Shown here in pieces: positions 1-64,000 of a stretch of DNA of 64,000 bases (positions are counted from its first letter, which is position 1; every line of letters starts with the position of its first letter). Position numbers and translations under genes: made by a program. The DNA is taken from positions 124,001-188,000 of the forward strand of contig NZ_QUOK01000005.1 in NCBI RefSeq assembly GCF_003390325.1, read 5' to 3'. Source of the DNA: Rhodohalobacter sp. SW132. Its GTDB lineage: Bacteria; Bacteroidota; Rhodothermia; Balneolales; Balneolaceae. A model generated the notes under the pieces. That model saw only the letters and a list, made by a program, of their open reading frames with translations, did not search any database and had not been told where the DNA came from.

Positions 1-1053
1 TCCGTTGAGGAGACTGTTATTCACTCCCGGCAGCGATTCACCTATTCTGAAGTGCAGGATATATTGGATGGTGACCGTTCACATCCATTCGAAAACCAAC
101 TCAAAACCCTGCAGACACTGGCAAATATTCTCCTCGAAAAACGGTTTCGTGAAGGTTCCATAAAATTTGAAACACCCGAACCCCGTTTCGTTCTGGATGA
201 TAACGGCAAGCCGATTGATGTAATCGTCAAAGAGCGTATTTTTGCTCACAAGCTTATTGAAGAGTGCATGCTGCTGGCAAATAAAACTGTAGCAAAACAT
301 GTAGATCAGCTCAGAGGCGGAAACAAAGCAAAAAACAATCACCCGTTTCTCTATCGTGTGCACGGCGAACCGGACCTTGAAAAGCTTCAGAATATCAAAG
401 AGACAGCCAAACCGCTTGGTATTGATCTGAACCTGAATGGAAAAGTAACTGCTTCGAAAATCAATGAACTTCTCTCAAAGGTTGAGGGAACATCTATTGA
501 AAATATCATAAACGGGCTGATGCTTCGTTCTATGGCCAAAGCGGAATACAGTCCGAAAAACATCGGGCATTTCGGCCTCGGTTTTAAAGATTATGCACAC
601 TTCACAAGCCCAATCCGCCGATATCCGGATGTAATTGTCCACCGGCTGCTGAAGCGGTACAATTCCGGCGGAACCGAATACACGTATGATCAATTAATCG
701 AAGACGGTGAACACTGCAGTGAAAAAGAACGTTATGCCGTGGAAGCTGAGCGTGATTCTGTGAAATTGAAACAAGTTGAATATCTGTCTGACAGGCTCGG
801 GGAATCGTTTAAGGGCACCATTAGTGGCGTTACCGAAAACGGACTTTACGTGGTTTTAGATGATATTTACTGTGAAGGAATGATTCGTGTAAGTGATCTT
901 GGTGATGACTATTATGTTTTTAATCCACAATTACATTGCCTTACAGGCCGTTCTAAAGGAAAGAAGTATCGCCTGGGCGATTCAATAAACGCCAAGGTAA
1001 CGCGAACAGATCTCGGTAAACGCCAAATTGATCTCATACCTGCTGATTATTAA
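1..1053 (+). CDS. rnr: Ribonuclease R (3' part; 5' end outside window)
   Basis: This is the C-terminal part of an RNase II/R family 3'-5' exoribonuclease, which degrades structured RNA processively in the cytoplasm. The frame is open from base 1, so the start and the cold-shock domains lie upstream of the window. The visible part is the second half of the RNB catalytic domain, including the family motif YAHFTSPIRRYPD (bases about 592-630). It is followed by a C-terminal S1 RNA-binding domain (GESFKGTISGVTENGLYV, about 800-1045). The gene ends at a TAA 16 bases before the next gene on the same strand, so the two may be cotranscribed. The choice of RNase R over RNase II rests on the S1 arrangement and on phylum habit. 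Confidence 0.93.
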   Translation, partial: SVEETVIHSRQRFTYSEVQDILDGDRSHPFENQLKTLQTLANILLEKRFREGSIKFETPEPRFVLDDNGKPIDVIVKERIFAHKLIEECMLLANKTVAKHVDQLRGGNKAKNNHPFLYRVHGEPDLEKLQNIKETAKPLGIDLNLNGKVTASKINELLSKVEGTSIENIINGLMLRSMAKAEYSPKNIGHFGLGFKDYAHFTSPIRRYPDVIVHRLLKRYNSGGTEYTYDQLIEDGEHCSEKERYAVEAERDSVKLKQVEYLSDRLGESFKGTISGVTENGLYVVLDDIYCEGMIRVSDLGDDYYVFNPQLHCLTGRSKGKKYRLGDSINAKVTRTDLGKRQIDLIPADY

Positions 1054-1069
1054 ATAAACGCTACAAGAT

Positions 1070-4000
1070 ATGCCATCATTGAAAAAACTGATCCTCATTC
1101 CCCTGATGTCTCTGTTTCTGGGGAGCCTGCTCATCGAGACTTTATACGCACAGTATTTCTATTTCGGAAAAAATCGTGTGCAGTATGAACGATTCGACTG
1201 GCGCTTTATAGAGACGGAACATTTCGATATCTATTATTACGATTCGAAAAATTACCACCTTGCCCAGTTTACTGCCGAGGCGGTTGAATCATCCCTGATT
1301 CAATTGCAAAATGATTTTGGCGAACAGCTCACTGACCGGATTCCGGTTATTATTTACGATTCACACAGTGACTTTTCGCAGACCAATGTTGTGCAGCTGC
1401 CTACAGATGCACAGGGAATTGGCGGGGTTACCGACAAGTTCAAAAACCGGATGACCCAGCCATTTATGGGAGATTATGCCGATTTCAGGCGCACCATACA
1501 GCATGAGCTCCTGCACGCCTTTATTAACGATGTTTACTATGGCGGAAGCGTTCAGTCGATCATGCAAAATAATATTCAGCTCAGGTTCCCTCTCTGGTTT
1601 GAAGAGGGTCTGGCTGAGTACCTGGCTCTGGGATGGGATACACAAACCGATATGTTTATGCGGGATGCAATATTAAACAATTACCTCCCGCCAATCCCGC
1701 GGCTTCAGGGATTCTTTGCTTATCGGGGTGGCCAGTCGTTCTGGTATTATATTGAAAACCAGTATGGACGACCAAAAATCACTGAAATACTACAGCGAAT
1801 TAAGCTTACCCGAAATGTTCAGCAGGCGATTACACAATCCCTTGGCATCGGTATTGAGGAACTTTCCGACCGCTGGAAAGAGTTTTATCGGCAACGCTAT
1901 TTCCCTGAAGTAGCGGAGCGGCAATCGCTTCGTGCAGCTGCTACCCAGCTAACATCACGTAACCAGAGAAGAGCATACAACACAAGTCCCGCAATTTCCC
2001 CGAATGGCGATCGGATTGCCATGATTTCAAATCGCAGGGGTGTTTTTGATGTGATTGTTATTGACGCAAACACCGGAAACCGGCTTAAAACGTTGATCAG
2101 CGGGTCAGACAGCCCCATGTTTGAAGAGCTGAACATCATGAATCCAAACCTTTCATGGTCTCCGGATGGGTCCAGAATTGCGCTTTCAAGTGCATCACAA
2201 GGGCAGTACAATTTAGCAATCGTAGATTATGAGAGCGGTAACTCCACAACTACCCGTTTCCCAAGTCTTGATGCTATAAACTCCGTATCATGGTCACCGG
2301 ACGGCACCAAAATAGCCTTTGACGGAAACATCGGTCCCTATCAAAGCATTTTTGTATACGATCTCGAAACCGATGATTTTCAAAATCTGACTGGTGATGT
2401 TTTCACTGATAAGGAGCCGGCCTGGGGAAGTGACTCAGAAACCGTATACTTTGTATCAAACCGTGGCAGTAACACAACACCGCATACGTTTCTTGCGGGA
2501 TACTCCGCTGTAATCAGCGATGATTTCTTTGAAACAGATTTATACGCCGTTAACATCAATACCAATCGTATTGAGAGATTAACCAACACACCTCTCTGGT
2601 CAGAAAGTCAGCCAACAGCTACACGCGATGGACGGCTTGTGTTTGTATCGGATCAGAACGGTATCCCAAATATTTATGAGTATGATTTAGACAGCCGGTC
2701 AGTATATCCTTTAACAGATATGCAATCGGGTGTTATGCAGATATCTATTTCTGCAGATGGTACACGGCTTGCATTTAATGCACTTAATGAAGGTGCGCCT
2801 GATATTTTCGTGATTCGCTCCCCCTTTTCACGGCGGATGGATCGACAGCTCACACCCAATGCGTGGGCTCAACAGCGGGCCGAACAATCTCATGCAGAAC
2901 GTGTACCCGCTATAGCTCATGCGAGGGAACTCATTGCAAACTCTCCGAGTGGCAATCAGCTCGTTAGCCGTGCCTTACCAGCTACAGTTGAACCGCCACA
3001 AAGAGAAAGAGATGAGGATGAAGAAAGGGAAGAAACCAGAACGGATCGGGTTGATTTCCGAAACTACCAGTTTGGCGAAGCTGTTGTGCGCGATACAACA
3101 CTTGAACTAAGAGACGATCCGCGAAATTTCGAACCGGAGGATAATGTAACCGAAGATGGACTTTATCGCCCGAAGGAGTACCGCTTACAGTTTTCTCCGG
3201 ATATCAGTTATGCCGCCGGCCAGGTGAATACATTTACCGGTTCATCCGCCTTTGCTTTCGTAACACTTAGCGACCTGTTTGGGGACCATCAGATAGCCGT
3301 TGGTTCTGATCTCACCTTTGACCTTCGAAACAGTGATTACCTAATTCGATATGGTTATTTGAGGAACAGAACCAATTTCTTTGCCTCTTTCAGCCACCAG
3401 TCACGAAATTATCAGTATTTCACCGGCGAGCTGTTCCGCTTCAGAACATTAAGCATGTCGGTTGATTTTCAATACCCGCTGAACCGTTATCAGCGAATCG
3501 ATTACGGGATTTCAGGGATTGGAATTTACAGAGATTTCAGTTCGGTAAGATTCAGAGGCACACAAAATGCCGAGAATGACTCGAATTACTTCCTCTATCC
3601 GCAGGTTACGTACACCGGAGACTTTACGATACCGCAGCCAGGTGGAATTACACCCGGAGGCGGAAGCAGGTATTCCCTGCAGCTGGCGGGAAGCCCTCCA
3701 TTTATGGCTGATTCGCCCCAATTTGCAACCCTTTTAGGAGATTACCGGCGCTATTTTGATCTCGGCAACCGAACCTCATTCGCTTTCAGAGGATCCGGTG
3801 CCTATTCCATCGGCCGTGATTCGCAAACCTTCTTTATGGGCGGTATGCTTGGCTGGATCAATCAGCGATGGAGTGATGCCGAAATTCCATTTGAACGGCT
3901 GGCTGATACCTTTTTCACACTGCCGGCGACTCCGCTTCGGGGTCACGAATTCAACACCACGTTTGGTGATCGATTTTCACTCATCAATGCTGAATTCAGA

Positions 4001-4426
4001 TTTCCGCTCTTTGCAGCTATTTTACCCGGCCCGATTCCTTTGATTCCGCTCTATAACATTACGGGCGTTGCATTTGTGGATGCAGGTGCTGCATGGGGTT
4101 TCGATATTCCCTACTCCCGTTTCACGGATGCGCAAACCAATGAACCGATTGTTTTCTTTGAAAGAGATGCGAGCCTCGATTTCAGAGTTGCTGAAAGACG
4201 TGAGTTTGTCATAGACGGTTCAACCGGCAGGGAGCGTGTTGGCCCGCCTCAGCAAGGTGATGTAACCTCCACTGTTATTGATGGTGATATATTGATCGGT
4301 GCCGGATTTGGCCTTCGAACCATACTTCTCGGCCTTCCCTTGCGATACGATGTCGGCTGGCCCTACTTCCGGGACGGATTTGATGGATCACCAATCCACT
4401 ATTTCTCTATTGGAATCGATTTTTAA
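1070..4426 (+). CDS. Secreted peptidase-MA-like/TolB beta-propeller/outer-membrane barrel protein
   Basis: A 1118-residue protein with an N-terminal signal peptide (cleavage near LYAQ, residue 28). Residues 40-290 look like a gluzincin (peptidase MA-like) domain, with HELLH at 145-149 and a downstream EEGLAEY (178-184) that could give the third zinc ligand. Residues about 300-620 hold repeated TolB/WD40-like blades (SWSPDGSRIA, SWSPDGTKIAF, ISADGTRLAFN). A charged linker near 650-700 leads to a beta-rich region with aromatic strands and a C-terminal FSIGIDF, like BamA/Omp85-type surface-antigen barrels. I infer an outer-membrane protein with a periplasmic or surface propeller and protease module; the substrate is unknown. 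A strong terminator follows at 4450. Confidence 0.85.
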   Translation: MPSLKKLILIPLMSLFLGSLLIETLYAQYFYFGKNRVQYERFDWRFIETEHFDIYYYDSKNYHLAQFTAEAVESSLIQLQNDFGEQLTDRIPVIIYDSHSDFSQTNVVQLPTDAQGIGGVTDKFKNRMTQPFMGDYADFRRTIQHELLHAFINDVYYGGSVQSIMQNNIQLRFPLWFEEGLAEYLALGWDTQTDMFMRDAILNNYLPPIPRLQGFFAYRGGQSFWYYIENQYGRPKITEILQRIKLTRNVQQAITQSLGIGIEELSDRWKEFYRQRYFPEVAERQSLRAAATQLTSRNQRRAYNTSPAISPNGDRIAMISNRRGVFDVIVIDANTGNRLKTLISGSDSPMFEELNIMNPNLSWSPDGSRIALSSASQGQYNLAIVDYESGNSTTTRFPSLDAINSVSWSPDGTKIAFDGNIGPYQSIFVYDLETDDFQNLTGDVFTDKEPAWGSDSETVYFVSNRGSNTTPHTFLAGYSAVISDDFFETDLYAVNINTNRIERLTNTPLWSESQPTATRDGRLVFVSDQNGIPNIYEYDLDSRSVYPLTDMQSGVMQISISADGTRLAFNALNEGAPDIFVIRSPFSRRMDRQLTPNAWAQQRAEQSHAERVPAIAHARELIANSPSGNQLVSRALPATVEPPQRERDEDEEREETRTDRVDFRNYQFGEAVVRDTTLELRDDPRNFEPEDNVTEDGLYRPKEYRLQFSPDISYAAGQVNTFTGSSAFAFVTLSDLFGDHQIAVGSDLTFDLRNSDYLIRYGYLRNRTNFFASFSHQSRNYQYFTGELFRFRTLSMSVDFQYPLNRYQRIDYGISGIGIYRDFSSVRFRGTQNAENDSNYFLYPQVTYTGDFTIPQPGGITPGGGSRYSLQLAGSPPFMADSPQFATLLGDYRRYFDLGNRTSFAFRGSGAYSIGRDSQTFFMGGMLGWINQRWSDAEIPFERLADTFFTLPATPLRGHEFNTTFGDRFSLINAEFRFPLFAAILPGPIPLIPLYNITGVAFVDAGAAWGFDIPYSRFTDAQTNEPIVFFERDASLDFRVAERREFVIDGSTGRERVGPPQQGDVTSTVIDGDILIGAGFGLRTILLGLPLRYDVGWPYFRDGFDGSPIHYFSIGIDF

Positions 4427-4449
4427 GAGATTCGATACCTAAAAAAATC

Positions 4450-4492
4450 AAGCCATGCAGAACGAAACAATTCTGCATGGCTTTTTTATTTT
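4450..4492 (+). terminator. Rho-independent terminator after the peptidase/propeller/barrel gene
   Basis: A perfect 13-bp stem (AAGCCATGCAGAA with its complement) closes an 8-nt loop and is followed by TTTTATTTT. It starts 24 bases after the stop codon at 4426. The remaining bases to 4720 show no gene-like reading frame, only a GC-richer stretch with short imperfect palindromes near 4640-4710. Confidence 0.88.
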
Positions 4493-4720
4493 ACCCTGAA
4501 TTGTGGTGATGGTTTGAATTCGCCCGGAATTCAAACTCAAGTATAAATTTACATATAGCAGAAACTACTGTAAGATTGTGATTTGGAGATACCGCATTAA
4601 GTTCAGTATAACCTCCTGATCTCGCTCATTTTTAGATCCGATACGGCTCCATTATACTCCGGCTCAGACGAAGTTGGGCTAAGCCCGGCCTCAGTCGCTT
4701 TCCCTTAATCATACCTTGAC

Positions 4721-5239
4721 TTATTCCTGCGGATACGGACTCTCCACAACGCCAAGTTGCATCCAAAATCCGAGCTCATCCCAATTGTACCAGTATTCCG
4801 CAAGCTGTCCATTTCTCACAACGAAAAGAAATATTTCCGATACATTAATTTCTTTTCCCTCTGCTTCATGACCAAGAAATTCTCCTGAACCGGTTGCTAT
4901 GAATTCCAGACGAATAGTTACATGTTCGTCAGCACCCACGATATGGGTAGGTTCGAGCGTAATATCAGGAAACGTACTCCAGTACCCTTCAATCAGGTCT
5001 AAAAATGAATCGAGCGTCACTTCCTCTCCGGATGTAAAAAATGGATCTGTGAGAATTGCCTCCAGGGCAGTACGATCTTGTTCATTATAGGCCTCAATAT
5101 ACTGCATAGCAAGTTCCTCGTTCTGGGATGCAGCCGTTTCACGATCAGCCTGCTGGCATGATGAAGCAATAAATACCAAGCCAAAAATGAGTGTGTAAAT
5201 TGTTTTAAAAAGATGTGAGGTAGTTTTTTGTTCTTTCAT
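4721..5239 (-). CDS. SnoaL-like (NTF2 fold) lipoprotein
   Basis: A 172-residue protein with a lipoprotein signal (IASSC, Cys28). The mature part resembles the SnoaL/ester-cyclase branch of the NTF2-like fold: AMQYIEAYNEQDRTALEAILTD at the start, then a DLIEGYWSTFPDI segment and a final strand pair ending in EYWYNWDELGFWMQLGV. That Trp/Asp-rich C-terminus is typical of small SnoaL-like proteins. Members range from cyclases and dehydratases to ligand-binding proteins, so no reaction can be assigned. It lies downstream of the multicopper oxidase on the same strand but is separated by a long hairpin at 5260-5295, and is probably a separate transcription unit. Confidence 0.8.
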   Translation of the reverse strand: MKEQKTTSHLFKTIYTLIFGLVFIASSCQQADRETAASQNEELAMQYIEAYNEQDRTALEAILTDPFFTSGEEVTLDSFLDLIEGYWSTFPDITLEPTHIVGADEHVTIRLEFIATGSGEFLGHEAEGKEINVSEIFLFVVRNGQLAEYWYNWDELGFWMQLGVVESPYPQE

Positions 5240-5259
5240 GGTCTTGTTATTTATGTAAA

Positions 5260-5295
5260 AGATGTAAGTCGAAGTTCCCGCTTCGACTTACATCT
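5260..5295 (-). terminator. Long perfect hairpin downstream of the multicopper oxidase
   Basis: A perfect 15-bp inverted repeat (AGATGTAAGTCGAAG) with a 6-nt loop. On the minus strand it is followed by TTTTACAT, so it can act as a factor-independent terminator for the copper oxidase operon that ends at 5362. It also lies 21 bases upstream of the start codon of the SnoaL-like gene, so a role in that gene's leader cannot be excluded. Confidence 0.6.
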
Positions 5296-5361
5296 CTGTT
5301 CGAATTCAGAATTCGCGACACTTTCAGGAACCTCACTTCGTTCTGCATACTGACAGGTCGC

Positions 5362-6864
5362 TTATTTTACTTCTAACACCCCCATCATCCCCTGGTCTTC
5401 GTGATCCAGGATGTGGCAGTGGAACATCCACTTACCGGGATAGTTGTCGTATCTTACAATAAAGCGGGCCGATTCGAAACCGGGCACATTAACAGTATCC
5501 TCCCATTTTCGCTGCGAAACCAATTCACCGTTTCGATCGATGACCTGGAACTGAAAGCCGTGAAGGTGGAACGGGTGGTCCATTCCAACCAGGTTTTGGA
5601 TGTCCCAGATTTCGGTAGCTCCAAGTTCCGCTGTTTCATCAACGCGCTTCATGTCCATCGTTCTGCTGTTGATCTTACCGTTGGTCATCCTCATGACCCT
5701 TGTTTCTGTTGCGTCATCTACATTCAGTTCCGGGATTTCACGAAGGGTTTCCGGTACTTCGAAAGTTTCTTCTAAAGGGGAATCATCCGTATACCGGAGT
5801 GTCAGAAGATCATTCGCTTCATCCCAGTTCGAAGGTCGAAACATCGGCATGTAGCGGTCATACGGCAAATCCTGAAGGGTAACCTTGCTTCCCGGATCGT
5901 CGGTTCCGTGAACAAGTAGTTCAGCCCTCTCACCATTTGAGAGAATGATTTCATCCACTTCTTTTGGGTGCTCAAACAATCCGCCATCACTCCCGATGTG
6001 GGTAAAGGCATGCCCTTCAAGTGCCAGCCGGTAGATCCGGGCTCCGGACGCATTTACAATCCGCCACCGCTGAGTTTCCCCGCTGCGGATGGAAAGCTCC
6101 GGCATGATTTCATCATTTGCGAAAAGCACATCTCCCTCACGGCCATTCATATTGTCCACGCGTTCCTGCCGGGAACCGGGCTCAGCAAACTCGATCTCCC
6201 CGTCCTCATCAAACCGGTTGTCGGATAGAATTAATAAATGCTCAGTGAGCGAATCAGGAAGCGGATCATTGGGGTCGCGGATGATGATGCCGCCGTACAG
6301 TCCCATCCCCACCTGCCAGGCGGTGCGATGGTGCGGATGCGGATGGTACCAGTAGGTTCCAGCCGTTCCTTCATGAATTCTGAAGCTATAGGCGAAAGTT
6401 TCGCCCGGTTCAACGGGATGGAACGGGCTTCCGTCCATCACAAAAGGCAGGTGAATGCCGTGCCAGTGTACGGTAGTATCTTCGGGCAGATCGTTTTTAA
6501 AGTGAATGATCACACTGTCCCCTTCCGTTGCTTCCAACAGCGGGCCGGGCACACGGCCGTTGTAGGCGTAGACATCGGTTTCTACACCCGGCTTCAGAGA
6601 AATTCGCTCTTTGGAAGCCGTCAATTCTACCTCCACAACTCCCGGTTCAGAAGAGAGATTCTCCAAAACAGGATGGCCGGCAATAACTTTTTCTTCAATA
6701 TCATTGGACTCTGATAATTCAGAACTGCCTATGTCTTGATTGGGTGAATACCCCAAAGTATTGACCATCCAAATCAGCACGGAAAGGATTAACACAGCGG
6801 CAGATGCATTTTTGATTGTTATCGGTTGCAATAAATTGAATGTACTGCTACTCCACCGTAACAT
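5362..6864 (-). CDS. Multicopper oxidase
   Basis: A 500-residue three-cupredoxin-domain oxidase that couples substrate oxidation to reduction of O2 to water. All four copper-ligand motifs are visible: HWHG (133-136), YHPHPHH (173-179), HPFHLH (about 430-435) and HCHILDHEDQGMM (482-494). The last carries the type 1 ligands Cys483, His488 and Met493. An N-terminal membrane segment (about 20-38) anchors or exports the protein, and no twin-arginine motif is obvious. The start overlaps the 3' end of the upstream cupredoxin gene by 17 bases, which implies an operon. The substrate could be cuprous ion, a phenolic compound or a partner cupredoxin; the family motifs do not decide this. Confidence 0.93.
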   Translation of the reverse strand: MLRWSSSTFNLLQPITIKNASAAVLILSVLIWMVNTLGYSPNQDIGSSELSESNDIEEKVIAGHPVLENLSSEPGVVEVELTASKERISLKPGVETDVYAYNGRVPGPLLEATEGDSVIIHFKNDLPEDTTVHWHGIHLPFVMDGSPFHPVEPGETFAYSFRIHEGTAGTYWYHPHPHHRTAWQVGMGLYGGIIIRDPNDPLPDSLTEHLLILSDNRFDEDGEIEFAEPGSRQERVDNMNGREGDVLFANDEIMPELSIRSGETQRWRIVNASGARIYRLALEGHAFTHIGSDGGLFEHPKEVDEIILSNGERAELLVHGTDDPGSKVTLQDLPYDRYMPMFRPSNWDEANDLLTLRYTDDSPLEETFEVPETLREIPELNVDDATETRVMRMTNGKINSRTMDMKRVDETAELGATEIWDIQNLVGMDHPFHLHGFQFQVIDRNGELVSQRKWEDTVNVPGFESARFIVRYDNYPGKWMFHCHILDHEDQGMMGVLEVK

Positions 6865-7768
6865 CCTTCACCACTCCTAAATGCCCTGTGTATTCGGATA
6901 GAAACAGGTATCGTCCTGTTTCCATTTCCGTGGTAAAATACGCTGTTTCACCGGCAGGCATAAGGTGCATTCCACCGGCAAACGTATATGGACTTGGTGT
7001 TCTCAGCCCGTCTATTTCCGTAAAATTGATCCAGCGTAACACCTCCTCTGCCTGGGTGTTATCATCAACCCGAACTACGTGTACATTGTGGCCAAATCCC
7101 TGTTCCGGGTTTTCAACCAAATGGACAGAGAATGTATGTTTACCGGGTTTCAGATCACCCACAATATCCATTTCAAAGTTTGAGAGTGTGATATTGATAT
7201 CGGCTTCGGGAGCTGCCGCATCTGATTGACTGTCGGTTACTGTCAATTCCCGCAGCATTCCTTCCACGGAGTGCATTTCACCCTCTTCATTCTTATAATA
7301 GCACTCAAGGATATGAGTGCCGGGATTAAGATTCAGAGTTACCTGCGTACTCGCACCGGCCGGAACAATTCCGGTTCCTCCCATAAACTCAATTCCCGCA
7401 AACCATTCGGGAAGATTTGGCATCAGTTTCTCAAAAACTAATTCCTGTTCCAGACCATCATCCCGCAATGCATACCATACTTCATTGAATGGTATTACAA
7501 TCTGGCTTGCATAATCATCGAGGCTTTTACCGTCTGGTACTTTTGCCACTAACAGGAAGTGGTCTTCATTGCCATGATTTTCAAACTGGATGGTTGTCCA
7601 GCCGGATGGAATTTGGTTAGGGGCCTGGTATGCGTAATCTTCTGCAATAATCGTAATGGAATGATCAGAATGAACCGTATCAGAAGAATGCATTTGTGCC
7701 TGGACCGACTGGTATAATAATCCGGATGTGACAACAAAAATCGCGAGTAGTTTAATTTTCTGCAGCAT
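6848..7768 (-). CDS. Two-domain cupredoxin-like secreted protein
   Basis: A 306-residue protein with a cleavable signal peptide (ending SVQA, residue 24). Domain 1 (about 35-180) has a plausible type 1 copper site: His70 (NEDHF), Cys156 (LECYY), His166 and Met171, i.e. C-x9-H-x4-M, a longer Cys-His spacing than in plastocyanin or azurin. Domain 2 (about 188-306) has a similar beta layout (GFGHNVHVVRV, GRYLFLSEYTGHLG) but no cysteine, so it is probably copper-free. It overlaps the multicopper oxidase start by 17 bases and is a likely electron-transfer or copper-handling partner of it (inference). A full-length paralog lies upstream at 8038-9129. Confidence 0.82.
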   Translation of the reverse strand: MLQKIKLLAIFVVTSGLLYQSVQAQMHSSDTVHSDHSITIIAEDYAYQAPNQIPSGWTTIQFENHGNEDHFLLVAKVPDGKSLDDYASQIVIPFNEVWYALRDDGLEQELVFEKLMPNLPEWFAGIEFMGGTGIVPAGASTQVTLNLNPGTHILECYYKNEEGEMHSVEGMLRELTVTDSQSDAAAPEADINITLSNFEMDIVGDLKPGKHTFSVHLVENPEQGFGHNVHVVRVDDNTQAEEVLRWINFTEIDGLRTPSPYTFAGGMHLMPAGETAYFTTEMETGRYLFLSEYTGHLGVVKDVTVE

Positions 7769-8037
7769 AGTTATCCCTATTTATTTGTTTATTTATCATT
7801 AATATTTACCGTAAATACTTATTTGATTTCTCACACTTATTTCATGTATTTCAAAATGAATAAAAAGTAGTAAAATGGCATTTATAAAATTTTATGATTA
7901 GTTAAAAACCAATTTCTATTAACTCATAGTCGTTTTAAATAATTGGACAGCAATGCAATAGGCACTTCATCTCATTTCCATGTTGTAATCCTGATTTAGA
8001 TGGCTCCGGAATACATCCGGAGCTTTACATTAATAAT

Positions 8038-9129
8038 TTATCTGCCAAGAGCCCGGCCGCCGGGCACATTAAACACCTCCAGCATCTTGTTCGAATGTGG
8101 ATTCGGTATTTCAGAAACCCAGGCGTAACGTCCCGGTTCAAGTTCCACGTGGAAGTATCCGTGGCTGCCTTCGGTCATCGTTTGAACTCCACCAAGAAAT
8201 GTGGCAGGACCAAGCGAATTAGCGCTGCTACTCGAAACGAGACCGTCCGGATCCATCCAGTTCATCCATTTGCCAACTTCTGCTACACTTGTTCCCGTAT
8301 CCATTCGGATTAGGTGGACATCGTGGCCGAGCAGGTGATCATATAAGGTCTGATCGTCAAAATTGACCTTAACTATGTGTTCGCCTGCACTGATATGGCG
8401 ATCAAATTCAATACCATCTGTTGAAATGTTTAACTCGGTAGTGGCGACCGGTTCTTCTGCCACCGAGGATTCGCCAGTTACAGTTAGAAGTTCAATCATA
8501 CCCAGATATGAATGGAAATCACCCTCTCCATTTTTTACGTAACATTCCACGATATACTCTCCTTCATCAAGATAGACGGTAGTTTCAGTGGAACTCATGC
8601 CGCCAATAAAACCCGGCCCGCCACTAGGTGAAACGTCTCCAAACCAGGCTGGAAAGAGTGTTTCTGCATATTTTGTAGGAGCGTCGCCATCGTCCGGCTC
8701 TTTCCCTGGAATAATACCATCCATAAACCATTGGAAAGGATTAGTAACATGCTGAATCCAGTAATCAAGTAATTCAGTATTATCAGAAGCAGCACTATCT
8801 TTAGCAGCCTGTGGTACACCGGCCATATAAGCAAAGTGTGTCGAATGTGAATCATTAATCAGCCTGAATGTGGTCCATCCCGACGGAATCACATCCGCTG
8901 ACAATTCAAAGATGTAATCATCACCCTCATGTTTTGCAATTAGTTCAACAACATTATTTGGACTGATTTGGGAAGCCAAACTGGCTTGAGATTGTACTTC
9001 ATTGTTAGAAATTGATGGATCAGGAGATGTGCTCAAATTTTCACTACAGGCAGCAAAGATAAACATTACTATCAACCCTCCTGTAAATGGCATCATTAAT
9101 GTTTGATTAAAATATTTTAGAATGTTCAT
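8038..9129 (-). CDS. Two-domain cupredoxin-like lipoprotein, paralog of the gene at 6848
   Basis: A 363-residue lipoprotein (FAAC, Cys28). It repeats the architecture of its neighbour: an SGWTTFRL strand, candidate copper ligands His98, Cys196, His206 and Met211 with the same C-x9-H-x4-M spacing, then a second domain with GHDVHLIRMDTG and GRYAWVSEIPNPH. An insertion around residues 105-150 makes it longer. About 270 bases without a gene separate it from 7768, so it may have its own promoter. It is transcribed divergently from the BTAD regulator at 9244, which is the natural candidate controller. The lipid anchor suggests the paralogs differ in location: one anchored, one soluble. Confidence 0.8.
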   Translation of the reverse strand: MNILKYFNQTLMMPFTGGLIVMFIFAACSENLSTSPDPSISNNEVQSQASLASQISPNNVVELIAKHEGDDYIFELSADVIPSGWTTFRLINDSHSTHFAYMAGVPQAAKDSAASDNTELLDYWIQHVTNPFQWFMDGIIPGKEPDDGDAPTKYAETLFPAWFGDVSPSGGPGFIGGMSSTETTVYLDEGEYIVECYVKNGEGDFHSYLGMIELLTVTGESSVAEEPVATTELNISTDGIEFDRHISAGEHIVKVNFDDQTLYDHLLGHDVHLIRMDTGTSVAEVGKWMNWMDPDGLVSSSSANSLGPATFLGGVQTMTEGSHGYFHVELEPGRYAWVSEIPNPHSNKMLEVFNVPGGRALGR

Positions 9130-9206
9130 GATTAGCCTTGTTTTGGTTCAGAATTCAGGATTCGACTCAAACATACGGCGGCTCTCTTTGTTCGCTCTGT
9201 TTTATA

Positions 9207-9226
9207 TCTTAGATTGTGATCTAAGA
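9207..9226. promoter_or_regulatory. Palindrome in the divergent promoter region, possible operator
   Basis: A perfect 8-bp inverted repeat (TCTTAGAT, 4-nt spacer TGTG, ATCTAAGA) lies 17 bases before the start codon of the BTAD regulator and about 78 bases upstream of the divergent cupredoxin lipoprotein. Position and symmetry fit an operator for autoregulation or for the divergent gene. It could equally be a leader hairpin of the regulator mRNA. Confidence 0.4.
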
Positions 9227-9243
9227 GGAATTTTTTTTGTACT

Positions 9244-12200
9244 ATGATTGAGCTTAAAATTCTTGGCCCGGCTGAACTCAGAGGAGAAGATGGAAATCTT
9301 GAGCACTCATTTCTTGCGGGGCCAAAACGTCTTGCTTTGCTTACATATCTTATTTTGAACCGCCCCCGTGGTATGCAGCGGAGGGATCGTATTCTACCGT
9401 TATTGTGGCCGGAGAAAGGACAAAAGAGTGCCCGGAACTCCCTGAGCAACCTGCTATATCATATCCGAAACACGCTGGGAGATGATATCCTTATTACCAG
9501 GGGAACAGAGGAATTGGGGGTTGATACCGCTAAATTAACATGTGATGCTCTTGAATTCGAAAAGCTGATCGAAAAAGGCACCATGCTGAAAGCAGTTGAG
9601 CTCTATCGCAGCGACCTGCTTGAAGGATTACATGTACCGGGAGCTTCACCGGATCTTGATCAATGGCTTGAACAAGAGCGTGAAAGGTTTCGGAAACGTT
9701 ACGGCAGTGCACTGGAAACACTTGCTGAAAAAGATGAAAAACGCGGTAACCTCAAAGAAGCTGCGCGGTGGTGGACGTTAAAAAACCAGGCTTTTCCTTA
9801 TGATACCCGTGTCGTAAAACGGATGATTGAAGTACACGCAGCATCGGAAAACAGGGCCGAAGCACTTCGAATAGCGAGGCAGCACGGGGAGCTACTGCAG
9901 AAGGAACTGGGCATCGACCACCAGGAGACCATGAATGAGCTGACGGAGGGCCTTGACAAAGCTTCCATAAAAATGAGGCATCCGGAGAGCGATCGTGATC
10001 ATAAAACAGAACGGCTTGATTTTAAATCCGTAGCCATAATGCCTTTTGAAGAGCTTGGCAAACAAGAAGATACATCGAACTTTGCCGGTGGACTCCACAA
10101 TGATCTTCTTACGAGGCTATCCGGTGTCTCAGCACTAAATATCATTTCACGTACTTCTGTATTACAGTACCGGGAAACAACAAAACCGATACCGCAGATT
10201 GCCGAAGAACTCGGTGCCGGAACAATAGTTGAAGGGAGTATCCAGTTCAGAAGCGGCAGAATGAGGTTAAATATACAGCTTATTGATGTTGAAAAAGACA
10301 AGCACATCTGGGCTGAAACCTACGACAGGGAGTTTACGGCTGAACATTTTTTTGATATTCAAAGTGAACTGGCATTGAAAATTACGGACAGCCTGAAAGC
10401 CCGCCTTACTCCAAGTGAAAAAAAACGCGTTGCTGAATGGGCACCTACGGACGACCTTGAAGCTCATCGGCTCTACACATACGGCCGCAGGCAGCTTGAT
10501 CAGCGAACCGGTAAAGGAATGAAGCGGGCCGTGGAATATTTCCGGAGCGCTGTTGAACAAGATCCTGATTATGCATTGGCCTGGGTTGGCCTTGCAGATG
10601 CACTGGCTCTTCAATACGATTACGGCCATGCAGATAAAGATAAAACACTGCCTCGTGCAGAGGAGGCCATTAACCGGGCGCTTGAACTGGATCCAAACCT
10701 TGCTGAAGCATACGCCTCACTCGGATTACTCTATTCAAACCGCCACCAGGGATCAGCAGCTATCCGGGAACTGAAACGTGCCGTGGAACTTCAACCAAGT
10801 TACGCCGAAGCCCACAACTGGCTAAGCTGGAATTACCAGCTTTTGGGCCAGCCTGTAAAAGCTCTTGAAAGTGCGAAAAAAGCAGTAAACCTGAACCCTT
10901 TATCGCCGGAGGCTCTCAGCAATCTTTCAATATCATACCTTTACAACGGTTATCTTGAAAGAGCCCTGTCTGAATCTTTACGCGGAATTGAAATTCAGCC
11001 GGACTGGGATGGTCAGGCGATTCATCATGGTATGGCATTGTTCAATTTGGGAAGATACTCAGAAGCAAAAGCGGTACTTCAAGATCGAAATGTTCCATGG
11101 GCCGGTAATGGCCCGCTTGCCACACTTGCGCTTTGCCATAAAATGATAGGAGAGACTAATGAGGCAAAAAAAATAAAAAAAGAGCTTGAAGATAAAGGTG
11201 ATCTTTTTGCTACGGGCCTGATTGAAGCATCTCTTGGAAATGAAGATAAAGCGCTTAGTCTTTTTGAACAGATAGATTATTGGGATGATTGGGAAACACT
11301 TTCCATCCATCATCTGTACACGGATATTTTAGGCCCTCTGAAAAAAGGTCCGCGGTTTAAGGGTATTCTGAAAAGCGTGAATCACAGCAGGGGATTAGAG
11401 AATATAGAAGTCAAAAATATTTCGAAACCCGATAAAACAGCCATTGCTGTTCTCCCATTCACCGACTATATGAAGAGGAATAAACTGTCGCCATTTGCCG
11501 AGGGAATTCAAAATGACCTGATCACGAAACTGTCGAGGGTTGATGATCTCACAATCATCTCAGGTGACTCAATCAGACGTTTAAGCTTTAAAGAAGTTTC
11601 CATTGAGGAAATTGCCCTGAAATTAGGAGTGGGAACAGTGATTAAAGGAGGCATTCAACAAATTGTTGGGCGTATTCGGCTGACTATACAACTGATTGAT
11701 GCAACCACTGAACAAATACGATGGGCAGAAACCTATGACAGGGAACTCACTGCTGAAAATCTTTTCAACATCCAGAGTGAACTGGCTGAGAAAATTACAG
11801 GAAGCCTGCGCGATGAACTGACATCCACTGAAAAGAGCCACGTAGATGAGCGGCCGACTAAGAACCTGGATGCTTATCTTTTATACACACAAGGCAGATC
11901 ATATCTAAGCCAGAGAACAGAACAGAGTATTTTTAAGTCTCTGAATCTTTTCCGCGATGCGGTAAAGAAAGATCCCGAATATGCCAATGCATGGGCGGGC
12001 CTTGCAGAGGCTCTTTTGCTGATCAAATGGTACAACTATTCTTATGACGATGAGTTGAGAGATCCCATGGTAGCAATCCAAAAAGCCCTGGAGTTAAATC
12101 CCGAACTGGGAGAAACTTTTTGTTCACTTGGGATATATCATTCATACTATCAGAACGGACCGGAAGCAACCAGGGCACTGGAAAAGTGCATTGAACTACA

Positions 12201-12825
12201 GCCCGGCTATTCGGAAGCGTATAACTGGCTCGGGTGGCTGAGAATGATCATGGGAGATGCGGCCGGTGGTCTTGAGCCGGCAGAGCGTGCAGCCAGGCTC
12301 GATCCGCTTTCACCCTACACCAGGGTGTTTCTCGCTGTAGTATATCTGGCCAATCATAAATACCGGGAAGCCCTGGAAGAATCGATGAGTGCAAGAAAAA
12401 TCCGGCCTGAATTTGGCCTTTCTCATTTTGTGGAAGGATTGAGTCTTTATCACCTTGAAAAATATACCGAAGCAGAATTTTCCCTCAATGAATCTTTGAA
12501 ACTTGAAAGCTCAAACGGATCACCCATTAAAAATGAAGCGTATGCAACCTTAGCCCTGGCAAAAGTTGCGAATGGCAAACATCAGGAGGCTCGCAATCTG
12601 CTCGAAAAGATAAAAGACAATAAAGACTATTTTTGTGCAGGATTGGTGGAGGCCGCGTTAAATAACTATGAAGAAGCACACAGCCAATTTGGAAAAGTAG
12701 AAAAGTTTGGTGCCTTTACCACACCGATGTGCCGCTACTACTTCCCTGATGTACTGGAATCCGTCCGGAAGGATTCACGGTTTGATGCGCTAATTAACAA
12801 AATTAATAAGAGCTGGAACATGTAG
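9244..12825 (+). CDS. BTAD-type transcriptional regulator with two TolB-like/TPR modules
   Basis: A 1193-residue protein. Residues 1-95 resemble the winged-helix DNA-binding domain of SARP-type activators (RRDRILPLLWPEK, then SLSNLLYHIRNTLGDD). Residues 95-240 form the bacterial transcriptional activator (BTAD) helical domain. Then a module occurs twice: a TolB-N/FlgO-like domain (SVAIMPFEELG at about 265; TAIAVLPFTDYM at about 730) followed by TPR repeats (about 400-720 and 870-1190). The shared core WAETYDRE(F/L)TAE indicates internal duplication. The protein is predicted cytoplasmic, with TPRs acting as a sensing or partner surface. It is divergent from the cupredoxin/oxidase block, which suggests but does not prove control of it. 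AGAGGA at 9224-9229 is a distant possible ribosome site. Confidence 0.88.
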   Translation: MIELKILGPAELRGEDGNLEHSFLAGPKRLALLTYLILNRPRGMQRRDRILPLLWPEKGQKSARNSLSNLLYHIRNTLGDDILITRGTEELGVDTAKLTCDALEFEKLIEKGTMLKAVELYRSDLLEGLHVPGASPDLDQWLEQERERFRKRYGSALETLAEKDEKRGNLKEAARWWTLKNQAFPYDTRVVKRMIEVHAASENRAEALRIARQHGELLQKELGIDHQETMNELTEGLDKASIKMRHPESDRDHKTERLDFKSVAIMPFEELGKQEDTSNFAGGLHNDLLTRLSGVSALNIISRTSVLQYRETTKPIPQIAEELGAGTIVEGSIQFRSGRMRLNIQLIDVEKDKHIWAETYDREFTAEHFFDIQSELALKITDSLKARLTPSEKKRVAEWAPTDDLEAHRLYTYGRRQLDQRTGKGMKRAVEYFRSAVEQDPDYALAWVGLADALALQYDYGHADKDKTLPRAEEAINRALELDPNLAEAYASLGLLYSNRHQGSAAIRELKRAVELQPSYAEAHNWLSWNYQLLGQPVKALESAKKAVNLNPLSPEALSNLSISYLYNGYLERALSESLRGIEIQPDWDGQAIHHGMALFNLGRYSEAKAVLQDRNVPWAGNGPLATLALCHKMIGETNEAKKIKKELEDKGDLFATGLIEASLGNEDKALSLFEQIDYWDDWETLSIHHLYTDILGPLKKGPRFKGILKSVNHSRGLENIEVKNISKPDKTAIAVLPFTDYMKRNKLSPFAEGIQNDLITKLSRVDDLTIISGDSIRRLSFKEVSIEEIALKLGVGTVIKGGIQQIVGRIRLTIQLIDATTEQIRWAETYDRELTAENLFNIQSELAEKITGSLRDELTSTEKSHVDERPTKNLDAYLLYTQGRSYLSQRTEQSIFKSLNLFRDAVKKDPEYANAWAGLAEALLLIKWYNYSYDDELRDPMVAIQKALELNPELGETFCSLGIYHSYYQNGPEATRALEKCIELQPGYSEAYNWLGWLRMIMGDAAGGLEPAERAARLDPLSPYTRVFLAVVYLANHKYREALEESMSARKIRPEFGLSHFVEGLSLYHLEKYTEAEFSLNESLKLESSNGSPIKNEAYATLALAKVANGKHQEARNLLEKIKDNKDYFCAGLVEAALNNYEEAHSQFGKVEKFGAFTTPMCRYYFPDVLESVRKDSRFDALINKINKSWNM

Positions 12826-12844
12826 AGCGGGTCGCTGACCCGCT
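12826..12844 (+). terminator. Hairpin immediately after the BTAD regulator
   Basis: An 8-bp perfect stem (AGCGGGTC, loop GCT, GACCCGCT) starts at the base after the stop codon. Only TCTT follows rather than a clear T-run, so termination strength is uncertain. Confidence 0.45.
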
Positions 12845-12945
12845 TCTTATGAACCAAGCAAACAAATGAACTTCGTGAAAGGGGTGGGAGCTCGTTTACC
12901 GTCAGCCCTGAGACAAGATAAAATCCGTTGACTGGATCTTTCCCA

Positions 12946-12965
12946 CTCGGCTCAGGCGAGCCGAG
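12946..12965. repeat. REP-like hairpin abutting the BBE oxidase stop codon
   Basis: An 8-bp stem (CTCGGCTC/GAGCCGAG) with a 4-nt loop ends one base before the stop codon of the minus-strand gene at 12966. A closely similar hairpin with the same flank (GAGxTACG) lies at 27775-27793, also just after a minus-strand gene. They look like members of one small palindromic repeat family. Confidence 0.5.
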
Positions 12966-14342
12966 CTACGTTGGCTCAATATTCTGATTGCTGCGAAACA
13001 GGTTTTCCGGATCCCACTCTTTTTTGATCTCTTTCAGTCTGTCAAAATTTGATCCGTAGGCATCGGGAATACGATTTTGTTCATCCTGACCCATCAGATT
13101 TACATACACACCGCCGCTGGCGTGTGGAGACATGGCAATATGAAACTCTTTTGCCCAGTTCATTGGCTCATTATCTGCTTCAGTGTCGGTCCAGCCGGCA
13201 AAAATGTGCAGAGTGTACGCCGAGTCGCGGTGCGGAAAGGCGGTCAGTTCCGGGTCAATACGGTTTATGGCTCCGCCCATCGGTTCGAAATAGGCGACTG
13301 AGAATGCACCGGGAAGTTTTTTGGTATGCTCCAGCATGGTGTCGATTGCCACATCTGAGATCTCATCCAGATAATGTGCTTTTGAATACCAGCGGTTTCC
13401 GCTCGTCATTCCCTCATCAAACATCTTTTGTGCAGCGGTATATGGCATCGGCTGAACCACGTTCAAGATCGGATCGCCAAAATTGAGAAGTGGTGCGAGC
13501 TCTGCCTGAGCCGTTTCGGAATCTCCTATATGAGCCATCACCAGCGAGAGAACCGGTTTCCCATGATAGGATTTGGGAAATGCATCGATCGGAGGAGCAT
13601 TTAAAAAGAAAGCGTAGCAGGCGATCTCCTCCGGAGCGCCCTGCATAAAACCGCGATAAAATCGGAGTACGTCCCCGGCCTGATCGAATGGAAAGACTAC
13701 CTGTCCGGCCGTAATCTCCGGCCCAACCTCATGAAGGCTGAACTCGAAAGAGGTGACAATTCCGAAGTTACCGCTGCCGCCACGAATCGCCCAGAAGAGA
13801 TCTTCATAGTGATGTTCACTGGTCAAAATGGATTCACCGGTAGCCGTGATAATCCGGGCCGACAGCAGGTTATCCAGTGCAAGGCCGTGCTTGCGCGAAA
13901 GATACCCGGTTCCGCCGCCAAGTGTGTAGCCGGCAACGCCAACAGTTGAAACCGTAGCCCCGGTAGTTGCCAGTCCGTGCTTCTGCGCCGCTTCATCAAA
14001 TGCGCCCCATCGCACCCCGGGCCCCACTATGGCGGTCTTTTCAGCCGAATCAATTTCGATAGAATTCATCCCGGAAAGATCGATCACCAGTCCGCCATCG
14101 CAGATCGATTTCCCCGCATAATCGTGGCCGCCGCTTCTGACAGAAAACTCCAGTTCATGCTCTTTCACAAACCGGATACACCGTGCCACATCATCACTAT
14201 TTTTACATAGGGCAACAGCGGCTGGATATTTATCAAAAAAACCGTTCCACCCGATTCTCAGTTTTTGGTAACCGGAATCTCCTTGTTTGGTAATGGTTCC
14301 GTTAAGTTCTTTTCCGAGGGTTTCGAATTGAAATTTGTCCAT
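12966..14342 (-). CDS. BBE-type FAD-linked oxidase (berberine bridge enzyme-like)
   Basis: A 458-residue flavoprotein of the PCMH FAD-binding fold. The N-terminal FAD domain carries RSGGHDYAG, whose His is the usual covalent 8-alpha attachment site, and GGGTGYLSRKHGL-x-LDNLLSA. The C-terminal BBE motif is clear: YGSNFDRLKEIKKEWDPENLF followed by RSNQNI. The second attachment Cys of bicovalent members seems replaced (TVGVAGYTLGGG), so a single covalent link is predicted. Relatives oxidise sugars, alcohols or alkaloids with O2; the substrate here cannot be read from sequence. No signal peptide is seen, so it is probably cytoplasmic. It stands alone on the minus strand. Confidence 0.9.
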   Translation of the reverse strand: MDKFQFETLGKELNGTITKQGDSGYQKLRIGWNGFFDKYPAAVALCKNSDDVARCIRFVKEHELEFSVRSGGHDYAGKSICDGGLVIDLSGMNSIEIDSAEKTAIVGPGVRWGAFDEAAQKHGLATTGATVSTVGVAGYTLGGGTGYLSRKHGLALDNLLSARIITATGESILTSEHHYEDLFWAIRGGSGNFGIVTSFEFSLHEVGPEITAGQVVFPFDQAGDVLRFYRGFMQGAPEEIACYAFFLNAPPIDAFPKSYHGKPVLSLVMAHIGDSETAQAELAPLLNFGDPILNVVQPMPYTAAQKMFDEGMTSGNRWYSKAHYLDEISDVAIDTMLEHTKKLPGAFSVAYFEPMGGAINRIDPELTAFPHRDSAYTLHIFAGWTDTEADNEPMNWAKEFHIAMSPHASGGVYVNLMGQDEQNRIPDAYGSNFDRLKEIKKEWDPENLFRSNQNIEPT

Positions 14343-14491
14343 TCTAAAGAAAGATTTATGTACAGGTTTTAAGACTTATATTAAATACAATAAAAAAACC
14401 TGATCATGCAAAAAACTGCTCAGGTGAAGATACAAATTGGGAACATACTGTAACTATAACAGATACGATACCCCTCCAAGCCCAAAATTAC

Positions 14492-16534
14492 TTACGGAGT
14501 TATCGCTATCTCTGTTCTCTCGTGCTTCCACCTATCCGGCAGGTTCAGGATCAATATTGAACTCTCCCGATCGTAAAACCAGGCCGTTTCCTGTTCATCA
14601 ACTTCGTGTGATTCAGTCATCAATTCACCATTTAGCTCCACAGATTCAGGATAAGATGTGTGCATGAAACGGAGTTCGTACGACCTGTATTCGTTCATTC
14701 CGCTGTATTCACGCTGCACGGCACCAATCGTCAATCGAAGCTGCCCCGCAACTTCGTTATACCGGAACATGGTTCTCGCTGCAATTGCTCTTCGATAATC
14801 TCTTGTAAATCCATCATCTTCTGTTAGCCGAAATGTCCCCGCATTACCGGTGTATATTTCCACCTGCAAATGATCGTTGTTGCCGTCCCGAATCGGTCCC
14901 CCTTCTGGCCGGTACGAAATTATTGATCCGGCTTTAACAAATAAAGGAATATGGCGCAATGGAGCCTCAACCACCCATGATTGACCCGCCCGGTATTCTC
15001 TGCCGGAGTAATAATCATACCAAAATCCATCATCCGGAAAATAAACGCTCCGTTCTCTAACTCCCGGATCGCTAACCGGTGCAACAAGAAATGCATCTCC
15101 AAAACGGAATTGTCCCGGGTAATCCCGAAATCCACCAATCAAACTGTTTCTTGTCTGCCTTGTGATATGGGCATGTGTGTAAATGTATGGAAAAAGCCTG
15201 GAACGCAGATCGGTACTCTCCCGAATCATCTCTATTTCTGATTCAGTAAACGAGTCGTGCGAAAAATCATCAACCAAAAAATGCATGGAAGGCAAAAAAG
15301 CTGACAACTGTATGGTTCTCAGAAAAAGCTCTTCATCAGCCCTGCCCTTCAGCGAAACCGGGTATGAAATAAATGGGGTATTGTAACTGCTAAGAGTTGG
15401 ATCCGAAACAGATTCAAGAAGTTGACTCAGGCCTCCAGGCGAATAATATCCATTTTGATCGATTTCAGGAGCTGAATCCCAGCTAAATGTTGTCGGCTTG
15501 CTAACCGGGGCTGGATATTGCAGGTGATGCGAATCATTTACGACAAAGTGATGGCGTAGATAGAGATTACGCTCTCTTTCAGGGTTCGCAGACTGTTCGA
15601 GCTCATGTAATGTACTCAGATCGGAAAGTTCGACCGGTCCGTCTAAAAGTAAATACTGATACCCTCGATTGAATATCTCCGAAAGTCCGCCATTGCTGGC
15701 ATTGGTTGGAAACTCATCAGAAGAAAGTTTTTTTCCATAAACAACTTCATCCCAATTCTGCCTGATCGATGAGAGATCTGAATTAAAGTCATGATTCTGA
15801 AACCAGGCCGCATCCGGAAGCGTTGTCGAAGTGCCCAAATGGGTATTCACTGCATCTGGTGTAAAATCCATTCCCGCATATCCAGTCATAAAACCAAAGT
15901 ACCAGTCAGGCGGAAGCATCACCGTCTGTTCGCGAAACAAATCGGCACTGTTTATTTCAGGTGAGATAGATGGCGGAAGTCCTGTTCCAGTGGGTTTTAC
16001 GTAATCACTGTGAGATAGGTGAATTTTATGAACCTGTAGTCCTTCCAGGTCGCGGGGATGCAAACGAATTTCATACAACCCGGGATTTGAAAAGTTTAGG
16101 TCGCTGCTGCTATTTCCATCTCTGCGGGGGATCCATTGTAAACGTACTTCATCTTGTGGTAAGGAAACAGTAAATCGATCAACCAAAAAGTTATCAGGGC
16201 CCGTAATTGTGATATCGGGTCCTCCCCCCTGATCCTGCAATGTACCATAACCCGTGGCAAGAATATGCAATGAGTAATTCCCGGGATTGGTTACATAAAC
16301 TGAAAATCTCAGACTCTGTGCACTGTCAGGCTCTTCAGGTTGATAAATCAGCCCCCTGCTGTTGACATGAAACTGTTCCTGCCAGTTCAGGTACTGTGAT
16401 CCGGATTCAGGTACAATAGATATAATTCCATCCACCTCATAAAAATCAGCCTGCGGGTATGGCGAGCAGGAACTGAGCAAAGAGATTAGCAGGAAGGCTA
16501 ATAAATAATGAAGCGAACTGACTAAAATTCTCAT
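14492..16534 (-). CDS. GH31-like lipoprotein, probably without the canonical catalytic nucleophile
   Basis: I chose the ATG at 16534 (680 residues) because it gives a compact lipoprotein signal (SLLSSC); a TTG at 16555 would add seven residues. Residues about 25-190 form a beta-rich N-terminal domain. The C-terminal half matches GH31 landmarks: ELFLRTIQLSAFLPSM, LRSRLFPYIYTHAHI, QFRFGDAFLVAPVSDPGVRE, FWYDYYSGREYRAG and HIPLFVKAGSIISYRP, then a DUF5110-like domain. The barrel is short, and I cannot find the WxDMNE-type strand that carries the GH31 nucleophile; the acid/base region is reduced to FSWDSAPE. I infer a diverged, perhaps non-hydrolytic, surface glycan-binding protein. Domain homology is fairly sure, activity is not. 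Confidence 0.75.
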   Translation of the reverse strand: MRILVSSLHYLLAFLLISLLSSCSPYPQADFYEVDGIISIVPESGSQYLNWQEQFHVNSRGLIYQPEEPDSAQSLRFSVYVTNPGNYSLHILATGYGTLQDQGGGPDITITGPDNFLVDRFTVSLPQDEVRLQWIPRRDGNSSSDLNFSNPGLYEIRLHPRDLEGLQVHKIHLSHSDYVKPTGTGLPPSISPEINSADLFREQTVMLPPDWYFGFMTGYAGMDFTPDAVNTHLGTSTTLPDAAWFQNHDFNSDLSSIRQNWDEVVYGKKLSSDEFPTNASNGGLSEIFNRGYQYLLLDGPVELSDLSTLHELEQSANPERERNLYLRHHFVVNDSHHLQYPAPVSKPTTFSWDSAPEIDQNGYYSPGGLSQLLESVSDPTLSSYNTPFISYPVSLKGRADEELFLRTIQLSAFLPSMHFLVDDFSHDSFTESEIEMIRESTDLRSRLFPYIYTHAHITRQTRNSLIGGFRDYPGQFRFGDAFLVAPVSDPGVRERSVYFPDDGFWYDYYSGREYRAGQSWVVEAPLRHIPLFVKAGSIISYRPEGGPIRDGNNDHLQVEIYTGNAGTFRLTEDDGFTRDYRRAIAARTMFRYNEVAGQLRLTIGAVQREYSGMNEYRSYELRFMHTSYPESVELNGELMTESHEVDEQETAWFYDRESSILILNLPDRWKHERTEIAITP

Positions 16535-16692
16535 TTTTGATATGTAGACGAACAACTGCTGGTCGCCGATAGAATATCACAATCTTAGTGAAACTGCAAC
16601 GATCCAGAAGAGATGCAGATCTGTTGGAGATTTGCAGATCAACCCCTGAAAGCCCAATTAAAAGATATCAGTTCGTTTGAAAGACTTAAAGT

Positions 16693-16977
16693 CTATGAAT
16701 TAGATTTATTAACCTGCTTTTTAAAATCTTTAGAAATTTTGAGAGTAGGGACATATTGTTCCGGCACAATAACTTCTTCATTGGTTTTTGGATTTCGCGC
16801 CACTCGCTGTGCTCTTTTAACCACCTTAAAACTACCAAAACCCCGAAGTTCTATAGTTTCGCCGCGTTTCATTGCATCAATTACGGTGTCAATAAATCCA
16901 TTTACAACCGCTTCAGTCTCAACTTTAGTGAGCCCTGTGGACGATGATATTACGTCAACGATGTCTGCCTTTGTCAT
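16693..16977 (-). CDS. HU-family DNA-binding protein
   Basis: A 94-residue histone-like protein that binds and bends DNA as a dimer in the nucleoid. It shows the family pattern: N-terminal helices TKADIVDVISSSTGLTK, the turn GFIDTVIDAMKRGETIELRGFGSFKVVKRAQR, and the DNA-clasping arm ARNPKTNEEVIVPE. A short lysine-rich tail (KDFKKQVNKSNS) follows. Length is normal for HU/IHF. Whether it is HU or a phylum-specific IHF-like protein cannot be settled by eye. It diverges from the symporter at 17172 across a 195-base AT-rich promoter region. Confidence 0.95.
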   Translation of the reverse strand: MTKADIVDVISSSTGLTKVETEAVVNGFIDTVIDAMKRGETIELRGFGSFKVVKRAQRVARNPKTNEEVIVPEQYVPTLKISKDFKKQVNKSNS

Positions 16978-17171
16978 AACATGTTTGTTTTTCTTCTTGT
17001 TAATCCATTTAGTTCTTTCTGCGATAATCAGTTAAGAACTTTATTGTGATCGTTTGATAAAAAAAGAACTTTCCGAAGCAAATCGTTCATTCGTTTGCCA
17101 TTTTTATTAAAAAGTAACTCATATTATTTATACATTCGAGGCTGAAGAAACCGTAACCTTATATTTTATTG

Positions 17172-18800
17172 ATGGACATCTTCGACGACGTTATCTCTTG
17201 GCTATTAGATCTGATCTGGAACACACCTGAAGCTCTCCCTTTTATGGTGGTTGTTCTGCTCTCCTTTGGTATTTTCATTACAATCCGACTCGGTTTTATT
17301 CAAATCACTCGCTTCAGCCACGGTTTGAAAGTGGTTAGCGGGCATTACGACGATCCGAATGATGAAGGTGACATAAACCACTTCCAGGCGCTCAGTACAG
17401 CGTTGTCAGCTACGGTGGGTATCGGTAATATTGCTGGTGTTGCACTCGCTATCCATTTTGGAGGACCCGGTGCACTTTTCTGGATGTGGATAACCGCTAT
17501 TTTGGGTATGGCAATTAAATTTACAGAGGTTACCCTTGCCCAGGAATACCGTGTAACCAACCCCGATGGTACCGTATCCGGTGGTCCGATGTACTATATT
17601 GAAAAAGGATTGGGCCCAAACTGGAAATGGCTGGCGGTCGCATTTTCTATAGCGGCTGCAATTTGTGCATTTCTCACTGGAAACGCCGTTCAGGCTAATA
17701 CGGTAGCGGATGTAATGCATAGCGATTTTGAAATTCCCCGCGCTCTCACCGGCTTTATCACTGCAGGTCTTGTCGGAGCAGTTATTCTGGGGGGAATTAA
17801 GCGAATCGGGTATGTTACCTCGCGCCTCGTTCCATTTATGGCTACGCTCTACGTGCTGGCCGGATTGATTATCCTGATTCTGAATTACAATCTTGTCATC
17901 CCTTCATTTGTAGAAATTGTAACAAGTGCCTTTAATCCCCAGGCCGGAATTCTGGGTGTGGGATCCGGTGCTTTTATCTTCACCCTGAGTTACGGTGTCC
18001 AGCGCGGTCTTTTTTCAAATGAAGCCGGCCAGGGTTCAGCCCCCATTGCACACTCCGCAGCAAAAACCGATCAGCCTGTCCGTGAAGGCGTTGTAGCGCT
18101 TCTGGAACCATTTATTGACACACTGGTAGTGTGTACCATTACAGGTCTTGTTATCGTAACTACGGGCGCCTGGGATATGCATCACACCGCAACAGTGAAC
18201 CCGTCAGATGCTTCCATTGAATATGTGATGCTCGATGGAGAATCTCCCGCTACTCTTTATTTTGAAGACGGCGTGCCCGTAAACGGTGAAATGATCCGTT
18301 ATTCTGCCCCTGTGGATACTATGTATACCAACCGCGACCAGACAGAACTCTTTAACGGACGCATTGAAAATGTTGGAACTTCTCCCGTTGCTTTTGATGA
18401 AAGTGACCAGATCCTCACACAAATTTTTGGCGGAGTTGTTGAAAACGGGGCTCCGCTAACTGCCCGGGCTTTTGAGATCGGCCTTGCACCACTTGCCGGT
18501 GGCGGGGGATTCATCGTAACCATTGCAGTTCTCCTTTTCGCGGTTTCTACCTCCATCAGCTGGAGCTACTATGGCGACAGGGCTGCTCAATATCTATTCG
18601 GATTTAAATCCATCTTATGGTACAGACTGGCATTTGTGGGAATGCACTTTGTAGGTGCGATAACGGCACTTACCACAATATGGGCGTTTGGTGATGTGAT
18701 GCTTGGATTGATGGCATTTTTCAACATCATTGCACTTTTTGCACTCTCAGGTGTAATTGTGAAAATTACCCGTAAGTATTTCGAAAACACGGAAATTTAA
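17172..18800 (+). CDS. Sodium:alanine symporter family (AGCS) transporter
   Basis: A 542-residue inner-membrane protein that should import alanine or glycine with Na+ (some members use H+). Family signatures are visible: ALSATVGIGNIAGVALAIHFGGPGA-type glycine-rich substrate region near residue 80, GGPMYYIEKGLG, and GVQRGLFSNEAGQGSAPIAHSAA near 280-300. There are about ten to eleven hydrophobic helices. An extra polar stretch of about 95 residues (about 340-435, rich in D, E, T) sits between late helices and is unusual for AGCS proteins of about 450-480 residues; it is likely an external loop. ATG at 17172 was preferred to the TTG one codon earlier. Confidence 0.93.
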   Translation: MDIFDDVISWLLDLIWNTPEALPFMVVVLLSFGIFITIRLGFIQITRFSHGLKVVSGHYDDPNDEGDINHFQALSTALSATVGIGNIAGVALAIHFGGPGALFWMWITAILGMAIKFTEVTLAQEYRVTNPDGTVSGGPMYYIEKGLGPNWKWLAVAFSIAAAICAFLTGNAVQANTVADVMHSDFEIPRALTGFITAGLVGAVILGGIKRIGYVTSRLVPFMATLYVLAGLIILILNYNLVIPSFVEIVTSAFNPQAGILGVGSGAFIFTLSYGVQRGLFSNEAGQGSAPIAHSAAKTDQPVREGVVALLEPFIDTLVVCTITGLVIVTTGAWDMHHTATVNPSDASIEYVMLDGESPATLYFEDGVPVNGEMIRYSAPVDTMYTNRDQTELFNGRIENVGTSPVAFDESDQILTQIFGGVVENGAPLTARAFEIGLAPLAGGGGFIVTIAVLLFAVSTSISWSYYGDRAAQYLFGFKSILWYRLAFVGMHFVGAITALTTIWAFGDVMLGLMAFFNIIALFALSGVIVKITRKYFENTEI

Positions 18801-18821
18801 AACCATAAGTCCGTTCATAAT

Positions 18822-19457
18822 ATGTATACCAAGGAAAATGTAACCGTTCTTGATCATCCCGTGGTGGCGCGCGATCTGTCGATCCTGAGAAATCAGGATA
18901 CAGACATTGTTGAATTTCGAACGGCAATGGCAAGAATTGCGACTATTCTTGCCTACACTTCCCTGAAGGAACTCCCTCTGCGTGAAACATCCATTCAAAC
19001 GCCTATCACAGAAACAAAAGGGTATCATATCGATACTGATGTGATTGTTGTTCCCATTCTGAGGGCAGGTCTTACACTGGTAGATGCAATTATGAATTTT
19101 ATTCCGGATGCAAAAGTTGGGCATTTAGGGATGTACAGAGACGAAATCACCCACGAACCCGTTGACTATTATTCAAACCTGCCGGATGGGATTTCTGAAG
19201 GTTTGGTACTGCTGGTAGATCCGATGTTAGCCACCGGCGGAAGCGCAGATGATGCCATCGGATATCTCAAAAAACAGGGAGCTAAAAAAATCCGGTTTAC
19301 ATCTTTGATCAGCGCCCCTGAAGGTTTAAAACGAATCACCGAAAAATATCCCGATGTTTCTATCATCACCGCTGCAGTGGATGAAAAACTTAATGAAGAC
19401 GCATTTATCGTCCCCGGGCTCGGGGATGCGGGAGACCGGTATTTTGGCACTTCGTAG
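18822..19457 (+). CDS. upp: Uracil phosphoribosyltransferase
   Basis: A 211-residue cytosolic enzyme of pyrimidine salvage: uracil plus PRPP gives UMP and pyrophosphate. The PRPP-binding motif LLVDPMLATGGSADDAI (about 127-143), the ILRAGL loop near residue 81 and the C-terminal uracil-binding GLGDAGDRYFGT are all present. Length is standard. It begins 21 bases after the AGCS gene on the same strand and its 3' end overlaps the start of the lptC gene by 32 bases, so salvage and LPS-export genes appear cotranscribed. Confidence 0.97.
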   Translation: MYTKENVTVLDHPVVARDLSILRNQDTDIVEFRTAMARIATILAYTSLKELPLRETSIQTPITETKGYHIDTDVIVVPILRAGLTLVDAIMNFIPDAKVGHLGMYRDEITHEPVDYYSNLPDGISEGLVLLVDPMLATGGSADDAIGYLKKQGAKKIRFTSLISAPEGLKRITEKYPDVSIITAAVDEKLNEDAFIVPGLGDAGDRYFGTS

Positions 19458-19998
19458 CCTTGTTCCCATCTTCGCCATCGCCTTTTTCACATTCACGGCT
19501 TGTGGTGAACTTTCCGATTTTGATACACGCCAGGTGCAATCTTCCCTTAATGATTCACTTACAACCACTACCGAGAGCTGGGATGTTGAGATGATACTAA
19601 TGAACAACGGCCGGGCCAGAATTTTAATTGAAGGCTCTCATGCCATCAGCTACCAGATGCCGGAACGTAAAGAGACTCATATTCGCGGGCCCGTTTACGT
19701 TCAGTTATACGACTCAACCGGTGCCGTAGAAACCGAAGCATGGAGCAAACGGGCGGTTTACTACGATGCTAAAAGTGAATTTGAACTTTTCGACTCCGTT
19801 CGGGTCAACACCGCGGCAGACAGACAACTCTATTCAGATTTCCTGCTATGGTCTGAACGCACGGATCGTATCAGTTCACCCGATTTTGTAATTATCGTCA
19901 CTCCATCAGACAGTATATCCGGCCGTGGTTTTGAAAGTGGGACAGACCTTTCTGATTATATCATCGATGAACCAAGAGGACACTTTATTGTTGATTAA
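19426..19998 (+). CDS. lptC: LptC-family LPS export lipoprotein
   Basis: The ATG at 19426 gives a 190-residue protein with an early hydrophobic segment and lipobox FTAC (residues about 23-26). An ATG at 19354 is open too but would put 24 polar residues before the signal. The mature part matches LptC: WDVEMILMNNGRARILIEGS, then YQMPERKETHIRGPVYVQLYD and repeated beta strands (WSKRAVYYDAKSEFELFDSVRV). LptC accepts LPS from the LptBFG transporter and passes it to LptA. It overlaps upp by 32 bases and the OstA-like gene by 32 bases, and the latter is its expected functional partner. Confidence 0.85.
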   Translation: MRETGILALRSLVPIFAIAFFTFTACGELSDFDTRQVQSSLNDSLTTTTESWDVEMILMNNGRARILIEGSHAISYQMPERKETHIRGPVYVQLYDSTGAVETEAWSKRAVYYDAKSEFELFDSVRVNTAADRQLYSDFLLWSERTDRISSPDFVIIVTPSDSISGRGFESGTDLSDYIIDEPRGHFIVD

Positions 19999-21427
19999 AC
20001 CGAAAAAACTTCTGCTTCGTACGGGTCTTACAGCTCTGCTCTGTTTCTCGTTTACCGGATTTATCCAGCAGGTTTCAGCACAAAGCCAGGTTTTTATTGA
20101 AAATGCGAACCGTGCTGAAGGTACCATAGTCGACGGTGAAAATGTACGAAAACTGATTGGAAATGTAATCTTACGCACCGAAGATATGCGGATGGAAGCC
20201 GATAGCGCCTACCAGTTCATCAACCGAAACCTGATACACGCATTCAATATTCAGATTGAAACAGATGAAGATATTATCTGGGCAGATACGCTTTATCACG
20301 ATACATTTACTGATTTCAGCCAGTTCAGAGGCCGCGTTATTATCGAATCCCCTGCAAATACAGTTTTTAGTGAAGCCATAAACCTGATTTCTCCGCTCGA
20401 CCTTGCCGTTTTTCTTTCTCCTGTTCGATTTGAAGATGAACGCGGTGTGCTGCTTGCCGAATCGGGGCTCTATTTTCAGCGGCCGGACAGTGCCATTTTT
20501 CACGGAGATGTTCAGCTTGCCGACACAACCCAGTATCTGGAGGCTGACTCGCTCTTTATGAACCGCTCTAAAGATCTGTACGAACTGCATGGACGCGTTT
20601 TTGCTGATGATTATGAGGAAAAAGTCACCTTCGAGGGAAACTACCTTTTCGCAGATTCGTTAGGGTATCGCCTGCTTACCGGCGATGACGCCTGGATGAT
20701 GGAGATAAGTGAATCGGAGACGGATACAACTCACCTAATCGCCAAAAAAATTGAGCTGACCGAAACGGATACACTCTCCATGATGGATGCCTATCAGCAG
20801 GTACGGATCTGGTCAACAAAATTTTCGGCTATCGCTGATACGGCCAACTACCGGGACGAAGAAGAGATGTTTATTCTGAGGGGAAATCCCATCCTCTGGC
20901 AAAAAAATATTCAGCTCACCGGTCCATACATCGAAGCCACGCTTGAAAATGAGGATATTCGTTTTTTAAAATCCTTTCCAAGGCCAATAGTCGTGCAGGA
21001 AGATTCAGCAACCGGACGCCTCAACCAGATGACCGGTGACACTCTGCACGCCTATTTTGATGAAGGTGAACTTGAGCGGCTCATCGTTTTTGATAACTCC
21101 GAAATCATTTTTCATCAGAAAGATGAAGACGATGAACCTGATGGGCTCATGGAGCTGATCGCTGTTGGTTCATCCACGATGATTTTTCTGAATGGTGAGT
21201 TTGATAATTTTAAGGCAGAGCGAAATATCGATGGTTCTTATATTCCCGAAGGTCCGCAGGTATCTGAACGGCGGCTAGAAAATTTCCAATGGAGCCCCGA
21301 ACGTAAACCAGATCGTCCCGCTATTCGCATTCCCCGGCTGAACGCCATTCTGGATATCCGGCCGTTTGAACTGCCTCCCCGATACGTGCGATACCTCGAG
21401 GATCAGGAAGAAATTGTTGAAGAGTAG
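19967..21427 (+). CDS. OstA-like (LptA/LptD N-terminal beta-jellyroll) periplasmic protein
   Basis: Start at ATG 19967 gives 486 residues with a signal peptide (ending VSAQ, about residue 38); earlier in-frame codons would add an unneeded extension. The body has OstA-type repeats: EGTIVDGENVRKLIGNVILRTEDMRMEADSA, FHGDVQLADTTQYLEADSLFMN, ADTANYRDEEEMFILRGNPILWQ. Each has the 'transient layer' pattern of LPS-bridge proteins. It is much longer than E. coli LptA (about 185 residues), as is usual for OstA-like proteins of this phylum, and lacks an evident LptD barrel. It probably forms or caps the periplasmic LPS bridge with LptC encoded just upstream. Confidence 0.85.
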   Translation: MNQEDTLLLIKPKKLLLRTGLTALLCFSFTGFIQQVSAQSQVFIENANRAEGTIVDGENVRKLIGNVILRTEDMRMEADSAYQFINRNLIHAFNIQIETDEDIIWADTLYHDTFTDFSQFRGRVIIESPANTVFSEAINLISPLDLAVFLSPVRFEDERGVLLAESGLYFQRPDSAIFHGDVQLADTTQYLEADSLFMNRSKDLYELHGRVFADDYEEKVTFEGNYLFADSLGYRLLTGDDAWMMEISESETDTTHLIAKKIELTETDTLSMMDAYQQVRIWSTKFSAIADTANYRDEEEMFILRGNPILWQKNIQLTGPYIEATLENEDIRFLKSFPRPIVVQEDSATGRLNQMTGDTLHAYFDEGELERLIVFDNSEIIFHQKDEDDEPDGLMELIAVGSSTMIFLNGEFDNFKAERNIDGSYIPEGPQVSERRLENFQWSPERKPDRPAIRIPRLNAILDIRPFELPPRYVRYLEDQEEIVEE

Positions 21428-21596
21428 GGAAAAGTGAAAGGTGAAAAGTGAAATGAGTCTCTTCCTGCAGAAGCGCCCTCACCGGATGAGGCATCCATGA
21501 ATATTCTTTGAACCTTTCATGACTCGGTTTTTATAAAAAACTCATCCGATGAATCTACAATATCATTTCACTTACAACTCTCTGAAAATAAATTAA

Positions 21597-22028
21597 TCAG
21601 ACAGCAAAGATCTGGCTTTCATCCCGAAACGCTTTAAACTCCAGGGCATTTCCGCTGGGATCGAGGAAAAACATGGTCGCCTGTTCACCAGGCTCTCCCT
21701 CAAAGCGGATGTACGGGGCAATCACGAACTCGGTGTTGTGTTCAATCAACCGTTCAACCAGTTTGTGCCACTCATCCCACTCCAGGATCACACCAAAATG
21801 CTTTGCCGGAACCTCGTGGCCGTCCACCTCATTTTTGGCCGACTTTCCTGCATCATCCGGACTCACGTGCGCAACCACCTGGTGACCAAAAAAGTTAAAG
21901 TCGATCCACTTATCAGAACTTCGGCCGGTTTCACAGCCAAGCACATCCCTGTAAAAAATCAGGGTATCTTTCAATTCTTTAACAGGAAACGCAAGATGAA
22001 ACCGGGGAATCTTTTTCTCTTTGCTCAT
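21597..22028 (-). CDS. VOC/glyoxalase-fold protein
   Basis: A 143-residue protein of the vicinal-oxygen-chelate fold, with two beta-alpha-beta-beta-beta halves. Metal ligands are plausible: His11 (RFHLAFPV), a mid-chain His ([13 protein letters not shown]), and Glu near the end ([12 protein letters not shown]). The DPSGNxLEFKAF ending with [11 protein letters not shown] is typical of the uncharacterised branch related to dioxygenases and fosfomycin-resistance enzymes. The reaction is unknown. It stands alone; the 272 bases upstream to rnhB contain only short repeats (GCAGACGCT twice) and a 7-bp GA-rich hairpin. Confidence 0.85.
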
Positions 22029-22300
22029 CGTTTAAAATTTTGATGGTATAAATTTTTGTGTGAAGAAAAGATAGTAAATATGTCTGCTTCCGCAATGTAA
22101 AAAAGTGTCTGGCACAGGCCAGAGAGATCAGAGTCAGGGCAATGACGAAGAAGTGGCTCCCCACGTGCCCGGAGTTCAACCACCATCATTTTCCTCAGCC
22201 AACACACAGCAAGAACCCACCTCTGAGCAGACGCTGCCCCGTGAAGGATGCCTTTGGCAGACGCTTTCTGCTCTGTCTCCTCCGAGGAGGAGAAGGAAAA

Positions 22301-22942
22301 TCACCCGCTGTATTTCTTATCCGTTCTTAGTTTAAAGCTTTTCCGATGGTGTTCGGTATATCCATACTCTTCCAGCCCGGTGAAATGTTCTTTTGTTGGA
22401 TACCCCACGTTTCGATTCCATCCGTAATACGGATATTTTTCATGGAGATTAACCATCAGTTCATCGCGGTATACTTTTGCCAGAATCGAGGCTGCCGCTA
22501 TGGATGCTGATCGGTCATCTCCCTTTACCAGACAGGCGTGCGGAAGCAGAGTTACAGGCGCTTTATTCCCATCAACAAGCAGGTAATCGGGATCGGCACC
22601 AACGGCTTCACTGCACTTGGTCATCGCATGAAGCGACGCGTGTAAAATGTTCAGTTGGTCAATTTCTTGCGGAGAGCATGCCTGTATGGTCCAAAATCCG
22701 GCCTCCTTTTTAATAGAATCAGATAGTTTTTCCCGGTTGATTTTTTTGATCGTCTTACTATCCTTAAGCAACTCATTTACTTCAGATTCAGGATTCAGAA
22801 TTACGCCGGCGGCCACTACCGGACCACAGAGGCAGCCTCTGCCCACCTCATCAAGCCCCATCACGCGGCTGTACCCTTCACTCCAAAGCTGTTTCTCAAA
22901 TTGATATCGGTCGGTTTTCTGCACGTTTACATTTGGTTTCAA
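22301..22942 (-). CDS. rnhB: Ribonuclease HII
   Basis: A 213-residue enzyme that cleaves RNA in RNA-DNA hybrids and at single ribonucleotides in DNA. The catalytic motif GLDEVGRGCLCGPVVAAGVI gives the first Asp-Glu pair; LVDGNK gives the third acidic residue, and DDRSASIAAASILAKVYRD contains the fourth. The end YGWNRNVGYPTKEHFTGLEEYG is diagnostic. The start is uncertain: TTG at 22942 is the longest, GTG at 22924 is possible, and there is no early ATG. It lies next to the 126-bp repeat block. Confidence 0.93.
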   Translation of the reverse strand: MKPNVNVQKTDRYQFEKQLWSEGYSRVMGLDEVGRGCLCGPVVAAGVILNPESEVNELLKDSKTIKKINREKLSDSIKKEAGFWTIQACSPQEIDQLNILHASLHAMTKCSEAVGADPDYLLVDGNKAPVTLLPHACLVKGDDRSASIAAASILAKVYRDELMVNLHEKYPYYGWNRNVGYPTKEHFTGLEEYGYTEHHRKSFKLRTDKKYSG

Positions 22943-22986
22943 ATAAAAATCTTTACGTCAGCCAAAAGGTAAGAAAAGTTAGCAAG

Positions 22987-23339
22987 GAGATATGGTATTT
23001 CTGTTCTCGCATCCCCATGCTAAACACTTCCCCCTTTATCAACATCGATACCGGTTCTGGCTCCGAACCCTGAGAAATACCATATCTAAGGGTTCCACGC
23101 TTCGACACTACGGAGATATGGTATTTCTGTCCACACATCCCCATGCTGAACACATTCCCCATCTTCAACTTCGATATCGGTTCTGGCTCCAAATCCTGAG
23201 AAATACCATATCTAAGAATTCCACGCTTCGGCACTACCGAGATATGGTATTTCTGTTCACATATCCCTGTGCAAAACATGGTCCCCTTCATCGGTTTCGA
23301 TACCGATTCCTGCTCCGGGTCTTGAGAAATACCATATCT
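22987..23339. repeat. Tandem 126-bp repeat with internal palindromic arms (about 2.8 units)
   Basis: Three units start at 22987, 23113 and 23239, a period of exactly 126 bases. Each holds a left arm AGATATGGTATTTCT and its perfect complement AGAAATACCATATCT 70 bases later (22988-23002/23073-23087; 23114-23128/23199-23213; 23240-23254/23325-23339). All six arms are identical, while the 70-base loops and the junctions differ between units. Because 126 is a multiple of three, a minus-strand frame of 146 codons stays open across the block (23393-22953), with recurring KYHIS and RYGISQ. I read this as a structured non-coding repeat rather than a gene. It fills the gap between rnhB and the VWA gene. 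Confidence 0.9.
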
Positions 23340-23404
23340 GAAATGCAATGATTGTTGTGTTTTAATAGTTATACCATCAAACCGAAAACTCAACCGGCTA
23401 TTTT

Positions 23405-24517
23405 ATGCACTTTCGATATCAGCAGTGGGATGAACGTTTTAACCGGCAGGCGGGAAAATCTCCGTTTGATACGCTCTGGGATCTGTTCCAGGAGCTTCTT
23501 ACAATTTCCGGCGGAGATGTATCCCAGGCGATGCGATGGCTGAACGATATCGACAAGGAGTATGGTGTCACAGATCAGTTTGAGGAAGGCTATGGAATCG
23601 GTGATTTTATTGAGGAGATGCAAGATCGCGGATACATCCGGTTTGATGAGGAGGAGTCGATTATGGTTCCCACATCAAAAACGGATCGTAGTATTCGTGA
23701 GAAATCACTTCATGAAATCTTTCGTCAGCTAAAAAAAGGCGGAAAAGGGGAGCATAAAACACCGCATACAGGACGTGGTCTGGAGCGTCAGCCCGAAACC
23801 CGCAACTGGGCACCCGGCGATGACATCGGCCATATTGACAGCGTTGGCACGCTTATGAATATGTTGCAGCACAGCTCACTGGATCAGTTTCAGCTGCGTG
23901 AGTCGGATCTCGAAGTGTATGATACCGATCATCACACCTCCGCCTCAACAGTATTGCTAATCGACCTGAGCCACTCCATGATTTTGTATGGCGAGGACCG
24001 CATCACACCGGCAAAAAAAGTGGCAATGGCCCTCTCCGAGATGATCATGCGTAATTTTTCCAGCGACTCGCTCGACATTGTCGCATTCGGAAATGAAGCC
24101 TGGGAAATTGCCGTAAAAGATCTTCCCTATCTTAAAGTTGGACCCTATCACACCAATACGCTCCAGGCGCTTCGTGTTGCCCGCAGTATTCTGCAGCGGA
24201 AAAAGTTTTCCAACAAACAGATTTTTATGATTACGGATGGAAAACCATCCTGTATGATCGAGAACGGCCGCTTGTATAAAAACAGCTTTGGTCTTGATCG
24301 TAAAATTGTCAATAAGGTTCTGGATGAAGCTGTGGTTTGCCGGCGTAAACAGATTGACATCACAACGTTTATGATTGCCCGGGATCCTTACCTGCAAAAT
24401 TTTGTGCGTGAACTCACCGATGCAAACAAAGGCCGTGCGTACTATTCTTCACTCAATGAGCTTGGCGGCTACATCTTTGAAGATTACATCCGAAACAGGC
24501 GGAAAAATGTGAGATGA
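23405..24517 (+). CDS. VWA-domain protein
   Basis: A 370-residue soluble protein. Residues 1-100 are acidic and helical with no recognised motif; residues about 180-360 form a von Willebrand A domain. The metal-ion-dependent adhesion site is intact in its first motif (DLSHS, 187-191), with FSSDSLDIVAFG and FMITDGKPSC supplying later elements. Bacterial proteins of this kind are usually paired with a MoxR-type AAA+ ATPase or Mg-chelatase-like subunit; none is adjacent here. There is no signal peptide. It converges tail-to-tail with the propeller gene at 24519 with one base between them. Confidence 0.88.
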   Translation: MHFRYQQWDERFNRQAGKSPFDTLWDLFQELLTISGGDVSQAMRWLNDIDKEYGVTDQFEEGYGIGDFIEEMQDRGYIRFDEEESIMVPTSKTDRSIREKSLHEIFRQLKKGGKGEHKTPHTGRGLERQPETRNWAPGDDIGHIDSVGTLMNMLQHSSLDQFQLRESDLEVYDTDHHTSASTVLLIDLSHSMILYGEDRITPAKKVAMALSEMIMRNFSSDSLDIVAFGNEAWEIAVKDLPYLKVGPYHTNTLQALRVARSILQRKKFSNKQIFMITDGKPSCMIENGRLYKNSFGLDRKIVNKVLDEAVVCRRKQIDITTFMIARDPYLQNFVRELTDANKGRAYYSSLNELGGYIFEDYIRNRRKNVR

Positions 24518-24518
24518 G

Positions 24519-25685
24519 TCAAAATGGGTACGCCCGAAGGTCTCCCAGCTCCGTAACGATGTAGATTTCCCGGTTTGAGAAATCGATATCAAATATCGGT
24601 TTTAACTCTATCTCCTGATCAGAATCGAGCCGATAGGTGTGAGTTAATTCTCCCTCTCCATTGAACCGGTAAATCTGAATCATTTCATGTTCGGACGCAA
24701 GAAATAGGTCCCCATCCGGCCCCATTACACCGGCATTAAAGTAATCCAGCCCGATTCTCGAACGGATATCAGCCCGCTGCATCCGCTCCATCGTTTGAAA
24801 AAAGTGATCTGTCATTTTCTCGAATTCTGGAATCTTTGAAAGATCCGTTTCCCACAGTTTTTCTCCGTTCATTCGGTATTGCGCTATCCTGGGAAGCGAA
24901 GCGTAGACAAGCTTCAGCTGATCCGGATTTGACGGATTACTCACCGGAAAAACATTTGCGCGGTAAAATCCGGGGATCTCACCGTTCAGGATATCATTCC
25001 GAATTTCCTCGTTATCCAGCGTAAATGCTGAACCTTCCGGAATTTCCCCAACATCAGCTTTGAATTCACCCGACCAGTCATACAGGCGATAGACAGATTC
25101 AGCAGACGCTCCGGCTTGAACCGGTGAGAGCAACACCTCATCATCAGCGGTGATGTGCGGCTGATTTGTCAGAGTCGGCACGATAATTTGAGATGTTGTA
25201 ACCGGTGGCGACGGAACCGATGGAATGTAGCCGATCTCGCCATAATTGAACACAGAGTCGTATTCACCATCCTTCAAATAACGATGGATTAAGAATTGAC
25301 CCGTATCCACAATGTAGAGGTAGTTTTCGGTCAAATGAATATGGCTGACCCATTGAATTTCTCCCGGACCGCGTCCCACCCTTCCGAATTCTCTCACGAT
25401 TTCACCTGCGGGATTCAACATCAATACGCTGCCATTTGCTGCATCATACACAAACAGATTTGAAGAGTTATCAAACCTGATAAAATTAGGAACCGTGATC
25501 AGATTCTCCTCGTGGCTGATAAAAGTCCGGTACTCATCCAGAGTCACAATATCCGGACCTAATTCTTCTGTTTCTTCGGAAGTACATCCTGTCCAAAAAA
25601 CAAAGCTCAATGCGAGTAAAATTGATGGAAATAAACATCGAATTACAGTCCACTCCGAAAAGATCACCTGACATAGCCTACTCAT
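24519..25685 (-). CDS. 6-bladed beta-propeller lipoprotein, third gene of the BlaI/M56 operon
   Basis: The ATG at 25685 gives 388 residues with a lipoprotein signal (FWTGC, Cys34) and overlaps the M56 gene's stop by 8 bases; a longer frame back to 25808 lies wholly inside the M56 gene. The body has propeller signatures: FIRFDNSSNLFVYDAANGSVLMLN, GEIVREFGRVGRGPGEIQWV and AGVMGPDGDLFLASEHEMIQIYRF. The GR-GRGPGEF/I element is shared with the related proteins at 29.1-31.8 kb. Function of these surface or periplasmic propellers is unknown. Translational coupling to the sensor protease suggests it is part of the sensing system or its target. Confidence 0.85.
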   Translation of the reverse strand: MSRLCQVIFSEWTVIRCLFPSILLALSFVFWTGCTSEETEELGPDIVTLDEYRTFISHEENLITVPNFIRFDNSSNLFVYDAANGSVLMLNPAGEIVREFGRVGRGPGEIQWVSHIHLTENYLYIVDTGQFLIHRYLKDGEYDSVFNYGEIGYIPSVPSPPVTTSQIIVPTLTNQPHITADDEVLLSPVQAGASAESVYRLYDWSGEFKADVGEIPEGSAFTLDNEEIRNDILNGEIPGFYRANVFPVSNPSNPDQLKLVYASLPRIAQYRMNGEKLWETDLSKIPEFEKMTDHFFQTMERMQRADIRSRIGLDYFNAGVMGPDGDLFLASEHEMIQIYRFNGEGELTHTYRLDSDQEIELKPIFDIDFSNREIYIVTELGDLRAYPF

Positions 25686-27072
25686 TCCCGGCTCTCTGTT
25701 CCGGGCTCGGCGGTAATGCCGGAGGTGAAGAAACTTCAAAATGGTGACTTGCCCGTATTGTCTCCAGTTTCTCTTCCAGCAACTTGTGCTCATGAACAAT
25801 ATTTGCATAATAGCGCTCCGCCTCCTCTCTCTGTTCTGTGAGTGACAAACTCATATATTCCTCGATAACAGTCGCTATCCCATCTGTAAGCGCCCCGATT
25901 TTAGATTTTACCATCTCCTCATATTTCGGAGATTCTTCGTCAATCGATATATATCTGAATCGAAAAAGACGATGCTCTCTCATTACGCCCTGAACATCCA
26001 GCACAATTCCAAAGTATGCGTTTTTATGAACCCTGAGCGCGATCGTTCGATTTGGGAGATCCTCAAACTCAGTCAGCTGTTCACTCAGCTTTGAGATGTG
26101 AATCTCTTCATTATTAAGCAGAATATTTTCTGAATCTGAAATTTCAATCCCGATCACTTTACCATAATTCTGCAGCGCGGATATGTCCGTTCCGAAGAGC
26201 ATCGCAGCAGATAACAAAAGCGGCAGGGCACTGCTCATTTTCAAAACCGATCGCTGAAATGATGTTTGCCGATTCATCATCAGCATTCTCTTTTTGATTT
26301 GGGAGTAATTGAAAGAACTGGCCAGGTGCGCCGGCTGCTGACCTACAAGTGTCTTCAGCAGCATTTTCTGGTATGATTTCACCCGGTCAGTCTTCTGCAA
26401 AACCGCCCGGTCTGCCAGGAATTCGTGATTAAGCTGTAACGACCGTTTGAAATACCTATAGAGCGGATTGAACCAGAATAATGATTTCAGGATCTCTATC
26501 AATAAAATATCCCAGCTATGGCGTTGCCGGATATGAGCGTTTTCGTGAATCAGGACTTCCCGGCTTATCTTACCGCTATTATATTCACGCTCATTCAGAA
26601 AAATGTAACCCAGGAAACTAAAAGGTGCCGTCTGCTCTTTCAGCAGCACTACGGTGGAATCTTTGTAGTAGAACCGGGCGTGACGCCGCACTTTATGGAG
26701 TATTGATTCCACTTTGCAGGTGAGTCGAATCAGCAGAAGAAGAGTGACAAATACGTACATTGAAACTCCAGCTTTGATCATCATAGATGTGGAGATCAAA
26801 CCACTTTCAGTTCCGGATACCGCCACAGTCTCTTCATCCCCGGACAGTTCAACCGCCTGAAGATTCTGCGCGCCGGATGATTCCGATGCACCCAAAGATA
26901 AAATCTGATCCACAATTCCAACCGGCAGCAACGGGATGATCAGCGAAAAAAGCAGGGAGAAGAGCAGATATCCGCGATTAAAACGCGGCATGTTCTCCTT
27001 CTCGAGGTAGAGATGATAAACCGCGAAAAGAAGCGCCAGGCAGAGAGTTGATTTGAAGAGGTAGAATATCAT
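25678..27072 (-). CDS. BlaR1-like M56 family membrane metallopeptidase
   Basis: A 464-residue integral membrane protein. Hydrophobic helices lie at about 1-22, 34-55 and 95-117, then a cytoplasmic gluzincin domain with HENAH (176-180) and NHEFLADRAVL (215-225), which supplies the third zinc ligand. A further helix follows near 278-295 (LPLLLSAAMLFG). In BlaR1/MecR1 this protease cleaves or triggers loss of the BlaI repressor. The C-terminal 165 residues are not the penicillin-binding sensor of BlaR1, so the inducing signal is probably not a beta-lactam. It overlaps blaI by 4 bases upstream and the propeller gene by 8 bases downstream. Confidence 0.9.
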   Translation of the reverse strand: MIFYLFKSTLCLALLFAVYHLYLEKENMPRFNRGYLLFSLLFSLIIPLLPVGIVDQILSLGASESSGAQNLQAVELSGDEETVAVSGTESGLISTSMMIKAGVSMYVFVTLLLLIRLTCKVESILHKVRRHARFYYKDSTVVLLKEQTAPFSFLGYIFLNEREYNSGKISREVLIHENAHIRQRHSWDILLIEILKSLFWFNPLYRYFKRSLQLNHEFLADRAVLQKTDRVKSYQKMLLKTLVGQQPAHLASSFNYSQIKKRMLMMNRQTSFQRSVLKMSSALPLLLSAAMLFGTDISALQNYGKVIGIEISDSENILLNNEEIHISKLSEQLTEFEDLPNRTIALRVHKNAYFGIVLDVQGVMREHRLFRFRYISIDEESPKYEEMVKSKIGALTDGIATVIEEYMSLSLTEQREEAERYYANIVHEHKLLEEKLETIRASHHFEVSSPPALPPSPEQRAGNE

Positions 27073-27440
27073 GACTGACGTTTTTCCAGTTCCTTGTTTA
27101 CAATTTCTCTGAGTTCTTCCAGCTCCGAATCGGTCAGATCCGTTTCCGAAGCAAAAAAGGAGGCAAACTGCGACGGGGAATCATCGAAAAACTTTCGGAT
27201 CAGGCCATTCAGATGTTTCGAAAAGTAGACGCTTTTCTTTACCAGCGGGAAGTACAGTCGCGATCGTCCCATCTGCTCATAATCTACAAAACCTTTATCC
27301 TGCATCCGTTTCAACAGGGTTGCGACCGTCGTGGTGGCTGGTTTCGGCTCAGGATAACACTCCAGGAGATCTTTCATAAATGCTTTTTGAAGCTTCCAGA
27401 GGTGCTGCATCAATTCTTCTTCTGTTTTGGATAGTTTCAT
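27069..27440 (-). CDS. BlaI/MecI/CopY-family transcriptional repressor
   Basis: A 123-residue winged-helix repressor. The N-terminal domain shows the family pattern: LSKTEEELMQHLWKLQKAFMKDLLE, then TTTVATLLKRMQDKGFVDYEQMGRSRLYFPLV, with the recognition helix in TTVATLLKRM. The C-terminal helices (FFDDSPSQFASFFASE onwards) fit the dimerisation region where M56 sensors cut relatives. It is coupled to the M56 gene by a 4-base overlap, the standard blaI-blaR layout. Two TCTAC-N4-GTAGA-type boxes lie just upstream (27444-27477), so autorepression is likely. Confidence 0.93.
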   Translation of the reverse strand: MKLSKTEEELMQHLWKLQKAFMKDLLECYPEPKPATTTVATLLKRMQDKGFVDYEQMGRSRLYFPLVKKSVYFSKHLNGLIRKFFDDSPSQFASFFASETDLTDSELEELREIVNKELEKRQS

Positions 27441-27443
27441 ATT

Positions 27444-27477
27444 TCTACAACATTAGAGTGTTTTCTACGAATGTAGA
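27444..27477 (-). promoter_or_regulatory. Predicted BlaI operator (two boxes) over the blaI promoter
   Basis: Box 1 (27444-27457) is TCTAC-AACA-TTAGA, one base off symmetry. Box 2 (27464-27477) is a perfect TCTAC-GAAT-GTAGA. Their centres are 20 bp apart, about two helical turns. On the minus strand box 2 contains TACATTCG (27468-27475), close to the Bacteroidota -7 consensus TAnnTTTG, 27 bases before the blaI start. The half-site TACA/TGTA pattern matches known BlaI/MecI operators. Confidence 0.72.
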
Positions 27478-27774
27478 GTAATTGAATTAAAAAGTAAAAT
27501 AAATTTCTCGATTCTGTGGTCTTTTACTGGATGTTGGTTCATGAGGTTTTATCTTTTGTCCCGCTTCTGGTCCTGTGGTGTCTTCCATATTGGTTCGGAA
27601 TTATAAGCTCCGTCAGTGACAAATAAGTGCTTATTGCGAAGACGGAAGATCGCGGATCGGGATCCGCTATGACGTTTTAAAGGAAAGTGTATTTTTTACA
27701 ACTTCCAGTCTTCTCGGTTCGGGGGTCTGGGTTGAGGTTTGAAATGAGGGAGTATTTATTCAACTTCTGGTCTT

Positions 27775-27793
27775 CTCGGTTCGGCGAACCGAG
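27775..27793. repeat. REP-like hairpin after the DUF4837-type gene, with a partial upstream copy
   Basis: An 8-bp stem (CTCGGTTC/GAACCGAG) with loop GGC lies 7 bases past the stop of the minus-strand gene at 27801, and resembles the hairpin at 12946. A direct repeat of its flank (CAACTTCxxGTCTTCTCGG) occurs 62 bases earlier, at 27699. The gap 27478-27774 otherwise holds only a 7-bp palindrome (GCGGATC-GG-GATCCGC, near 27650-27670) and no gene. Confidence 0.45.
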
Positions 27794-27800
27794 GTACGAT

Positions 27801-28904
27801 TCACTGAGTGGCAGCAAAATCGGGATTAAATTTGCCCCATGTTGAATCGCTGGCAAATGTGCGGCCCATCGCCTGGAACTGGCGTACGAATCGCCGTTTA
27901 TTTACACGGGGTGCAAACTGTGCGTACTCTATCATAAAAACCCTTCGCGTTTCCGGATCGTAATAGGTGAAATGGACAAACGGTCCGCCCATAAAATCAT
28001 TTGTCATTCGCCATATGCCCATTGTTTCATAACCAGTGAGCCGACTTCCTGTACTGAATTCCTGAGTTTTTACCGCCTCCCTGTAGTCCGTTTCCACGTA
28101 AGAACTATCCCGCTCTCCCTGCACCAAAAATTGCATCAAAGAATCCCTGGTGCTGTTAATCCATTCCGGATTGATAAAATCACCATGCTCCACATTATCT
28201 TTCCACCAGGCCCACATCCACCGGTTGTTGTCGGGCAGATATCGGCGAAACATTACCGATTGTGTGGAGTCGAACAGCTGAACGTAATCGTGCTGCATCC
28301 GCACGCTCCATCCGTGATTTTCCCAGAGTGAATCGGCCAGTGCAACCTGTTCACCTCTTCTATAGATTTCTCCTGTCCGATAGTTGATCTCCCTCTCTTC
28401 CAGATGTGAGAGCAGTTCATCGCTGCTGTTCCTGATTTTTTCGGCAAGACGTTCATCGGATGTGGAGGTCAAAACCAGGGTCCACTGTTCTCTCGCCCAC
28501 CGATCCTGCAGAGGAAAGGCAAAGCTCTCACCCAGTTCCACTCGCTGCCGGACTTCGGATCCGAGCATCCCACCCACAAGCTGTGATGTATTTGTCTGCT
28601 CATTCAGCGGTGCTGCAATAATTATATTTCTGAACCTTTTCAGTTCATCCAGTTCCTGGTTGCTTTCAAAATCTCTGAAGATAAGCGTATAGGCGGGTTC
28701 CCAGGGTTGAGGTACAGTCTGTATGTACCGCCCAAATGTTTCGCGAATGGCGTCAGCCGTTTCACTTTCCCACTGGCTGGAATCCATCACCACAATCACT
28801 TCATCAACCGGTCCGATCGCTTTTTTTCGATAGTCTCCGCTGCAGGCAGAAGCAAAAAGTATCAAAAGTAATGTATATGAACAGAATTGAATATAATTTG
28901 TCAT
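27801..28904 (-). CDS. DUF4837-type lipoprotein
   Basis: The ATG at 28904 gives 367 residues with a lipoprotein signal (LFASAC, Cys21). The open frame extends to 28982, but that stretch holds the operator boxes, so the shorter start is preferred. The sequence resembles DUF4837: DEVIVVMDSSQWES, then FGRYIQTVPQPWEPAYTLIF, FRNIIIAAPLN, and a conserved end with RVFMIEYAQFAPRVNKRRFVRQFQAMGRTF. The function of the family is unknown; it is typical of Bacteroidota envelopes. Two BlaI-type boxes with the same geometry as at blaI precede it, so I infer it belongs to the BlaI regulon although it is not in the blaI operon. Confidence 0.85.
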   Translation of the reverse strand: MTNYIQFCSYTLLLILFASACSGDYRKKAIGPVDEVIVVMDSSQWESETADAIRETFGRYIQTVPQPWEPAYTLIFRDFESNQELDELKRFRNIIIAAPLNEQTNTSQLVGGMLGSEVRQRVELGESFAFPLQDRWAREQWTLVLTSTSDERLAEKIRNSSDELLSHLEEREINYRTGEIYRRGEQVALADSLWENHGWSVRMQHDYVQLFDSTQSVMFRRYLPDNNRWMWAWWKDNVEHGDFINPEWINSTRDSLMQFLVQGERDSSYVETDYREAVKTQEFSTGSRLTGYETMGIWRMTNDFMGGPFVHFTYYDPETRRVFMIEYAQFAPRVNKRRFVRQFQAMGRTFASDSTWGKFNPDFAATQ

Positions 28905-28914
28905 ACGTTTAATC

Positions 28915-28948
28915 TCTACAATTATAGAATAACTTCTACAAATGTAGA
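28915..28948 (-). promoter_or_regulatory. Predicted BlaI operator (two boxes) over the DUF4837-type promoter
   Basis: Box A (28915-28928) is TCTAC-AATT-ATAGA, one base off symmetry; box B (28935-28948) is a perfect TCTAC-AAAT-GTAGA. Centres are 20 bp apart, exactly as at blaI, and again the imperfect box is the one nearer the gene. On the minus strand box B contains TACATTTG (28939-28946), a perfect TAnnTTTG -7 element 34 bases before the chosen start codon. Confidence 0.72.
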
Positions 28949-29247
28949 GATAAGAATTTAAAAAAGCGAAATTCTTTTTCACTTCATCTCAACCCCATAC
29001 CAAACCACAGTCTCCTACACCGTCTCACTATCACATTCACGAGTATAGTAGTAATCTCCGCGGATATGATTAATAATTCTGCTTTATTTCCCGCTACTTC
29101 TCATCTCGATTTATAAATTCTACTCTGTGTTTAACTATACGCTCGATACCTCGCGGTATATCTCTCTCAAGTTCATAGAAGTAGCCGTTTTTAATTTTTT
29201 TCAATGGTTTGCTCATCACGCTTCTCGACGTTCTTCTGCCTTCCTTT

Positions 29248-29802
29248 TCAAACCGGGCCAGAAGCTGTCCCTCCGGACTGATAACCCGCCACTGATAGGT
29301 GGAAGTCACTGTCTGTGATGGTCGCCACCCACAGGCGATCCTCGTCATCCAGCTCCATGGTATGAACTGCAGGCCAGGTTTCGGGCATTTCATATTGTGC
29401 GAGAGACCGTTCCCGAAATCTGCTAAGTTCAAAAATATTCATATCCAGTTCACTCTTTGTGACTGACTCATACCATACTTCTTCAAATTCCCCTTCACTG
29501 TCATAAATCCTGATCAGGAAATCGTCGGTCCAGTTTGTGTAGAAACGCCCATCTCTTGAAAAGGAAACCAGTGAACTCCGAGTAAACGGCATGGGAAAAG
29601 GGAGTTCAAGTCGATCTGTTTCAATCGGGAAATAGAAAGGAAACCGATCCACAACAAGAAGAGGAGCTGAAACTATTTCTCCATTTTTTGATAACGGGTA
29701 GAAGGCTTCGAGTGGATCTCCTTCCTGTCTGTATGCTGAAAAATGCTGTTTATGAAGGATGTATTGATTCGTATGTGTAGCGATCAAATTGCGGCCTCTC
29801 AT
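29248..29802 (-). CDS. Middle fragment of the broken propeller gene
   Basis: This 184-codon frame starts at an ATG overlapping the preceding stop (TAATG) and has no signal peptide. It covers central propeller blades (SLVSFSRDGRFYTNWTDDFLIRIYDSEGEFEEVWYE; PETWPAVHTMELDDEDRLWVA). Its last 20 or so codons (after ATITDS) are out of the ancestral frame. If translated it would be coupled to the fragment before it; I regard it as part of the pseudogene. Confidence 0.5.
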   Translation of the reverse strand: MRGRNLIATHTNQYILHKQHFSAYRQEGDPLEAFYPLSKNGEIVSAPLLVVDRFPFYFPIETDRLELPFPMPFTRSSLVSFSRDGRFYTNWTDDFLIRIYDSEGEFEEVWYESVTKSELDMNIFELSRFRERSLAQYEMPETWPAVHTMELDDEDRLWVATITDSDFHLSVAGYQSGGTASGPV

Positions 29803-30329
29803 TACGCCATGAGAGTATCTCCCGAATTATTAAAATTGCCTTGCAAAAGCATATCCCTGATGTGAGAAAATTCCTGAGTGGAAAATTGACCCATTTTTTG
29901 AAGCCTGCCATCGAAAATGTACAGCGTATCTTGCACTATCTGCATGGATGAAATTGCCTCATACTCTCCAGGCCCTCTTCCTTCACGGATAAATTTGTCA
30001 ATAAATTCTCCGTCACCATCAAATACATATACGCCAACCGTTCCGGGTATCGTGGCTGCAATAAAAACCCTGTCATTTTCATCTACAGCCATTTCGCTTA
30101 TATACCCCCTCATAAACACCTCATCATTACTTTCAAATACCGTTTCACGAATTAACTCAACCGTATCGGGCAGAGCTCCTTCGGCGGCTGCAATGAGCGT
30201 CAGGTTTTCGATATCCTTTAGATGTTCAGGGAGTTCAGGTGATGCAGAACTCTCTTGTTTCTCACTACAGCCAATCAGAATCACAAATATCAGGAAAACT
30301 GAAAGTTGTATGAATTTTTGTGTATTCAT
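29802..30329 (-). CDS. N-terminal fragment of the broken propeller gene
   Basis: A 175-codon frame with a lipoprotein signal (LIGC, Cys21) and the first blades of a 6-bladed propeller (YISEMAVDENDRVFIAATIPGTVGVYVFDGDGEFIDKF followed by IREGRGPGEYEAISSMQI). The GRGPGEY element is the family hallmark. It stops at 29802 where paralogs continue for over 200 residues. It may still be exported as a truncated lipoprotein. Confidence 0.55.
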   Translation of the reverse strand: MNTQKFIQLSVFLIFVILIGCSEKQESSASPELPEHLKDIENLTLIAAAEGALPDTVELIRETVFESNDEVFMRGYISEMAVDENDRVFIAATIPGTVGVYVFDGDGEFIDKFIREGRGPGEYEAISSMQIVQDTLYIFDGRLQKMGQFSTQEFSHIRDMLLQGNFNNSGDTLMA

Positions 30330-30337
30330 AACCTGAA

Positions 30338-30541
30338 AACCTGAGTTCGATTCTTAAATTTATCCTATATCAACAAAAACAGTCCAAAAAGGGCGTTCGT
30401 TAAGTTAATTCGTCAACAATTATGTCATGCCGGACTCCGATCCGGCATCTCCTGCCTTGTTAAGGACTGGAGATCACGCATCGAGTGCGAGATGACACCC
30501 TTTTTGGACTGTTTTTGACATTTTTAAATCGAACTCAGGTT
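30338..30541. repeat. 204-bp inverted-repeat (MITE-like) element between propeller genes
   Basis: The outer ends AACCTGAGTTCGATT (30338-30352) and its perfect complement (30527-30541) are inverted. A second, 20-bp perfect pair lies inside (30374-30393 and 30498-30517, core ACAGTCCAAAAAGGG). The middle holds a further 7-bp palindrome, TGCCGGA-CTCCGA-TCCGGCA. No reading frame is present. The whole element can fold into one long hairpin. It sits between the broken and the intact propeller genes and may be mobile or act as a terminator. A related lone end lies near 55865. Confidence 0.75.
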
Positions 30542-30555
30542 GAAAGATTACCTGG

Positions 30556-31764
30556 CTATGAATCCTCTACCTCAATACTGTATCTCACCACCTGCTGCAA
30601 ACCGGTATCAGGATCTGTTTCACGTGTGAAGAGGTAATCATCCCGAATAGTGGCTATCGCCGTTCCATTTGGCAGTTCAAACCGGGCCCTTAAATCACCC
30701 GACTCTTCCAGGACCCACCATTCGTTTATTTCTTTATCCTTTGCATAAACCGAAATCCAGATGCGGCCAGTGTTGTCGGTATACATTTGTTGCAGTGCCG
30801 GCCAGGTATTGGGTAGCTGCATGGATTGAACTGCATCCTGAAGTTGTTCATGATTGTCAACGCTGTTTAGAGCATCATTCCGGGTTAAATTTCGCTTTTC
30901 GAATGGATAATAAACTGCGGACTGATACTCACCCGCTGAGCTAAAAGTTTGGATCAAAAATTCTGAAGAATCAGCCAGATAAATCATGTCATTGTCTGAC
31001 ATTGTCATGATTTGCCTGTTTGCAAAAGGCGGGGGAATAGTGAACCATTCAGTAACAATGTGTTCCGGTTCAGAAATTTCAAAAAACTTTTCAGGTTGTG
31101 CCTGATGGTCTCCGTTCCAGCGGTAGTACTTCCTCACTCCGGTCTCATCAGGATTTTCCCGGTATAATAGCGGAGAAGAACGTGAGGATAATATCAAAGA
31201 TCCTTCACTGCTAATTGAATGAAATCCTGGATTCATAAAATTGGGTTCCGGTAAATTCTCCCAGCTGTCACTCCCTATTATTATTGCAGAATCAAATACC
31301 GGTAAAGATTGTCCATCTGAACCCAGTTCAAATAAATTTATTCTGCGACCATTTGGATCATTAACATAGAGGTGGTTTTTGTAAATCTCCATACCCCCGA
31401 CCCACTGGAATTCTCCCGGTCCGCTCCCCTCCCGACCGATACGCCCCATGTACTGGCCATCCTCTTCAAAAATATGAACGGAGTGTCGTTGTCTATCCCC
31501 AATATATACCCTGCCAAACCGGTCGGATCGTACGGAGCCATAGGAGGCAATCGGTTCATCATCTGTATCGCCAAAAACCTGTTCGCGTGTAAGTCTCAAC
31601 GTATCTGCAGAAGAGATATCAGCGGAGGAATAGATTGTGACATTCTCCATTTCCAGGATATGGGGAGGCACATCAGCGAAAGTTTCTTCGTCTGAGCTAC
31701 ATGATGTGAAGATGCAGACAGTTGAGATCAGACCGATTAGCAGACTTTTATTCGTTTTTATCAT
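30556..31764 (-). CDS. 6-bladed beta-propeller lipoprotein
   Basis: A 402-residue lipoprotein (IFTSC, Cys22). Propeller features include GSVRSDRFGRVYIGDRQRHSVHIFEEDGQYMGRIGREGSGPGEFQWVGGMEIY, written here only to show the spacing of YIGD, HIFEEDG and GSGPGEF, and NTGRIWISVYAKDKEINEWWVL near the end. It is the intact paralog of the pseudogene at 29094-30329 and a relative of the propeller in the BlaI operon. Such proteins sit in the periplasm or at the surface; ligands are unknown. I see no BlaI-type box in its upstream region. Confidence 0.85.
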   Translation of the reverse strand: MIKTNKSLLIGLISTVCIFTSCSSDEETFADVPPHILEMENVTIYSSADISSADTLRLTREQVFGDTDDEPIASYGSVRSDRFGRVYIGDRQRHSVHIFEEDGQYMGRIGREGSGPGEFQWVGGMEIYKNHLYVNDPNGRRINLFELGSDGQSLPVFDSAIIIGSDSWENLPEPNFMNPGFHSISSEGSLILSSRSSPLLYRENPDETGVRKYYRWNGDHQAQPEKFFEISEPEHIVTEWFTIPPPFANRQIMTMSDNDMIYLADSSEFLIQTFSSAGEYQSAVYYPFEKRNLTRNDALNSVDNHEQLQDAVQSMQLPNTWPALQQMYTDNTGRIWISVYAKDKEINEWWVLEESGDLRARFELPNGTAIATIRDDYLFTRETDPDTGLQQVVRYSIEVEDS

Positions 31765-31938
31765 AATAGCAGTTTTAATTTTTAACCTGCCGTCTATTTA
31801 CTACTTTTATAATACTATTTCAACTTTATTTAAGAATTTTCGGATAGTATTCTTCTGATAGTTTCCGGGATGAATGTTTCAGCCTGAAGAAGTACTGTTT
31901 TGGAGCCACGAAGAAATCCCGAAGTGTTTTCAGTTCGT

Positions 31939-32091
31939 TCAAAAGTGAACAGGGGAGAAATGAGAAAAGGTGATATTTCCTGGTAAAAAAACAGAAAACA
32001 TCTCCCGGATAAGCTCAACAGAATCTGTCTCAATTCCTTCGGTGGGCGCAATGAGCGCCAGGTTTTCGATATCCTGAAGATGCACAGGGAG
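31939..32091 (-). pseudogene. Remnant of a third propeller lipoprotein gene (N-terminal piece)
   Basis: A 51-codon stretch on the minus strand reads LPVHLQDIENLALIAPTEG then IETDSVELIREMFS, a near match to LPEHLKDIENLTLIAAAEG and DTVELIRETVF of the broken gene at 30.2 kb. It lacks a start codon and signal peptide (a stop lies upstream in frame) and ends at a TGA at 31939. The flanks (31765-31938 and 32092-32175) hold no other recognisable gene. Confidence 0.75.
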
Positions 32092-32175
32092 TATGAATGA
32101 GACGGAAACACCTGGTTTTCAGTTCAGCCATTGGCAATGAGAAGTATTAAACCGGTTACCCGTTTTTTTTAAGTA

Positions 32176-32703
32176 TCAGAATTCAATTATTTGGGGTGCA
32201 ATTGAATCATTTGCACATTGCATTAACGCGGATGGATAAATGGCAGATATCCCCGCCTCCCGGAATATCTTCATCACGTTTTTATCAAAGAGGTACTTCT
32301 CTTTCTGAATTCTTTTATCCAGGTGATCGGGCCAGGTTGAGTAGGCTTTTTCTTCGCTGTTTTTTCTGGTCTCTTCAATTTTTACACACATTTCCGGATC
32401 TATCACAGGAAGATCAATTTCAGCATACTGGTTATACATAAATTCGAGGCTCGTATGCTTTAAATACCGGGTCTCGCCTGAGAAAAGTGAGACGGCCACC
32501 CATTCAGTATCATAATCCGTTATTTCAAATATATCACCCTGCAGTACCGGTATCCTTTCTTCTGATCCATCATCCGGTTTATGATGCAGTTCCGCACCTT
32601 CATACAAGACTTTCACATAATCCTGAGCCTGAATTTCTGCTGAAAATAGTCCCATGATAAGAATGAGTAGTATCAGCTGAATACCTTGACCTGATCCGTT
32701 CAT
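32176..32703 (-). CDS. Secreted protein of unknown function, possibly SH3-like
   Basis: A 175-residue protein with a signal peptide (ending EIQAQ, about residue 27). Residues 28-85 (VKVLYEGAELHHKPDDGSEE, VLQGDIFEITDYDTEWVAVSL) have the rhythm of a bacterial SH3-like domain, which often binds cell-wall or protein partners. The rest is charged and helical, with two cysteines (MCVKIEETRK and LMQCAND) that could form a disulfide. I do not recognise a family. It is on the minus strand, followed by the propeller remnant and preceded by the terminator of the ompH-bamA run. Confidence 0.7.
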   Translation of the reverse strand: MNGSGQGIQLILLILIMGLFSAEIQAQDYVKVLYEGAELHHKPDDGSEERIPVLQGDIFEITDYDTEWVAVSLFSGETRYLKHTSLEFMYNQYAEIDLPVIDPEMCVKIEETRKNSEEKAYSTWPDHLDKRIQKEKYLFDKNVMKIFREAGISAIYPSALMQCANDSIAPQIIEF

Positions 32704-32853
32704 ATACTAAAATACGATTGAAGTTGAACGTTTTTCTTGAAGAGTACTACCTCAAACGAGATATCCTTCATTGACTACCCTTACTCTATATAATAAACAT
32801 AGATCTATTTGCAAATAGAAAAGGCTATTGGGATGCGTACAATCCTCTGCAAA

Positions 32854-32887
32854 CAAAAAAAGGCGTCTATCCCGAGATAAACGCCTT
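32854..32887 (-). terminator. Terminator of the envelope operon (after the last ompH gene)
   Basis: On the minus strand a 12-position stem (AAGGCGT, one mismatch, TATC) closes a 4-nt loop and runs into TTTTTTT. It begins 33 bases after the stop codon at 32920, marking the end of the long minus-strand run that starts near 46.4 or 43.0 kb. Confidence 0.88.
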
Positions 32888-32919
32888 CTTAAAAATTAAT
32901 CAATTGTATGAACCCGGAA

Positions 32920-33468
32920 TCAGATTCCCAGGTCTGCCATCACTGCATCGGTGATATCGTACTCACTCTGAACTTCTTCAGAAACGTACAAAATAATCAC
33001 GTCCCCTCCGGATGTGGTGGTATTGAGTACGTAGTCGATTCCTTTTGATGAAGCAACATTGTTGATCGCCTCTTGAATCTGGTTCAGGAGCGGCGACATC
33101 AGTTGTGCCCGCTGCTGTTGAAGTTCCTGCTCAGCCTGGTTCTGCATCTGCCGGAATTCAGCATCGAGTTCACCCAGCCTTTCCTCTTCGTTCTGGCGAG
33201 CCTGCTCAGAAATCACTCCAACTTTTTGCTGATAGAGTTCGATTTCGGTCTGCAATTCCCGCTCTTTTTGTGTGAGTTCCGACTGTTTGCGTTCAAAAAA
33301 GTTTTGCAATCGCTGCTGAACAGCTCTCATTTCCGGCATACGATCCAGTACGGCACGCGGATCCACAAAACCGATTTTCATGTCCTGGGCCTGCACCGTG
33401 GCAGGAGCTGTCATCAAACCGGTAAGTGCGATAAGAGATGTAAAAAGAATGATTTTTGCTAATTTCAT
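32920..33468 (-). CDS. OmpH/Skp-family periplasmic chaperone (third copy)
   Basis: A 182-residue protein with a signal peptide (ending TVQAQ). It has the Skp pattern: a beta strand MKIGFVDPRAVLDRMPEMRAVQQRLQ, then a long Gln/Glu-rich coiled coil (about residues 45-130), then a closing strand pair (IDYVLNTTTSGGDVIILYVSEE). Skp trimers hold unfolded outer-membrane proteins for delivery to BamA. It is the last gene of the run, 18 bases after the second copy. Confidence 0.9.
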   Translation of the reverse strand: MKLAKIILFTSLIALTGLMTAPATVQAQDMKIGFVDPRAVLDRMPEMRAVQQRLQNFFERKQSELTQKERELQTEIELYQQKVGVISEQARQNEEERLGELDAEFRQMQNQAEQELQQQRAQLMSPLLNQIQEAINNVASSKGIDYVLNTTTSGGDVIILYVSEEVQSEYDITDAVMADLGI

Positions 33469-33486
33469 AATGCGTATCCTTCGATA

Positions 33487-34008
33487 TTAGTTTTGTGTAA
33501 GATATTCAATGACTCTTTCTGTGATGTCTACTCCTCTGTCGGACATATAGTAAACGATCGGTTCGCCGGTACCTGACTGCCTGTTAAGCACGTATTCGAG
33601 GCCCATGTCACGCGCTACAGTTTCCATGGCGGCTTCCACCCGATTTAAGAGAGGTGAAAAAAGTTCGTTTTGGCGCTGACGGATCTGATTTTGAATCCGA
33701 TTCTGCAGTCCGGAAAGTTCTTCTTCCATTTCCGAGAGGCGTTCTTCTTCAGCTTGTTGCTGAGCTTCAGTAAAATTGCCTGCTTCTGCTTGTTCGGTAT
33801 ATGCGGTCAGCTCCTCAATCCACTCCTGGTAACGCGCCTGAAAACGCTGTTCGCGTTCCTGAACGAATTGCTGAAGCGTTGATTCGATTTCAGAAGTTTC
33901 TGGCAGTGAGTCCAGTACCTGGTCCGGATTCATCACCCCAACACTGAGCTGCGCACTTGCAAGCAGAGGAATGAAAAGGAATATTATTAAAAGCTGTAGT
34001 TTTTTCAT
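33487..34008 (-). CDS. OmpH/Skp-family periplasmic chaperone (second copy)
   Basis: A 173-residue Skp-like protein. The signal peptide ends near LLASAQ; LSVGVMNPDQVLDSLPETSEIES starts the head domain, and a coiled coil rich in Gln and Glu (about 40-125) forms the tentacle. The end (LEYVLNRQSGTGEPIVYYMSDRGVDITERVIEYL) matches the copy at 32920 in layout but not closely in sequence, so the copies have diverged and may differ in clients or form mixed trimers (inference). Confidence 0.9.
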   Translation of the reverse strand: MKKLQLLIIFLFIPLLASAQLSVGVMNPDQVLDSLPETSEIESTLQQFVQEREQRFQARYQEWIEELTAYTEQAEAGNFTEAQQQAEEERLSEMEEELSGLQNRIQNQIRQRQNELFSPLLNRVEAAMETVARDMGLEYVLNRQSGTGEPIVYYMSDRGVDITERVIEYLTQN

Positions 34009-34055
34009 TTTAGGTAGTAATTAATTTTAAGCGCCGAAGTTAACGTTTTTAAAGA

Positions 34056-34595
34056 TCAATTTCTTATAGCAGCCGGATCCATACCCATCTCTAACATCAC
34101 ATCTTCAGTCAGGTTCCACTCTTCACGTACAAACAGGAAGCGTGTTTCCTGTGCACGATCAAAAACAAAATCGAAGTTTTGTCTTCGGGCAACCTCATCA
34201 AGGGCCTCAAATATCTGCCGCTGAATGGGTTCCAAAAGTGTTTCCTGGGTTGTGAAGTATTCGCCCCGGGGACCAAATTTCTCCTCAACCAGTCGATCAC
34301 GCTGCTGTCTCAAATTTTCAATTTCATTTAACCGCTGCTGTCGAACATCTTCTGTAAACAAAATTTCACGTGCTTCGAAATCATCCGCCAGCTGCTCAAT
34401 TTCTTCTTCTATTTCCTGTATATCATCTCTCCACCCTTCACTCAAAAGATTTAACCGCTGTTCAATACCCGAGTATTCCGGCATATTTTGAAGAATCACG
34501 TCGGTGTCAATAAACCCGATTTTCTGATCCTGAGCTTTGGTGTCGGCGACAGAGAGTGCACAAATCAGTAAGAGAATAATTGGTAAACGTTTCAT
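34056..34595 (-). CDS. OmpH/Skp-family periplasmic chaperone (first copy, next to bamA)
   Basis: A 179-residue Skp-like protein, three bases downstream of bamA, which is the conserved bamA-skp order. Signal peptide to about residue 21 (ADTKAQ); head QKIGFIDTDVILQNMPEYSGIEQRL; coiled coil about 45-115 (EIEEEIEQLADDFEAREILF). Its C-terminus (FLFVREEWNLTEDVMLEMGMDP) differs from the other two copies. Confidence 0.92.
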   Translation of the reverse strand: MKRLPIILLLICALSVADTKAQDQKIGFIDTDVILQNMPEYSGIEQRLNLLSEGWRDDIQEIEEEIEQLADDFEAREILFTEDVRQQRLNEIENLRQQRDRLVEEKFGPRGEYFTTQETLLEPIQRQIFEALDEVARRQNFDFVFDRAQETRFLFVREEWNLTEDVMLEMGMDPAAIRN

Positions 34596-34598
34596 ACC

Positions 34599-37124
34599 CT
34601 AAAATGGTGCACCGATATTGAAGAGAAACTCCCATTCACCCGCTTGCAGACCCGATTGGTTTTGTGAGTGCGGATCTGTTCCATCAAGCCTGTAACCGTA
34701 ACTCAGGTCAACAAGACCGAGAATCGGCAGGAAGATCCGTGCTCCAAAGCCGGCTGCTCGTTTTACGTTGAATGGATCAAACGAGGTCATTCCATCAAAC
34801 GTATTTCCCGCATCCACGAAAGCGTATGGAATCAGCTGCAGCTGCTCCGAGCGGACGGCAGGATACCGCAGTTCAAGTGAGTATTTGCTAAATGCCCGGC
34901 CACCAATTTGGTTTCTGAAATCATCCAGCGGTGAAATTTGGCCGCCAATACCGCCGGGGAAACCACGCATGTTAATGTTGTCGTTGGTAAAGCTTTGTCG
35001 CTGCTGAAGCTCTGTACCTCCAAGGAAAAACCGCTGGAAATTACTCCGGTTTGATTCTGTGAAGTATCCCATGTAACCGTAATCCACGGTGGATGAGAGT
35101 ACCAGCCGGCCAACAATCGTAGCATGATGCTGATAAGATGTTTTCAGCTTATAAAACTGAGCAAAACTTGGAATAGGCAGAGCGATCTCGCCGGAAATAT
35201 TAAATTTAGATCCTGTACTGGGCGAAATTGGGTTATCCGTAGAATTTCTCTCCAGTTCTTGACGAACGGTCAAGAGGTCAGCTCTTCCGTCATCAAATAT
35301 CTGTCCGAAACCGGCAACGTTAAAATGATTATACGTTAGAACGGTTCGCTGGGAAAAGAAATCATCCGGCCATTGCAGGCGCCGGCCCAGGCTCACACTT
35401 GCTGAAATCAGCTCATTACGCTGGTTCGCAGTGGAACCTTGTTGTACCGGGCTGAAAAACCGGTTTCGTTGCCTGCCGTAATTCAGAAGATCGTAGGACA
35501 GTGAAACTCCAAGTGACGTTGGACGTCCTCTGAGCCATGGCTCTGTAAAACTAAAGTTGTAGCTCTGAAATCCGCTTCCTGTTACCTGCACTCCGAGTGA
35601 AAGGCGCTGGCCGTCGCCGGTAGGAATGGGATCCCATCCGCCGGGCTCAAACATCCGCTGAACGGAAAAGTTATTGAAATTAACCCGTGCTGCCAGGATC
35701 ACACCGATCTGCCGTCCGCCAAAACCACCTGAAAATTCAAAGTTATCAGATCCCTGGGTTTCATCCAGACCAAATTCAATATCTACGGTACGCTCTTCCG
35801 GATTCGGCCGCACATCAGGAGTGATTCCTTCAGGGGTAAAATATCCAAGCTGACCAAGTTCACGGATGGTTCTAACAATAGCTGAGCGGCTGTATGTGTT
35901 GCCGGGAACCGTTCGTAAATTTCTGCGAACCACATCATCGTGGGTTTTAGTATTTCCCGTAAACGTTACATTTCGAATGGTAGCGATCTCATTCTCAACA
36001 ATTTCAAAATGGATATCGAGAGAATCTTCCCCTACTACACGAATATCTTCACTAACGTTAAAAAAGAGGTATCCAATATTCTGATAGAGGCTCGAAACAT
36101 CGGCATCATCCTGACGGAAATTCAGGTTTTGGTCAAATTTTGTTGCGTTAAAAATATCACCCCTTTGAAATCCAAGTGCCTGGGTAAGCTGCTCATCGCT
36201 GTAAACAGTATTCCCATCCCAGGAAATATTTCGGACTTTGTATTGCGGGCCTTCTGATACCGTAATATCAAAATGAACTCCCTCTTTGCTGCGCCAGTCA
36301 TCAATATAAACAGAATCACTTAAGACCCGGATATCCCGAAAACCGTTATCACGGTAAAATTGCTTCAGATTGGCAATTCCTTCTTCAAATTCCTCTTCGG
36401 TATACACATGGCGTTTGAAAATTCTCCACCAGCGATCTTGTTTGATGGTACCGAAGCTTTTTCTCAGGCGCCGGTCGCTAAAATGTTCGTTCCCTTCGAA
36501 ATTTATTTCGCGAACTTTTGTTCGCTCTCCGCGGTCCACGTTAAAAATCAGGTCCACGCGGTTAGGATTTGCTTCATTCGGCTGCTCAACAATCTCTACT
36601 TGAGTGCCCCAATATCCTTCCTGGGCATAATATCGTTTGATGGTATTGAGTGCCTGCGATCGAACAGAGTTGGTAACGGCAAGCCCTGAAACCAGGTTAA
36701 TTCGTTCGCGCAAATCTCTTCTGTGAGAGCGCCTTACCCCTTCGATTTCGTATTGGCCAAGCCGGGGTTGTTCTTCAACGGCAATCTGTATGTTTACGCC
36801 ATCACCCGAAAGCCGTTCATAAAAAATCTGTACATCGGAAAAGAGACTGGTCCGGTAGATCTGCTTAATTGCGTTAGAGATGTCATCACCGGGGATGGTT
36901 ATGGTTTCTCCGACTCTGAGTCCGCTGCTGCTAATCAGGTAACTCTCCCGTCCGGTTACAAGTCCCGTTACGGAAACCTCCCGGATCTCGTACTCCCGGG
37001 GCATCAGGTTTTCGGGGTTTTCGATTTGAATTCGATTAGAATCCTGCCCGTAGCTGATTTGAATTGATCCGAGTGTAATAAAAATTATCGCGATACTAAA
37101 ACAGAGATGCTTAATATGTGTCAC
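34599..37124 (-). CDS. bamA: BamA, outer-membrane protein assembly factor
   Basis: An 841-residue Omp85 protein that inserts beta-barrels into the outer membrane. A signal peptide (ending ISYGQ) precedes about five POTRA domains (about 40-450; e.g. YEIREVSVTGLVTG, TIRNVTFTGNTKTHDDVVRRNL). The barrel fills the rest, with FSFTEPWLRGRPTSLGVSL and the strand-6 type motif RGFPGGIGG, and ends in an aromatic strand (EWEFLFNIGAPF). The start codon is GTG; no ATG occurs near the signal peptide. It lies between uppS and three skp-like genes, all on the same strand. Confidence 0.96.
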   Translation of the reverse strand: MTHIKHLCFSIAIIFITLGSIQISYGQDSNRIQIENPENLMPREYEIREVSVTGLVTGRESYLISSSGLRVGETITIPGDDISNAIKQIYRTSLFSDVQIFYERLSGDGVNIQIAVEEQPRLGQYEIEGVRRSHRRDLRERINLVSGLAVTNSVRSQALNTIKRYYAQEGYWGTQVEIVEQPNEANPNRVDLIFNVDRGERTKVREINFEGNEHFSDRRLRKSFGTIKQDRWWRIFKRHVYTEEEFEEGIANLKQFYRDNGFRDIRVLSDSVYIDDWRSKEGVHFDITVSEGPQYKVRNISWDGNTVYSDEQLTQALGFQRGDIFNATKFDQNLNFRQDDADVSSLYQNIGYLFFNVSEDIRVVGEDSLDIHFEIVENEIATIRNVTFTGNTKTHDDVVRRNLRTVPGNTYSRSAIVRTIRELGQLGYFTPEGITPDVRPNPEERTVDIEFGLDETQGSDNFEFSGGFGGRQIGVILAARVNFNNFSVQRMFEPGGWDPIPTGDGQRLSLGVQVTGSGFQSYNFSFTEPWLRGRPTSLGVSLSYDLLNYGRQRNRFFSPVQQGSTANQRNELISASVSLGRRLQWPDDFFSQRTVLTYNHFNVAGFGQIFDDGRADLLTVRQELERNSTDNPISPSTGSKFNISGEIALPIPSFAQFYKLKTSYQHHATIVGRLVLSSTVDYGYMGYFTESNRSNFQRFFLGGTELQQRQSFTNDNINMRGFPGGIGGQISPLDDFRNQIGGRAFSKYSLELRYPAVRSEQLQLIPYAFVDAGNTFDGMTSFDPFNVKRAAGFGARIFLPILGLVDLSYGYRLDGTDPHSQNQSGLQAGEWEFLFNIGAPF

Positions 37125-37145
37125 CTTTTATACTACTTTCAGCGG

Positions 37146-37976
37146 TTATGATATGATTTCCTTTAATACAGACGCAGATGCAGATTTGGAGTATCCGTTG
37201 TTCTTCACCTTCCCGTATCTACGATCACGTTGTTGATAGGATTTTATTGCCTCGTAAAGTTCAGCTCTTCTGAAATCGGGCCAGTACGTTTCTGTGATAT
37301 ACAGCTCAGAGTAGGCGAGCTGCCACAGAAGAAAATTACTGATTCGAAATTCACCACTTGTGCGGATGATCAGATCGGGATCGGGAACTTCTCCGGTTGA
37401 CAGGTGGGAGCTAATCATCGAATCGTCAATATCCTGTGGTTCAAGCTTGCCTTCTTTAACCTGCTCTGAAAGTCGTTTAACCGCTTCAGTGATGTCCCAT
37501 CGCCCGGAATAACTAAGTGCCAGGCAAAGCTGCAGCCTGTCGTTATCTTTGGTAAGTTCCGTTACCTCACTAATCTGGCGTTGGCACTTCTCAGGCAATC
37601 GTTCGATTTGGCCAATGGTCACAAACTTAATATTATTCTCGTTAAGCCGTTTCGCTTCGTTTTTGAGAGACTTAACCAGAATTTTCATCAAGCCGTTAAC
37701 TTCCACAGTTGGCCGATCCCAGTTTTCTGTAGAAAAAGCATAGAGAGTAAGATGTTTTACGCCAAGCTGAGCACACGACTCTGTAATATCCCGTACAGAA
37801 TCCACCCCGGCTTTATGGCCGAAGATCCGGATATTTCCTTTCGTTTGTGCCCAGCGCCCGTTACCATCCATAATAATTGCGATATGTGTCGGGATTTTTC
37901 CCGACTTCGCAATCTCCTCCTGCAGCTTTTTATCAGACTCTGTCTGAGCGTTATTTGTAAGAGTTAATGCTTTCAA
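37146..37976 (-). CDS. uppS: Isoprenyl transferase (undecaprenyl diphosphate synthase)
   Basis: A 276-residue cis-prenyltransferase that makes the C55 lipid carrier for peptidoglycan and LPS. Signatures: HIAIIMDGNGRWAQ with the catalytic Asp, HKAGVDSVRDI, LTLYAFSTENWDRP, and the C-terminal PDLIIRTSGEFRISNFLLWQ followed by AYSELYITETYWPDF. Length is normal, with about 30 extra N-terminal residues. The annotated start is TTG, as the first in-frame ATG is inside the active-site motif. It is 21 bases upstream of bamA. Confidence 0.95.
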   Translation of the reverse strand: MKALTLTNNAQTESDKKLQEEIAKSGKIPTHIAIIMDGNGRWAQTKGNIRIFGHKAGVDSVRDITESCAQLGVKHLTLYAFSTENWDRPTVEVNGLMKILVKSLKNEAKRLNENNIKFVTIGQIERLPEKCQRQISEVTELTKDNDRLQLCLALSYSGRWDITEAVKRLSEQVKEGKLEPQDIDDSMISSHLSTGEVPDPDLIIRTSGEFRISNFLLWQLAYSELYITETYWPDFRRAELYEAIKSYQQRDRRYGKVKNNGYSKSASASVLKEIIS

Positions 37977-38044
37977 AGAGGTCTATTGATATTTTATTCA
38001 AGCTATACATATTAGAGCTAATATAGCCATTTTTCAAGCGGTAT

Positions 38045-38500
38045 TTAAGAATTAGAATTCTTTACCGAATGGCTCAGCTCCAGCATATCACATACTGCAA
38101 GCGCAGCTTCCGCACCTTTGTTCCCTTTATCAATTCCTGCACGTTCCATCGCCTGTTCCACGTTGTCCGTTGTAAGCACTCCGAACGAAACAGGAAGCCC
38201 ATATCGTATATTTAACTCTGCAATCCCTTTATTTACAGCATCACATACATAATGAAAATGTGGGGTTCCTCCTTTTATAACTGCGCCAATGGCCACCACA
38301 CCGTCCACATTTAATTCGTCAATGCACATTTTACAGGCAAGGGGAAGCTCATAAGAACCGGGGCAGCGGTATGTAAAAATTTGATTATCAGGTATTCCTT
38401 TTCCTTTGAGTGCGGCAACGGCTCCTTCCAGCATATCATCCGTAACAAACGAGTTCCATTTGGCTGCTACAACTGCAATTCGTTTCTTTTTCCAATCCAT
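38045..38500 (-). CDS. ribH: 6,7-dimethyl-8-ribityllumazine synthase
   Basis: A 151-residue enzyme for the penultimate step of riboflavin synthesis, joining 5-amino-6-ribitylaminouracil and dihydroxybutanone phosphate. Visible motifs: AAKWNSFVTDDMLEGA, YRCPGSYELPLACK, and AIGAVIKGGTPHFHYVCDAV with the catalytic His. A conserved end (FGVLTTDNVEQAMERAG-x-KGNKGAEAALA) completes it. No other riboflavin gene is nearby; it sits in the envelope run 6 bases after the PHP gene and 68 bases before uppS. Confidence 0.96.
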   Translation of the reverse strand: MDWKKKRIAVVAAKWNSFVTDDMLEGAVAALKGKGIPDNQIFTYRCPGSYELPLACKMCIDELNVDGVVAIGAVIKGGTPHFHYVCDAVNKGIAELNIRYGLPVSFGVLTTDNVEQAMERAGIDKGNKGAEAALAVCDMLELSHSVKNSNS

Positions 38501-38506
38501 ATTGAA

Positions 38507-39343
38507 CTAATTTATTTTTGATCGCTGCTGCGATAACCGTTTTAATGCTTCTACATGTTTCTCGCCCAGTGTTACAATCCCAAAATAGGGATCGTAATCA
38601 GAGCGCCGCGACCCATGATAATCACTTCCGCCGGTAACCAAAAAATTATTTTTTTTCGCAATCTTTGAAAAGTTTTTTTGAACCGGGTAAGGGTGGCTGG
38701 GATGAATGCATTCAATACCGTCGATTCCCTGCTCCATCAATTCATCAATTTCATTTTGTGAGTAGAGCGGACCCGGGTGGGCAAGCGATAGTACGCCGCC
38801 TGCTTTTTTCATACAGCGTATCGCTTCTCCAAGCGTGCAATACTCCGTACCAATAGAGCCAAGTTTTTCCGATGAAAGATACCGGATAAATGCCTCATTC
38901 ACCGATCCCACTACACCTTTATTCAACAGGACAGATGCGGCATGCGGCCGGCCAATATTGCTAAAACCCGCCTCTGCTTTTACTTCATCGAGGTCGATGT
39001 CGATCCCTTTATGCTGCAGATGATCCACTATTTTTGCCATCCGTTTCCTTCGAGCGCGGCTTTGACGAAGCATCATAAGATTTACTTCTTCATCATCGGG
39101 GTCAAAACAATACCCTAAAAGATGAACCTCTTTATCCTTCCATTGAACAGACATCTCTACCCCGGGCAGCAGTTCTATTCTTCCGCCGTTCAGTTCTCTC
39201 GCTTTTTTATATCCTTTAATCGAGTCGTGATCGGTTATGGATATGGTTTTCAGACCTTTCTCTACTGCTTTATCAAGTATTTCCTGAGGTGTACATGCTC
39301 CGTCTGAAGCATTCGTATGAATATGAAGATCGGCTTTTCCCAA
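38507..39343 (-). CDS. PHP-domain phosphoesterase (RNase AM/YciV-like)
   Basis: A 278-residue PHP-family metal-dependent phosphoesterase. Metal ligands are clear: DLHIHTNASDG (HxH near 7-9), ITDHDSIKGYKKA, LPGVEMSV, LSLAHPG, and the end VTGGSDYHGS. The layout matches the YciV/RNase AM branch, which removes 3'-5' phosphoadenosine or trims RNA 5' ends, but substrate assignment by eye is uncertain. The start codon is TTG, 7 bases after the S41 protease stop. It is probably cotranscribed with its neighbours. Confidence 0.9.
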   Translation of the reverse strand: MGKADLHIHTNASDGACTPQEILDKAVEKGLKTISITDHDSIKGYKKARELNGGRIELLPGVEMSVQWKDKEVHLLGYCFDPDDEEVNLMMLRQSRARRKRMAKIVDHLQHKGIDIDLDEVKAEAGFSNIGRPHAASVLLNKGVVGSVNEAFIRYLSSEKLGSIGTEYCTLGEAIRCMKKAGGVLSLAHPGPLYSQNEIDELMEQGIDGIECIHPSHPYPVQKNFSKIAKKNNFLVTGGSDYHGSRRSDYDPYFGIVTLGEKHVEALKRLSQQRSKIN

Positions 39344-39350
39344 AAAAAAT

Positions 39351-40994
39351 CTACGGGTTTAAAATTGCGTGATATCCTTCAATGTCTCCGATCAGCCGGA
39401 TCGCTTCCTGAACGGACCGATCGGTTCGCAGCCTGTTTTGGGCTCTGAGTTCGGCTGAACCCGTTTGAGCTGCCCACTCTTCGGTTAGTTTTTGTTCGAT
39501 AAATTCCCGGTTATTTCTGAGATCCTCATCTTTTTTCCTTTCAACAGAGCGCTCAAGTGCGCGAATTAAATGTGCAGATTCAGCTTCATCATGAAATTGC
39601 TCACTACTGGCCAGAAGCTGTTCCAAATGCTGATCGGCACTCAGCTGATAGCTGAAATTCTCGCGCTCCAGGTAGTCCAAAAACTTCTCATATGCGTCTT
39701 CTGGTTCTTCATCTTCTCCATGTTCAGCTATATAATCAGCGGTAAAGAAAAAGAATTTATTGTTCTGCAACAGTGCGACCCTTGCCCGGGAATCTTCACC
39801 CTCGTCAACTTTTATATCCGGTTCGATTCCGAGACCGTCGTAAACCGTTCGGCCATTTTTGGTCGTAAATGCCCGCCGCAGCGAATCCGGGATCTGGCGG
39901 CCTTCGATACCATTTTCACCTGCATAATCGACCGACTGGATACTTCTGCCGCTCGGGATGTAGTATTGTGAAATTGTTATTTTCAGCGAGGTATTGTAGG
40001 AAAGCGGACGCACAGTCTGCACCAGGCCTTTACCGAAGCTTGTCTGACCCACCACTACGGCGCGATCGAGATCCTGCAGCGCACCCGCCACAACCTCCGA
40101 TGCACTGGCACTGCCCCGGTTCATTAAAACAACAATAGGAAGATCTTCAAATACTGCCGGCTCATCCGTAACAAAAACTGTGTTCTGATTGGCCATCCGG
40201 CCCTTCGTTTCTACTACCGTAACTCCGGGTTCAACAAATTTATCCACGATTTCAACGGCTTCATTCAGCAAGCCACCCGGATTATTTCTCAGATCAAGAA
40301 TCAGGCCGTCCAGGCTGCCCTGGTCTTTAAATCCAAGTAATTTTTCCCGGATTTCTTCGGCGGAGCGCTGACCAAACCGCGTGAGCTGCAGGTATGCAAG
40401 ATTTTCATGCCCTTCAATCAGTCCGGAATATTCAATGTTTTTCACCTCAATCCGTTCCCGCACCAAATCAAACCTGATCGGCTCTTCGATGCCCGACCGG
40501 CGAATTGTTAGTGAAACCTCCGTGCCAGCATCGCCAATGGTAAGCTGCTGCACCTCATCGGGGTTCATGCCTTCCACCGCTACTTCATTAATGGAAAGGA
40601 TCACATCTCCCGAACGAATTCCGGCTCTTTCGGCAGGATACCCTTCAAGCGGTGCGATGACGACTATCTGATCGCCTCTGAAACCAGCATCCAGACCAAT
40701 TCCGCCATAGGTTCCCTGGGAGATTATTTCCATCTGCTGCTGTTCACCCTCATCAATGAATACCGTATAAGGGTCAAGTTCACGAAGCATAGCATTCACT
40801 CCGCTTCTCATGATCCGTTCCGGGCTCACCTCTTCCACATACATAGTGGCTACTTCTTTATAAACATCACCAAAAATGGTGAGCTGTTTTTTTATCTGAA
40901 AGTAAAGATCTCCCTGCCGGACAAAAGCCAGCGAAGAGATCAAAAAGATTGTGATTAACAGAGCCCAGAGTAGACCGGATCGTTTTTTGAACAT
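39351..40994 (-). CDS. S41-family C-terminal processing peptidase with PDZ domain
   Basis: A 547-residue periplasmic serine protease with an N-terminal membrane or signal segment (6-24). A PDZ domain (about 95-175; GGIGLDAGFRGDQIVVIAPL, AGIRSGDVILSINEVAVEGM) is followed by the S41 core. The core has the catalytic Ser in NRGSASASEVVAGAL (about 295-305) and the general-base Lys in TSFGKGLVQTV. A helical acidic C-terminal region (about 420-547) is larger than in CtpA of many species. Relatives trim C-termini of envelope proteins and control peptidoglycan hydrolases; the transglycosylase gene lies 6 bases upstream, a plausible client (inference). Confidence 0.93.
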   Translation of the reverse strand: MFKKRSGLLWALLITIFLISSLAFVRQGDLYFQIKKQLTIFGDVYKEVATMYVEEVSPERIMRSGVNAMLRELDPYTVFIDEGEQQQMEIISQGTYGGIGLDAGFRGDQIVVIAPLEGYPAERAGIRSGDVILSINEVAVEGMNPDEVQQLTIGDAGTEVSLTIRRSGIEEPIRFDLVRERIEVKNIEYSGLIEGHENLAYLQLTRFGQRSAEEIREKLLGFKDQGSLDGLILDLRNNPGGLLNEAVEIVDKFVEPGVTVVETKGRMANQNTVFVTDEPAVFEDLPIVVLMNRGSASASEVVAGALQDLDRAVVVGQTSFGKGLVQTVRPLSYNTSLKITISQYYIPSGRSIQSVDYAGENGIEGRQIPDSLRRAFTTKNGRTVYDGLGIEPDIKVDEGEDSRARVALLQNNKFFFFTADYIAEHGEDEEPEDAYEKFLDYLERENFSYQLSADQHLEQLLASSEQFHDEAESAHLIRALERSVERKKDEDLRNNREFIEQKLTEEWAAQTGSAELRAQNRLRTDRSVQEAIRLIGDIEGYHAILNP

Positions 40995-41000
40995 TCGTTT

Positions 41001-43001
41001 TTAATTCGTTGGTATGGTCAGAGTCTGACCGGCATAAATAGTTGTTCCGTTCAGATTATTCTCCTGCTGTATAGCAGCAACAGATACGCCATGACGCCTG
41101 GCAATACCGCCCAGCGTTTCATTACGCCTTACGGTATAATTTACCGAACCGTTGCCTGATGAAGAGGCCTCATCAAACCGGAGAGCAAAAATATCTTCTC
41201 CGGATCGTTGTCGGCGCTCGAGCTCCTGTTTTTTGGAGAATGCAAGATCATCAACCTGCCGGTAGTACGCCTGCCTGTTGCTGGGTACGTGAACTGTTAA
41301 CTGCTGACCAACCCGAATCGTATTTGAAATTCCGTTCCATGCCCGCAGCTGCCAGGCCCTCACATCGTACCACTCTGCAATATGGCCAATCGTATCCCCG
41401 CTTTTTACGGTGTAGGTTACAGAAGTTGTGTTTGGCGGAGCCTGCACCTGGTTTTGATTGCTTTGCGTTCGGGATGCCGATGCTGTAGCTCCGGGCTGAT
41501 TTGACGGCCTGTCAGAAGAAATCTGCTCCATGGACCCCGGTGCGATGGGTACAACAATTCGCTGTCCCGGGTGGATTACATTACTAAGCCCTTCATTGGT
41601 TTCATAAAGTGAGCGAACGGATGTGCCGTATCGCTGAGCGATGAACCCAAGGGTTTCTCCCCTGCTTACTGTATGCATGGCAATTTCCTGCGCACGCTCT
41701 TCTTTTGGGATCTCCTGGTAGGCAATTAAAAATTCGTCCCTGGTTCCCACCGGAAGTTTCAGCGGGTATGAATCGCCGGGAGGTGTTGCCCAGCGAAGTA
41801 ATTCCGGGTTGTAACTTTTCAATTCGTTTGTGGTGATTCCGGCGGCATTGGCCAGTGCATCAAGCGGCATCAGGCCGTCTACATCCACTACATCATACCG
41901 GTACCGTTCTCCTCCGTAGCTGCTCTGAAAACCGAACTCTTCCGGGTTCATGGCAACCATTGTCGCAGCAATAAAACCGGGCACGTATCCGCGGGTTTCG
42001 CGGGGCAGGTAAGGAAATGCTACCCAGTAATCTTCAACATTACCGCCTGCACGTATCGCGCGGCGTAACCCTCTCGGGCTGATATTGTATCCAGCCAGGG
42101 CCAGGTGCCAGTCACCCCAAATATCATACAGATCATTCAGGTGGCGCGCCGCAGCACGGGTTGATTTTACCGGATCACGGCGTTCATCAATCCACCAGTT
42201 CACTTCCAGGCCGTACATCGCACCGGTAGCGCGGATGAACTGCCACAGGCCAACTGCTGATGCCCAGCTTCGTGCGGTTGGCACCAGGCCGCTTTCAATC
42301 ATCGAGAGGTGAATGAGCTCTTTGGGCGCTCCCTCCTCTTCAAAAATTTCTAGCATCATCGGGAAATAGTACTCCGAACGCTCAAGCCACCGCTCCATAA
42401 CTTCGGGCCGACGCAGCGTGTAGTACATCAGGTGCCGGTTTACGTGCTGATTTTGTACAAGCGGCACTTCCGTTCGGTTAAAGGTAAGGTTATCCGGAAG
42501 GTTATATCCTTCTGCAATCCACTCATCTTTTTCAGAGAAGAGTTCATCCTGGATCGCAAAAATATCTCCTTCAACGTCGTTCATCGGTTCAGAAATCGCG
42601 TAAAACTCCCTGTATTCGGCCATCACGCTTCTGTAGAGCGCTGCAAACCGCTGGTTGTTTTGAACCTCAGGATAGTCATCCATCAACGACTGAATGGACG
42701 CAAAAGCATCGTTTATATGTCTTTCAGCCTGTACCAGATCACCCTGAATCTGTGCATCAATAGCCAGTACATGAATTCGATAGACATCAGATATTCTCTG
42801 CATTGTCTCTTTTTCAAGCTCTCCCAGTTCGCGGGTTTCTTCCACAGGCACCCGGTCTTCTCCTATATTGAGAAGCGGATTGGTATATGGGATCAGCTTT
42901 TTAGGAACGTTGCTTTCGGCTTCCCCTGTGTCAGATGATTGCTGGGCATGAACGAGGGCTCCCCAAAGGATGAACAGGGAGAGCAAAGTGAATGATTTCA
43001 T
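41001..43001 (-). CDS. Lytic transglycosylase with three LysM domains (MltD-like)
   Basis: A 666-residue exported murein hydrolase. After the signal peptide (LVHAQ), residues about 190-360 form a GH23/SLT domain: ELIHLSMIESGLVPTARSWASAVGLWQF contains the catalytic Glu of MIESG, and ALAGYNISPRGLRRAI and YWVAFPYLPRETRGYVPGF follow. Three LysM peptidoglycan-binding repeats come after (about 450-495, 525-575, 620-664), each starting with a TVxxGET/NET pattern. Such enzymes cleave glycan strands to 1,6-anhydromuropeptides. A 93-base gap before it is the largest in this run and may hold a promoter. Confidence 0.93.
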   Translation of the reverse strand: MKSFTLLSLFILWGALVHAQQSSDTGEAESNVPKKLIPYTNPLLNIGEDRVPVEETRELGELEKETMQRISDVYRIHVLAIDAQIQGDLVQAERHINDAFASIQSLMDDYPEVQNNQRFAALYRSVMAEYREFYAISEPMNDVEGDIFAIQDELFSEKDEWIAEGYNLPDNLTFNRTEVPLVQNQHVNRHLMYYTLRRPEVMERWLERSEYYFPMMLEIFEEEGAPKELIHLSMIESGLVPTARSWASAVGLWQFIRATGAMYGLEVNWWIDERRDPVKSTRAAARHLNDLYDIWGDWHLALAGYNISPRGLRRAIRAGGNVEDYWVAFPYLPRETRGYVPGFIAATMVAMNPEEFGFQSSYGGERYRYDVVDVDGLMPLDALANAAGITTNELKSYNPELLRWATPPGDSYPLKLPVGTRDEFLIAYQEIPKEERAQEIAMHTVSRGETLGFIAQRYGTSVRSLYETNEGLSNVIHPGQRIVVPIAPGSMEQISSDRPSNQPGATASASRTQSNQNQVQAPPNTTSVTYTVKSGDTIGHIAEWYDVRAWQLRAWNGISNTIRVGQQLTVHVPSNRQAYYRQVDDLAFSKKQELERRQRSGEDIFALRFDEASSSGNGSVNYTVRRNETLGGIARRHGVSVAAIQQENNLNGTTIYAGQTLTIPTN

Positions 43002-43094
43002 AGACGTTGATTTATATCGTTTTCGGGTCAGTGATTATTTTTTTCTTCTCAATTATCTTTACTATCAGTGGAAAACGCAAAAATATATTTACGA

Positions 43095-44786
43095 TTATTT
43101 TTCACCTTTATCCATCTCCTGTGAAGTCCATTGCTGTACCAACGGTCGACGGCGTCCGGTACCGAACGCTTTTGAGGTTAACTTAATTATCGGCGCAGCC
43201 TGAAATCTTTTAAACTCCTGGCGATCAATAATGGATATTATTTTTTTTACGGTTCCGGGATCGATACCGGAGTCCGATATTTCACCCACGCTGCGCTGCA
43301 GTTCAATATACTGATAAAGAATGGAATCAAGTGTATCGTAATCGGGTAAAGAATCGCTGTCTTTCTGATCCGGCCTTAGTTCTGCACTTGGCGGTTTTGT
43401 AATAATCTCCTGAGGAATCACTTCCCGTTTGTAATAAGATCGATTCAGCCACTCCGCCAGTTTATAAATTTCCGTTTTGTACAGATCACCGATCGGTGCG
43501 ATGGCGCCGTTCATATCTCCGTAAAGGGTAGCATACCCAACCGCATATTCCGATTTATTTCCGGTGGCCAGAAGAAAAGCGTTGAATTTATTGGAATAGG
43601 TCATCAGCAGCGTACCGCGAATTCGGCTCTGCAGATTTTCCTCCGCAACACCAAATGGTTCATTTTTAAAAAGCGGCTGAAGCTGGCCGTTGAACTGATC
43701 GTATATTGTGTTAATGGGAATCTCATACAGCGAAAACCCGAGCGCATCCGCCAGTTTTTGTGAATCGCTTACACTCCCTTCACTGGAAAATTCACCCGGC
43801 ATCGTGATCGCCGTTACATTCTCCGGCCCAACTGTTTCTGCAGCCAGAACGGCCACCAGGGCCGAATCGATACCGCCGCTTAACCCAAGCAACACCTTGT
43901 CAGTCACTCCGGTTTTAGAAAGATAATCGCCGAGCCCCAATTTTATCGCTTTGAAAAAACGTTCCTCCGGCGTTTTGGGGTACCCTCCTTTATCTACACC
44001 ACGTAGTGATTCTCCCCCGGTGAACTCAACATCAGCGTATGATTCTTCAAATGCCACGGTCGAAACCACGGGCTTACCATCCGGGTTGAGCGCCATGGAG
44101 TCCCCTTCAAACACAATTTCCGTGTGGGAACCCACCTGGTTGCAATAAAGAACCGGACAATTCAGTTCTTTTGCGTGCTTGCCCAGCATATGCAGACGGT
44201 TTTCATGCTTGGTTTGCGTAAATGGCGACGCAGATATATTGATAATCAGCTCTGCACCGGCGTCCCGAAGCCTCCGGGCTGGATCGATCTCATAGGTGTG
44301 ATATTGCACCTCATTTTCATTGTACCAGATATCTTCGCAAATCGTAACGCCCAGTTTCACTCCGTTCAGCTCAAGACAATCAAATGAGCGGTTCGGTTCA
44401 AAATACCGGAGATCATCAAATACATCATAAGTCGGCAAAAGTGATTTATGAACCACACCTTTTTTCTCGCCTTCAGCTGCAAGAATCGCAGAATTATACA
44501 TCTTGCGGCCCAGTCCAGACAGGTTTGGCGTCATCGAACCGAACAGCAGTCCAGTGCGAAATTCCTTTGTTGTCTCTATCAATTCGCGATTAAGACTGTA
44601 GACCGAATCCCGAAATACTGGCCGCTCAAGCAGATCCTGAACCGGGTAACCGGTGGTGACCATCTCGGGAAGTATAAGCAGATCTATTCCATCATCTGCA
44701 GCTTTGGCATACGCCTTCAGGATGAGTTTTTTGTTTCCTTCCAGATCACCGATCGTTGGATTTAACTGGTGCAGGCGAATTTTCAT
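43095..44786 (-). CDS. nadE: NAD+ synthase, glutamine-hydrolysing
   Basis: A 563-residue enzyme that amidates deamido-NAD+ with ammonia from glutamine. The N-terminal nitrilase-like glutaminase domain (1-260) holds the Glu of LLILPEMVTTGYP, the Lys of HKSLLPTYDVFDD and the catalytic Cys of GVTICEDIWYN. The C-terminal synthetase (about 270-560) has the P-loop LLGLSGGIDSALVA and the GDMNGAIAPIGDLYKTEIY region. Length fits the long-form enzymes. Its start overlaps the amidohydrolase stop by 4 bases (ATGA). Confidence 0.96.
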   Translation of the reverse strand: MKIRLHQLNPTIGDLEGNKKLILKAYAKAADDGIDLLILPEMVTTGYPVQDLLERPVFRDSVYSLNRELIETTKEFRTGLLFGSMTPNLSGLGRKMYNSAILAAEGEKKGVVHKSLLPTYDVFDDLRYFEPNRSFDCLELNGVKLGVTICEDIWYNENEVQYHTYEIDPARRLRDAGAELIINISASPFTQTKHENRLHMLGKHAKELNCPVLYCNQVGSHTEIVFEGDSMALNPDGKPVVSTVAFEESYADVEFTGGESLRGVDKGGYPKTPEERFFKAIKLGLGDYLSKTGVTDKVLLGLSGGIDSALVAVLAAETVGPENVTAITMPGEFSSEGSVSDSQKLADALGFSLYEIPINTIYDQFNGQLQPLFKNEPFGVAEENLQSRIRGTLLMTYSNKFNAFLLATGNKSEYAVGYATLYGDMNGAIAPIGDLYKTEIYKLAEWLNRSYYKREVIPQEIITKPPSAELRPDQKDSDSLPDYDTLDSILYQYIELQRSVGEISDSGIDPGTVKKIISIIDRQEFKRFQAAPIIKLTSKAFGTGRRRPLVQQWTSQEMDKGEK

Positions 44787-46459
44787 TGATGGTCTCCCCG
44801 GCTGAAAACACGCTCGCCACCCATCCAGGTTTCAAGAACTTCAGTCTGCCAGATTTCAGATGCATCCACTTCAAAGAAATCCCGGTCGATGAGGATGAAA
44901 TCGGCTTTTTTACCTTGCTCCAGCGATCCGATCACATCTTCCTGATGCGCGGCGTATGCGGCATCCACGGTAAATGCCCGGAGTGCTTCAACGCGGCTCA
45001 TTGCCTGTTCGCTGTACCAGCCTTCAGGTGGTCTGCCATCGTGATCTTTACGTGTAACAGCGGAATAAAGCCCATAAAAAGGGTTTACGTTTTCCACGGG
45101 AAAATCCGAACCGCCGGCGATCACTGTCCCCTGGTTCAAAAATGTCTGCCAGGCATATGCACCTTCAATTCGATCCGAGCCGACCCTGTTTTCCGCCATA
45201 TTCATATCGCTCGTGGCGTGTGTCGGCTGCATGGAGGCCACAAGATTCAGTTCGGTAAACCGCGGTATATCCTCCGGTGCCACAACCTGTGCGTGTTCGA
45301 TACGGTGACGCATATCAGCCTGATCGCCAAGCTGCTCATTCACATATTGAAATCCGTCGAGCACCTGGCGGTTGGCAGCATCTCCGATTGCATGAATATT
45401 CATCTGAAATCCGTTTTCGGCACCGCGGAGCAGCATCTCGTTCATTTCTTCCTGGTCGTAGAACAATAATCCATGATTCTCGGGTTCATCGCTGTACTCT
45501 TCAATCATAGCCGCTCCCCGGCTCCCGAGCGCCCCGTCGGATGATATTTTCACACTCCTCAGCGAAAGTTTATGATCGGCATACTCTTCAACCGGGCCGT
45601 CTGCTGAAAGAACATCAAACGGTTCGCCCATTCCGGCAATCATAGCATAGATACGTGTTTTCAGTTCCCCGTTATCTGCAAAATCTTTATACATCTCCCA
45701 GGTAAACACATCCGTTCTCGCATCGTGAACGGATGTGAGTCCGTGCTCTGCCATCGTTTCAAGTGCGAGAGTTAATGCCTGCCGGTTATCCTCTTCAGTT
45801 CTTTCCGGCAAATTGGCAGATATATTCCGCATGGTCGCATCCACAAAAATCCCGGTTGCATCTCCCCTGGCATCACGAATAATACGTCCCCCCTGAACAT
45901 CCGGTGTTTCACGGCTGATACCGGCAATTTCCATCGCACGGGTATTTGCCCATCCGGCATGTCCGTCAACCCGTGTGAGCCAGACCGGACGGTCAGCGAT
46001 GACTTCATCTATATCTGCGGCGGTTGGGAATTCGTTCTCCTCCCACAATTCCTGGTTCCACCCGCGGCCTCGAATCCATTCCAGATCGGGATTTTCTTCG
46101 GCATATTCCCGCAGTTTCTCCTGTGTTTCTTCCAGGCTGCGCAGGCCGGAAACATCCACATCCATCTCCTGGAAACCGAGCCCCATTACGTGAGCATGCG
46201 CGTCAATGAGACCGGGAAGAAGAGTTCTGCCCTCACCATCAATTTGTTCAAAATTCTCATAATCTTCTGTGATGACAGATGATGTGCCGATGGCTACAAT
46301 TTCATCCCCTGAAAAAGCGATCGCTTCAAACTGCACAAGTTCATTACCTGCAATCGTGTAGCCGTTTATATTATGAATAACTGTTCCATCCTGCGGACCT
46401 GATGAACATCCGGCGATAAGGAGAAGGGGGAGAATAAATACCAGGTATCGTAAAATCAT
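44783..46459 (-). CDS. YtcJ-type amidohydrolase lipoprotein
   Basis: A 558-residue amidohydrolase of the amidohydrolase_3/YtcJ branch with a lipoprotein signal (LLIAGC, Cys18). Metal-site motifs: GLIDAHAHVMGLG (HxH), VDGHAGWANTRAM, IHAIGDAANRQVLDGFQ, RIEHAQVV, and GGSDFPVENVNPFYG with the catalytic Asp. Family members hydrolyse N-substituted formamides or unknown amides; the natural substrate is not known. An exported, lipid-anchored form is common in Bacteroidota. Coupled to nadE by a 4-base overlap, although no pathway link is obvious. Confidence 0.9.
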   Translation of the reverse strand: MILRYLVFILPLLLIAGCSSGPQDGTVIHNINGYTIAGNELVQFEAIAFSGDEIVAIGTSSVITEDYENFEQIDGEGRTLLPGLIDAHAHVMGLGFQEMDVDVSGLRSLEETQEKLREYAEENPDLEWIRGRGWNQELWEENEFPTAADIDEVIADRPVWLTRVDGHAGWANTRAMEIAGISRETPDVQGGRIIRDARGDATGIFVDATMRNISANLPERTEEDNRQALTLALETMAEHGLTSVHDARTDVFTWEMYKDFADNGELKTRIYAMIAGMGEPFDVLSADGPVEEYADHKLSLRSVKISSDGALGSRGAAMIEEYSDEPENHGLLFYDQEEMNEMLLRGAENGFQMNIHAIGDAANRQVLDGFQYVNEQLGDQADMRHRIEHAQVVAPEDIPRFTELNLVASMQPTHATSDMNMAENRVGSDRIEGAYAWQTFLNQGTVIAGGSDFPVENVNPFYGLYSAVTRKDHDGRPPEGWYSEQAMSRVEALRAFTVDAAYAAHQEDVIGSLEQGKKADFILIDRDFFEVDASEIWQTEVLETWMGGERVFSRGDHQ

Positions 46460-46692
46460 GCGTGTAAAATCTGATGCTGTTTTGATTGAAAAGCTGAATA
46501 TAAGAAATGATTTGTGGAGATCTGTGATCTAATCATCTGTGTTTTAAATTGAGAAATTAAGTGAATGATGCTGTTTCATAAGAGCCTGCCGCGAGAAAGA
46601 TCATCACCAGAATCGTCTTACCTGACTCCGAACCAGGTCGTCTGTCTGTATGAAAAGTAAGCAAGCCTCATTCCTGTATGGATCCTCTATCG

Positions 46693-46902
46693 AGAGGCTG
46701 TGAGAAAATTGTTTCCAAAGAAAATGCACGTAAATAAAGTAAGATTTCTGCCATTTTCACAGTTCCAGACTTTCTTACCCACCCCCGTCCCCTCCCTATC
46801 GCGCCCTAACGGGACTTGATAGGGAGGGGAGCTTCAATACAAGCTTTGACGCCTTAAAAAAAATAATGCCAACGAATGAGAGTGTAAATTTTCACAGCCT
46901 CT
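46693..46902. mobile_element. MITE-like element, copy 1
   Basis: A 210-bp non-coding element with imperfect terminal inverted repeats (AGAGGCTGTGAGAAAATT against AATTTTCACAGCCTCT). It contains a strong hairpin with a perfect 12-bp stem CCCCTCCCTATC (46789-46800 and 46818-46829) and a 17-nt loop. A second copy lies in the opposite orientation at 55612-55850; the two align base by base over most of their length. The remaining gap bases, 46460-46692 and 46903-46963, show no gene, only a short palindrome near 46617-46640 (CCTG-ACTCCGAA-CCAGG type). Confidence 0.82.
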
Positions 46903-46963
46903 AATCTAAAGAGTACGGGTTGATGCAATTACTGAGCAACATCAGTGCTATTTTTTATCCAAA

Positions 46964-49110
<2,147 letters not shown>

Positions 49111-49201
49111 TTAAAAATAGCAGGCTCCCTCTTCCCGTTCAAACCAAATCACAATAAAGAATAAACTTTTTCTATCCATACTCTGCAAAGCTAATTCATT
49201 C

Positions 49202-50041
49202 TTAGGAATCTAAGGCCGACAACTCTTCTGAGGCCACTTTTCGTAACAGATCGGGTCGGTCAGAAAAGATTCCGGTTGCCCCTTTTCGAATCACGGTTCG
49301 CATCTCAGCTTCTGAATTTATAGTATAAATCCAAACCGGCACGTTATGTTGAGATAGCTTCTTCATCAGCGGACGCTTCATCTGACGCGAAAGCATATTG
49401 AGTCCATCAGCATCCAAACGACTCATCATACGATATACAAGCCGTGTTCCATAGCTGTATTCACTATTCAGAATAGCGGTTGAGATGTCGTCTGAGATTT
49501 CTTTGACACGTTTAATTGCGTTCCGGCTGAAACTGGAAATCACAATGTGATTCTCCATTTCGAACTGCCTGACGAGTTCAATAACCGCCGGCTCAATACT
49601 CGTTTTTGAAACATGACCTCTCTTTTCTCCTTTAATCTCGATGTTGAGCGCAATCTTACCTTTTGCCCAGCTTAAAACCGACTGGAGTGATGGGATGGTA
49701 ACGTCACTAAACTCCGGACCAAACCAGTTTCCCGCATTCAATTCCTGAAGTTCTCTGTACAGAAAATGCTGTACATTTCCTCTGCCGTTCGTAGTTCGAT
49801 CAAGCGTTTCATCATGCATCACCACCGGGATTCCATCCCGTGAGAGCAATACATCAAGTTCGATCATATCTGCTTTCATTCTGAATGCATTTTCAAAGGC
49901 AGGCATGGTATTTTCAGGAAAATCGAAACTGGCTCCGCGGTGAGCAATTACAAAAAAGCCAGCTCTTGTTTTGAAACCGCCAACCGGCTGAACCCTATTT
50001 TTTACGGTTCGAATTCCTCCGCCAGATTTCAGGGTATGCAT
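49202..50041 (-). CDS. Glycerophosphodiester phosphodiesterase
   Basis: A GDPD-family enzyme that splits glycerophosphodiesters to glycerol-3-phosphate and an alcohol. ATG at 50041 (279 residues) was preferred to a GTG at 50068. Signatures: FFVIAHRGASFDFPENTMPAFENA with the catalytic HR, MIELDVLLSRDGIPVVMHDETLDRTTNG with the Glu-Asp metal site and second His, and IALNIEIKGE. The end ATGIFSDRPDLLRKV is typical. No signal peptide is seen, so it is probably cytoplasmic, as in UgpQ. Upstream bases 50042-50253 hold no recognisable gene. Confidence 0.93.
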   Translation of the reverse strand: MHTLKSGGGIRTVKNRVQPVGGFKTRAGFFVIAHRGASFDFPENTMPAFENAFRMKADMIELDVLLSRDGIPVVMHDETLDRTTNGRGNVQHFLYRELQELNAGNWFGPEFSDVTIPSLQSVLSWAKGKIALNIEIKGEKRGHVSKTSIEPAVIELVRQFEMENHIVISSFSRNAIKRVKEISDDISTAILNSEYSYGTRLVYRMMSRLDADGLNMLSRQMKRPLMKKLSQHNVPVWIYTINSEAEMRTVIRKGATGIFSDRPDLLRKVASEELSALDS

Positions 50042-50253
50042 CTCTGAATTTGAACTACGGGCGGGCACACTCTTGATGCGAGATTAGAAATTGAATGAAA
50101 ATAATCTGCTGAGTCATGGGTAGACTTTTATACAAAACGGGTCGTTCCAGACCCTTTCATTTTATGGTTCATGAATGACTCATCCAGTAACTACTAACAA
50201 TCTGATAGCCCTGGAAGCCAGATTCCACACAGCATCAACCATAAAAAGCGCTT

Positions 50254-50601
50254 CTAATTCTGGTCCCGAATAACGCGTTTAATGGATTGATTAATCAAGG
50301 TATCAAAATTACCATTTGCAGCAATGGAGTGAAATATAAGGTAGACACCGAACATACTTGATATACTTCCAATGAGGCTTAAAACAGCGGAAAGCCATAA
50401 TGGAGTTAAAAGACCTAAGATCGTTACGCCAACGATGCTAAGTCCTGCTACAATCTGAATGATACCTGCGGTAATGACTCCGGCGTCACCATTCAGAAAG
50501 AATAGAAACTTTTTTTGCTGAACAGTTGATTTCTGCTGGCTTTTACCGGTAAACCCGAGATATTGGTTGCCGGATTTCTTTTCTTTAGGGTTATTCTTCA
50601 T
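50254..50601 (-). CDS. Small membrane protein of unknown function
   Basis: A 115-residue protein. Residues 1-35 are basic and polar; two hydrophobic segments follow (about 40-65, GVITAGIIQIVAGLSIVGVTIL, and 68-92, WLSAVLSLIGSISSMFGVYLIF), then a short charged tail. It resembles small two-helix integral membrane proteins, and no known domain is visible. It diverges from rlmB across 109 bases. Confidence 0.65.
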   Translation of the reverse strand: MKNNPKEKKSGNQYLGFTGKSQQKSTVQQKKFLFFLNGDAGVITAGIIQIVAGLSIVGVTILGLLTPLWLSAVLSLIGSISSMFGVYLIFHSIAANGNFDTLINQSIKRVIRDQN

Positions 50602-50710
50602 AGTGGTGATAATCTTAGAGATTAGGTTTTATCCACAGACAACAAAAAAACATTTTCTATATAATATCATTTGACTGACAACATGCAAACTGCAAGCACA
50701 ATTATTATAA

Positions 50711-51454
50711 ATGCCTAACAAATATGCATACGGTATCAAACCAATCGATGAGCTTCTCACGAACGATCCATCGAGTGTAGATAAAATTTATGTACGTGAT
50801 AATTTGTCGGGTAACAACGTACACTCTATTTTTAACCGGGCATCGGACCATAAAATTCCCGTTACTCGTGTTCCGCCCTCAAAACTTTTCGACCTGGTTG
50901 GGGATGTGAACCACCAGGGCGTGGTAGCCGCTATTTCTGAGATCACCTACATCGAGTTTGAAGATTGGCTGATTGATATTACCCCCACCCCGCAAACGGC
51001 TGTTCTCTGCCTTGATGAAATTGAAGATCCTCACAATTTTGGCGCAATTTTACGCACTGCTGCTGCTGCCGGAATCACAGCCGTAATTGTGCCGAAGCAT
51101 CGCCAGGCGCCGGTAAACGCCACAGTAATGAAGACCAGTGCAGGAACCGCCGGACGAATTCCAATTGTACGGGCGGTAAACCTTAACCAGGCCATCCTGA
51201 CTTTAAAGGAGAATAAATTCTGGATTGCCGGCCTCGATCAAAACGCTGAAACCACGATTTGGAACCAGAAATACGACGTACCCATGGCTTTTGTAATTGG
51301 AAATGAGGGACGGGGAATGAGAAAAAAAACGGGCGAACATTGCGATTTTCTGCTTTCACTTCCCATGCACAACGATGTTGAATCGCTGAATGCATCCGTC
51401 AGTGCTGCCCTTGTTTGTTACGAATGGAGGCGCCAAAAGCTGGACGGAATATAA
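50711..51454 (+). CDS. rlmB: 23S rRNA 2'-O-ribose methyltransferase (RlmB-like SPOUT enzyme)
   Basis: A 247-residue TrmH/SpoU-type methyltransferase. The N-terminal substrate-binding region (KYAYGIKPIDELL, HQGVVAAIS) precedes the knotted SPOUT core with its three motifs: LDEIEDPHNFGAILRTAAAAG, AFVIGNEGRGMRKKT and LPMHNDVESLNASVSAA. This pattern fits RlmB, which methylates G2251 of 23S rRNA, although other SpoU family members share it. It is the only plus-strand gene in this stretch. Confidence 0.92.
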   Translation: MPNKYAYGIKPIDELLTNDPSSVDKIYVRDNLSGNNVHSIFNRASDHKIPVTRVPPSKLFDLVGDVNHQGVVAAISEITYIEFEDWLIDITPTPQTAVLCLDEIEDPHNFGAILRTAAAAGITAVIVPKHRQAPVNATVMKTSAGTAGRIPIVRAVNLNQAILTLKENKFWIAGLDQNAETTIWNQKYDVPMAFVIGNEGRGMRKKTGEHCDFLLSLPMHNDVESLNASVSAALVCYEWRRQKLDGI

Positions 51455-51516
51455 ATTTTATTCTATCAGCAGTATAATCTCCGCATTCATCAATTAAGGT
51501 ATGCGACAGAGCCTGT

Positions 51517-51624
51517 TTACAACATAATAAGTGCGACGATTATTCCAATAATTACCAATATCCCGAAACAGCCACCGCTCAACTTCCATAATCCGTATCC
51601 TGCAAGAATCTTCTTTAAACTCAT
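51517..51624 (-). CDS. Possible 35-residue membrane peptide
   Basis: A short frame starts at ATG 51624 and reads MSLKKILAGYGLWKLSGG, then CFGILVIIGIIVALIML before TAA at 51517. It has a basic N-terminus followed by a single membrane helix, the usual shape of bacterial small membrane proteins, and an AT-rich leader. Function is unknown. It lies in a 359-base gap (51455-51813) between the convergent rlmB and NamZ-like genes; the rest of the gap is AT-rich and shows nothing else. Confidence 0.5.
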   Translation of the reverse strand: MSLKKILAGYGLWKLSGGCFGILVIIGIIVALIML

Positions 51625-51813
51625 GATTTTATTTTTTAATTAGTTGGTTAGATTTCTTTTTCCTGGGTGTAAATGTGTCTCTGGTGAATCTCTTAACTTT
51701 TACTTTGTAATATTAGACTCTATTTCCATCAGCAAAAAGACAACATTTAACCATACAAACAGGTAAAAATCTATTTTGTTCCAAATCGTTAGATATTGAA
51801 ATTTAATCATATA

Positions 51814-53067
51814 TTAATAAATTAAATAGTTCTTACGCGCCTCTTTGAATTCATCCAGTTCAAAATCCGCATCCTGCGGTGAAGCCTCTCCACTGATTAC
51901 CTGGTCGATTTTTCTTGTACCTGCAAGCCTATAGAGAAAGTTATTTGTCTCAGCTTCTGGTGAATGCTGCATAAGTTCAGCTATTATAATCAAGCCATTT
52001 TCGAATGGTTCGTATGCTGTGTAATCATCTACATGTACACGAATTCCATATGATTCTTCGCCTTCATGTTTTGGAGATGGGGCCACTCCCGGTATCGACT
52101 CCGGGGTAAACACAGCCGGGCTCACTCTTCCACCGCTGATTGATTGATTCATACGTTCAAAGTTTTCCTCGTCAAGCCGGGTTGATGGTGATCCGATCAG
52201 TAAAAACGGATCTTCCGTTCCCCGTCCTTCCGACATAGTTGTGCCCTCTATTAAGCATGTGCCCAGGTAAACATAGGCGTGCTCGAACGTTGGCAGATTT
52301 GGCGATGGCGCAATCCAGGGAAGCCCGGTGTCTGGCCAGAGCATTTCCCGGCTCCACCCTTCCATTTCAATAATGCGAATCTTAGGATCGGACTCTGTAT
52401 CCAGCCATTGTTTCCCAACCATCATTTTTGCGAGCTCGCCAAGAGTCATGCCATGTGCCACCGGCATGGCATACGGGCCGACAAACGAGGTAAACTCATC
52501 CTCACGTATCCATCCGCTGATATATTCACCACCCAGCGGATTTGGCCGGTCGAGAATCCAGACAGGCAGCCCGGCATCTGCGGCAGCTTCAATCACCAAT
52601 CCCATCGTTGCGTGATAGGTATAAAATCTTGCCCCCACATCCTGCATATCAAACAGCAGCAGATCCACATCCCGGAGCATTTCAGGAGTCGGTTTTCGCG
52701 TCTGTCCATACAGTGAATAAACGGGAAGGCCGGTTTGCTGATCTGCCCCATCTTCTATTCTTTCGCCAGCGCCCGCTTCACCTCGAAATCCGTGCTCGGG
52801 GGCATACAGCGCTGTGATGTTCACACCACGGGCAAGGAGCGTATCAAGCATGTGAACACCATCTACAACAGCTGTGGGATTCATCACCAGTCCCACGCGT
52901 TTCTCCTGGATCTCATCCAGATGGTAGGTAATCAATCGCTCTGCGCCTGTAACAACTGCTGTTCTTTCGGAAGGGCTATTCAAATCGCCTGAATCGCACG
53001 CAATAGCTGAAAATATAAGTCCAAAAATTAGTATTGATATCGCAGTCCGCACAGTAGAAGTGATCAT
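51814..53067 (-). CDS. NamZ-like exo-muramidase lipoprotein (DUF1343)
   Basis: ATG at 53067 gives 417 residues with lipobox SAIAC (Cys24); an ATG at 53100 would place 11 polar residues ahead. The sequence matches DUF1343: KRVGLVMNPTAVVDG, ITALYAPEHGFRGEAGAGE, LLFDMQDVGARFYTYHATM, LDRPNPLGG, GMTLGELAKMM and YLGTCLIEGTTMSEGRGTEDPF. The characterised relative NamZ removes N-acetylmuramic acid from peptidoglycan fragment ends, so a role in cell-wall turnover is likely. It is lipid anchored. It precedes a terminator that serves ndk. Confidence 0.93.
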   Translation of the reverse strand: MITSTVRTAISILIFGLIFSAIACDSGDLNSPSERTAVVTGAERLITYHLDEIQEKRVGLVMNPTAVVDGVHMLDTLLARGVNITALYAPEHGFRGEAGAGERIEDGADQQTGLPVYSLYGQTRKPTPEMLRDVDLLLFDMQDVGARFYTYHATMGLVIEAAADAGLPVWILDRPNPLGGEYISGWIREDEFTSFVGPYAMPVAHGMTLGELAKMMVGKQWLDTESDPKIRIIEMEGWSREMLWPDTGLPWIAPSPNLPTFEHAYVYLGTCLIEGTTMSEGRGTEDPFLLIGSPSTRLDEENFERMNQSISGGRVSPAVFTPESIPGVAPSPKHEGEESYGIRVHVDDYTAYEPFENGLIIIAELMQHSPEAETNNFLYRLAGTRKIDQVISGEASPQDADFELDEFKEARKNYLIY

Positions 53068-53110
53068 GAAAAGTGATGGATGAAGTTTTTGATAGTGCAA
53101 ATTCCATGTA

Positions 53111-53149
53111 TGAAAAAATAGAGGCCGGGATTAATTCAAACCGGCCTCT
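53111..53149 (-). terminator. Terminator of ndk
   Basis: A 9-bp perfect stem (AGAGGCCGG, 53120-53128 and 53141-53149) with a 12-nt loop. On the minus strand it runs into ATTTTTTC. It begins 24 bases beyond the ndk stop and separates ndk from the NamZ-like gene. Confidence 0.85.
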
Positions 53150-53173
53150 GGTACATATTCCCACAAAGAAAAA

Positions 53174-53605
53174 TTAGCTGTTATTAGCAACAACTTCTGA
53201 TTCGGCAAAGAAATAGGCCCCTTCAATTTTACCATTTTCCACAGAATCTGATCCGTGAACAATATTTTCTCCAACACTGTCGGCAAACTGTGCACGAATG
53301 GTTCCCTCTTCCGCTTCTGCCGGATTTGTAGCACCAATCAGGGCTCTGAAATCTTCGATAGCGTTCTCTTTTTCAAGGATCATGGGAACGCATGGTCCGC
53401 TGCTCATAAACTCTACAAGCTCACCGAAAAATGGACGCTCTTTGTGTACGGCATAAAATCCGCCGGCTGTCTCTTTGGTTAGGCGGGTCAATTTCAATGC
53501 TTTAATGGAAAAGCCGGCTTCCTGGATCTGTGCGGTAACAGTACCGATCAGGTTTTTACGTACGCAATCCGGTTTTAATATCGTGAGTGTTCGTTCTACT
53601 GCCAT
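53174..53605 (-). CDS. ndk: Nucleoside diphosphate kinase
   Basis: A 143-residue enzyme that equalises nucleoside triphosphate pools by phosphate transfer through a histidine. The signature [20 protein letters not shown] contains the phosphorylated His (near residue 118) and the start [19 protein letters not shown] is classical. A Pro/Gly-rich loop ([20 protein letters not shown]) and the [18 protein letters not shown] segment complete it. Length is standard. It diverges from the cyclase gene at 53721. Confidence 0.97.
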
Positions 53606-53720
53606 GTTTTTTATAGTTTTTTTGTAACAAATTAATGTTGAAATACTCTTTTAGATATAGAATCGTCAAGATACGATATCACGTGTAGAAACTCGACAAT
53701 GCGTTTTTAAAAACTTTTTG

Positions 53721-55571
53721 ATGAAGAGTTACCCATTTTCCTACAGTTGGCAAATTAATTCGGCGGGAACCCCGCCGCAGCTATGGCCATATATATCGGA
53801 TTCCAATCGCTTTTTTAAAGATATGGGGCAGCATCCGGTTCAGGAAGCCGTCATCTCACACGATCTACCCCGTCACTTTGCCCAACTCGAATATAACAAT
53901 CTTCGCCGTGCCGATATCTGGAAGGAAGAGCCGTATCAGTGGCAAGCCCCTCACTTTCTAAAAATTAAGCGGGAATACCAGCGCGGACCGTACGAAAATC
54001 TGCATATTAAAATAGAGCTGAACCCGCTTCGCAGCAGCCGCGAAAAAGGTACGGCCATCACAATTCATTTTGAAGGTGTGGCACGCGGGTTTATGGGCTC
54101 AGTGCGTACAAAACGTCATTTTTCGGCACATTTCCGGCGAAAGTTAAAAAAAATCATTCAGAAGTATGATGATTCTATCGTCGGCCACAGATTTCCCGAA
54201 GGAAACCGGCCGTTTTGGAAAACCCGTAATCCGGGTAAATGGAGTACGCTTTTGGATCATCTTACCGCCGCCAGTAAAGAGCCGGAACTTTCTCGCCGGA
54301 TCATCGAACACCTTCGGTTCGGTGACGAGCAGGATCTGAAAGTTATCAACCCGATTCAATTGGCTAAAATGTGGGCATTTCCCCTGCATCGTGTGCTGGA
54401 AACCGGGTACCAGGCGGTTCTGCTAAACATCATGAACATGGAGTGGCGGCAGATCTGTCCAACGTGCAGGCGTACGTTAAAAATTTCGCGAAAACTGGAT
54501 GAAATAAGCAGCTCTCACTACTGCAGGCATTGCGGTGACACCGTGCATTTTGACCTGAATAATTCAACTCAGCTCGTTTTTAAATGTCATCCGCTGATCC
54601 GAAAGCTGAGTGAAGATACCTACTGTGTTTCCGGCCCTCACGATCGCGACCACGTGCTGCTGCAGCAATACATTCAGCCGGGCACAAAACATTTTGTACA
54701 ACTAAACCTTCCCAAAGGCGATTTCCGTGTCCGAACAGATACTCTCGACCGGGATATGCATGTAAAAGCTGACATCAACGGTCTGGATAACGTCACCATG
54801 ACGCTCGAAAAAGGGGAAGGAGAAGATGATTATACTCCTCTCAATCCCCGTTCCGATATGATCATCAAGAACCGGACTGACAATCCGCTGCTTGTTTCTG
54901 TGGAGGACACAAATTGGGCCGCATATGGCGTTTCGGCTGCAGAAGTTACATCTCAGCAACTGTTTCGCGACTGTTTTCCAAAAGAGCAGCTCCGTCCCTC
55001 TCTGAAAATGAAGTGCACGGAACTAAGTGTTCTCTTCACAGATCTCATCGATTCCGCATCGATTTATACCAAAGGCGGTGATGAAGAGGCGATCAGCCGG
55101 GTGATGGATCATTTTGAGGTTTTGCGGCAGATCATTCGTGAAGAGCGCGGGGCCGTTGTTAAAACCATCGGGGATGCTATCATGGCCGTTTTCCGGAAAC
55201 CGGATGGAGCCGTTCGGGCATACAGAAAAGCCCAAAAATACTTCAGTTCTGCGGAGAATGCGGAGAATCAAATCAAACTGAAGGGAGGACTGCACTGCGG
55301 AAACTGTTATGCAGTAACTCTGAACAACAGGATTGATTACTTTGGCAATACCGTGAACTTTGCCGCTCGCCTTGTTGAAAAAGCAGACAGCGATGAACTT
55401 GTGATATCCGACACCACTCTCGCCCATAAAGATCTGCAGCGATTTTTAATGCAGGATGATATTTACTGCGACATCAGCGGTTCAGAATCAAAAATTAAAG
55501 GGTTTGGTGATAAACTCCACCCGATCCGGCGGCTTAATCTGCAAAAACCTGCCATGAAACTGGTTATCTAA
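53721..55571 (+). CDS. Class III adenylate cyclase with N-terminal SRPBCC-like region and zinc ribbon
   Basis: A 616-residue cytosolic protein, started at ATG 53721 rather than the TTG one codon earlier. Residues 1-170 resemble an SRPBCC/polyketide-cyclase-like or DUF5939-associated region. A CxxC-CxxC zinc ribbon follows (CPTC about 245, CRHC about 267), then a linker. The cyclase domain lies at about 430-575: metal Asp residues in LFTDLIDS and TIGDAIMAVF, adenine-selecting Lys (VVKTIGD) and Asp (DYFGNT), and the Asn/Arg pair in NTVNFAARL. All six key positions of an adenylate cyclase are present, so cAMP production is predicted. Expression context: alone, plus strand. Confidence 0.9.
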   Translation: MKSYPFSYSWQINSAGTPPQLWPYISDSNRFFKDMGQHPVQEAVISHDLPRHFAQLEYNNLRRADIWKEEPYQWQAPHFLKIKREYQRGPYENLHIKIELNPLRSSREKGTAITIHFEGVARGFMGSVRTKRHFSAHFRRKLKKIIQKYDDSIVGHRFPEGNRPFWKTRNPGKWSTLLDHLTAASKEPELSRRIIEHLRFGDEQDLKVINPIQLAKMWAFPLHRVLETGYQAVLLNIMNMEWRQICPTCRRTLKISRKLDEISSSHYCRHCGDTVHFDLNNSTQLVFKCHPLIRKLSEDTYCVSGPHDRDHVLLQQYIQPGTKHFVQLNLPKGDFRVRTDTLDRDMHVKADINGLDNVTMTLEKGEGEDDYTPLNPRSDMIIKNRTDNPLLVSVEDTNWAAYGVSAAEVTSQQLFRDCFPKEQLRPSLKMKCTELSVLFTDLIDSASIYTKGGDEEAISRVMDHFEVLRQIIREERGAVVKTIGDAIMAVFRKPDGAVRAYRKAQKYFSSAENAENQIKLKGGLHCGNCYAVTLNNRIDYFGNTVNFAARLVEKADSDELVISDTTLAHKDLQRFLMQDDIYCDISGSESKIKGFGDKLHPIRRLNLQKPAMKLVI

Positions 55572-55611
55572 CTTGCCATGAGATAACAATCTATTTCATT
55601 TATTCAGTATC

Positions 55612-55850
55612 AAGTCTCCCCTAAAGAGGCTGTGAGAATTTACACTCTCATTCGTTGGCATTATTTATTTTTTTAGGCGTGTAAGCTTGTATTGAAGCTC
55701 CCCTCCCTATCAAGTCCCGTTAGGGCGCGATAGGGAGGGGACGGGGGTGGGTCAGAAAGCCTGGGAGCTGAGAAAATGAAAGAAATCTTAATTTATTTAA
55801 GTACATTTATTTGGAAAACAATTTCCTCACAGCCTCTCTAAGGGGGACTT
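55612..55850. mobile_element. MITE-like element, copy 2 (inverted relative to copy 1)
   Basis: Reverse-complement copy of the element at 46693-46902; the shared core is 55625-55837. The terminal inverted repeats extend further here (AAGTCTCCCCTAAAGAGG against a complement near 55831-55850). The internal hairpin stem CCCCTCCCTATC is intact (55700-55711 and 55729-55740). No coding frame. Bases 55851-56130 to the mgsA gene hold only an isolated end-like sequence (AAGAATCGAACTGAGG, about 55866-55881) and no gene. Confidence 0.82.
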
Positions 55851-56130
55851 TTTTCTCCATAATTCAAGAATCGAACTGAGGTCTTGAGATAACAATCTTA
55901 TTTCCCTCCCCTATTCAACAAAATGCTTTTGCATAAAGTAAATTATCTCTATTCTCTTTCTACACCTGTGCTAAGCTGATACAATAGAAACACACGTTTC
56001 ATCACATAGTACTTTGAAACGTGAAATGTCACGAAACAGACCTTAATGTAGTTATATATATTTATTAATCGGCGGTATCAGGTTGTGCAAACAGAGAGCT
56101 CCTAAATTTTTAAAAATCAATACAGTCTTT

Positions 56131-56628
56131 ATGCAGAACAACATCAAACCATCAAAATCGCACCCCAGTATTGGTTCACATACCTCAACTATGGAGTCCA
56201 AAAAACGGATTGGTCTGATAGCGCACGATTATCGAAAACTTGATCTGCTCGACTGGGCCGAGTACAACAGTGACATCCTGAAAAAACATGAGCTGTTTGG
56301 TACCGGTACTACCGGCGGTTTGATACAGGAGAAAATCGGGCTCCCGGTTCACCGGTTTAAAAGTGGTCCGCTCGGGGGTGACCTTCAGATCGGGGCGGCA
56401 ATCGCTGAGGGAAAGCTGGATCTGCTGATATTTTTCTGGGATCCTCTCCAGGCACAGCCGCACGATGTTGATGTAAAAGCCCTGCTCCGAATGGCAATCG
56501 TCTATAACATTCCGCTTGCCTGTGACCGCTCCTCGGCTGACTTTTTAATCACTTCCCCACTGATGGATGAACCGTATGAACGTTATTTGGTGGATTATGG
56601 GGATAGGCTCAGCAATGAGAATAAATAG
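56131..56628 (+). CDS. mgsA: Methylglyoxal synthase
   Basis: An enzyme converting dihydroxyacetone phosphate to methylglyoxal, a bypass of lower glycolysis under phosphate limitation. ATG 56131 gives 165 residues; ATG 56191 (145 residues) fits better to Bacillus-type lengths and is also possible. The frame opens upstream only with a TTG at 56083. Signatures: [72 protein letters not shown], including the catalytic Asp and His of WDPL and PHD. Confidence 0.94.
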
Positions 56629-57320
56629 ATAACTCTACATTAATACAATTGTCACGGATTTGAACAGACACCAATGAGTACTTACTGTTGCGGGAACAAG
56701 CCGCAGGGAAAATGGATTCACTCATTTTTTTAGGAGAGCAGTCGGCCAACGGAAAAATCCCTTACCTAACAGTCAAGAGATACCGAATTGGAGTCAAACA
56801 TGACGTAATTGATGAGACATCTTCGTTTTGAACAGTCTCAGAATATTTAAAAAACTATGTTGAAAACTACTTTTATGAGAATGTATTTAGAGAATCAATT
56901 CTAAACTTTAGCTATCGTTAACTGCAGGTCATTTTAATTTATACCTAAATATTAATTCCAGCAGCCCATTTCTTCATCCTAATACTCAAGACTGTGCCTT
57001 TCTTTTTGACAATTATCTCCAGAAATAATTTTTTTTACTCGTCTTAGTATTTAATAGATAAATCATATCACTAATTAAAGCTAAATTATTTAATTAATTT
57101 AGCTTTAATTTTAAAAATATTAATAAACATTCAAAGAAAAGGGCTTCCCTTTTGATTAGAAATTAATTTATTTAGGTAAAAAAGAATTTATTTATATTTA
57201 ATTAATTAAAATTTTCAATTTTGAATTAATTTATTTGTTGAAATTGTCAATTTTAATGATTTGATTAGCCTGTCGTTGCTTGATATTTAATTTTGTTAAT
57301 CAAATCTAAAATTGCTCAAT
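56629..57320. other. AT-rich upstream region of the SusCD operon
   Basis: About 690 bases with no gene-like frame. The second half is very AT-rich with repeated TTAATTAA and TTTATTTA. It contains the hairpin at 57073-57110 and a possible -7 element (TAATTTTG, 57288-57295) 25 bases before the susC start. A TTTG sits 24 bases upstream of it (57260), somewhat farther than the usual 19-21. This is the likely control region of the following genes. Confidence 0.5.
57073..57110. promoter_or_regulatory. 16-bp perfect inverted repeat upstream of susC
   Basis: AATTAAAGCTAAATTA (57073-57088) and its perfect complement (57095-57110) with a 6-nt spacer. It lies about 210 bases before the susC start and about 180 bases before the candidate -7 element. 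It could be an operator, or a terminator for transcription from upstream; a short T-rich but mixed run follows. The surrounding AT content raises the chance of such palindromes, though 16 perfect pairs are notable. Confidence 0.45.
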
Positions 57321-60179
57321 ATGAAGAAAAGCTACACTTACCTTAATTGGTGTTTCGTGTTTTTGACACTATTCTTCTTAAACACCACTTTCAATACAAC
57401 AGCATTCGCACAAAATGCCACACTAACCGGGCAAGTAATCGATAGGCAAACTGGTGAAAGCTTACCCGCTGCAAATGTTATAATCGAAGAATTACAACGT
57501 GGAACAGCTACTGACATGGATGGTGAGTACACGATTGAAAACATTGAACCGGGCACATATACTGTTATTGCAAATTTCATTGGTTACCGCGCATCAGAGC
57601 AGACTGTAGAGTTATCTGCTGACGAAGTATTACAGCTGGACTTTGAGTTGCAATCTGATATGATTGGTTTAGATCAGGTTGTGGTAACTGGGCAAGCAGG
57701 TATGACCAGGCAACGCGAAATTGGCAGTTCTGTTGGTAGAATTCAGGCTGAAAACTTGATCGGAAGTACCAGTAATGTAGAAAGTATGATTCAGGGACAG
57801 GTCGCTGGGGTAAATATCATGCAAACTGCCGGCTCTTCAGGTGCAGGTGGTCAAATACGGATCAGAGGTAATGTCAGTGTGAGTATGAGTAATCAGCCTT
57901 TGATTTACATAGACGGTATTCGATTGCGTAGTGAACCATATCCTAACAATGTTCCTCCAGTAGGATTTGCCGGACGAGGAGCGAATGTACAATCCACCCC
58001 AATCAATGACATTATTCCTGCAGATATTGAAAATGTTGAAATCATTAAAGGAGCTGCTGCTACTACTCTATACGGTTCTGAAGCTGCTGCAGGTGTGATT
58101 CAAATATTTACTAAAATGGGTTCCAATATTGACCGGCCTATCTGGCATGCAGAAGTTGAACAGGGTGCTAATTTCATGAGACCTTTTGGAACTGATGAAG
58201 TGCCATATATTTTTTTAGATCCCTGGCTGAGAACCGGGCATTCACAGAGATATTCTATGTCGGTGAGGGGCGGAGATGACAGAGTTCAATACTATGTCTC
58301 AGGTAATTTTTCAGATAGTGAGGGTGTTTTACCAAACGACACTGAGGATAAATATGCACTCAGGGCAAACTTCAGATCACAGTTAGCCGAGAATCTTTAC
58401 CTTAGAGTAAATAGCGCGTATACACGGCATGCCATTATAAATACTGCATCTGGTAATAATGCCCAGGGTTTAACTCTAAATGCCTACAGACAGGATCAAA
58501 ACTATATCGGTTCGAGCCGAATAGAGGATATAGATCAATTTCTGGATTACGATATCCAGACAAATAACAATCGGTTTATGGTTGGAGGCACTTTGAATTA
58601 CCAACAGGCTTCTAATTTGGACCATGATTTTACTGTTGGTTATGATTATGCTGATAGCGACCTGTTTCAGCAAAGACCTGTTGGATTTCCAGGAGCTACA
58701 CAAGGAATCCGCTCCAACCAACGATGGAATTACACTACACTCACTTTAGACTATACCGGTACTTATAATTGGAGAATAAATCCAGATTTACGATTTAATT
58801 TTGCTTGGGGTGGTGAAACCGTTCAGACTCGTGAAGCATCCGTTACCGGGCATGCCGAAGAGTTTCCCGGACCTGGTGAACCGACGCTCACAAGCGGTGC
58901 TCGAACACTGAGTTTTGAAGACCGGATTCGGATCATCACTGGCGGCTTTTTCGGCCAGTCGGTTATCGACTTCAAAGACAGATACTTTTTGACTCTGGGA
59001 TTAAGAGTCGATGGAAACAGTGCATTTGGTGAAGATTTAGGACTTCAGCCTTATCCCAAGGTGAGTTTTTCCTACGTTCTGTCTGATGAAAGCTTTTGGG
59101 ACAACAGTCTTGGTACACTCCGCCTTAGAGCCGCATATGGACATGCTGGCCGCGCCCCGGGAGCATTTGACGCTGTCCGTACCTGGTCTCCTGTTGGGTG
59201 GGGTGAACGTGTTGCATACCGGGCAGCAAATGTTGGGAATCCCGATTTAGGCCCTGAAAGAACCAAGGAAACTGAATTTGGAATAGATCTTTCTACATTC
59301 AATGACCGGTTAAATATTGATTTTACATACTACTACCAAAACACTACAGATGCACTATTCAATGTACGGCAAATACCTTCTCAGGGATTTTTATCAAGCC
59401 AGCTTGAAAATATTGGCGAATTGGAAAATCAGGGTATTGAGCTGACTATTAATGGTAAAATTGTCGAACGAAGCAACTTTGGATGGAATGTCGGTTTAAA
59501 TTTAGCGACTAACCAAAGCAAAGTACTTGATTTAGGAGAGGCTGCTAACTTCAGCCTGGATGGAAATCATGGCTGGATTGTTGAAGGTCAGCCTGTGCCT
59601 GTTATCAGGGGTGATAGAATTACAAATCCTAATGAAATTGGTGAGCCTAATTTAGAAGAAAATTACCATTACGGGCCAAACGAACCTACGCATATTATTG
59701 GCATAAGCACTTCATTTGATCTGCCTTACGGAATCACTCTTAGCGCAAGAGGAGAATATCAGGGTGGGCACTACATCTATGATGGTGCATCTCTCAATAC
59801 TCTCGCCCGCGGTGTTCAGTTCCCCACCTGTTTCGACGCATTCGACCTCATTAATGCCGGGCAATCAGATCAGTTAACTGCACTTGACAGATCACGATGT
59901 ATCCCCACCAACGTAAGGTCTGATTGGTTTATTTATCCGGCAGACTTCTTCAAGCTTCGTGAACTATCACTCAGAATCCCACTGCCTATTGACCTGGGGC
60001 CTCACGGATCATCTACGTTTACTGTTACAGGAAGAAATTTATGGACTTGGAAAAACTCTGAATTCCCAATTTTTGATCCTGAGATTACGTGGAGAGGTGC
60101 TGGTGATGCCACACGTCAGATTTTTGAGCATATCCCTCCGGCAGCATCACTGACTGGAACTTTAAGGGTTACATTTTAA
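57321..60179 (+). CDS. SusC/RagA-type TonB-dependent outer-membrane receptor
   Basis: A 952-residue receptor that imports oligomers across the outer membrane with TonB energy. ATG 57321 was preferred to a TTG at 57312. After the signal peptide (ending TAFAQ) comes a carboxypeptidase-like regulatory domain (about 32-115; GQVIDRQTGESLPAANVII, GEYTIENIEPGTYTVIANFIGY). A TonB-box-like LDQVVVTG leads to the plug (VESMIQGQVAGVNIMQTAGSSG-x-IRIRGN, YIDGIRLR, VEIIKGAAATTLYGSEAAAGVIQI), then the 22-strand barrel ending SLTGTLRVTF. A TAATG overlap couples it to the SusD gene. Confidence 0.96.
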   Translation: MKKSYTYLNWCFVFLTLFFLNTTFNTTAFAQNATLTGQVIDRQTGESLPAANVIIEELQRGTATDMDGEYTIENIEPGTYTVIANFIGYRASEQTVELSADEVLQLDFELQSDMIGLDQVVVTGQAGMTRQREIGSSVGRIQAENLIGSTSNVESMIQGQVAGVNIMQTAGSSGAGGQIRIRGNVSVSMSNQPLIYIDGIRLRSEPYPNNVPPVGFAGRGANVQSTPINDIIPADIENVEIIKGAAATTLYGSEAAAGVIQIFTKMGSNIDRPIWHAEVEQGANFMRPFGTDEVPYIFLDPWLRTGHSQRYSMSVRGGDDRVQYYVSGNFSDSEGVLPNDTEDKYALRANFRSQLAENLYLRVNSAYTRHAIINTASGNNAQGLTLNAYRQDQNYIGSSRIEDIDQFLDYDIQTNNNRFMVGGTLNYQQASNLDHDFTVGYDYADSDLFQQRPVGFPGATQGIRSNQRWNYTTLTLDYTGTYNWRINPDLRFNFAWGGETVQTREASVTGHAEEFPGPGEPTLTSGARTLSFEDRIRIITGGFFGQSVIDFKDRYFLTLGLRVDGNSAFGEDLGLQPYPKVSFSYVLSDESFWDNSLGTLRLRAAYGHAGRAPGAFDAVRTWSPVGWGERVAYRAANVGNPDLGPERTKETEFGIDLSTFNDRLNIDFTYYYQNTTDALFNVRQIPSQGFLSSQLENIGELENQGIELTINGKIVERSNFGWNVGLNLATNQSKVLDLGEAANFSLDGNHGWIVEGQPVPVIRGDRITNPNEIGEPNLEENYHYGPNEPTHIIGISTSFDLPYGITLSARGEYQGGHYIYDGASLNTLARGVQFPTCFDAFDLINAGQSDQLTALDRSRCIPTNVRSDWFIYPADFFKLRELSLRIPLPIDLGPHGSSTFTVTGRNLWTWKNSEFPIFDPEITWRGAGDATRQIFEHIPPAASLTGTLRVTF

Positions 60180-61516
60180 TGAAGTCAATCAAATTTAATT
60201 TATACGGTAATACAATGAAAAAAATACAGCCTAAACCTAAATTTAATTGGTATTGGAACCGCATAATCAGTGTTGGACTATTGGTCTGTTTTATTACCAT
60301 TTTAACAGCCTGTGATTTTGAGGTTACGAACCCCGGCCCTGTTCAGGATGAATTCCTGAATGAACCCGGTGCACGGCAAGCCATCGTAAATGGTATTGCC
60401 AGAGATCTATCGGATGCACTCAACTGGGTAGGTTTTAGAAGTGCAGCAGTAACCCGGGAAATTCACCCCTCAGGATCTACCTTCTCTTATGGTATATCTC
60501 CAAGAGCACAGGTCGGTTTGCTGCCCGATGATGAAACCGATACCTATTGGGATTTTTCTCAACGTTCACGGTGGACTGCCAGTCACGCTATAGAACGCTT
60601 ACAAGAAACTATGGAACAAGAAGAGTTCAACAGTTCAGAGCTTGTTGCCCAAGCTTATTTATGGCAGGGCTATGCAAATAGGCTATTGGGAGAAAATTTC
60701 TGCCGTGCTGTAATTGACGGTGGTGAACCAGAAAATTACCAGGCTTTTTTAAATCACGCTGATGAAGCTTTTACGAATGCAATTTCATCTGCACAGGCTG
60801 TGGGCGACCCCGATATTGAACTTGCCGCTCTTGCTGGCAGGGCATCTGTAAGAAGATATTTGGGTGACTTTCCAGGTGCCGTGGCAGATGCTGAACAGAT
60901 TCCATTCGAGTTTGTCTTCGAGATGCCATATAACCAGGTCGAACAGGATCAACACAACAGAATTTTTGAATCCTCAGCTGACAACCCATACAGAGCACAT
61001 ACCGTTTGGCAAACGTACTATGAAGAATACTTTGAAGAATTCAATGACCCACGAACTCCCTGGGGATTTGACCCGGACAGACCAGTAGGAGACGCTGCTG
61101 TTGGAAACCTTGGAAATGTGCCCTGGTATTTTCAACTGAAATATGACAGCCCCGATGATCCAATAAAATTATCATCCGGTAGAGAAATGGTACTAATCGA
61201 AGCAGAAGCTGAATTATCTTCTGGAAACTGGGCAGACGCTATGACACTAATCAATAGCTTGCGAAATGATGTAGGTGTTGATGAATGGGTTGCTGCTAAC
61301 GAAACTGAAGCGTGGACCTACCTGAAAAGAGAACGAGGTATTGAACTTTGGCTCGAAGCAAGACGCCTGGGTGATTTGAGGTTATGGGACGAGAATAATA
61401 CACCGGGGGAACTTCACCCATTGGAGGCTCAAGGAGGAGAGTTACCACTGAGCAGTGATAGAAGTCTGTGCTTCCCTATACCTGAATCAGAACTGGATAC
61501 GAATCCAAATATTTAA
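60179..61516 (+). CDS. SusD/RagB-family outer-membrane lipoprotein
   Basis: A 445-residue surface lipoprotein that acts as the lid over SusC. The start ATG overlaps the SusC stop; an internal ATG at 60215 would give a shorter, more usual signal with the same lipobox (ILTAC, Cys45 from the first start). TPR-like helical segments are present (LVAQAYLWQGYANRLLGENFC; ALAGRASVRRYLGDFPGAVADA). The C-terminal family motif is clear: REMVLIEAEAELSSGNWADAM, then LKRERGIELWLEARRLGDLRLW and LPLSSDRSLCFPIPESE. It completes the SusCD pair. Confidence 0.95.
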   Translation: MKSIKFNLYGNTMKKIQPKPKFNWYWNRIISVGLLVCFITILTACDFEVTNPGPVQDEFLNEPGARQAIVNGIARDLSDALNWVGFRSAAVTREIHPSGSTFSYGISPRAQVGLLPDDETDTYWDFSQRSRWTASHAIERLQETMEQEEFNSSELVAQAYLWQGYANRLLGENFCRAVIDGGEPENYQAFLNHADEAFTNAISSAQAVGDPDIELAALAGRASVRRYLGDFPGAVADAEQIPFEFVFEMPYNQVEQDQHNRIFESSADNPYRAHTVWQTYYEEYFEEFNDPRTPWGFDPDRPVGDAAVGNLGNVPWYFQLKYDSPDDPIKLSSGREMVLIEAEAELSSGNWADAMTLINSLRNDVGVDEWVAANETEAWTYLKRERGIELWLEARRLGDLRLWDENNTPGELHPLEAQGGELPLSSDRSLCFPIPESELDTNPNI

Positions 61517-61586
61517 AAAATTTATTGTGTGACATCCCTTTTTTTAAACAACTGATGTTTTAACTAACAATCTATTTTAAACCACC

Positions 61587-64000
61587 ATGACTATAACACA
61601 TACAAATCTTAGAGCCCGGATTCTGCTGCTATTGTCGATTTTGTACCTGGCTGCATCTAGCCTTTCAGCCCAGAACATACCTGAACCGGCAGACATCATC
61701 GGCTTCGATCCTGGAACTGATTACAAACTGGCGGATTACGTACAACTGGAAGAGTATTACAAAGCTGTTTCAGCTGCCAGCGACAGGATTATTATGGAAG
61801 AGATAGGAAGCACGCATCACAACAATACACTTTGGCTTTTGACGATTTCAAGTCCCGAAAATTTAGCTAACCTGGATCACTATCGTGATATAAGCAAAAG
61901 TCTTGCACTCGCAAAAGATCTCGATAATGATGAAGCTAAAGAGTTAGCACGAGAAGGAAAAGCTGTAGTCTGGATCGATAGCGGACTCCATTCCCCCGAG
62001 CTGGCACATGGGCAACATAATCCGGCTTTTGTATATCATATGGCAACAGATCAATCTGAAGAGACCCTTGAAATGCTTGACGAAGTTATACTTCTGAACA
62101 TGCCAATGATGAATCCGGACGGTCATGAAATCGTGGTAGACTGGTATAGAGAACAGAGGGATACAGAGTTTGAACTTACATCTCCGCCCGTTGTCTATCA
62201 TGAGTACATTGGTCATGATAACAACCGCGATTGGTATATGCTTTTGCAGAATGAATCTCAGGCTGTAGCTAAGGTTCTATACGAGAGCTGGTATCCACAG
62301 ATCGTACTGAATCATCACCAGATGGGTGAGATGCCCCCAAGAATGTTTATTCCACCTTTTGATGACCCGGTGAATCCAAATATCCCTGCTTTAGCTGTCA
62401 GAGGCACTAATCTTGTTGGCGAACACATGGCAAACAGGTTTGCTTCAGAAGATAAACCCGGAATTATACAAGGGATTACATTTAATATGTGGTGGAACGG
62501 AGGAATGCGAACTGTCCCGTATTTTCATAACATGGTTGGAATTTTAACAGAATCTACCCACCGCTCACCAGTGCCCAAGTATTGGGATGAAGAAGATATA
62601 CCAGATACAATCGTTCGAGGCAGCAATGTGATTCCAATGAAAGAACCCAGCATTTTTTATCCCGATCCCTGGGAGGGTGGCTGGACTTCCCTTGGTGAAA
62701 TGGTAGAATATCACACAACAGCTTCTCTTGGTGTGATGGATATAGCCGCCAAACGAAAGTACGACTGGCTCTATAATATTTACCTGATGGGGCGAAATGC
62801 GATTGAACTTGGACAAAGTCAGTCGCCATACGCTTATATCATACCCCCGGATCAATGGGATGCTCCCGAAGCGATCGAGATGCTGAAAGTTTTAAAAAGA
62901 GGAGGAATCGAAATAAGTAAAACAACCGCTTCAACTTCTTATAACGGTGAATCATTACCCGAAGGAAGCTACATTATTTATACATCTCAGGCTTTCAGAC
63001 CCCACCTGATCGATTTAATGGAGCCTCAATCGTATCCAGACAGGCGTCTATACCCTGATGGCCCTCCCGAACCACCTTATGATATGGCAGGCTGGACACT
63101 GCCCCTGCAGATGGGTGTAACTGTTGTTCGTATTGAAGAATCTATAGATGTGGATAGTGAAGTTGTGGAACAAATCGATCCTTTTGAAGCAAATCTTGAT
63201 GGAAACAGCTCATATGGATTTTTGATACCGTCAAACTCCAATATGTCTGCTAAAGTTGTTAATAGTTTGATAAACGATCACACGATCTATCGAACCGCTG
63301 AAGACTTTACTTATCAAGGTTCTACCTATCAGGCAGGTTCTTTTATCATTGAAAGTAATGGCAACAGTTCTGAAACTGCTATGCAAAATCATGCCAGTGA
63401 TCTTGGATTATCGATGACAGGGTTAGGTCAAACACCAAATGTGGAAAAAAAGGAACTGAATACGCCAAATATTGCAATGTATCAATCATGGACGGCAAAT
63501 ATCGATGAGGGATGGACCCGTTGGGTATTTGATAATTATGGATTCAGTTACACAACTCTCAGAGACCAAGACGTACGCACTAATGATTTGTCTGAATATG
63601 ATATTATTATTCTACCGGCACAAGAGCCCGGCTCAATACTTTCAGGGAATGACCCGGGATCTATGCCTGAACAATACGTGGGTGGATTGGGTTTAGAGGG
63701 CGCAATAAACCTGAAGAGGTATGCAGAAGGTGGAGGAACAATATTAGGTTGGGATGGCGCCACTGATTTCTTAATCAATAATTTTGGATTGCCAGTCCGT
63801 AACCATCTTCTGAATGTTGCTCGTGATGATTTTTTTATCCCGGGATCTATCGTCAAATTAACCTCAGACAATACTCACCCCATCGCTTATGGCATGCAGG
63901 ATGAACATGGCGCATTTTTTGTAACCAGAAGGGGGAGTCAAAGCAGATCATTTACAATTATTGAACCCGCCGAAGCAGAAGATCGCCGTGGAGCTGAACC
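61587..64000 (+). CDS. M14-family zinc carboxypeptidase (3' end outside window)
   Basis: The frame opens at ATG 61587 and is unbroken to the window end (804 codons). It has a signal peptide (ending SLSAQ, about residue 29). Zinc ligands of M14 are visible: HSPE with His135 and Glu138, and NHH at 242-244; NPDG (176-179) is the usual family turn, and LTESTH near 317 may hold the catalytic Glu. The large C-terminal half (about 400 onwards, EYDIIILPAQE, GGGTILGWDGATDF) looks like a glutamine-amidotransferase-like fold often fused in this branch. It follows SusCD by 70 bases, so a secreted peptidase feeding the transporter is likely. Confidence 0.88.
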   Translation, partial: MTITHTNLRARILLLLSILYLAASSLSAQNIPEPADIIGFDPGTDYKLADYVQLEEYYKAVSAASDRIIMEEIGSTHHNNTLWLLTISSPENLANLDHYRDISKSLALAKDLDNDEAKELAREGKAVVWIDSGLHSPELAHGQHNPAFVYHMATDQSEETLEMLDEVILLNMPMMNPDGHEIVVDWYREQRDTEFELTSPPVVYHEYIGHDNNRDWYMLLQNESQAVAKVLYESWYPQIVLNHHQMGEMPPRMFIPPFDDPVNPNIPALAVRGTNLVGEHMANRFASEDKPGIIQGITFNMWWNGGMRTVPYFHNMVGILTESTHRSPVPKYWDEEDIPDTIVRGSNVIPMKEPSIFYPDPWEGGWTSLGEMVEYHTTASLGVMDIAAKRKYDWLYNIYLMGRNAIELGQSQSPYAYIIPPDQWDAPEAIEMLKVLKRGGIEISKTTASTSYNGESLPEGSYIIYTSQAFRPHLIDLMEPQSYPDRRLYPDGPPEPPYDMAGWTLPLQMGVTVVRIEESIDVDSEVVEQIDPFEANLDGNSSYGFLIPSNSNMSAKVVNSLINDHTIYRTAEDFTYQGSTYQAGSFIIESNGNSSETAMQNHASDLGLSMTGLGQTPNVEKKELNTPNIAMYQSWTANIDEGWTRWVFDNYGFSYTTLRDQDVRTNDLSEYDIIILPAQEPGSILSGNDPGSMPEQYVGGLGLEGAINLKRYAEGGGTILGWDGATDFLINNFGLPVRNHLLNVARDDFFIPGSIVKLTSDNTHPIAYGMQDEHGAFFVTRRGSQSRSFTIIEPAEAEDRRGAE

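Follow-up and report, generated by a model that had tools for sequence, protein, structure and literature searches.

A BlaI/MecI-type repressor and an M56 membrane protease encoded in the window, the 64,000-nt stretch of the Rhodohalobacter sp. SW132 genome analysed here, appear to form an autoregulated switch with one extra target, a duplicated gene for a DUF4837 lipoprotein. We place the probability of this reading at about 75%. Paired operators before blaI and before the DUF4837 gene define a predicted regulon of these two promoters, which is well supported. BlaI-M56 pairs are common in the Bacteroidota, and our literature search found no paper stating the signals or targets of such pairs in this phylum; with its two-promoter regulon readable at near-zero background, the locus described here constitutes a clean test case.

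Operator pairs in the window and in the genome

The earlier note had claimed four TCTAC-N4-GTAGA boxes arranged in two pairs, with centers 20 bp apart, a perfect distal box and a proximal box with one mismatch, and all coordinates were confirmed (Table 1). Four boxes were observed against 0.97 expected, and none of 100 shuffles reached this number. In pattern searches of the whole genome (5,083,342 bases), the perfect box TCTACN4GTAGA was found in two copies, both at these promoters (about 5.6 single perfect boxes expected from base composition), and the 34-bp pair, with up to three mismatches allowed, was found only at the blaI and DUF4837 promoters (0.0004 pairs with ≤1 mismatch expected genome-wide from base composition). 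The 53-bp promoter segments of the two genes are 72% identical. A 30-nt direct repeat (87%) lies at 27693-27784, inside the gap between the DUF4837 gene and blaI.

Table 1. Genes and operator boxes of the BlaI-M56 locus (window coordinates)
Feature	Coordinates	Strand	Characteristics
6-bladed propeller lipoprotein	24519..25685	-	overlaps M56 gene end; likely start 25685
M56 (BlaR1-type) membrane metalloprotease, 464 aa	25678..27072	-	HENAH motif; putative ExbD/TolR-like periplasmic domain, ~residues 305-372
BlaI/MecI-type repressor, 123 aa	27069..27440	-	PF03965, 4.5e-27; MecI 1okr, 5e-10
Proximal BlaI box, blaI promoter	27444..27457	-	TCTAATGTTGTAGA, 1 mismatch; conserved TCTAA half-site
Distal BlaI box, blaI promoter	27464..27477	-	TCTACATTCGTAGA, perfect; holds TACATTCG (27475-27468)
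DUF4837 lipoprotein, 367 aa	27801..28904	-	PF16125; lipobox ASAC; duplicate of trp-operon copy G000:C2:496138-497088
Proximal BlaI box, DUF4837 promoter	28915..28928	-	TCTATAATTGTAGA, 1 mismatch; conserved weak half-site
Distal BlaI box, DUF4837 promoter	28935..28948	-	TCTACATTTGTAGA, perfect; holds -7 element TACATTTG (28946-28939)

Promoter overlap and conservation in the order

As had been proposed from the window, each distal box overlaps a TAnnTTTG-like -7 element, to which TACATTTG (DUF4837) is an exact fit and TACATTCG (blaI) is one change off. A search of 129 genomes of the order returned 46 pairs with at most two mismatches, of which 43 lie before a BlaI ortholog, two before the DUF4837 duplicate and one at a contig edge. 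Pairs with three mismatches in relatives were taken as chance, because the reversed-pattern control was equally frequent; only L166 was inspected among these. The expectation that boxes would recur at orthologous promoters thus held for the blaI orthologs (43 pairs), but not for the ordinary DUF4837 orthologs, which carry no boxes. The -7 element of the relatives' blaI promoters sits within the distal box (box 1). The proximal-box mismatch is conserved, base 5 being A or T rather than C (TCTAA/TCTAT) in 41 of the 43, and 40 of the 43 promoters have a TTG located 19-21 bp upstream of the TA in the TAnnTTTG-like element. The search fixed the box columns and the 20-bp spacing, the invariance of which is partly by construction; the search pattern did not include the TTG, the A at base 5 of the proximal box (box 2) or an AAACA-like spacer. 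The promoter elements agree with the published Bacteroidota consensus (PMC7366714). Repressor bound at this position would be predicted to keep RNA polymerase from both the -7 element and the start point. The operator rule, TCTACN4GTAGA-N6-TCTAAN4GTAGA overlapping the -7 element, is strict and applicable across the phylum.

The blaI promoter of the window is an exception, in that it has no TTG element and carries TACATTCG, and may therefore be weak; the DUF4837 promoter of the window is closer to the consensus.

The operator in other families of the phylum

A search of 296 genomes of the phylum also detected the operator (≤1 mismatch) in other families, in which the reversed pattern never occurred. 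Of 18 such loci inspected, ten carry the operator immediately upstream of a BlaI ortholog. The remaining eight, all from one genus (g70), have it before a gene for a lipoprotein of ~140 aa, followed by blaI and an M56 gene with a TonB C-terminal domain; one of these lipoproteins gave a sub-threshold MORN_2 match and another no match, and no second box pair was seen at the g70 loci. The arrangement of lipoprotein gene and blaI seen in the window is thus paralleled at these loci, with another lipoprotein in place of DUF4837, and the operator recurs across the phylum instead of being peculiar to the window. This recurrence in distant relatives points to a role in envelope sensing that has nothing to do with penicillin. 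Among relatives, the repressor and the operator are fixed, and the sensor domain and the lipoprotein neighbor vary. At L180, L181, L184 and L191-L194, in other families, a third TCTAC-N4-GTAGA box lies ~28 bp further upstream, over the -33 region.

These loci bear on the most serious alternative, according to which the BlaI operon begins with the DUF4837 gene, with the main promoter there and blaI-M56-propeller also read from a weaker inner promoter. The g70 layout with its single operator pair, the more consensus-like DUF4837 promoter and the lack of a called minus-strand terminator between DUF4837 and blaI give this arrangement a real chance, although we hold it at somewhat less than even odds: a 360-bp gap separates the two genes, and blaI has an operator pair of its own, as in all Balneolaceae relatives.

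Duplication of the DUF4837 gene

DUF4837 is encoded in almost every genome of the order (37 of 39), and its conserved copy sits after trpA, without boxes. A TTTACCTTTGTAGA match before DUF4837 in G012 (L020/L039/L148) was rejected as an operator, as it falls inside the 3' end of the upstream trpA. The protein encoded in the window matches PF16125 with 169 bits and has a lipoprotein signal, with an invariant Cys21. Its start at 28904, which the earlier note had fixed from the box geometry, fits well, the ATG lying 10 bp past the boxes (18 bp in the relative L136). In the tree, the boxed copies of the window and of a second genome (G003) group together with full support within the genus, on branches longer than those of the trp copies. 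On this phylogeny, the boxed DUF4837 is therefore a recent genus-level duplicate, the operator of which was gained or arose with the duplicate. The proposed regulon of blaI-M56-propeller and a DUF4837-type gene consequently needs to be narrowed: both promoters are boxed and no other in the genome is, but the target is the genus-level duplicate (window and G003) and not the DUF4837 family as a whole.

In a structure model of the DUF4837 protein (pLDDT 87), the C-terminal domain resembles PsbP, Mog1 and LpqN (Z up to 15) and the N-terminal domain weakly resembles GH84 and BcsB domains; a sequence search against solved structures gave nothing useful. The modeled fold alone gives no function. The word DUF4837 appeared in no paper in our literature search, in which the family is without a described function, and the operator pair provides a first regulatory context for this near-universal lipoprotein family of the order.

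It is improbable that the boxes before DUF4837 are the leftover of a rearrangement at the blaI locus, without regulatory effect on DUF4837. Such relics do occur, a decayed BlaI operator and a blaI-start remnant being found before a propeller lipoprotein gene at L166 (G072:C12, about 3000-3105). However, the boxed DUF4837 of G003, at the same OmpH-side location, has only 64% protein identity with the window copy, and the boxes, the spacing and the weak half-site are nonetheless kept, in DNA that differs between and around the boxes. Furthermore, the -7 element is placed where the DUF4837 start needs one.

The M56 sensor and the propeller lipoprotein

The blaI and M56 genes overlap by ATGA. The M56 domain match (59 bits, cut-off 31) includes the HExxH motif, HENAH, at residues 176-180, and the protein is conserved among relatives up to ~residue 270, the rest being variable. 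The earlier statement that the sensor lacks a penicillin-binding domain was borne out by a domain search, in which the 180 C-terminal residues gave an ExbD-like match only. For the window protein, the match to Pfam ExbD is weak (24.2 bits, below the cut-off of 25.4); eight of the nine M56 sensors compared gave an ExbD-like match, with a score of 48 bits in one relative, and the top PDB profile matches of the sensor domain are ExbD chains (E 0.02-0.05). By these matches, the C-terminal part of the window M56 looks like an ExbD/TolR periplasmic domain. A single-sequence structure model of M56 (pLDDT 40) was unusable, and no sensor fold was drawn from it. The periplasmic domain of ExbD contacts peptidoglycan transiently (PMC10771500), so, by analogy, a cell-wall cue is plausible for the M56 sensor.

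Propellers of the same family are encoded behind ExbD-type M56 genes in four genomes. At L178 (1037-1354, G002:C132), a gene for a free-standing ExbD-like lipoprotein lies ahead of a homologue of the window's propeller gene, which suggests that the propeller works together with the ExbD-like sensor domain. Further genes for 6-bladed propeller lipoproteins lie upstream of DUF4837, at 29802-31764 of the window. At L119 (1235-8041), L130 (2084-8399), L127, L133, L114, L116 and L128, tandem genes of ~220-280 aa lie behind M56. Each opens with the hinge motif of M56 (NFSLTKKRLxMM) and continues with a hydrophobic stretch and repeats similar to MORN_2. The M56 genes of L119 and L133 themselves stop short of the hinge, an arrangement that looks like a sensor half divided among several cassettes.

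The repressor and protease families are those of BlaI and BlaR1, but an ordinary beta-lactam-sensing BlaR1/BlaI system is very unlikely here, given the sensor without a penicillin-binding domain, the lack of a beta-lactamase gene at either controlled promoter and the free variation of the sensor domain among relatives.

Association of the operator with BlaI

The repressor matches PF03965 (Penicillinase_R) with 95 bits (cut-off 22.6) over residues 3-115, covering the whole protein, and, as judged from sequence only, its promoter carries dyad operators of the BlaI/MecI type. The recognition helix (TTxATLLKRM-type) is conserved in the BlaIs of boxed loci, as is a FASFF motif aligned with the MecI cleavage region (N101-F102). 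Among 58 family genomes sampled, the box pair was present in all 27 that have the BlaI ortholog and in 1 of the 31 that lack it (p ~1e-15), in agreement with the earlier assignment of the boxes to BlaI; by this count, no ortholog deviates from the operator pattern. The sole exception is G003, which has the boxed DUF4837 and in which no BlaI or M56 of the window type was found; its assembly is 89% complete, and the contig breaks off ~135 bp past the boxed DUF4837, at the place expected for blaI.

The genome encodes a second BlaI (G000:C13:118190-118534, L149), with another recognition helix and its own operator, TACTAAGTTATTAGTA; this second BlaI-M56 system, with its operator, is kept across the family (L149, L137, L150). 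Use of the boxes by another regulator, such as this second BlaI, is extremely improbable, as that protein has an operator of its own and is present in G001, where the boxes are absent, and as the boxes track the first BlaI.

Proposed mechanism

In the autoregulated switch that we favor, a BlaI dimer would bind each 14-bp dyad, so that two dimers would lie on the same face of the DNA, separated by about two helical turns. With the distal box covering the -7 element and the proximal box the transcript start, bound BlaI would shut both promoters. M56 would sense an envelope cue, using its ExbD/TolR-like periplasmic domain and probably the propeller lipoprotein as well, and active M56 would cleave BlaI, such that blaI-M56-propeller and the duplicated DUF4837 would be made together. 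The DUF4837 lipoprotein may act as an envelope-maintenance or feedback partner.

A broader scheme can be put forward tentatively, as somewhat doubtful. BlaI, the 34-bp promoter-embedded operator and the M56 core would be the constant parts of a phylum-wide modular envelope switch, in which the sensor half (ExbD-like, MORN_2 or TonB_C, split into tandem cassettes in some genomes) and the partner lipoprotein (DUF4837 duplicate, MORN-like or propeller) are exchanged. If this is true, each lineage tunes the same BlaI-M56 switch to a different envelope cue.

Comparison with known systems

The BlaI/BlaR1 and MecI/MecR1 systems of Staphylococcus and Bacillus licheniformis share with the window a winged-helix dimer repressor and an M56 protease in the same operon, and the mechanism proposed here is the one known for BlaI/BlaR1. 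Classical BlaI/MecI dyads are TACAnnTGTA-like, and the distal box of the DUF4837 promoter reads TACAnnTGTA. On domain matches, the window repressor belongs to the BlaI family, whereas its sensor seems to have an ExbD/TolR-like domain in place of the penicillin-binding domain of BlaR1 and MecR1. The targets also differ, with propeller and DUF4837 lipoproteins instead of a beta-lactamase or PBP2a.

A very small BlaI regulon with paired dyads has been described before in Clostridium thermocellum, in which DAP-seq of BlaI_0696 and BlaI_1845 identified two ordered inverted repeats per target, the targets being their own operon and very few others, an unknown gene included (PMC8457756). The paired dyads and the tiny regulon are common to both cases, but the clostridial half-site, GTCTAT, is different, and neither a DUF4837 link nor such a promoter overlap is found there. 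Further close counterparts are the other Bacteroidota BlaI-M56 loci (L114-L133, L179-L214), which have the same 34-bp operator, recognition helix and blaI-M56 order, but differ in that their M56 proteins carry MORN_2, TonB_C or tandem ExbD domains, DUF4837 is absent and, in one genus, another lipoprotein gene heads the locus.
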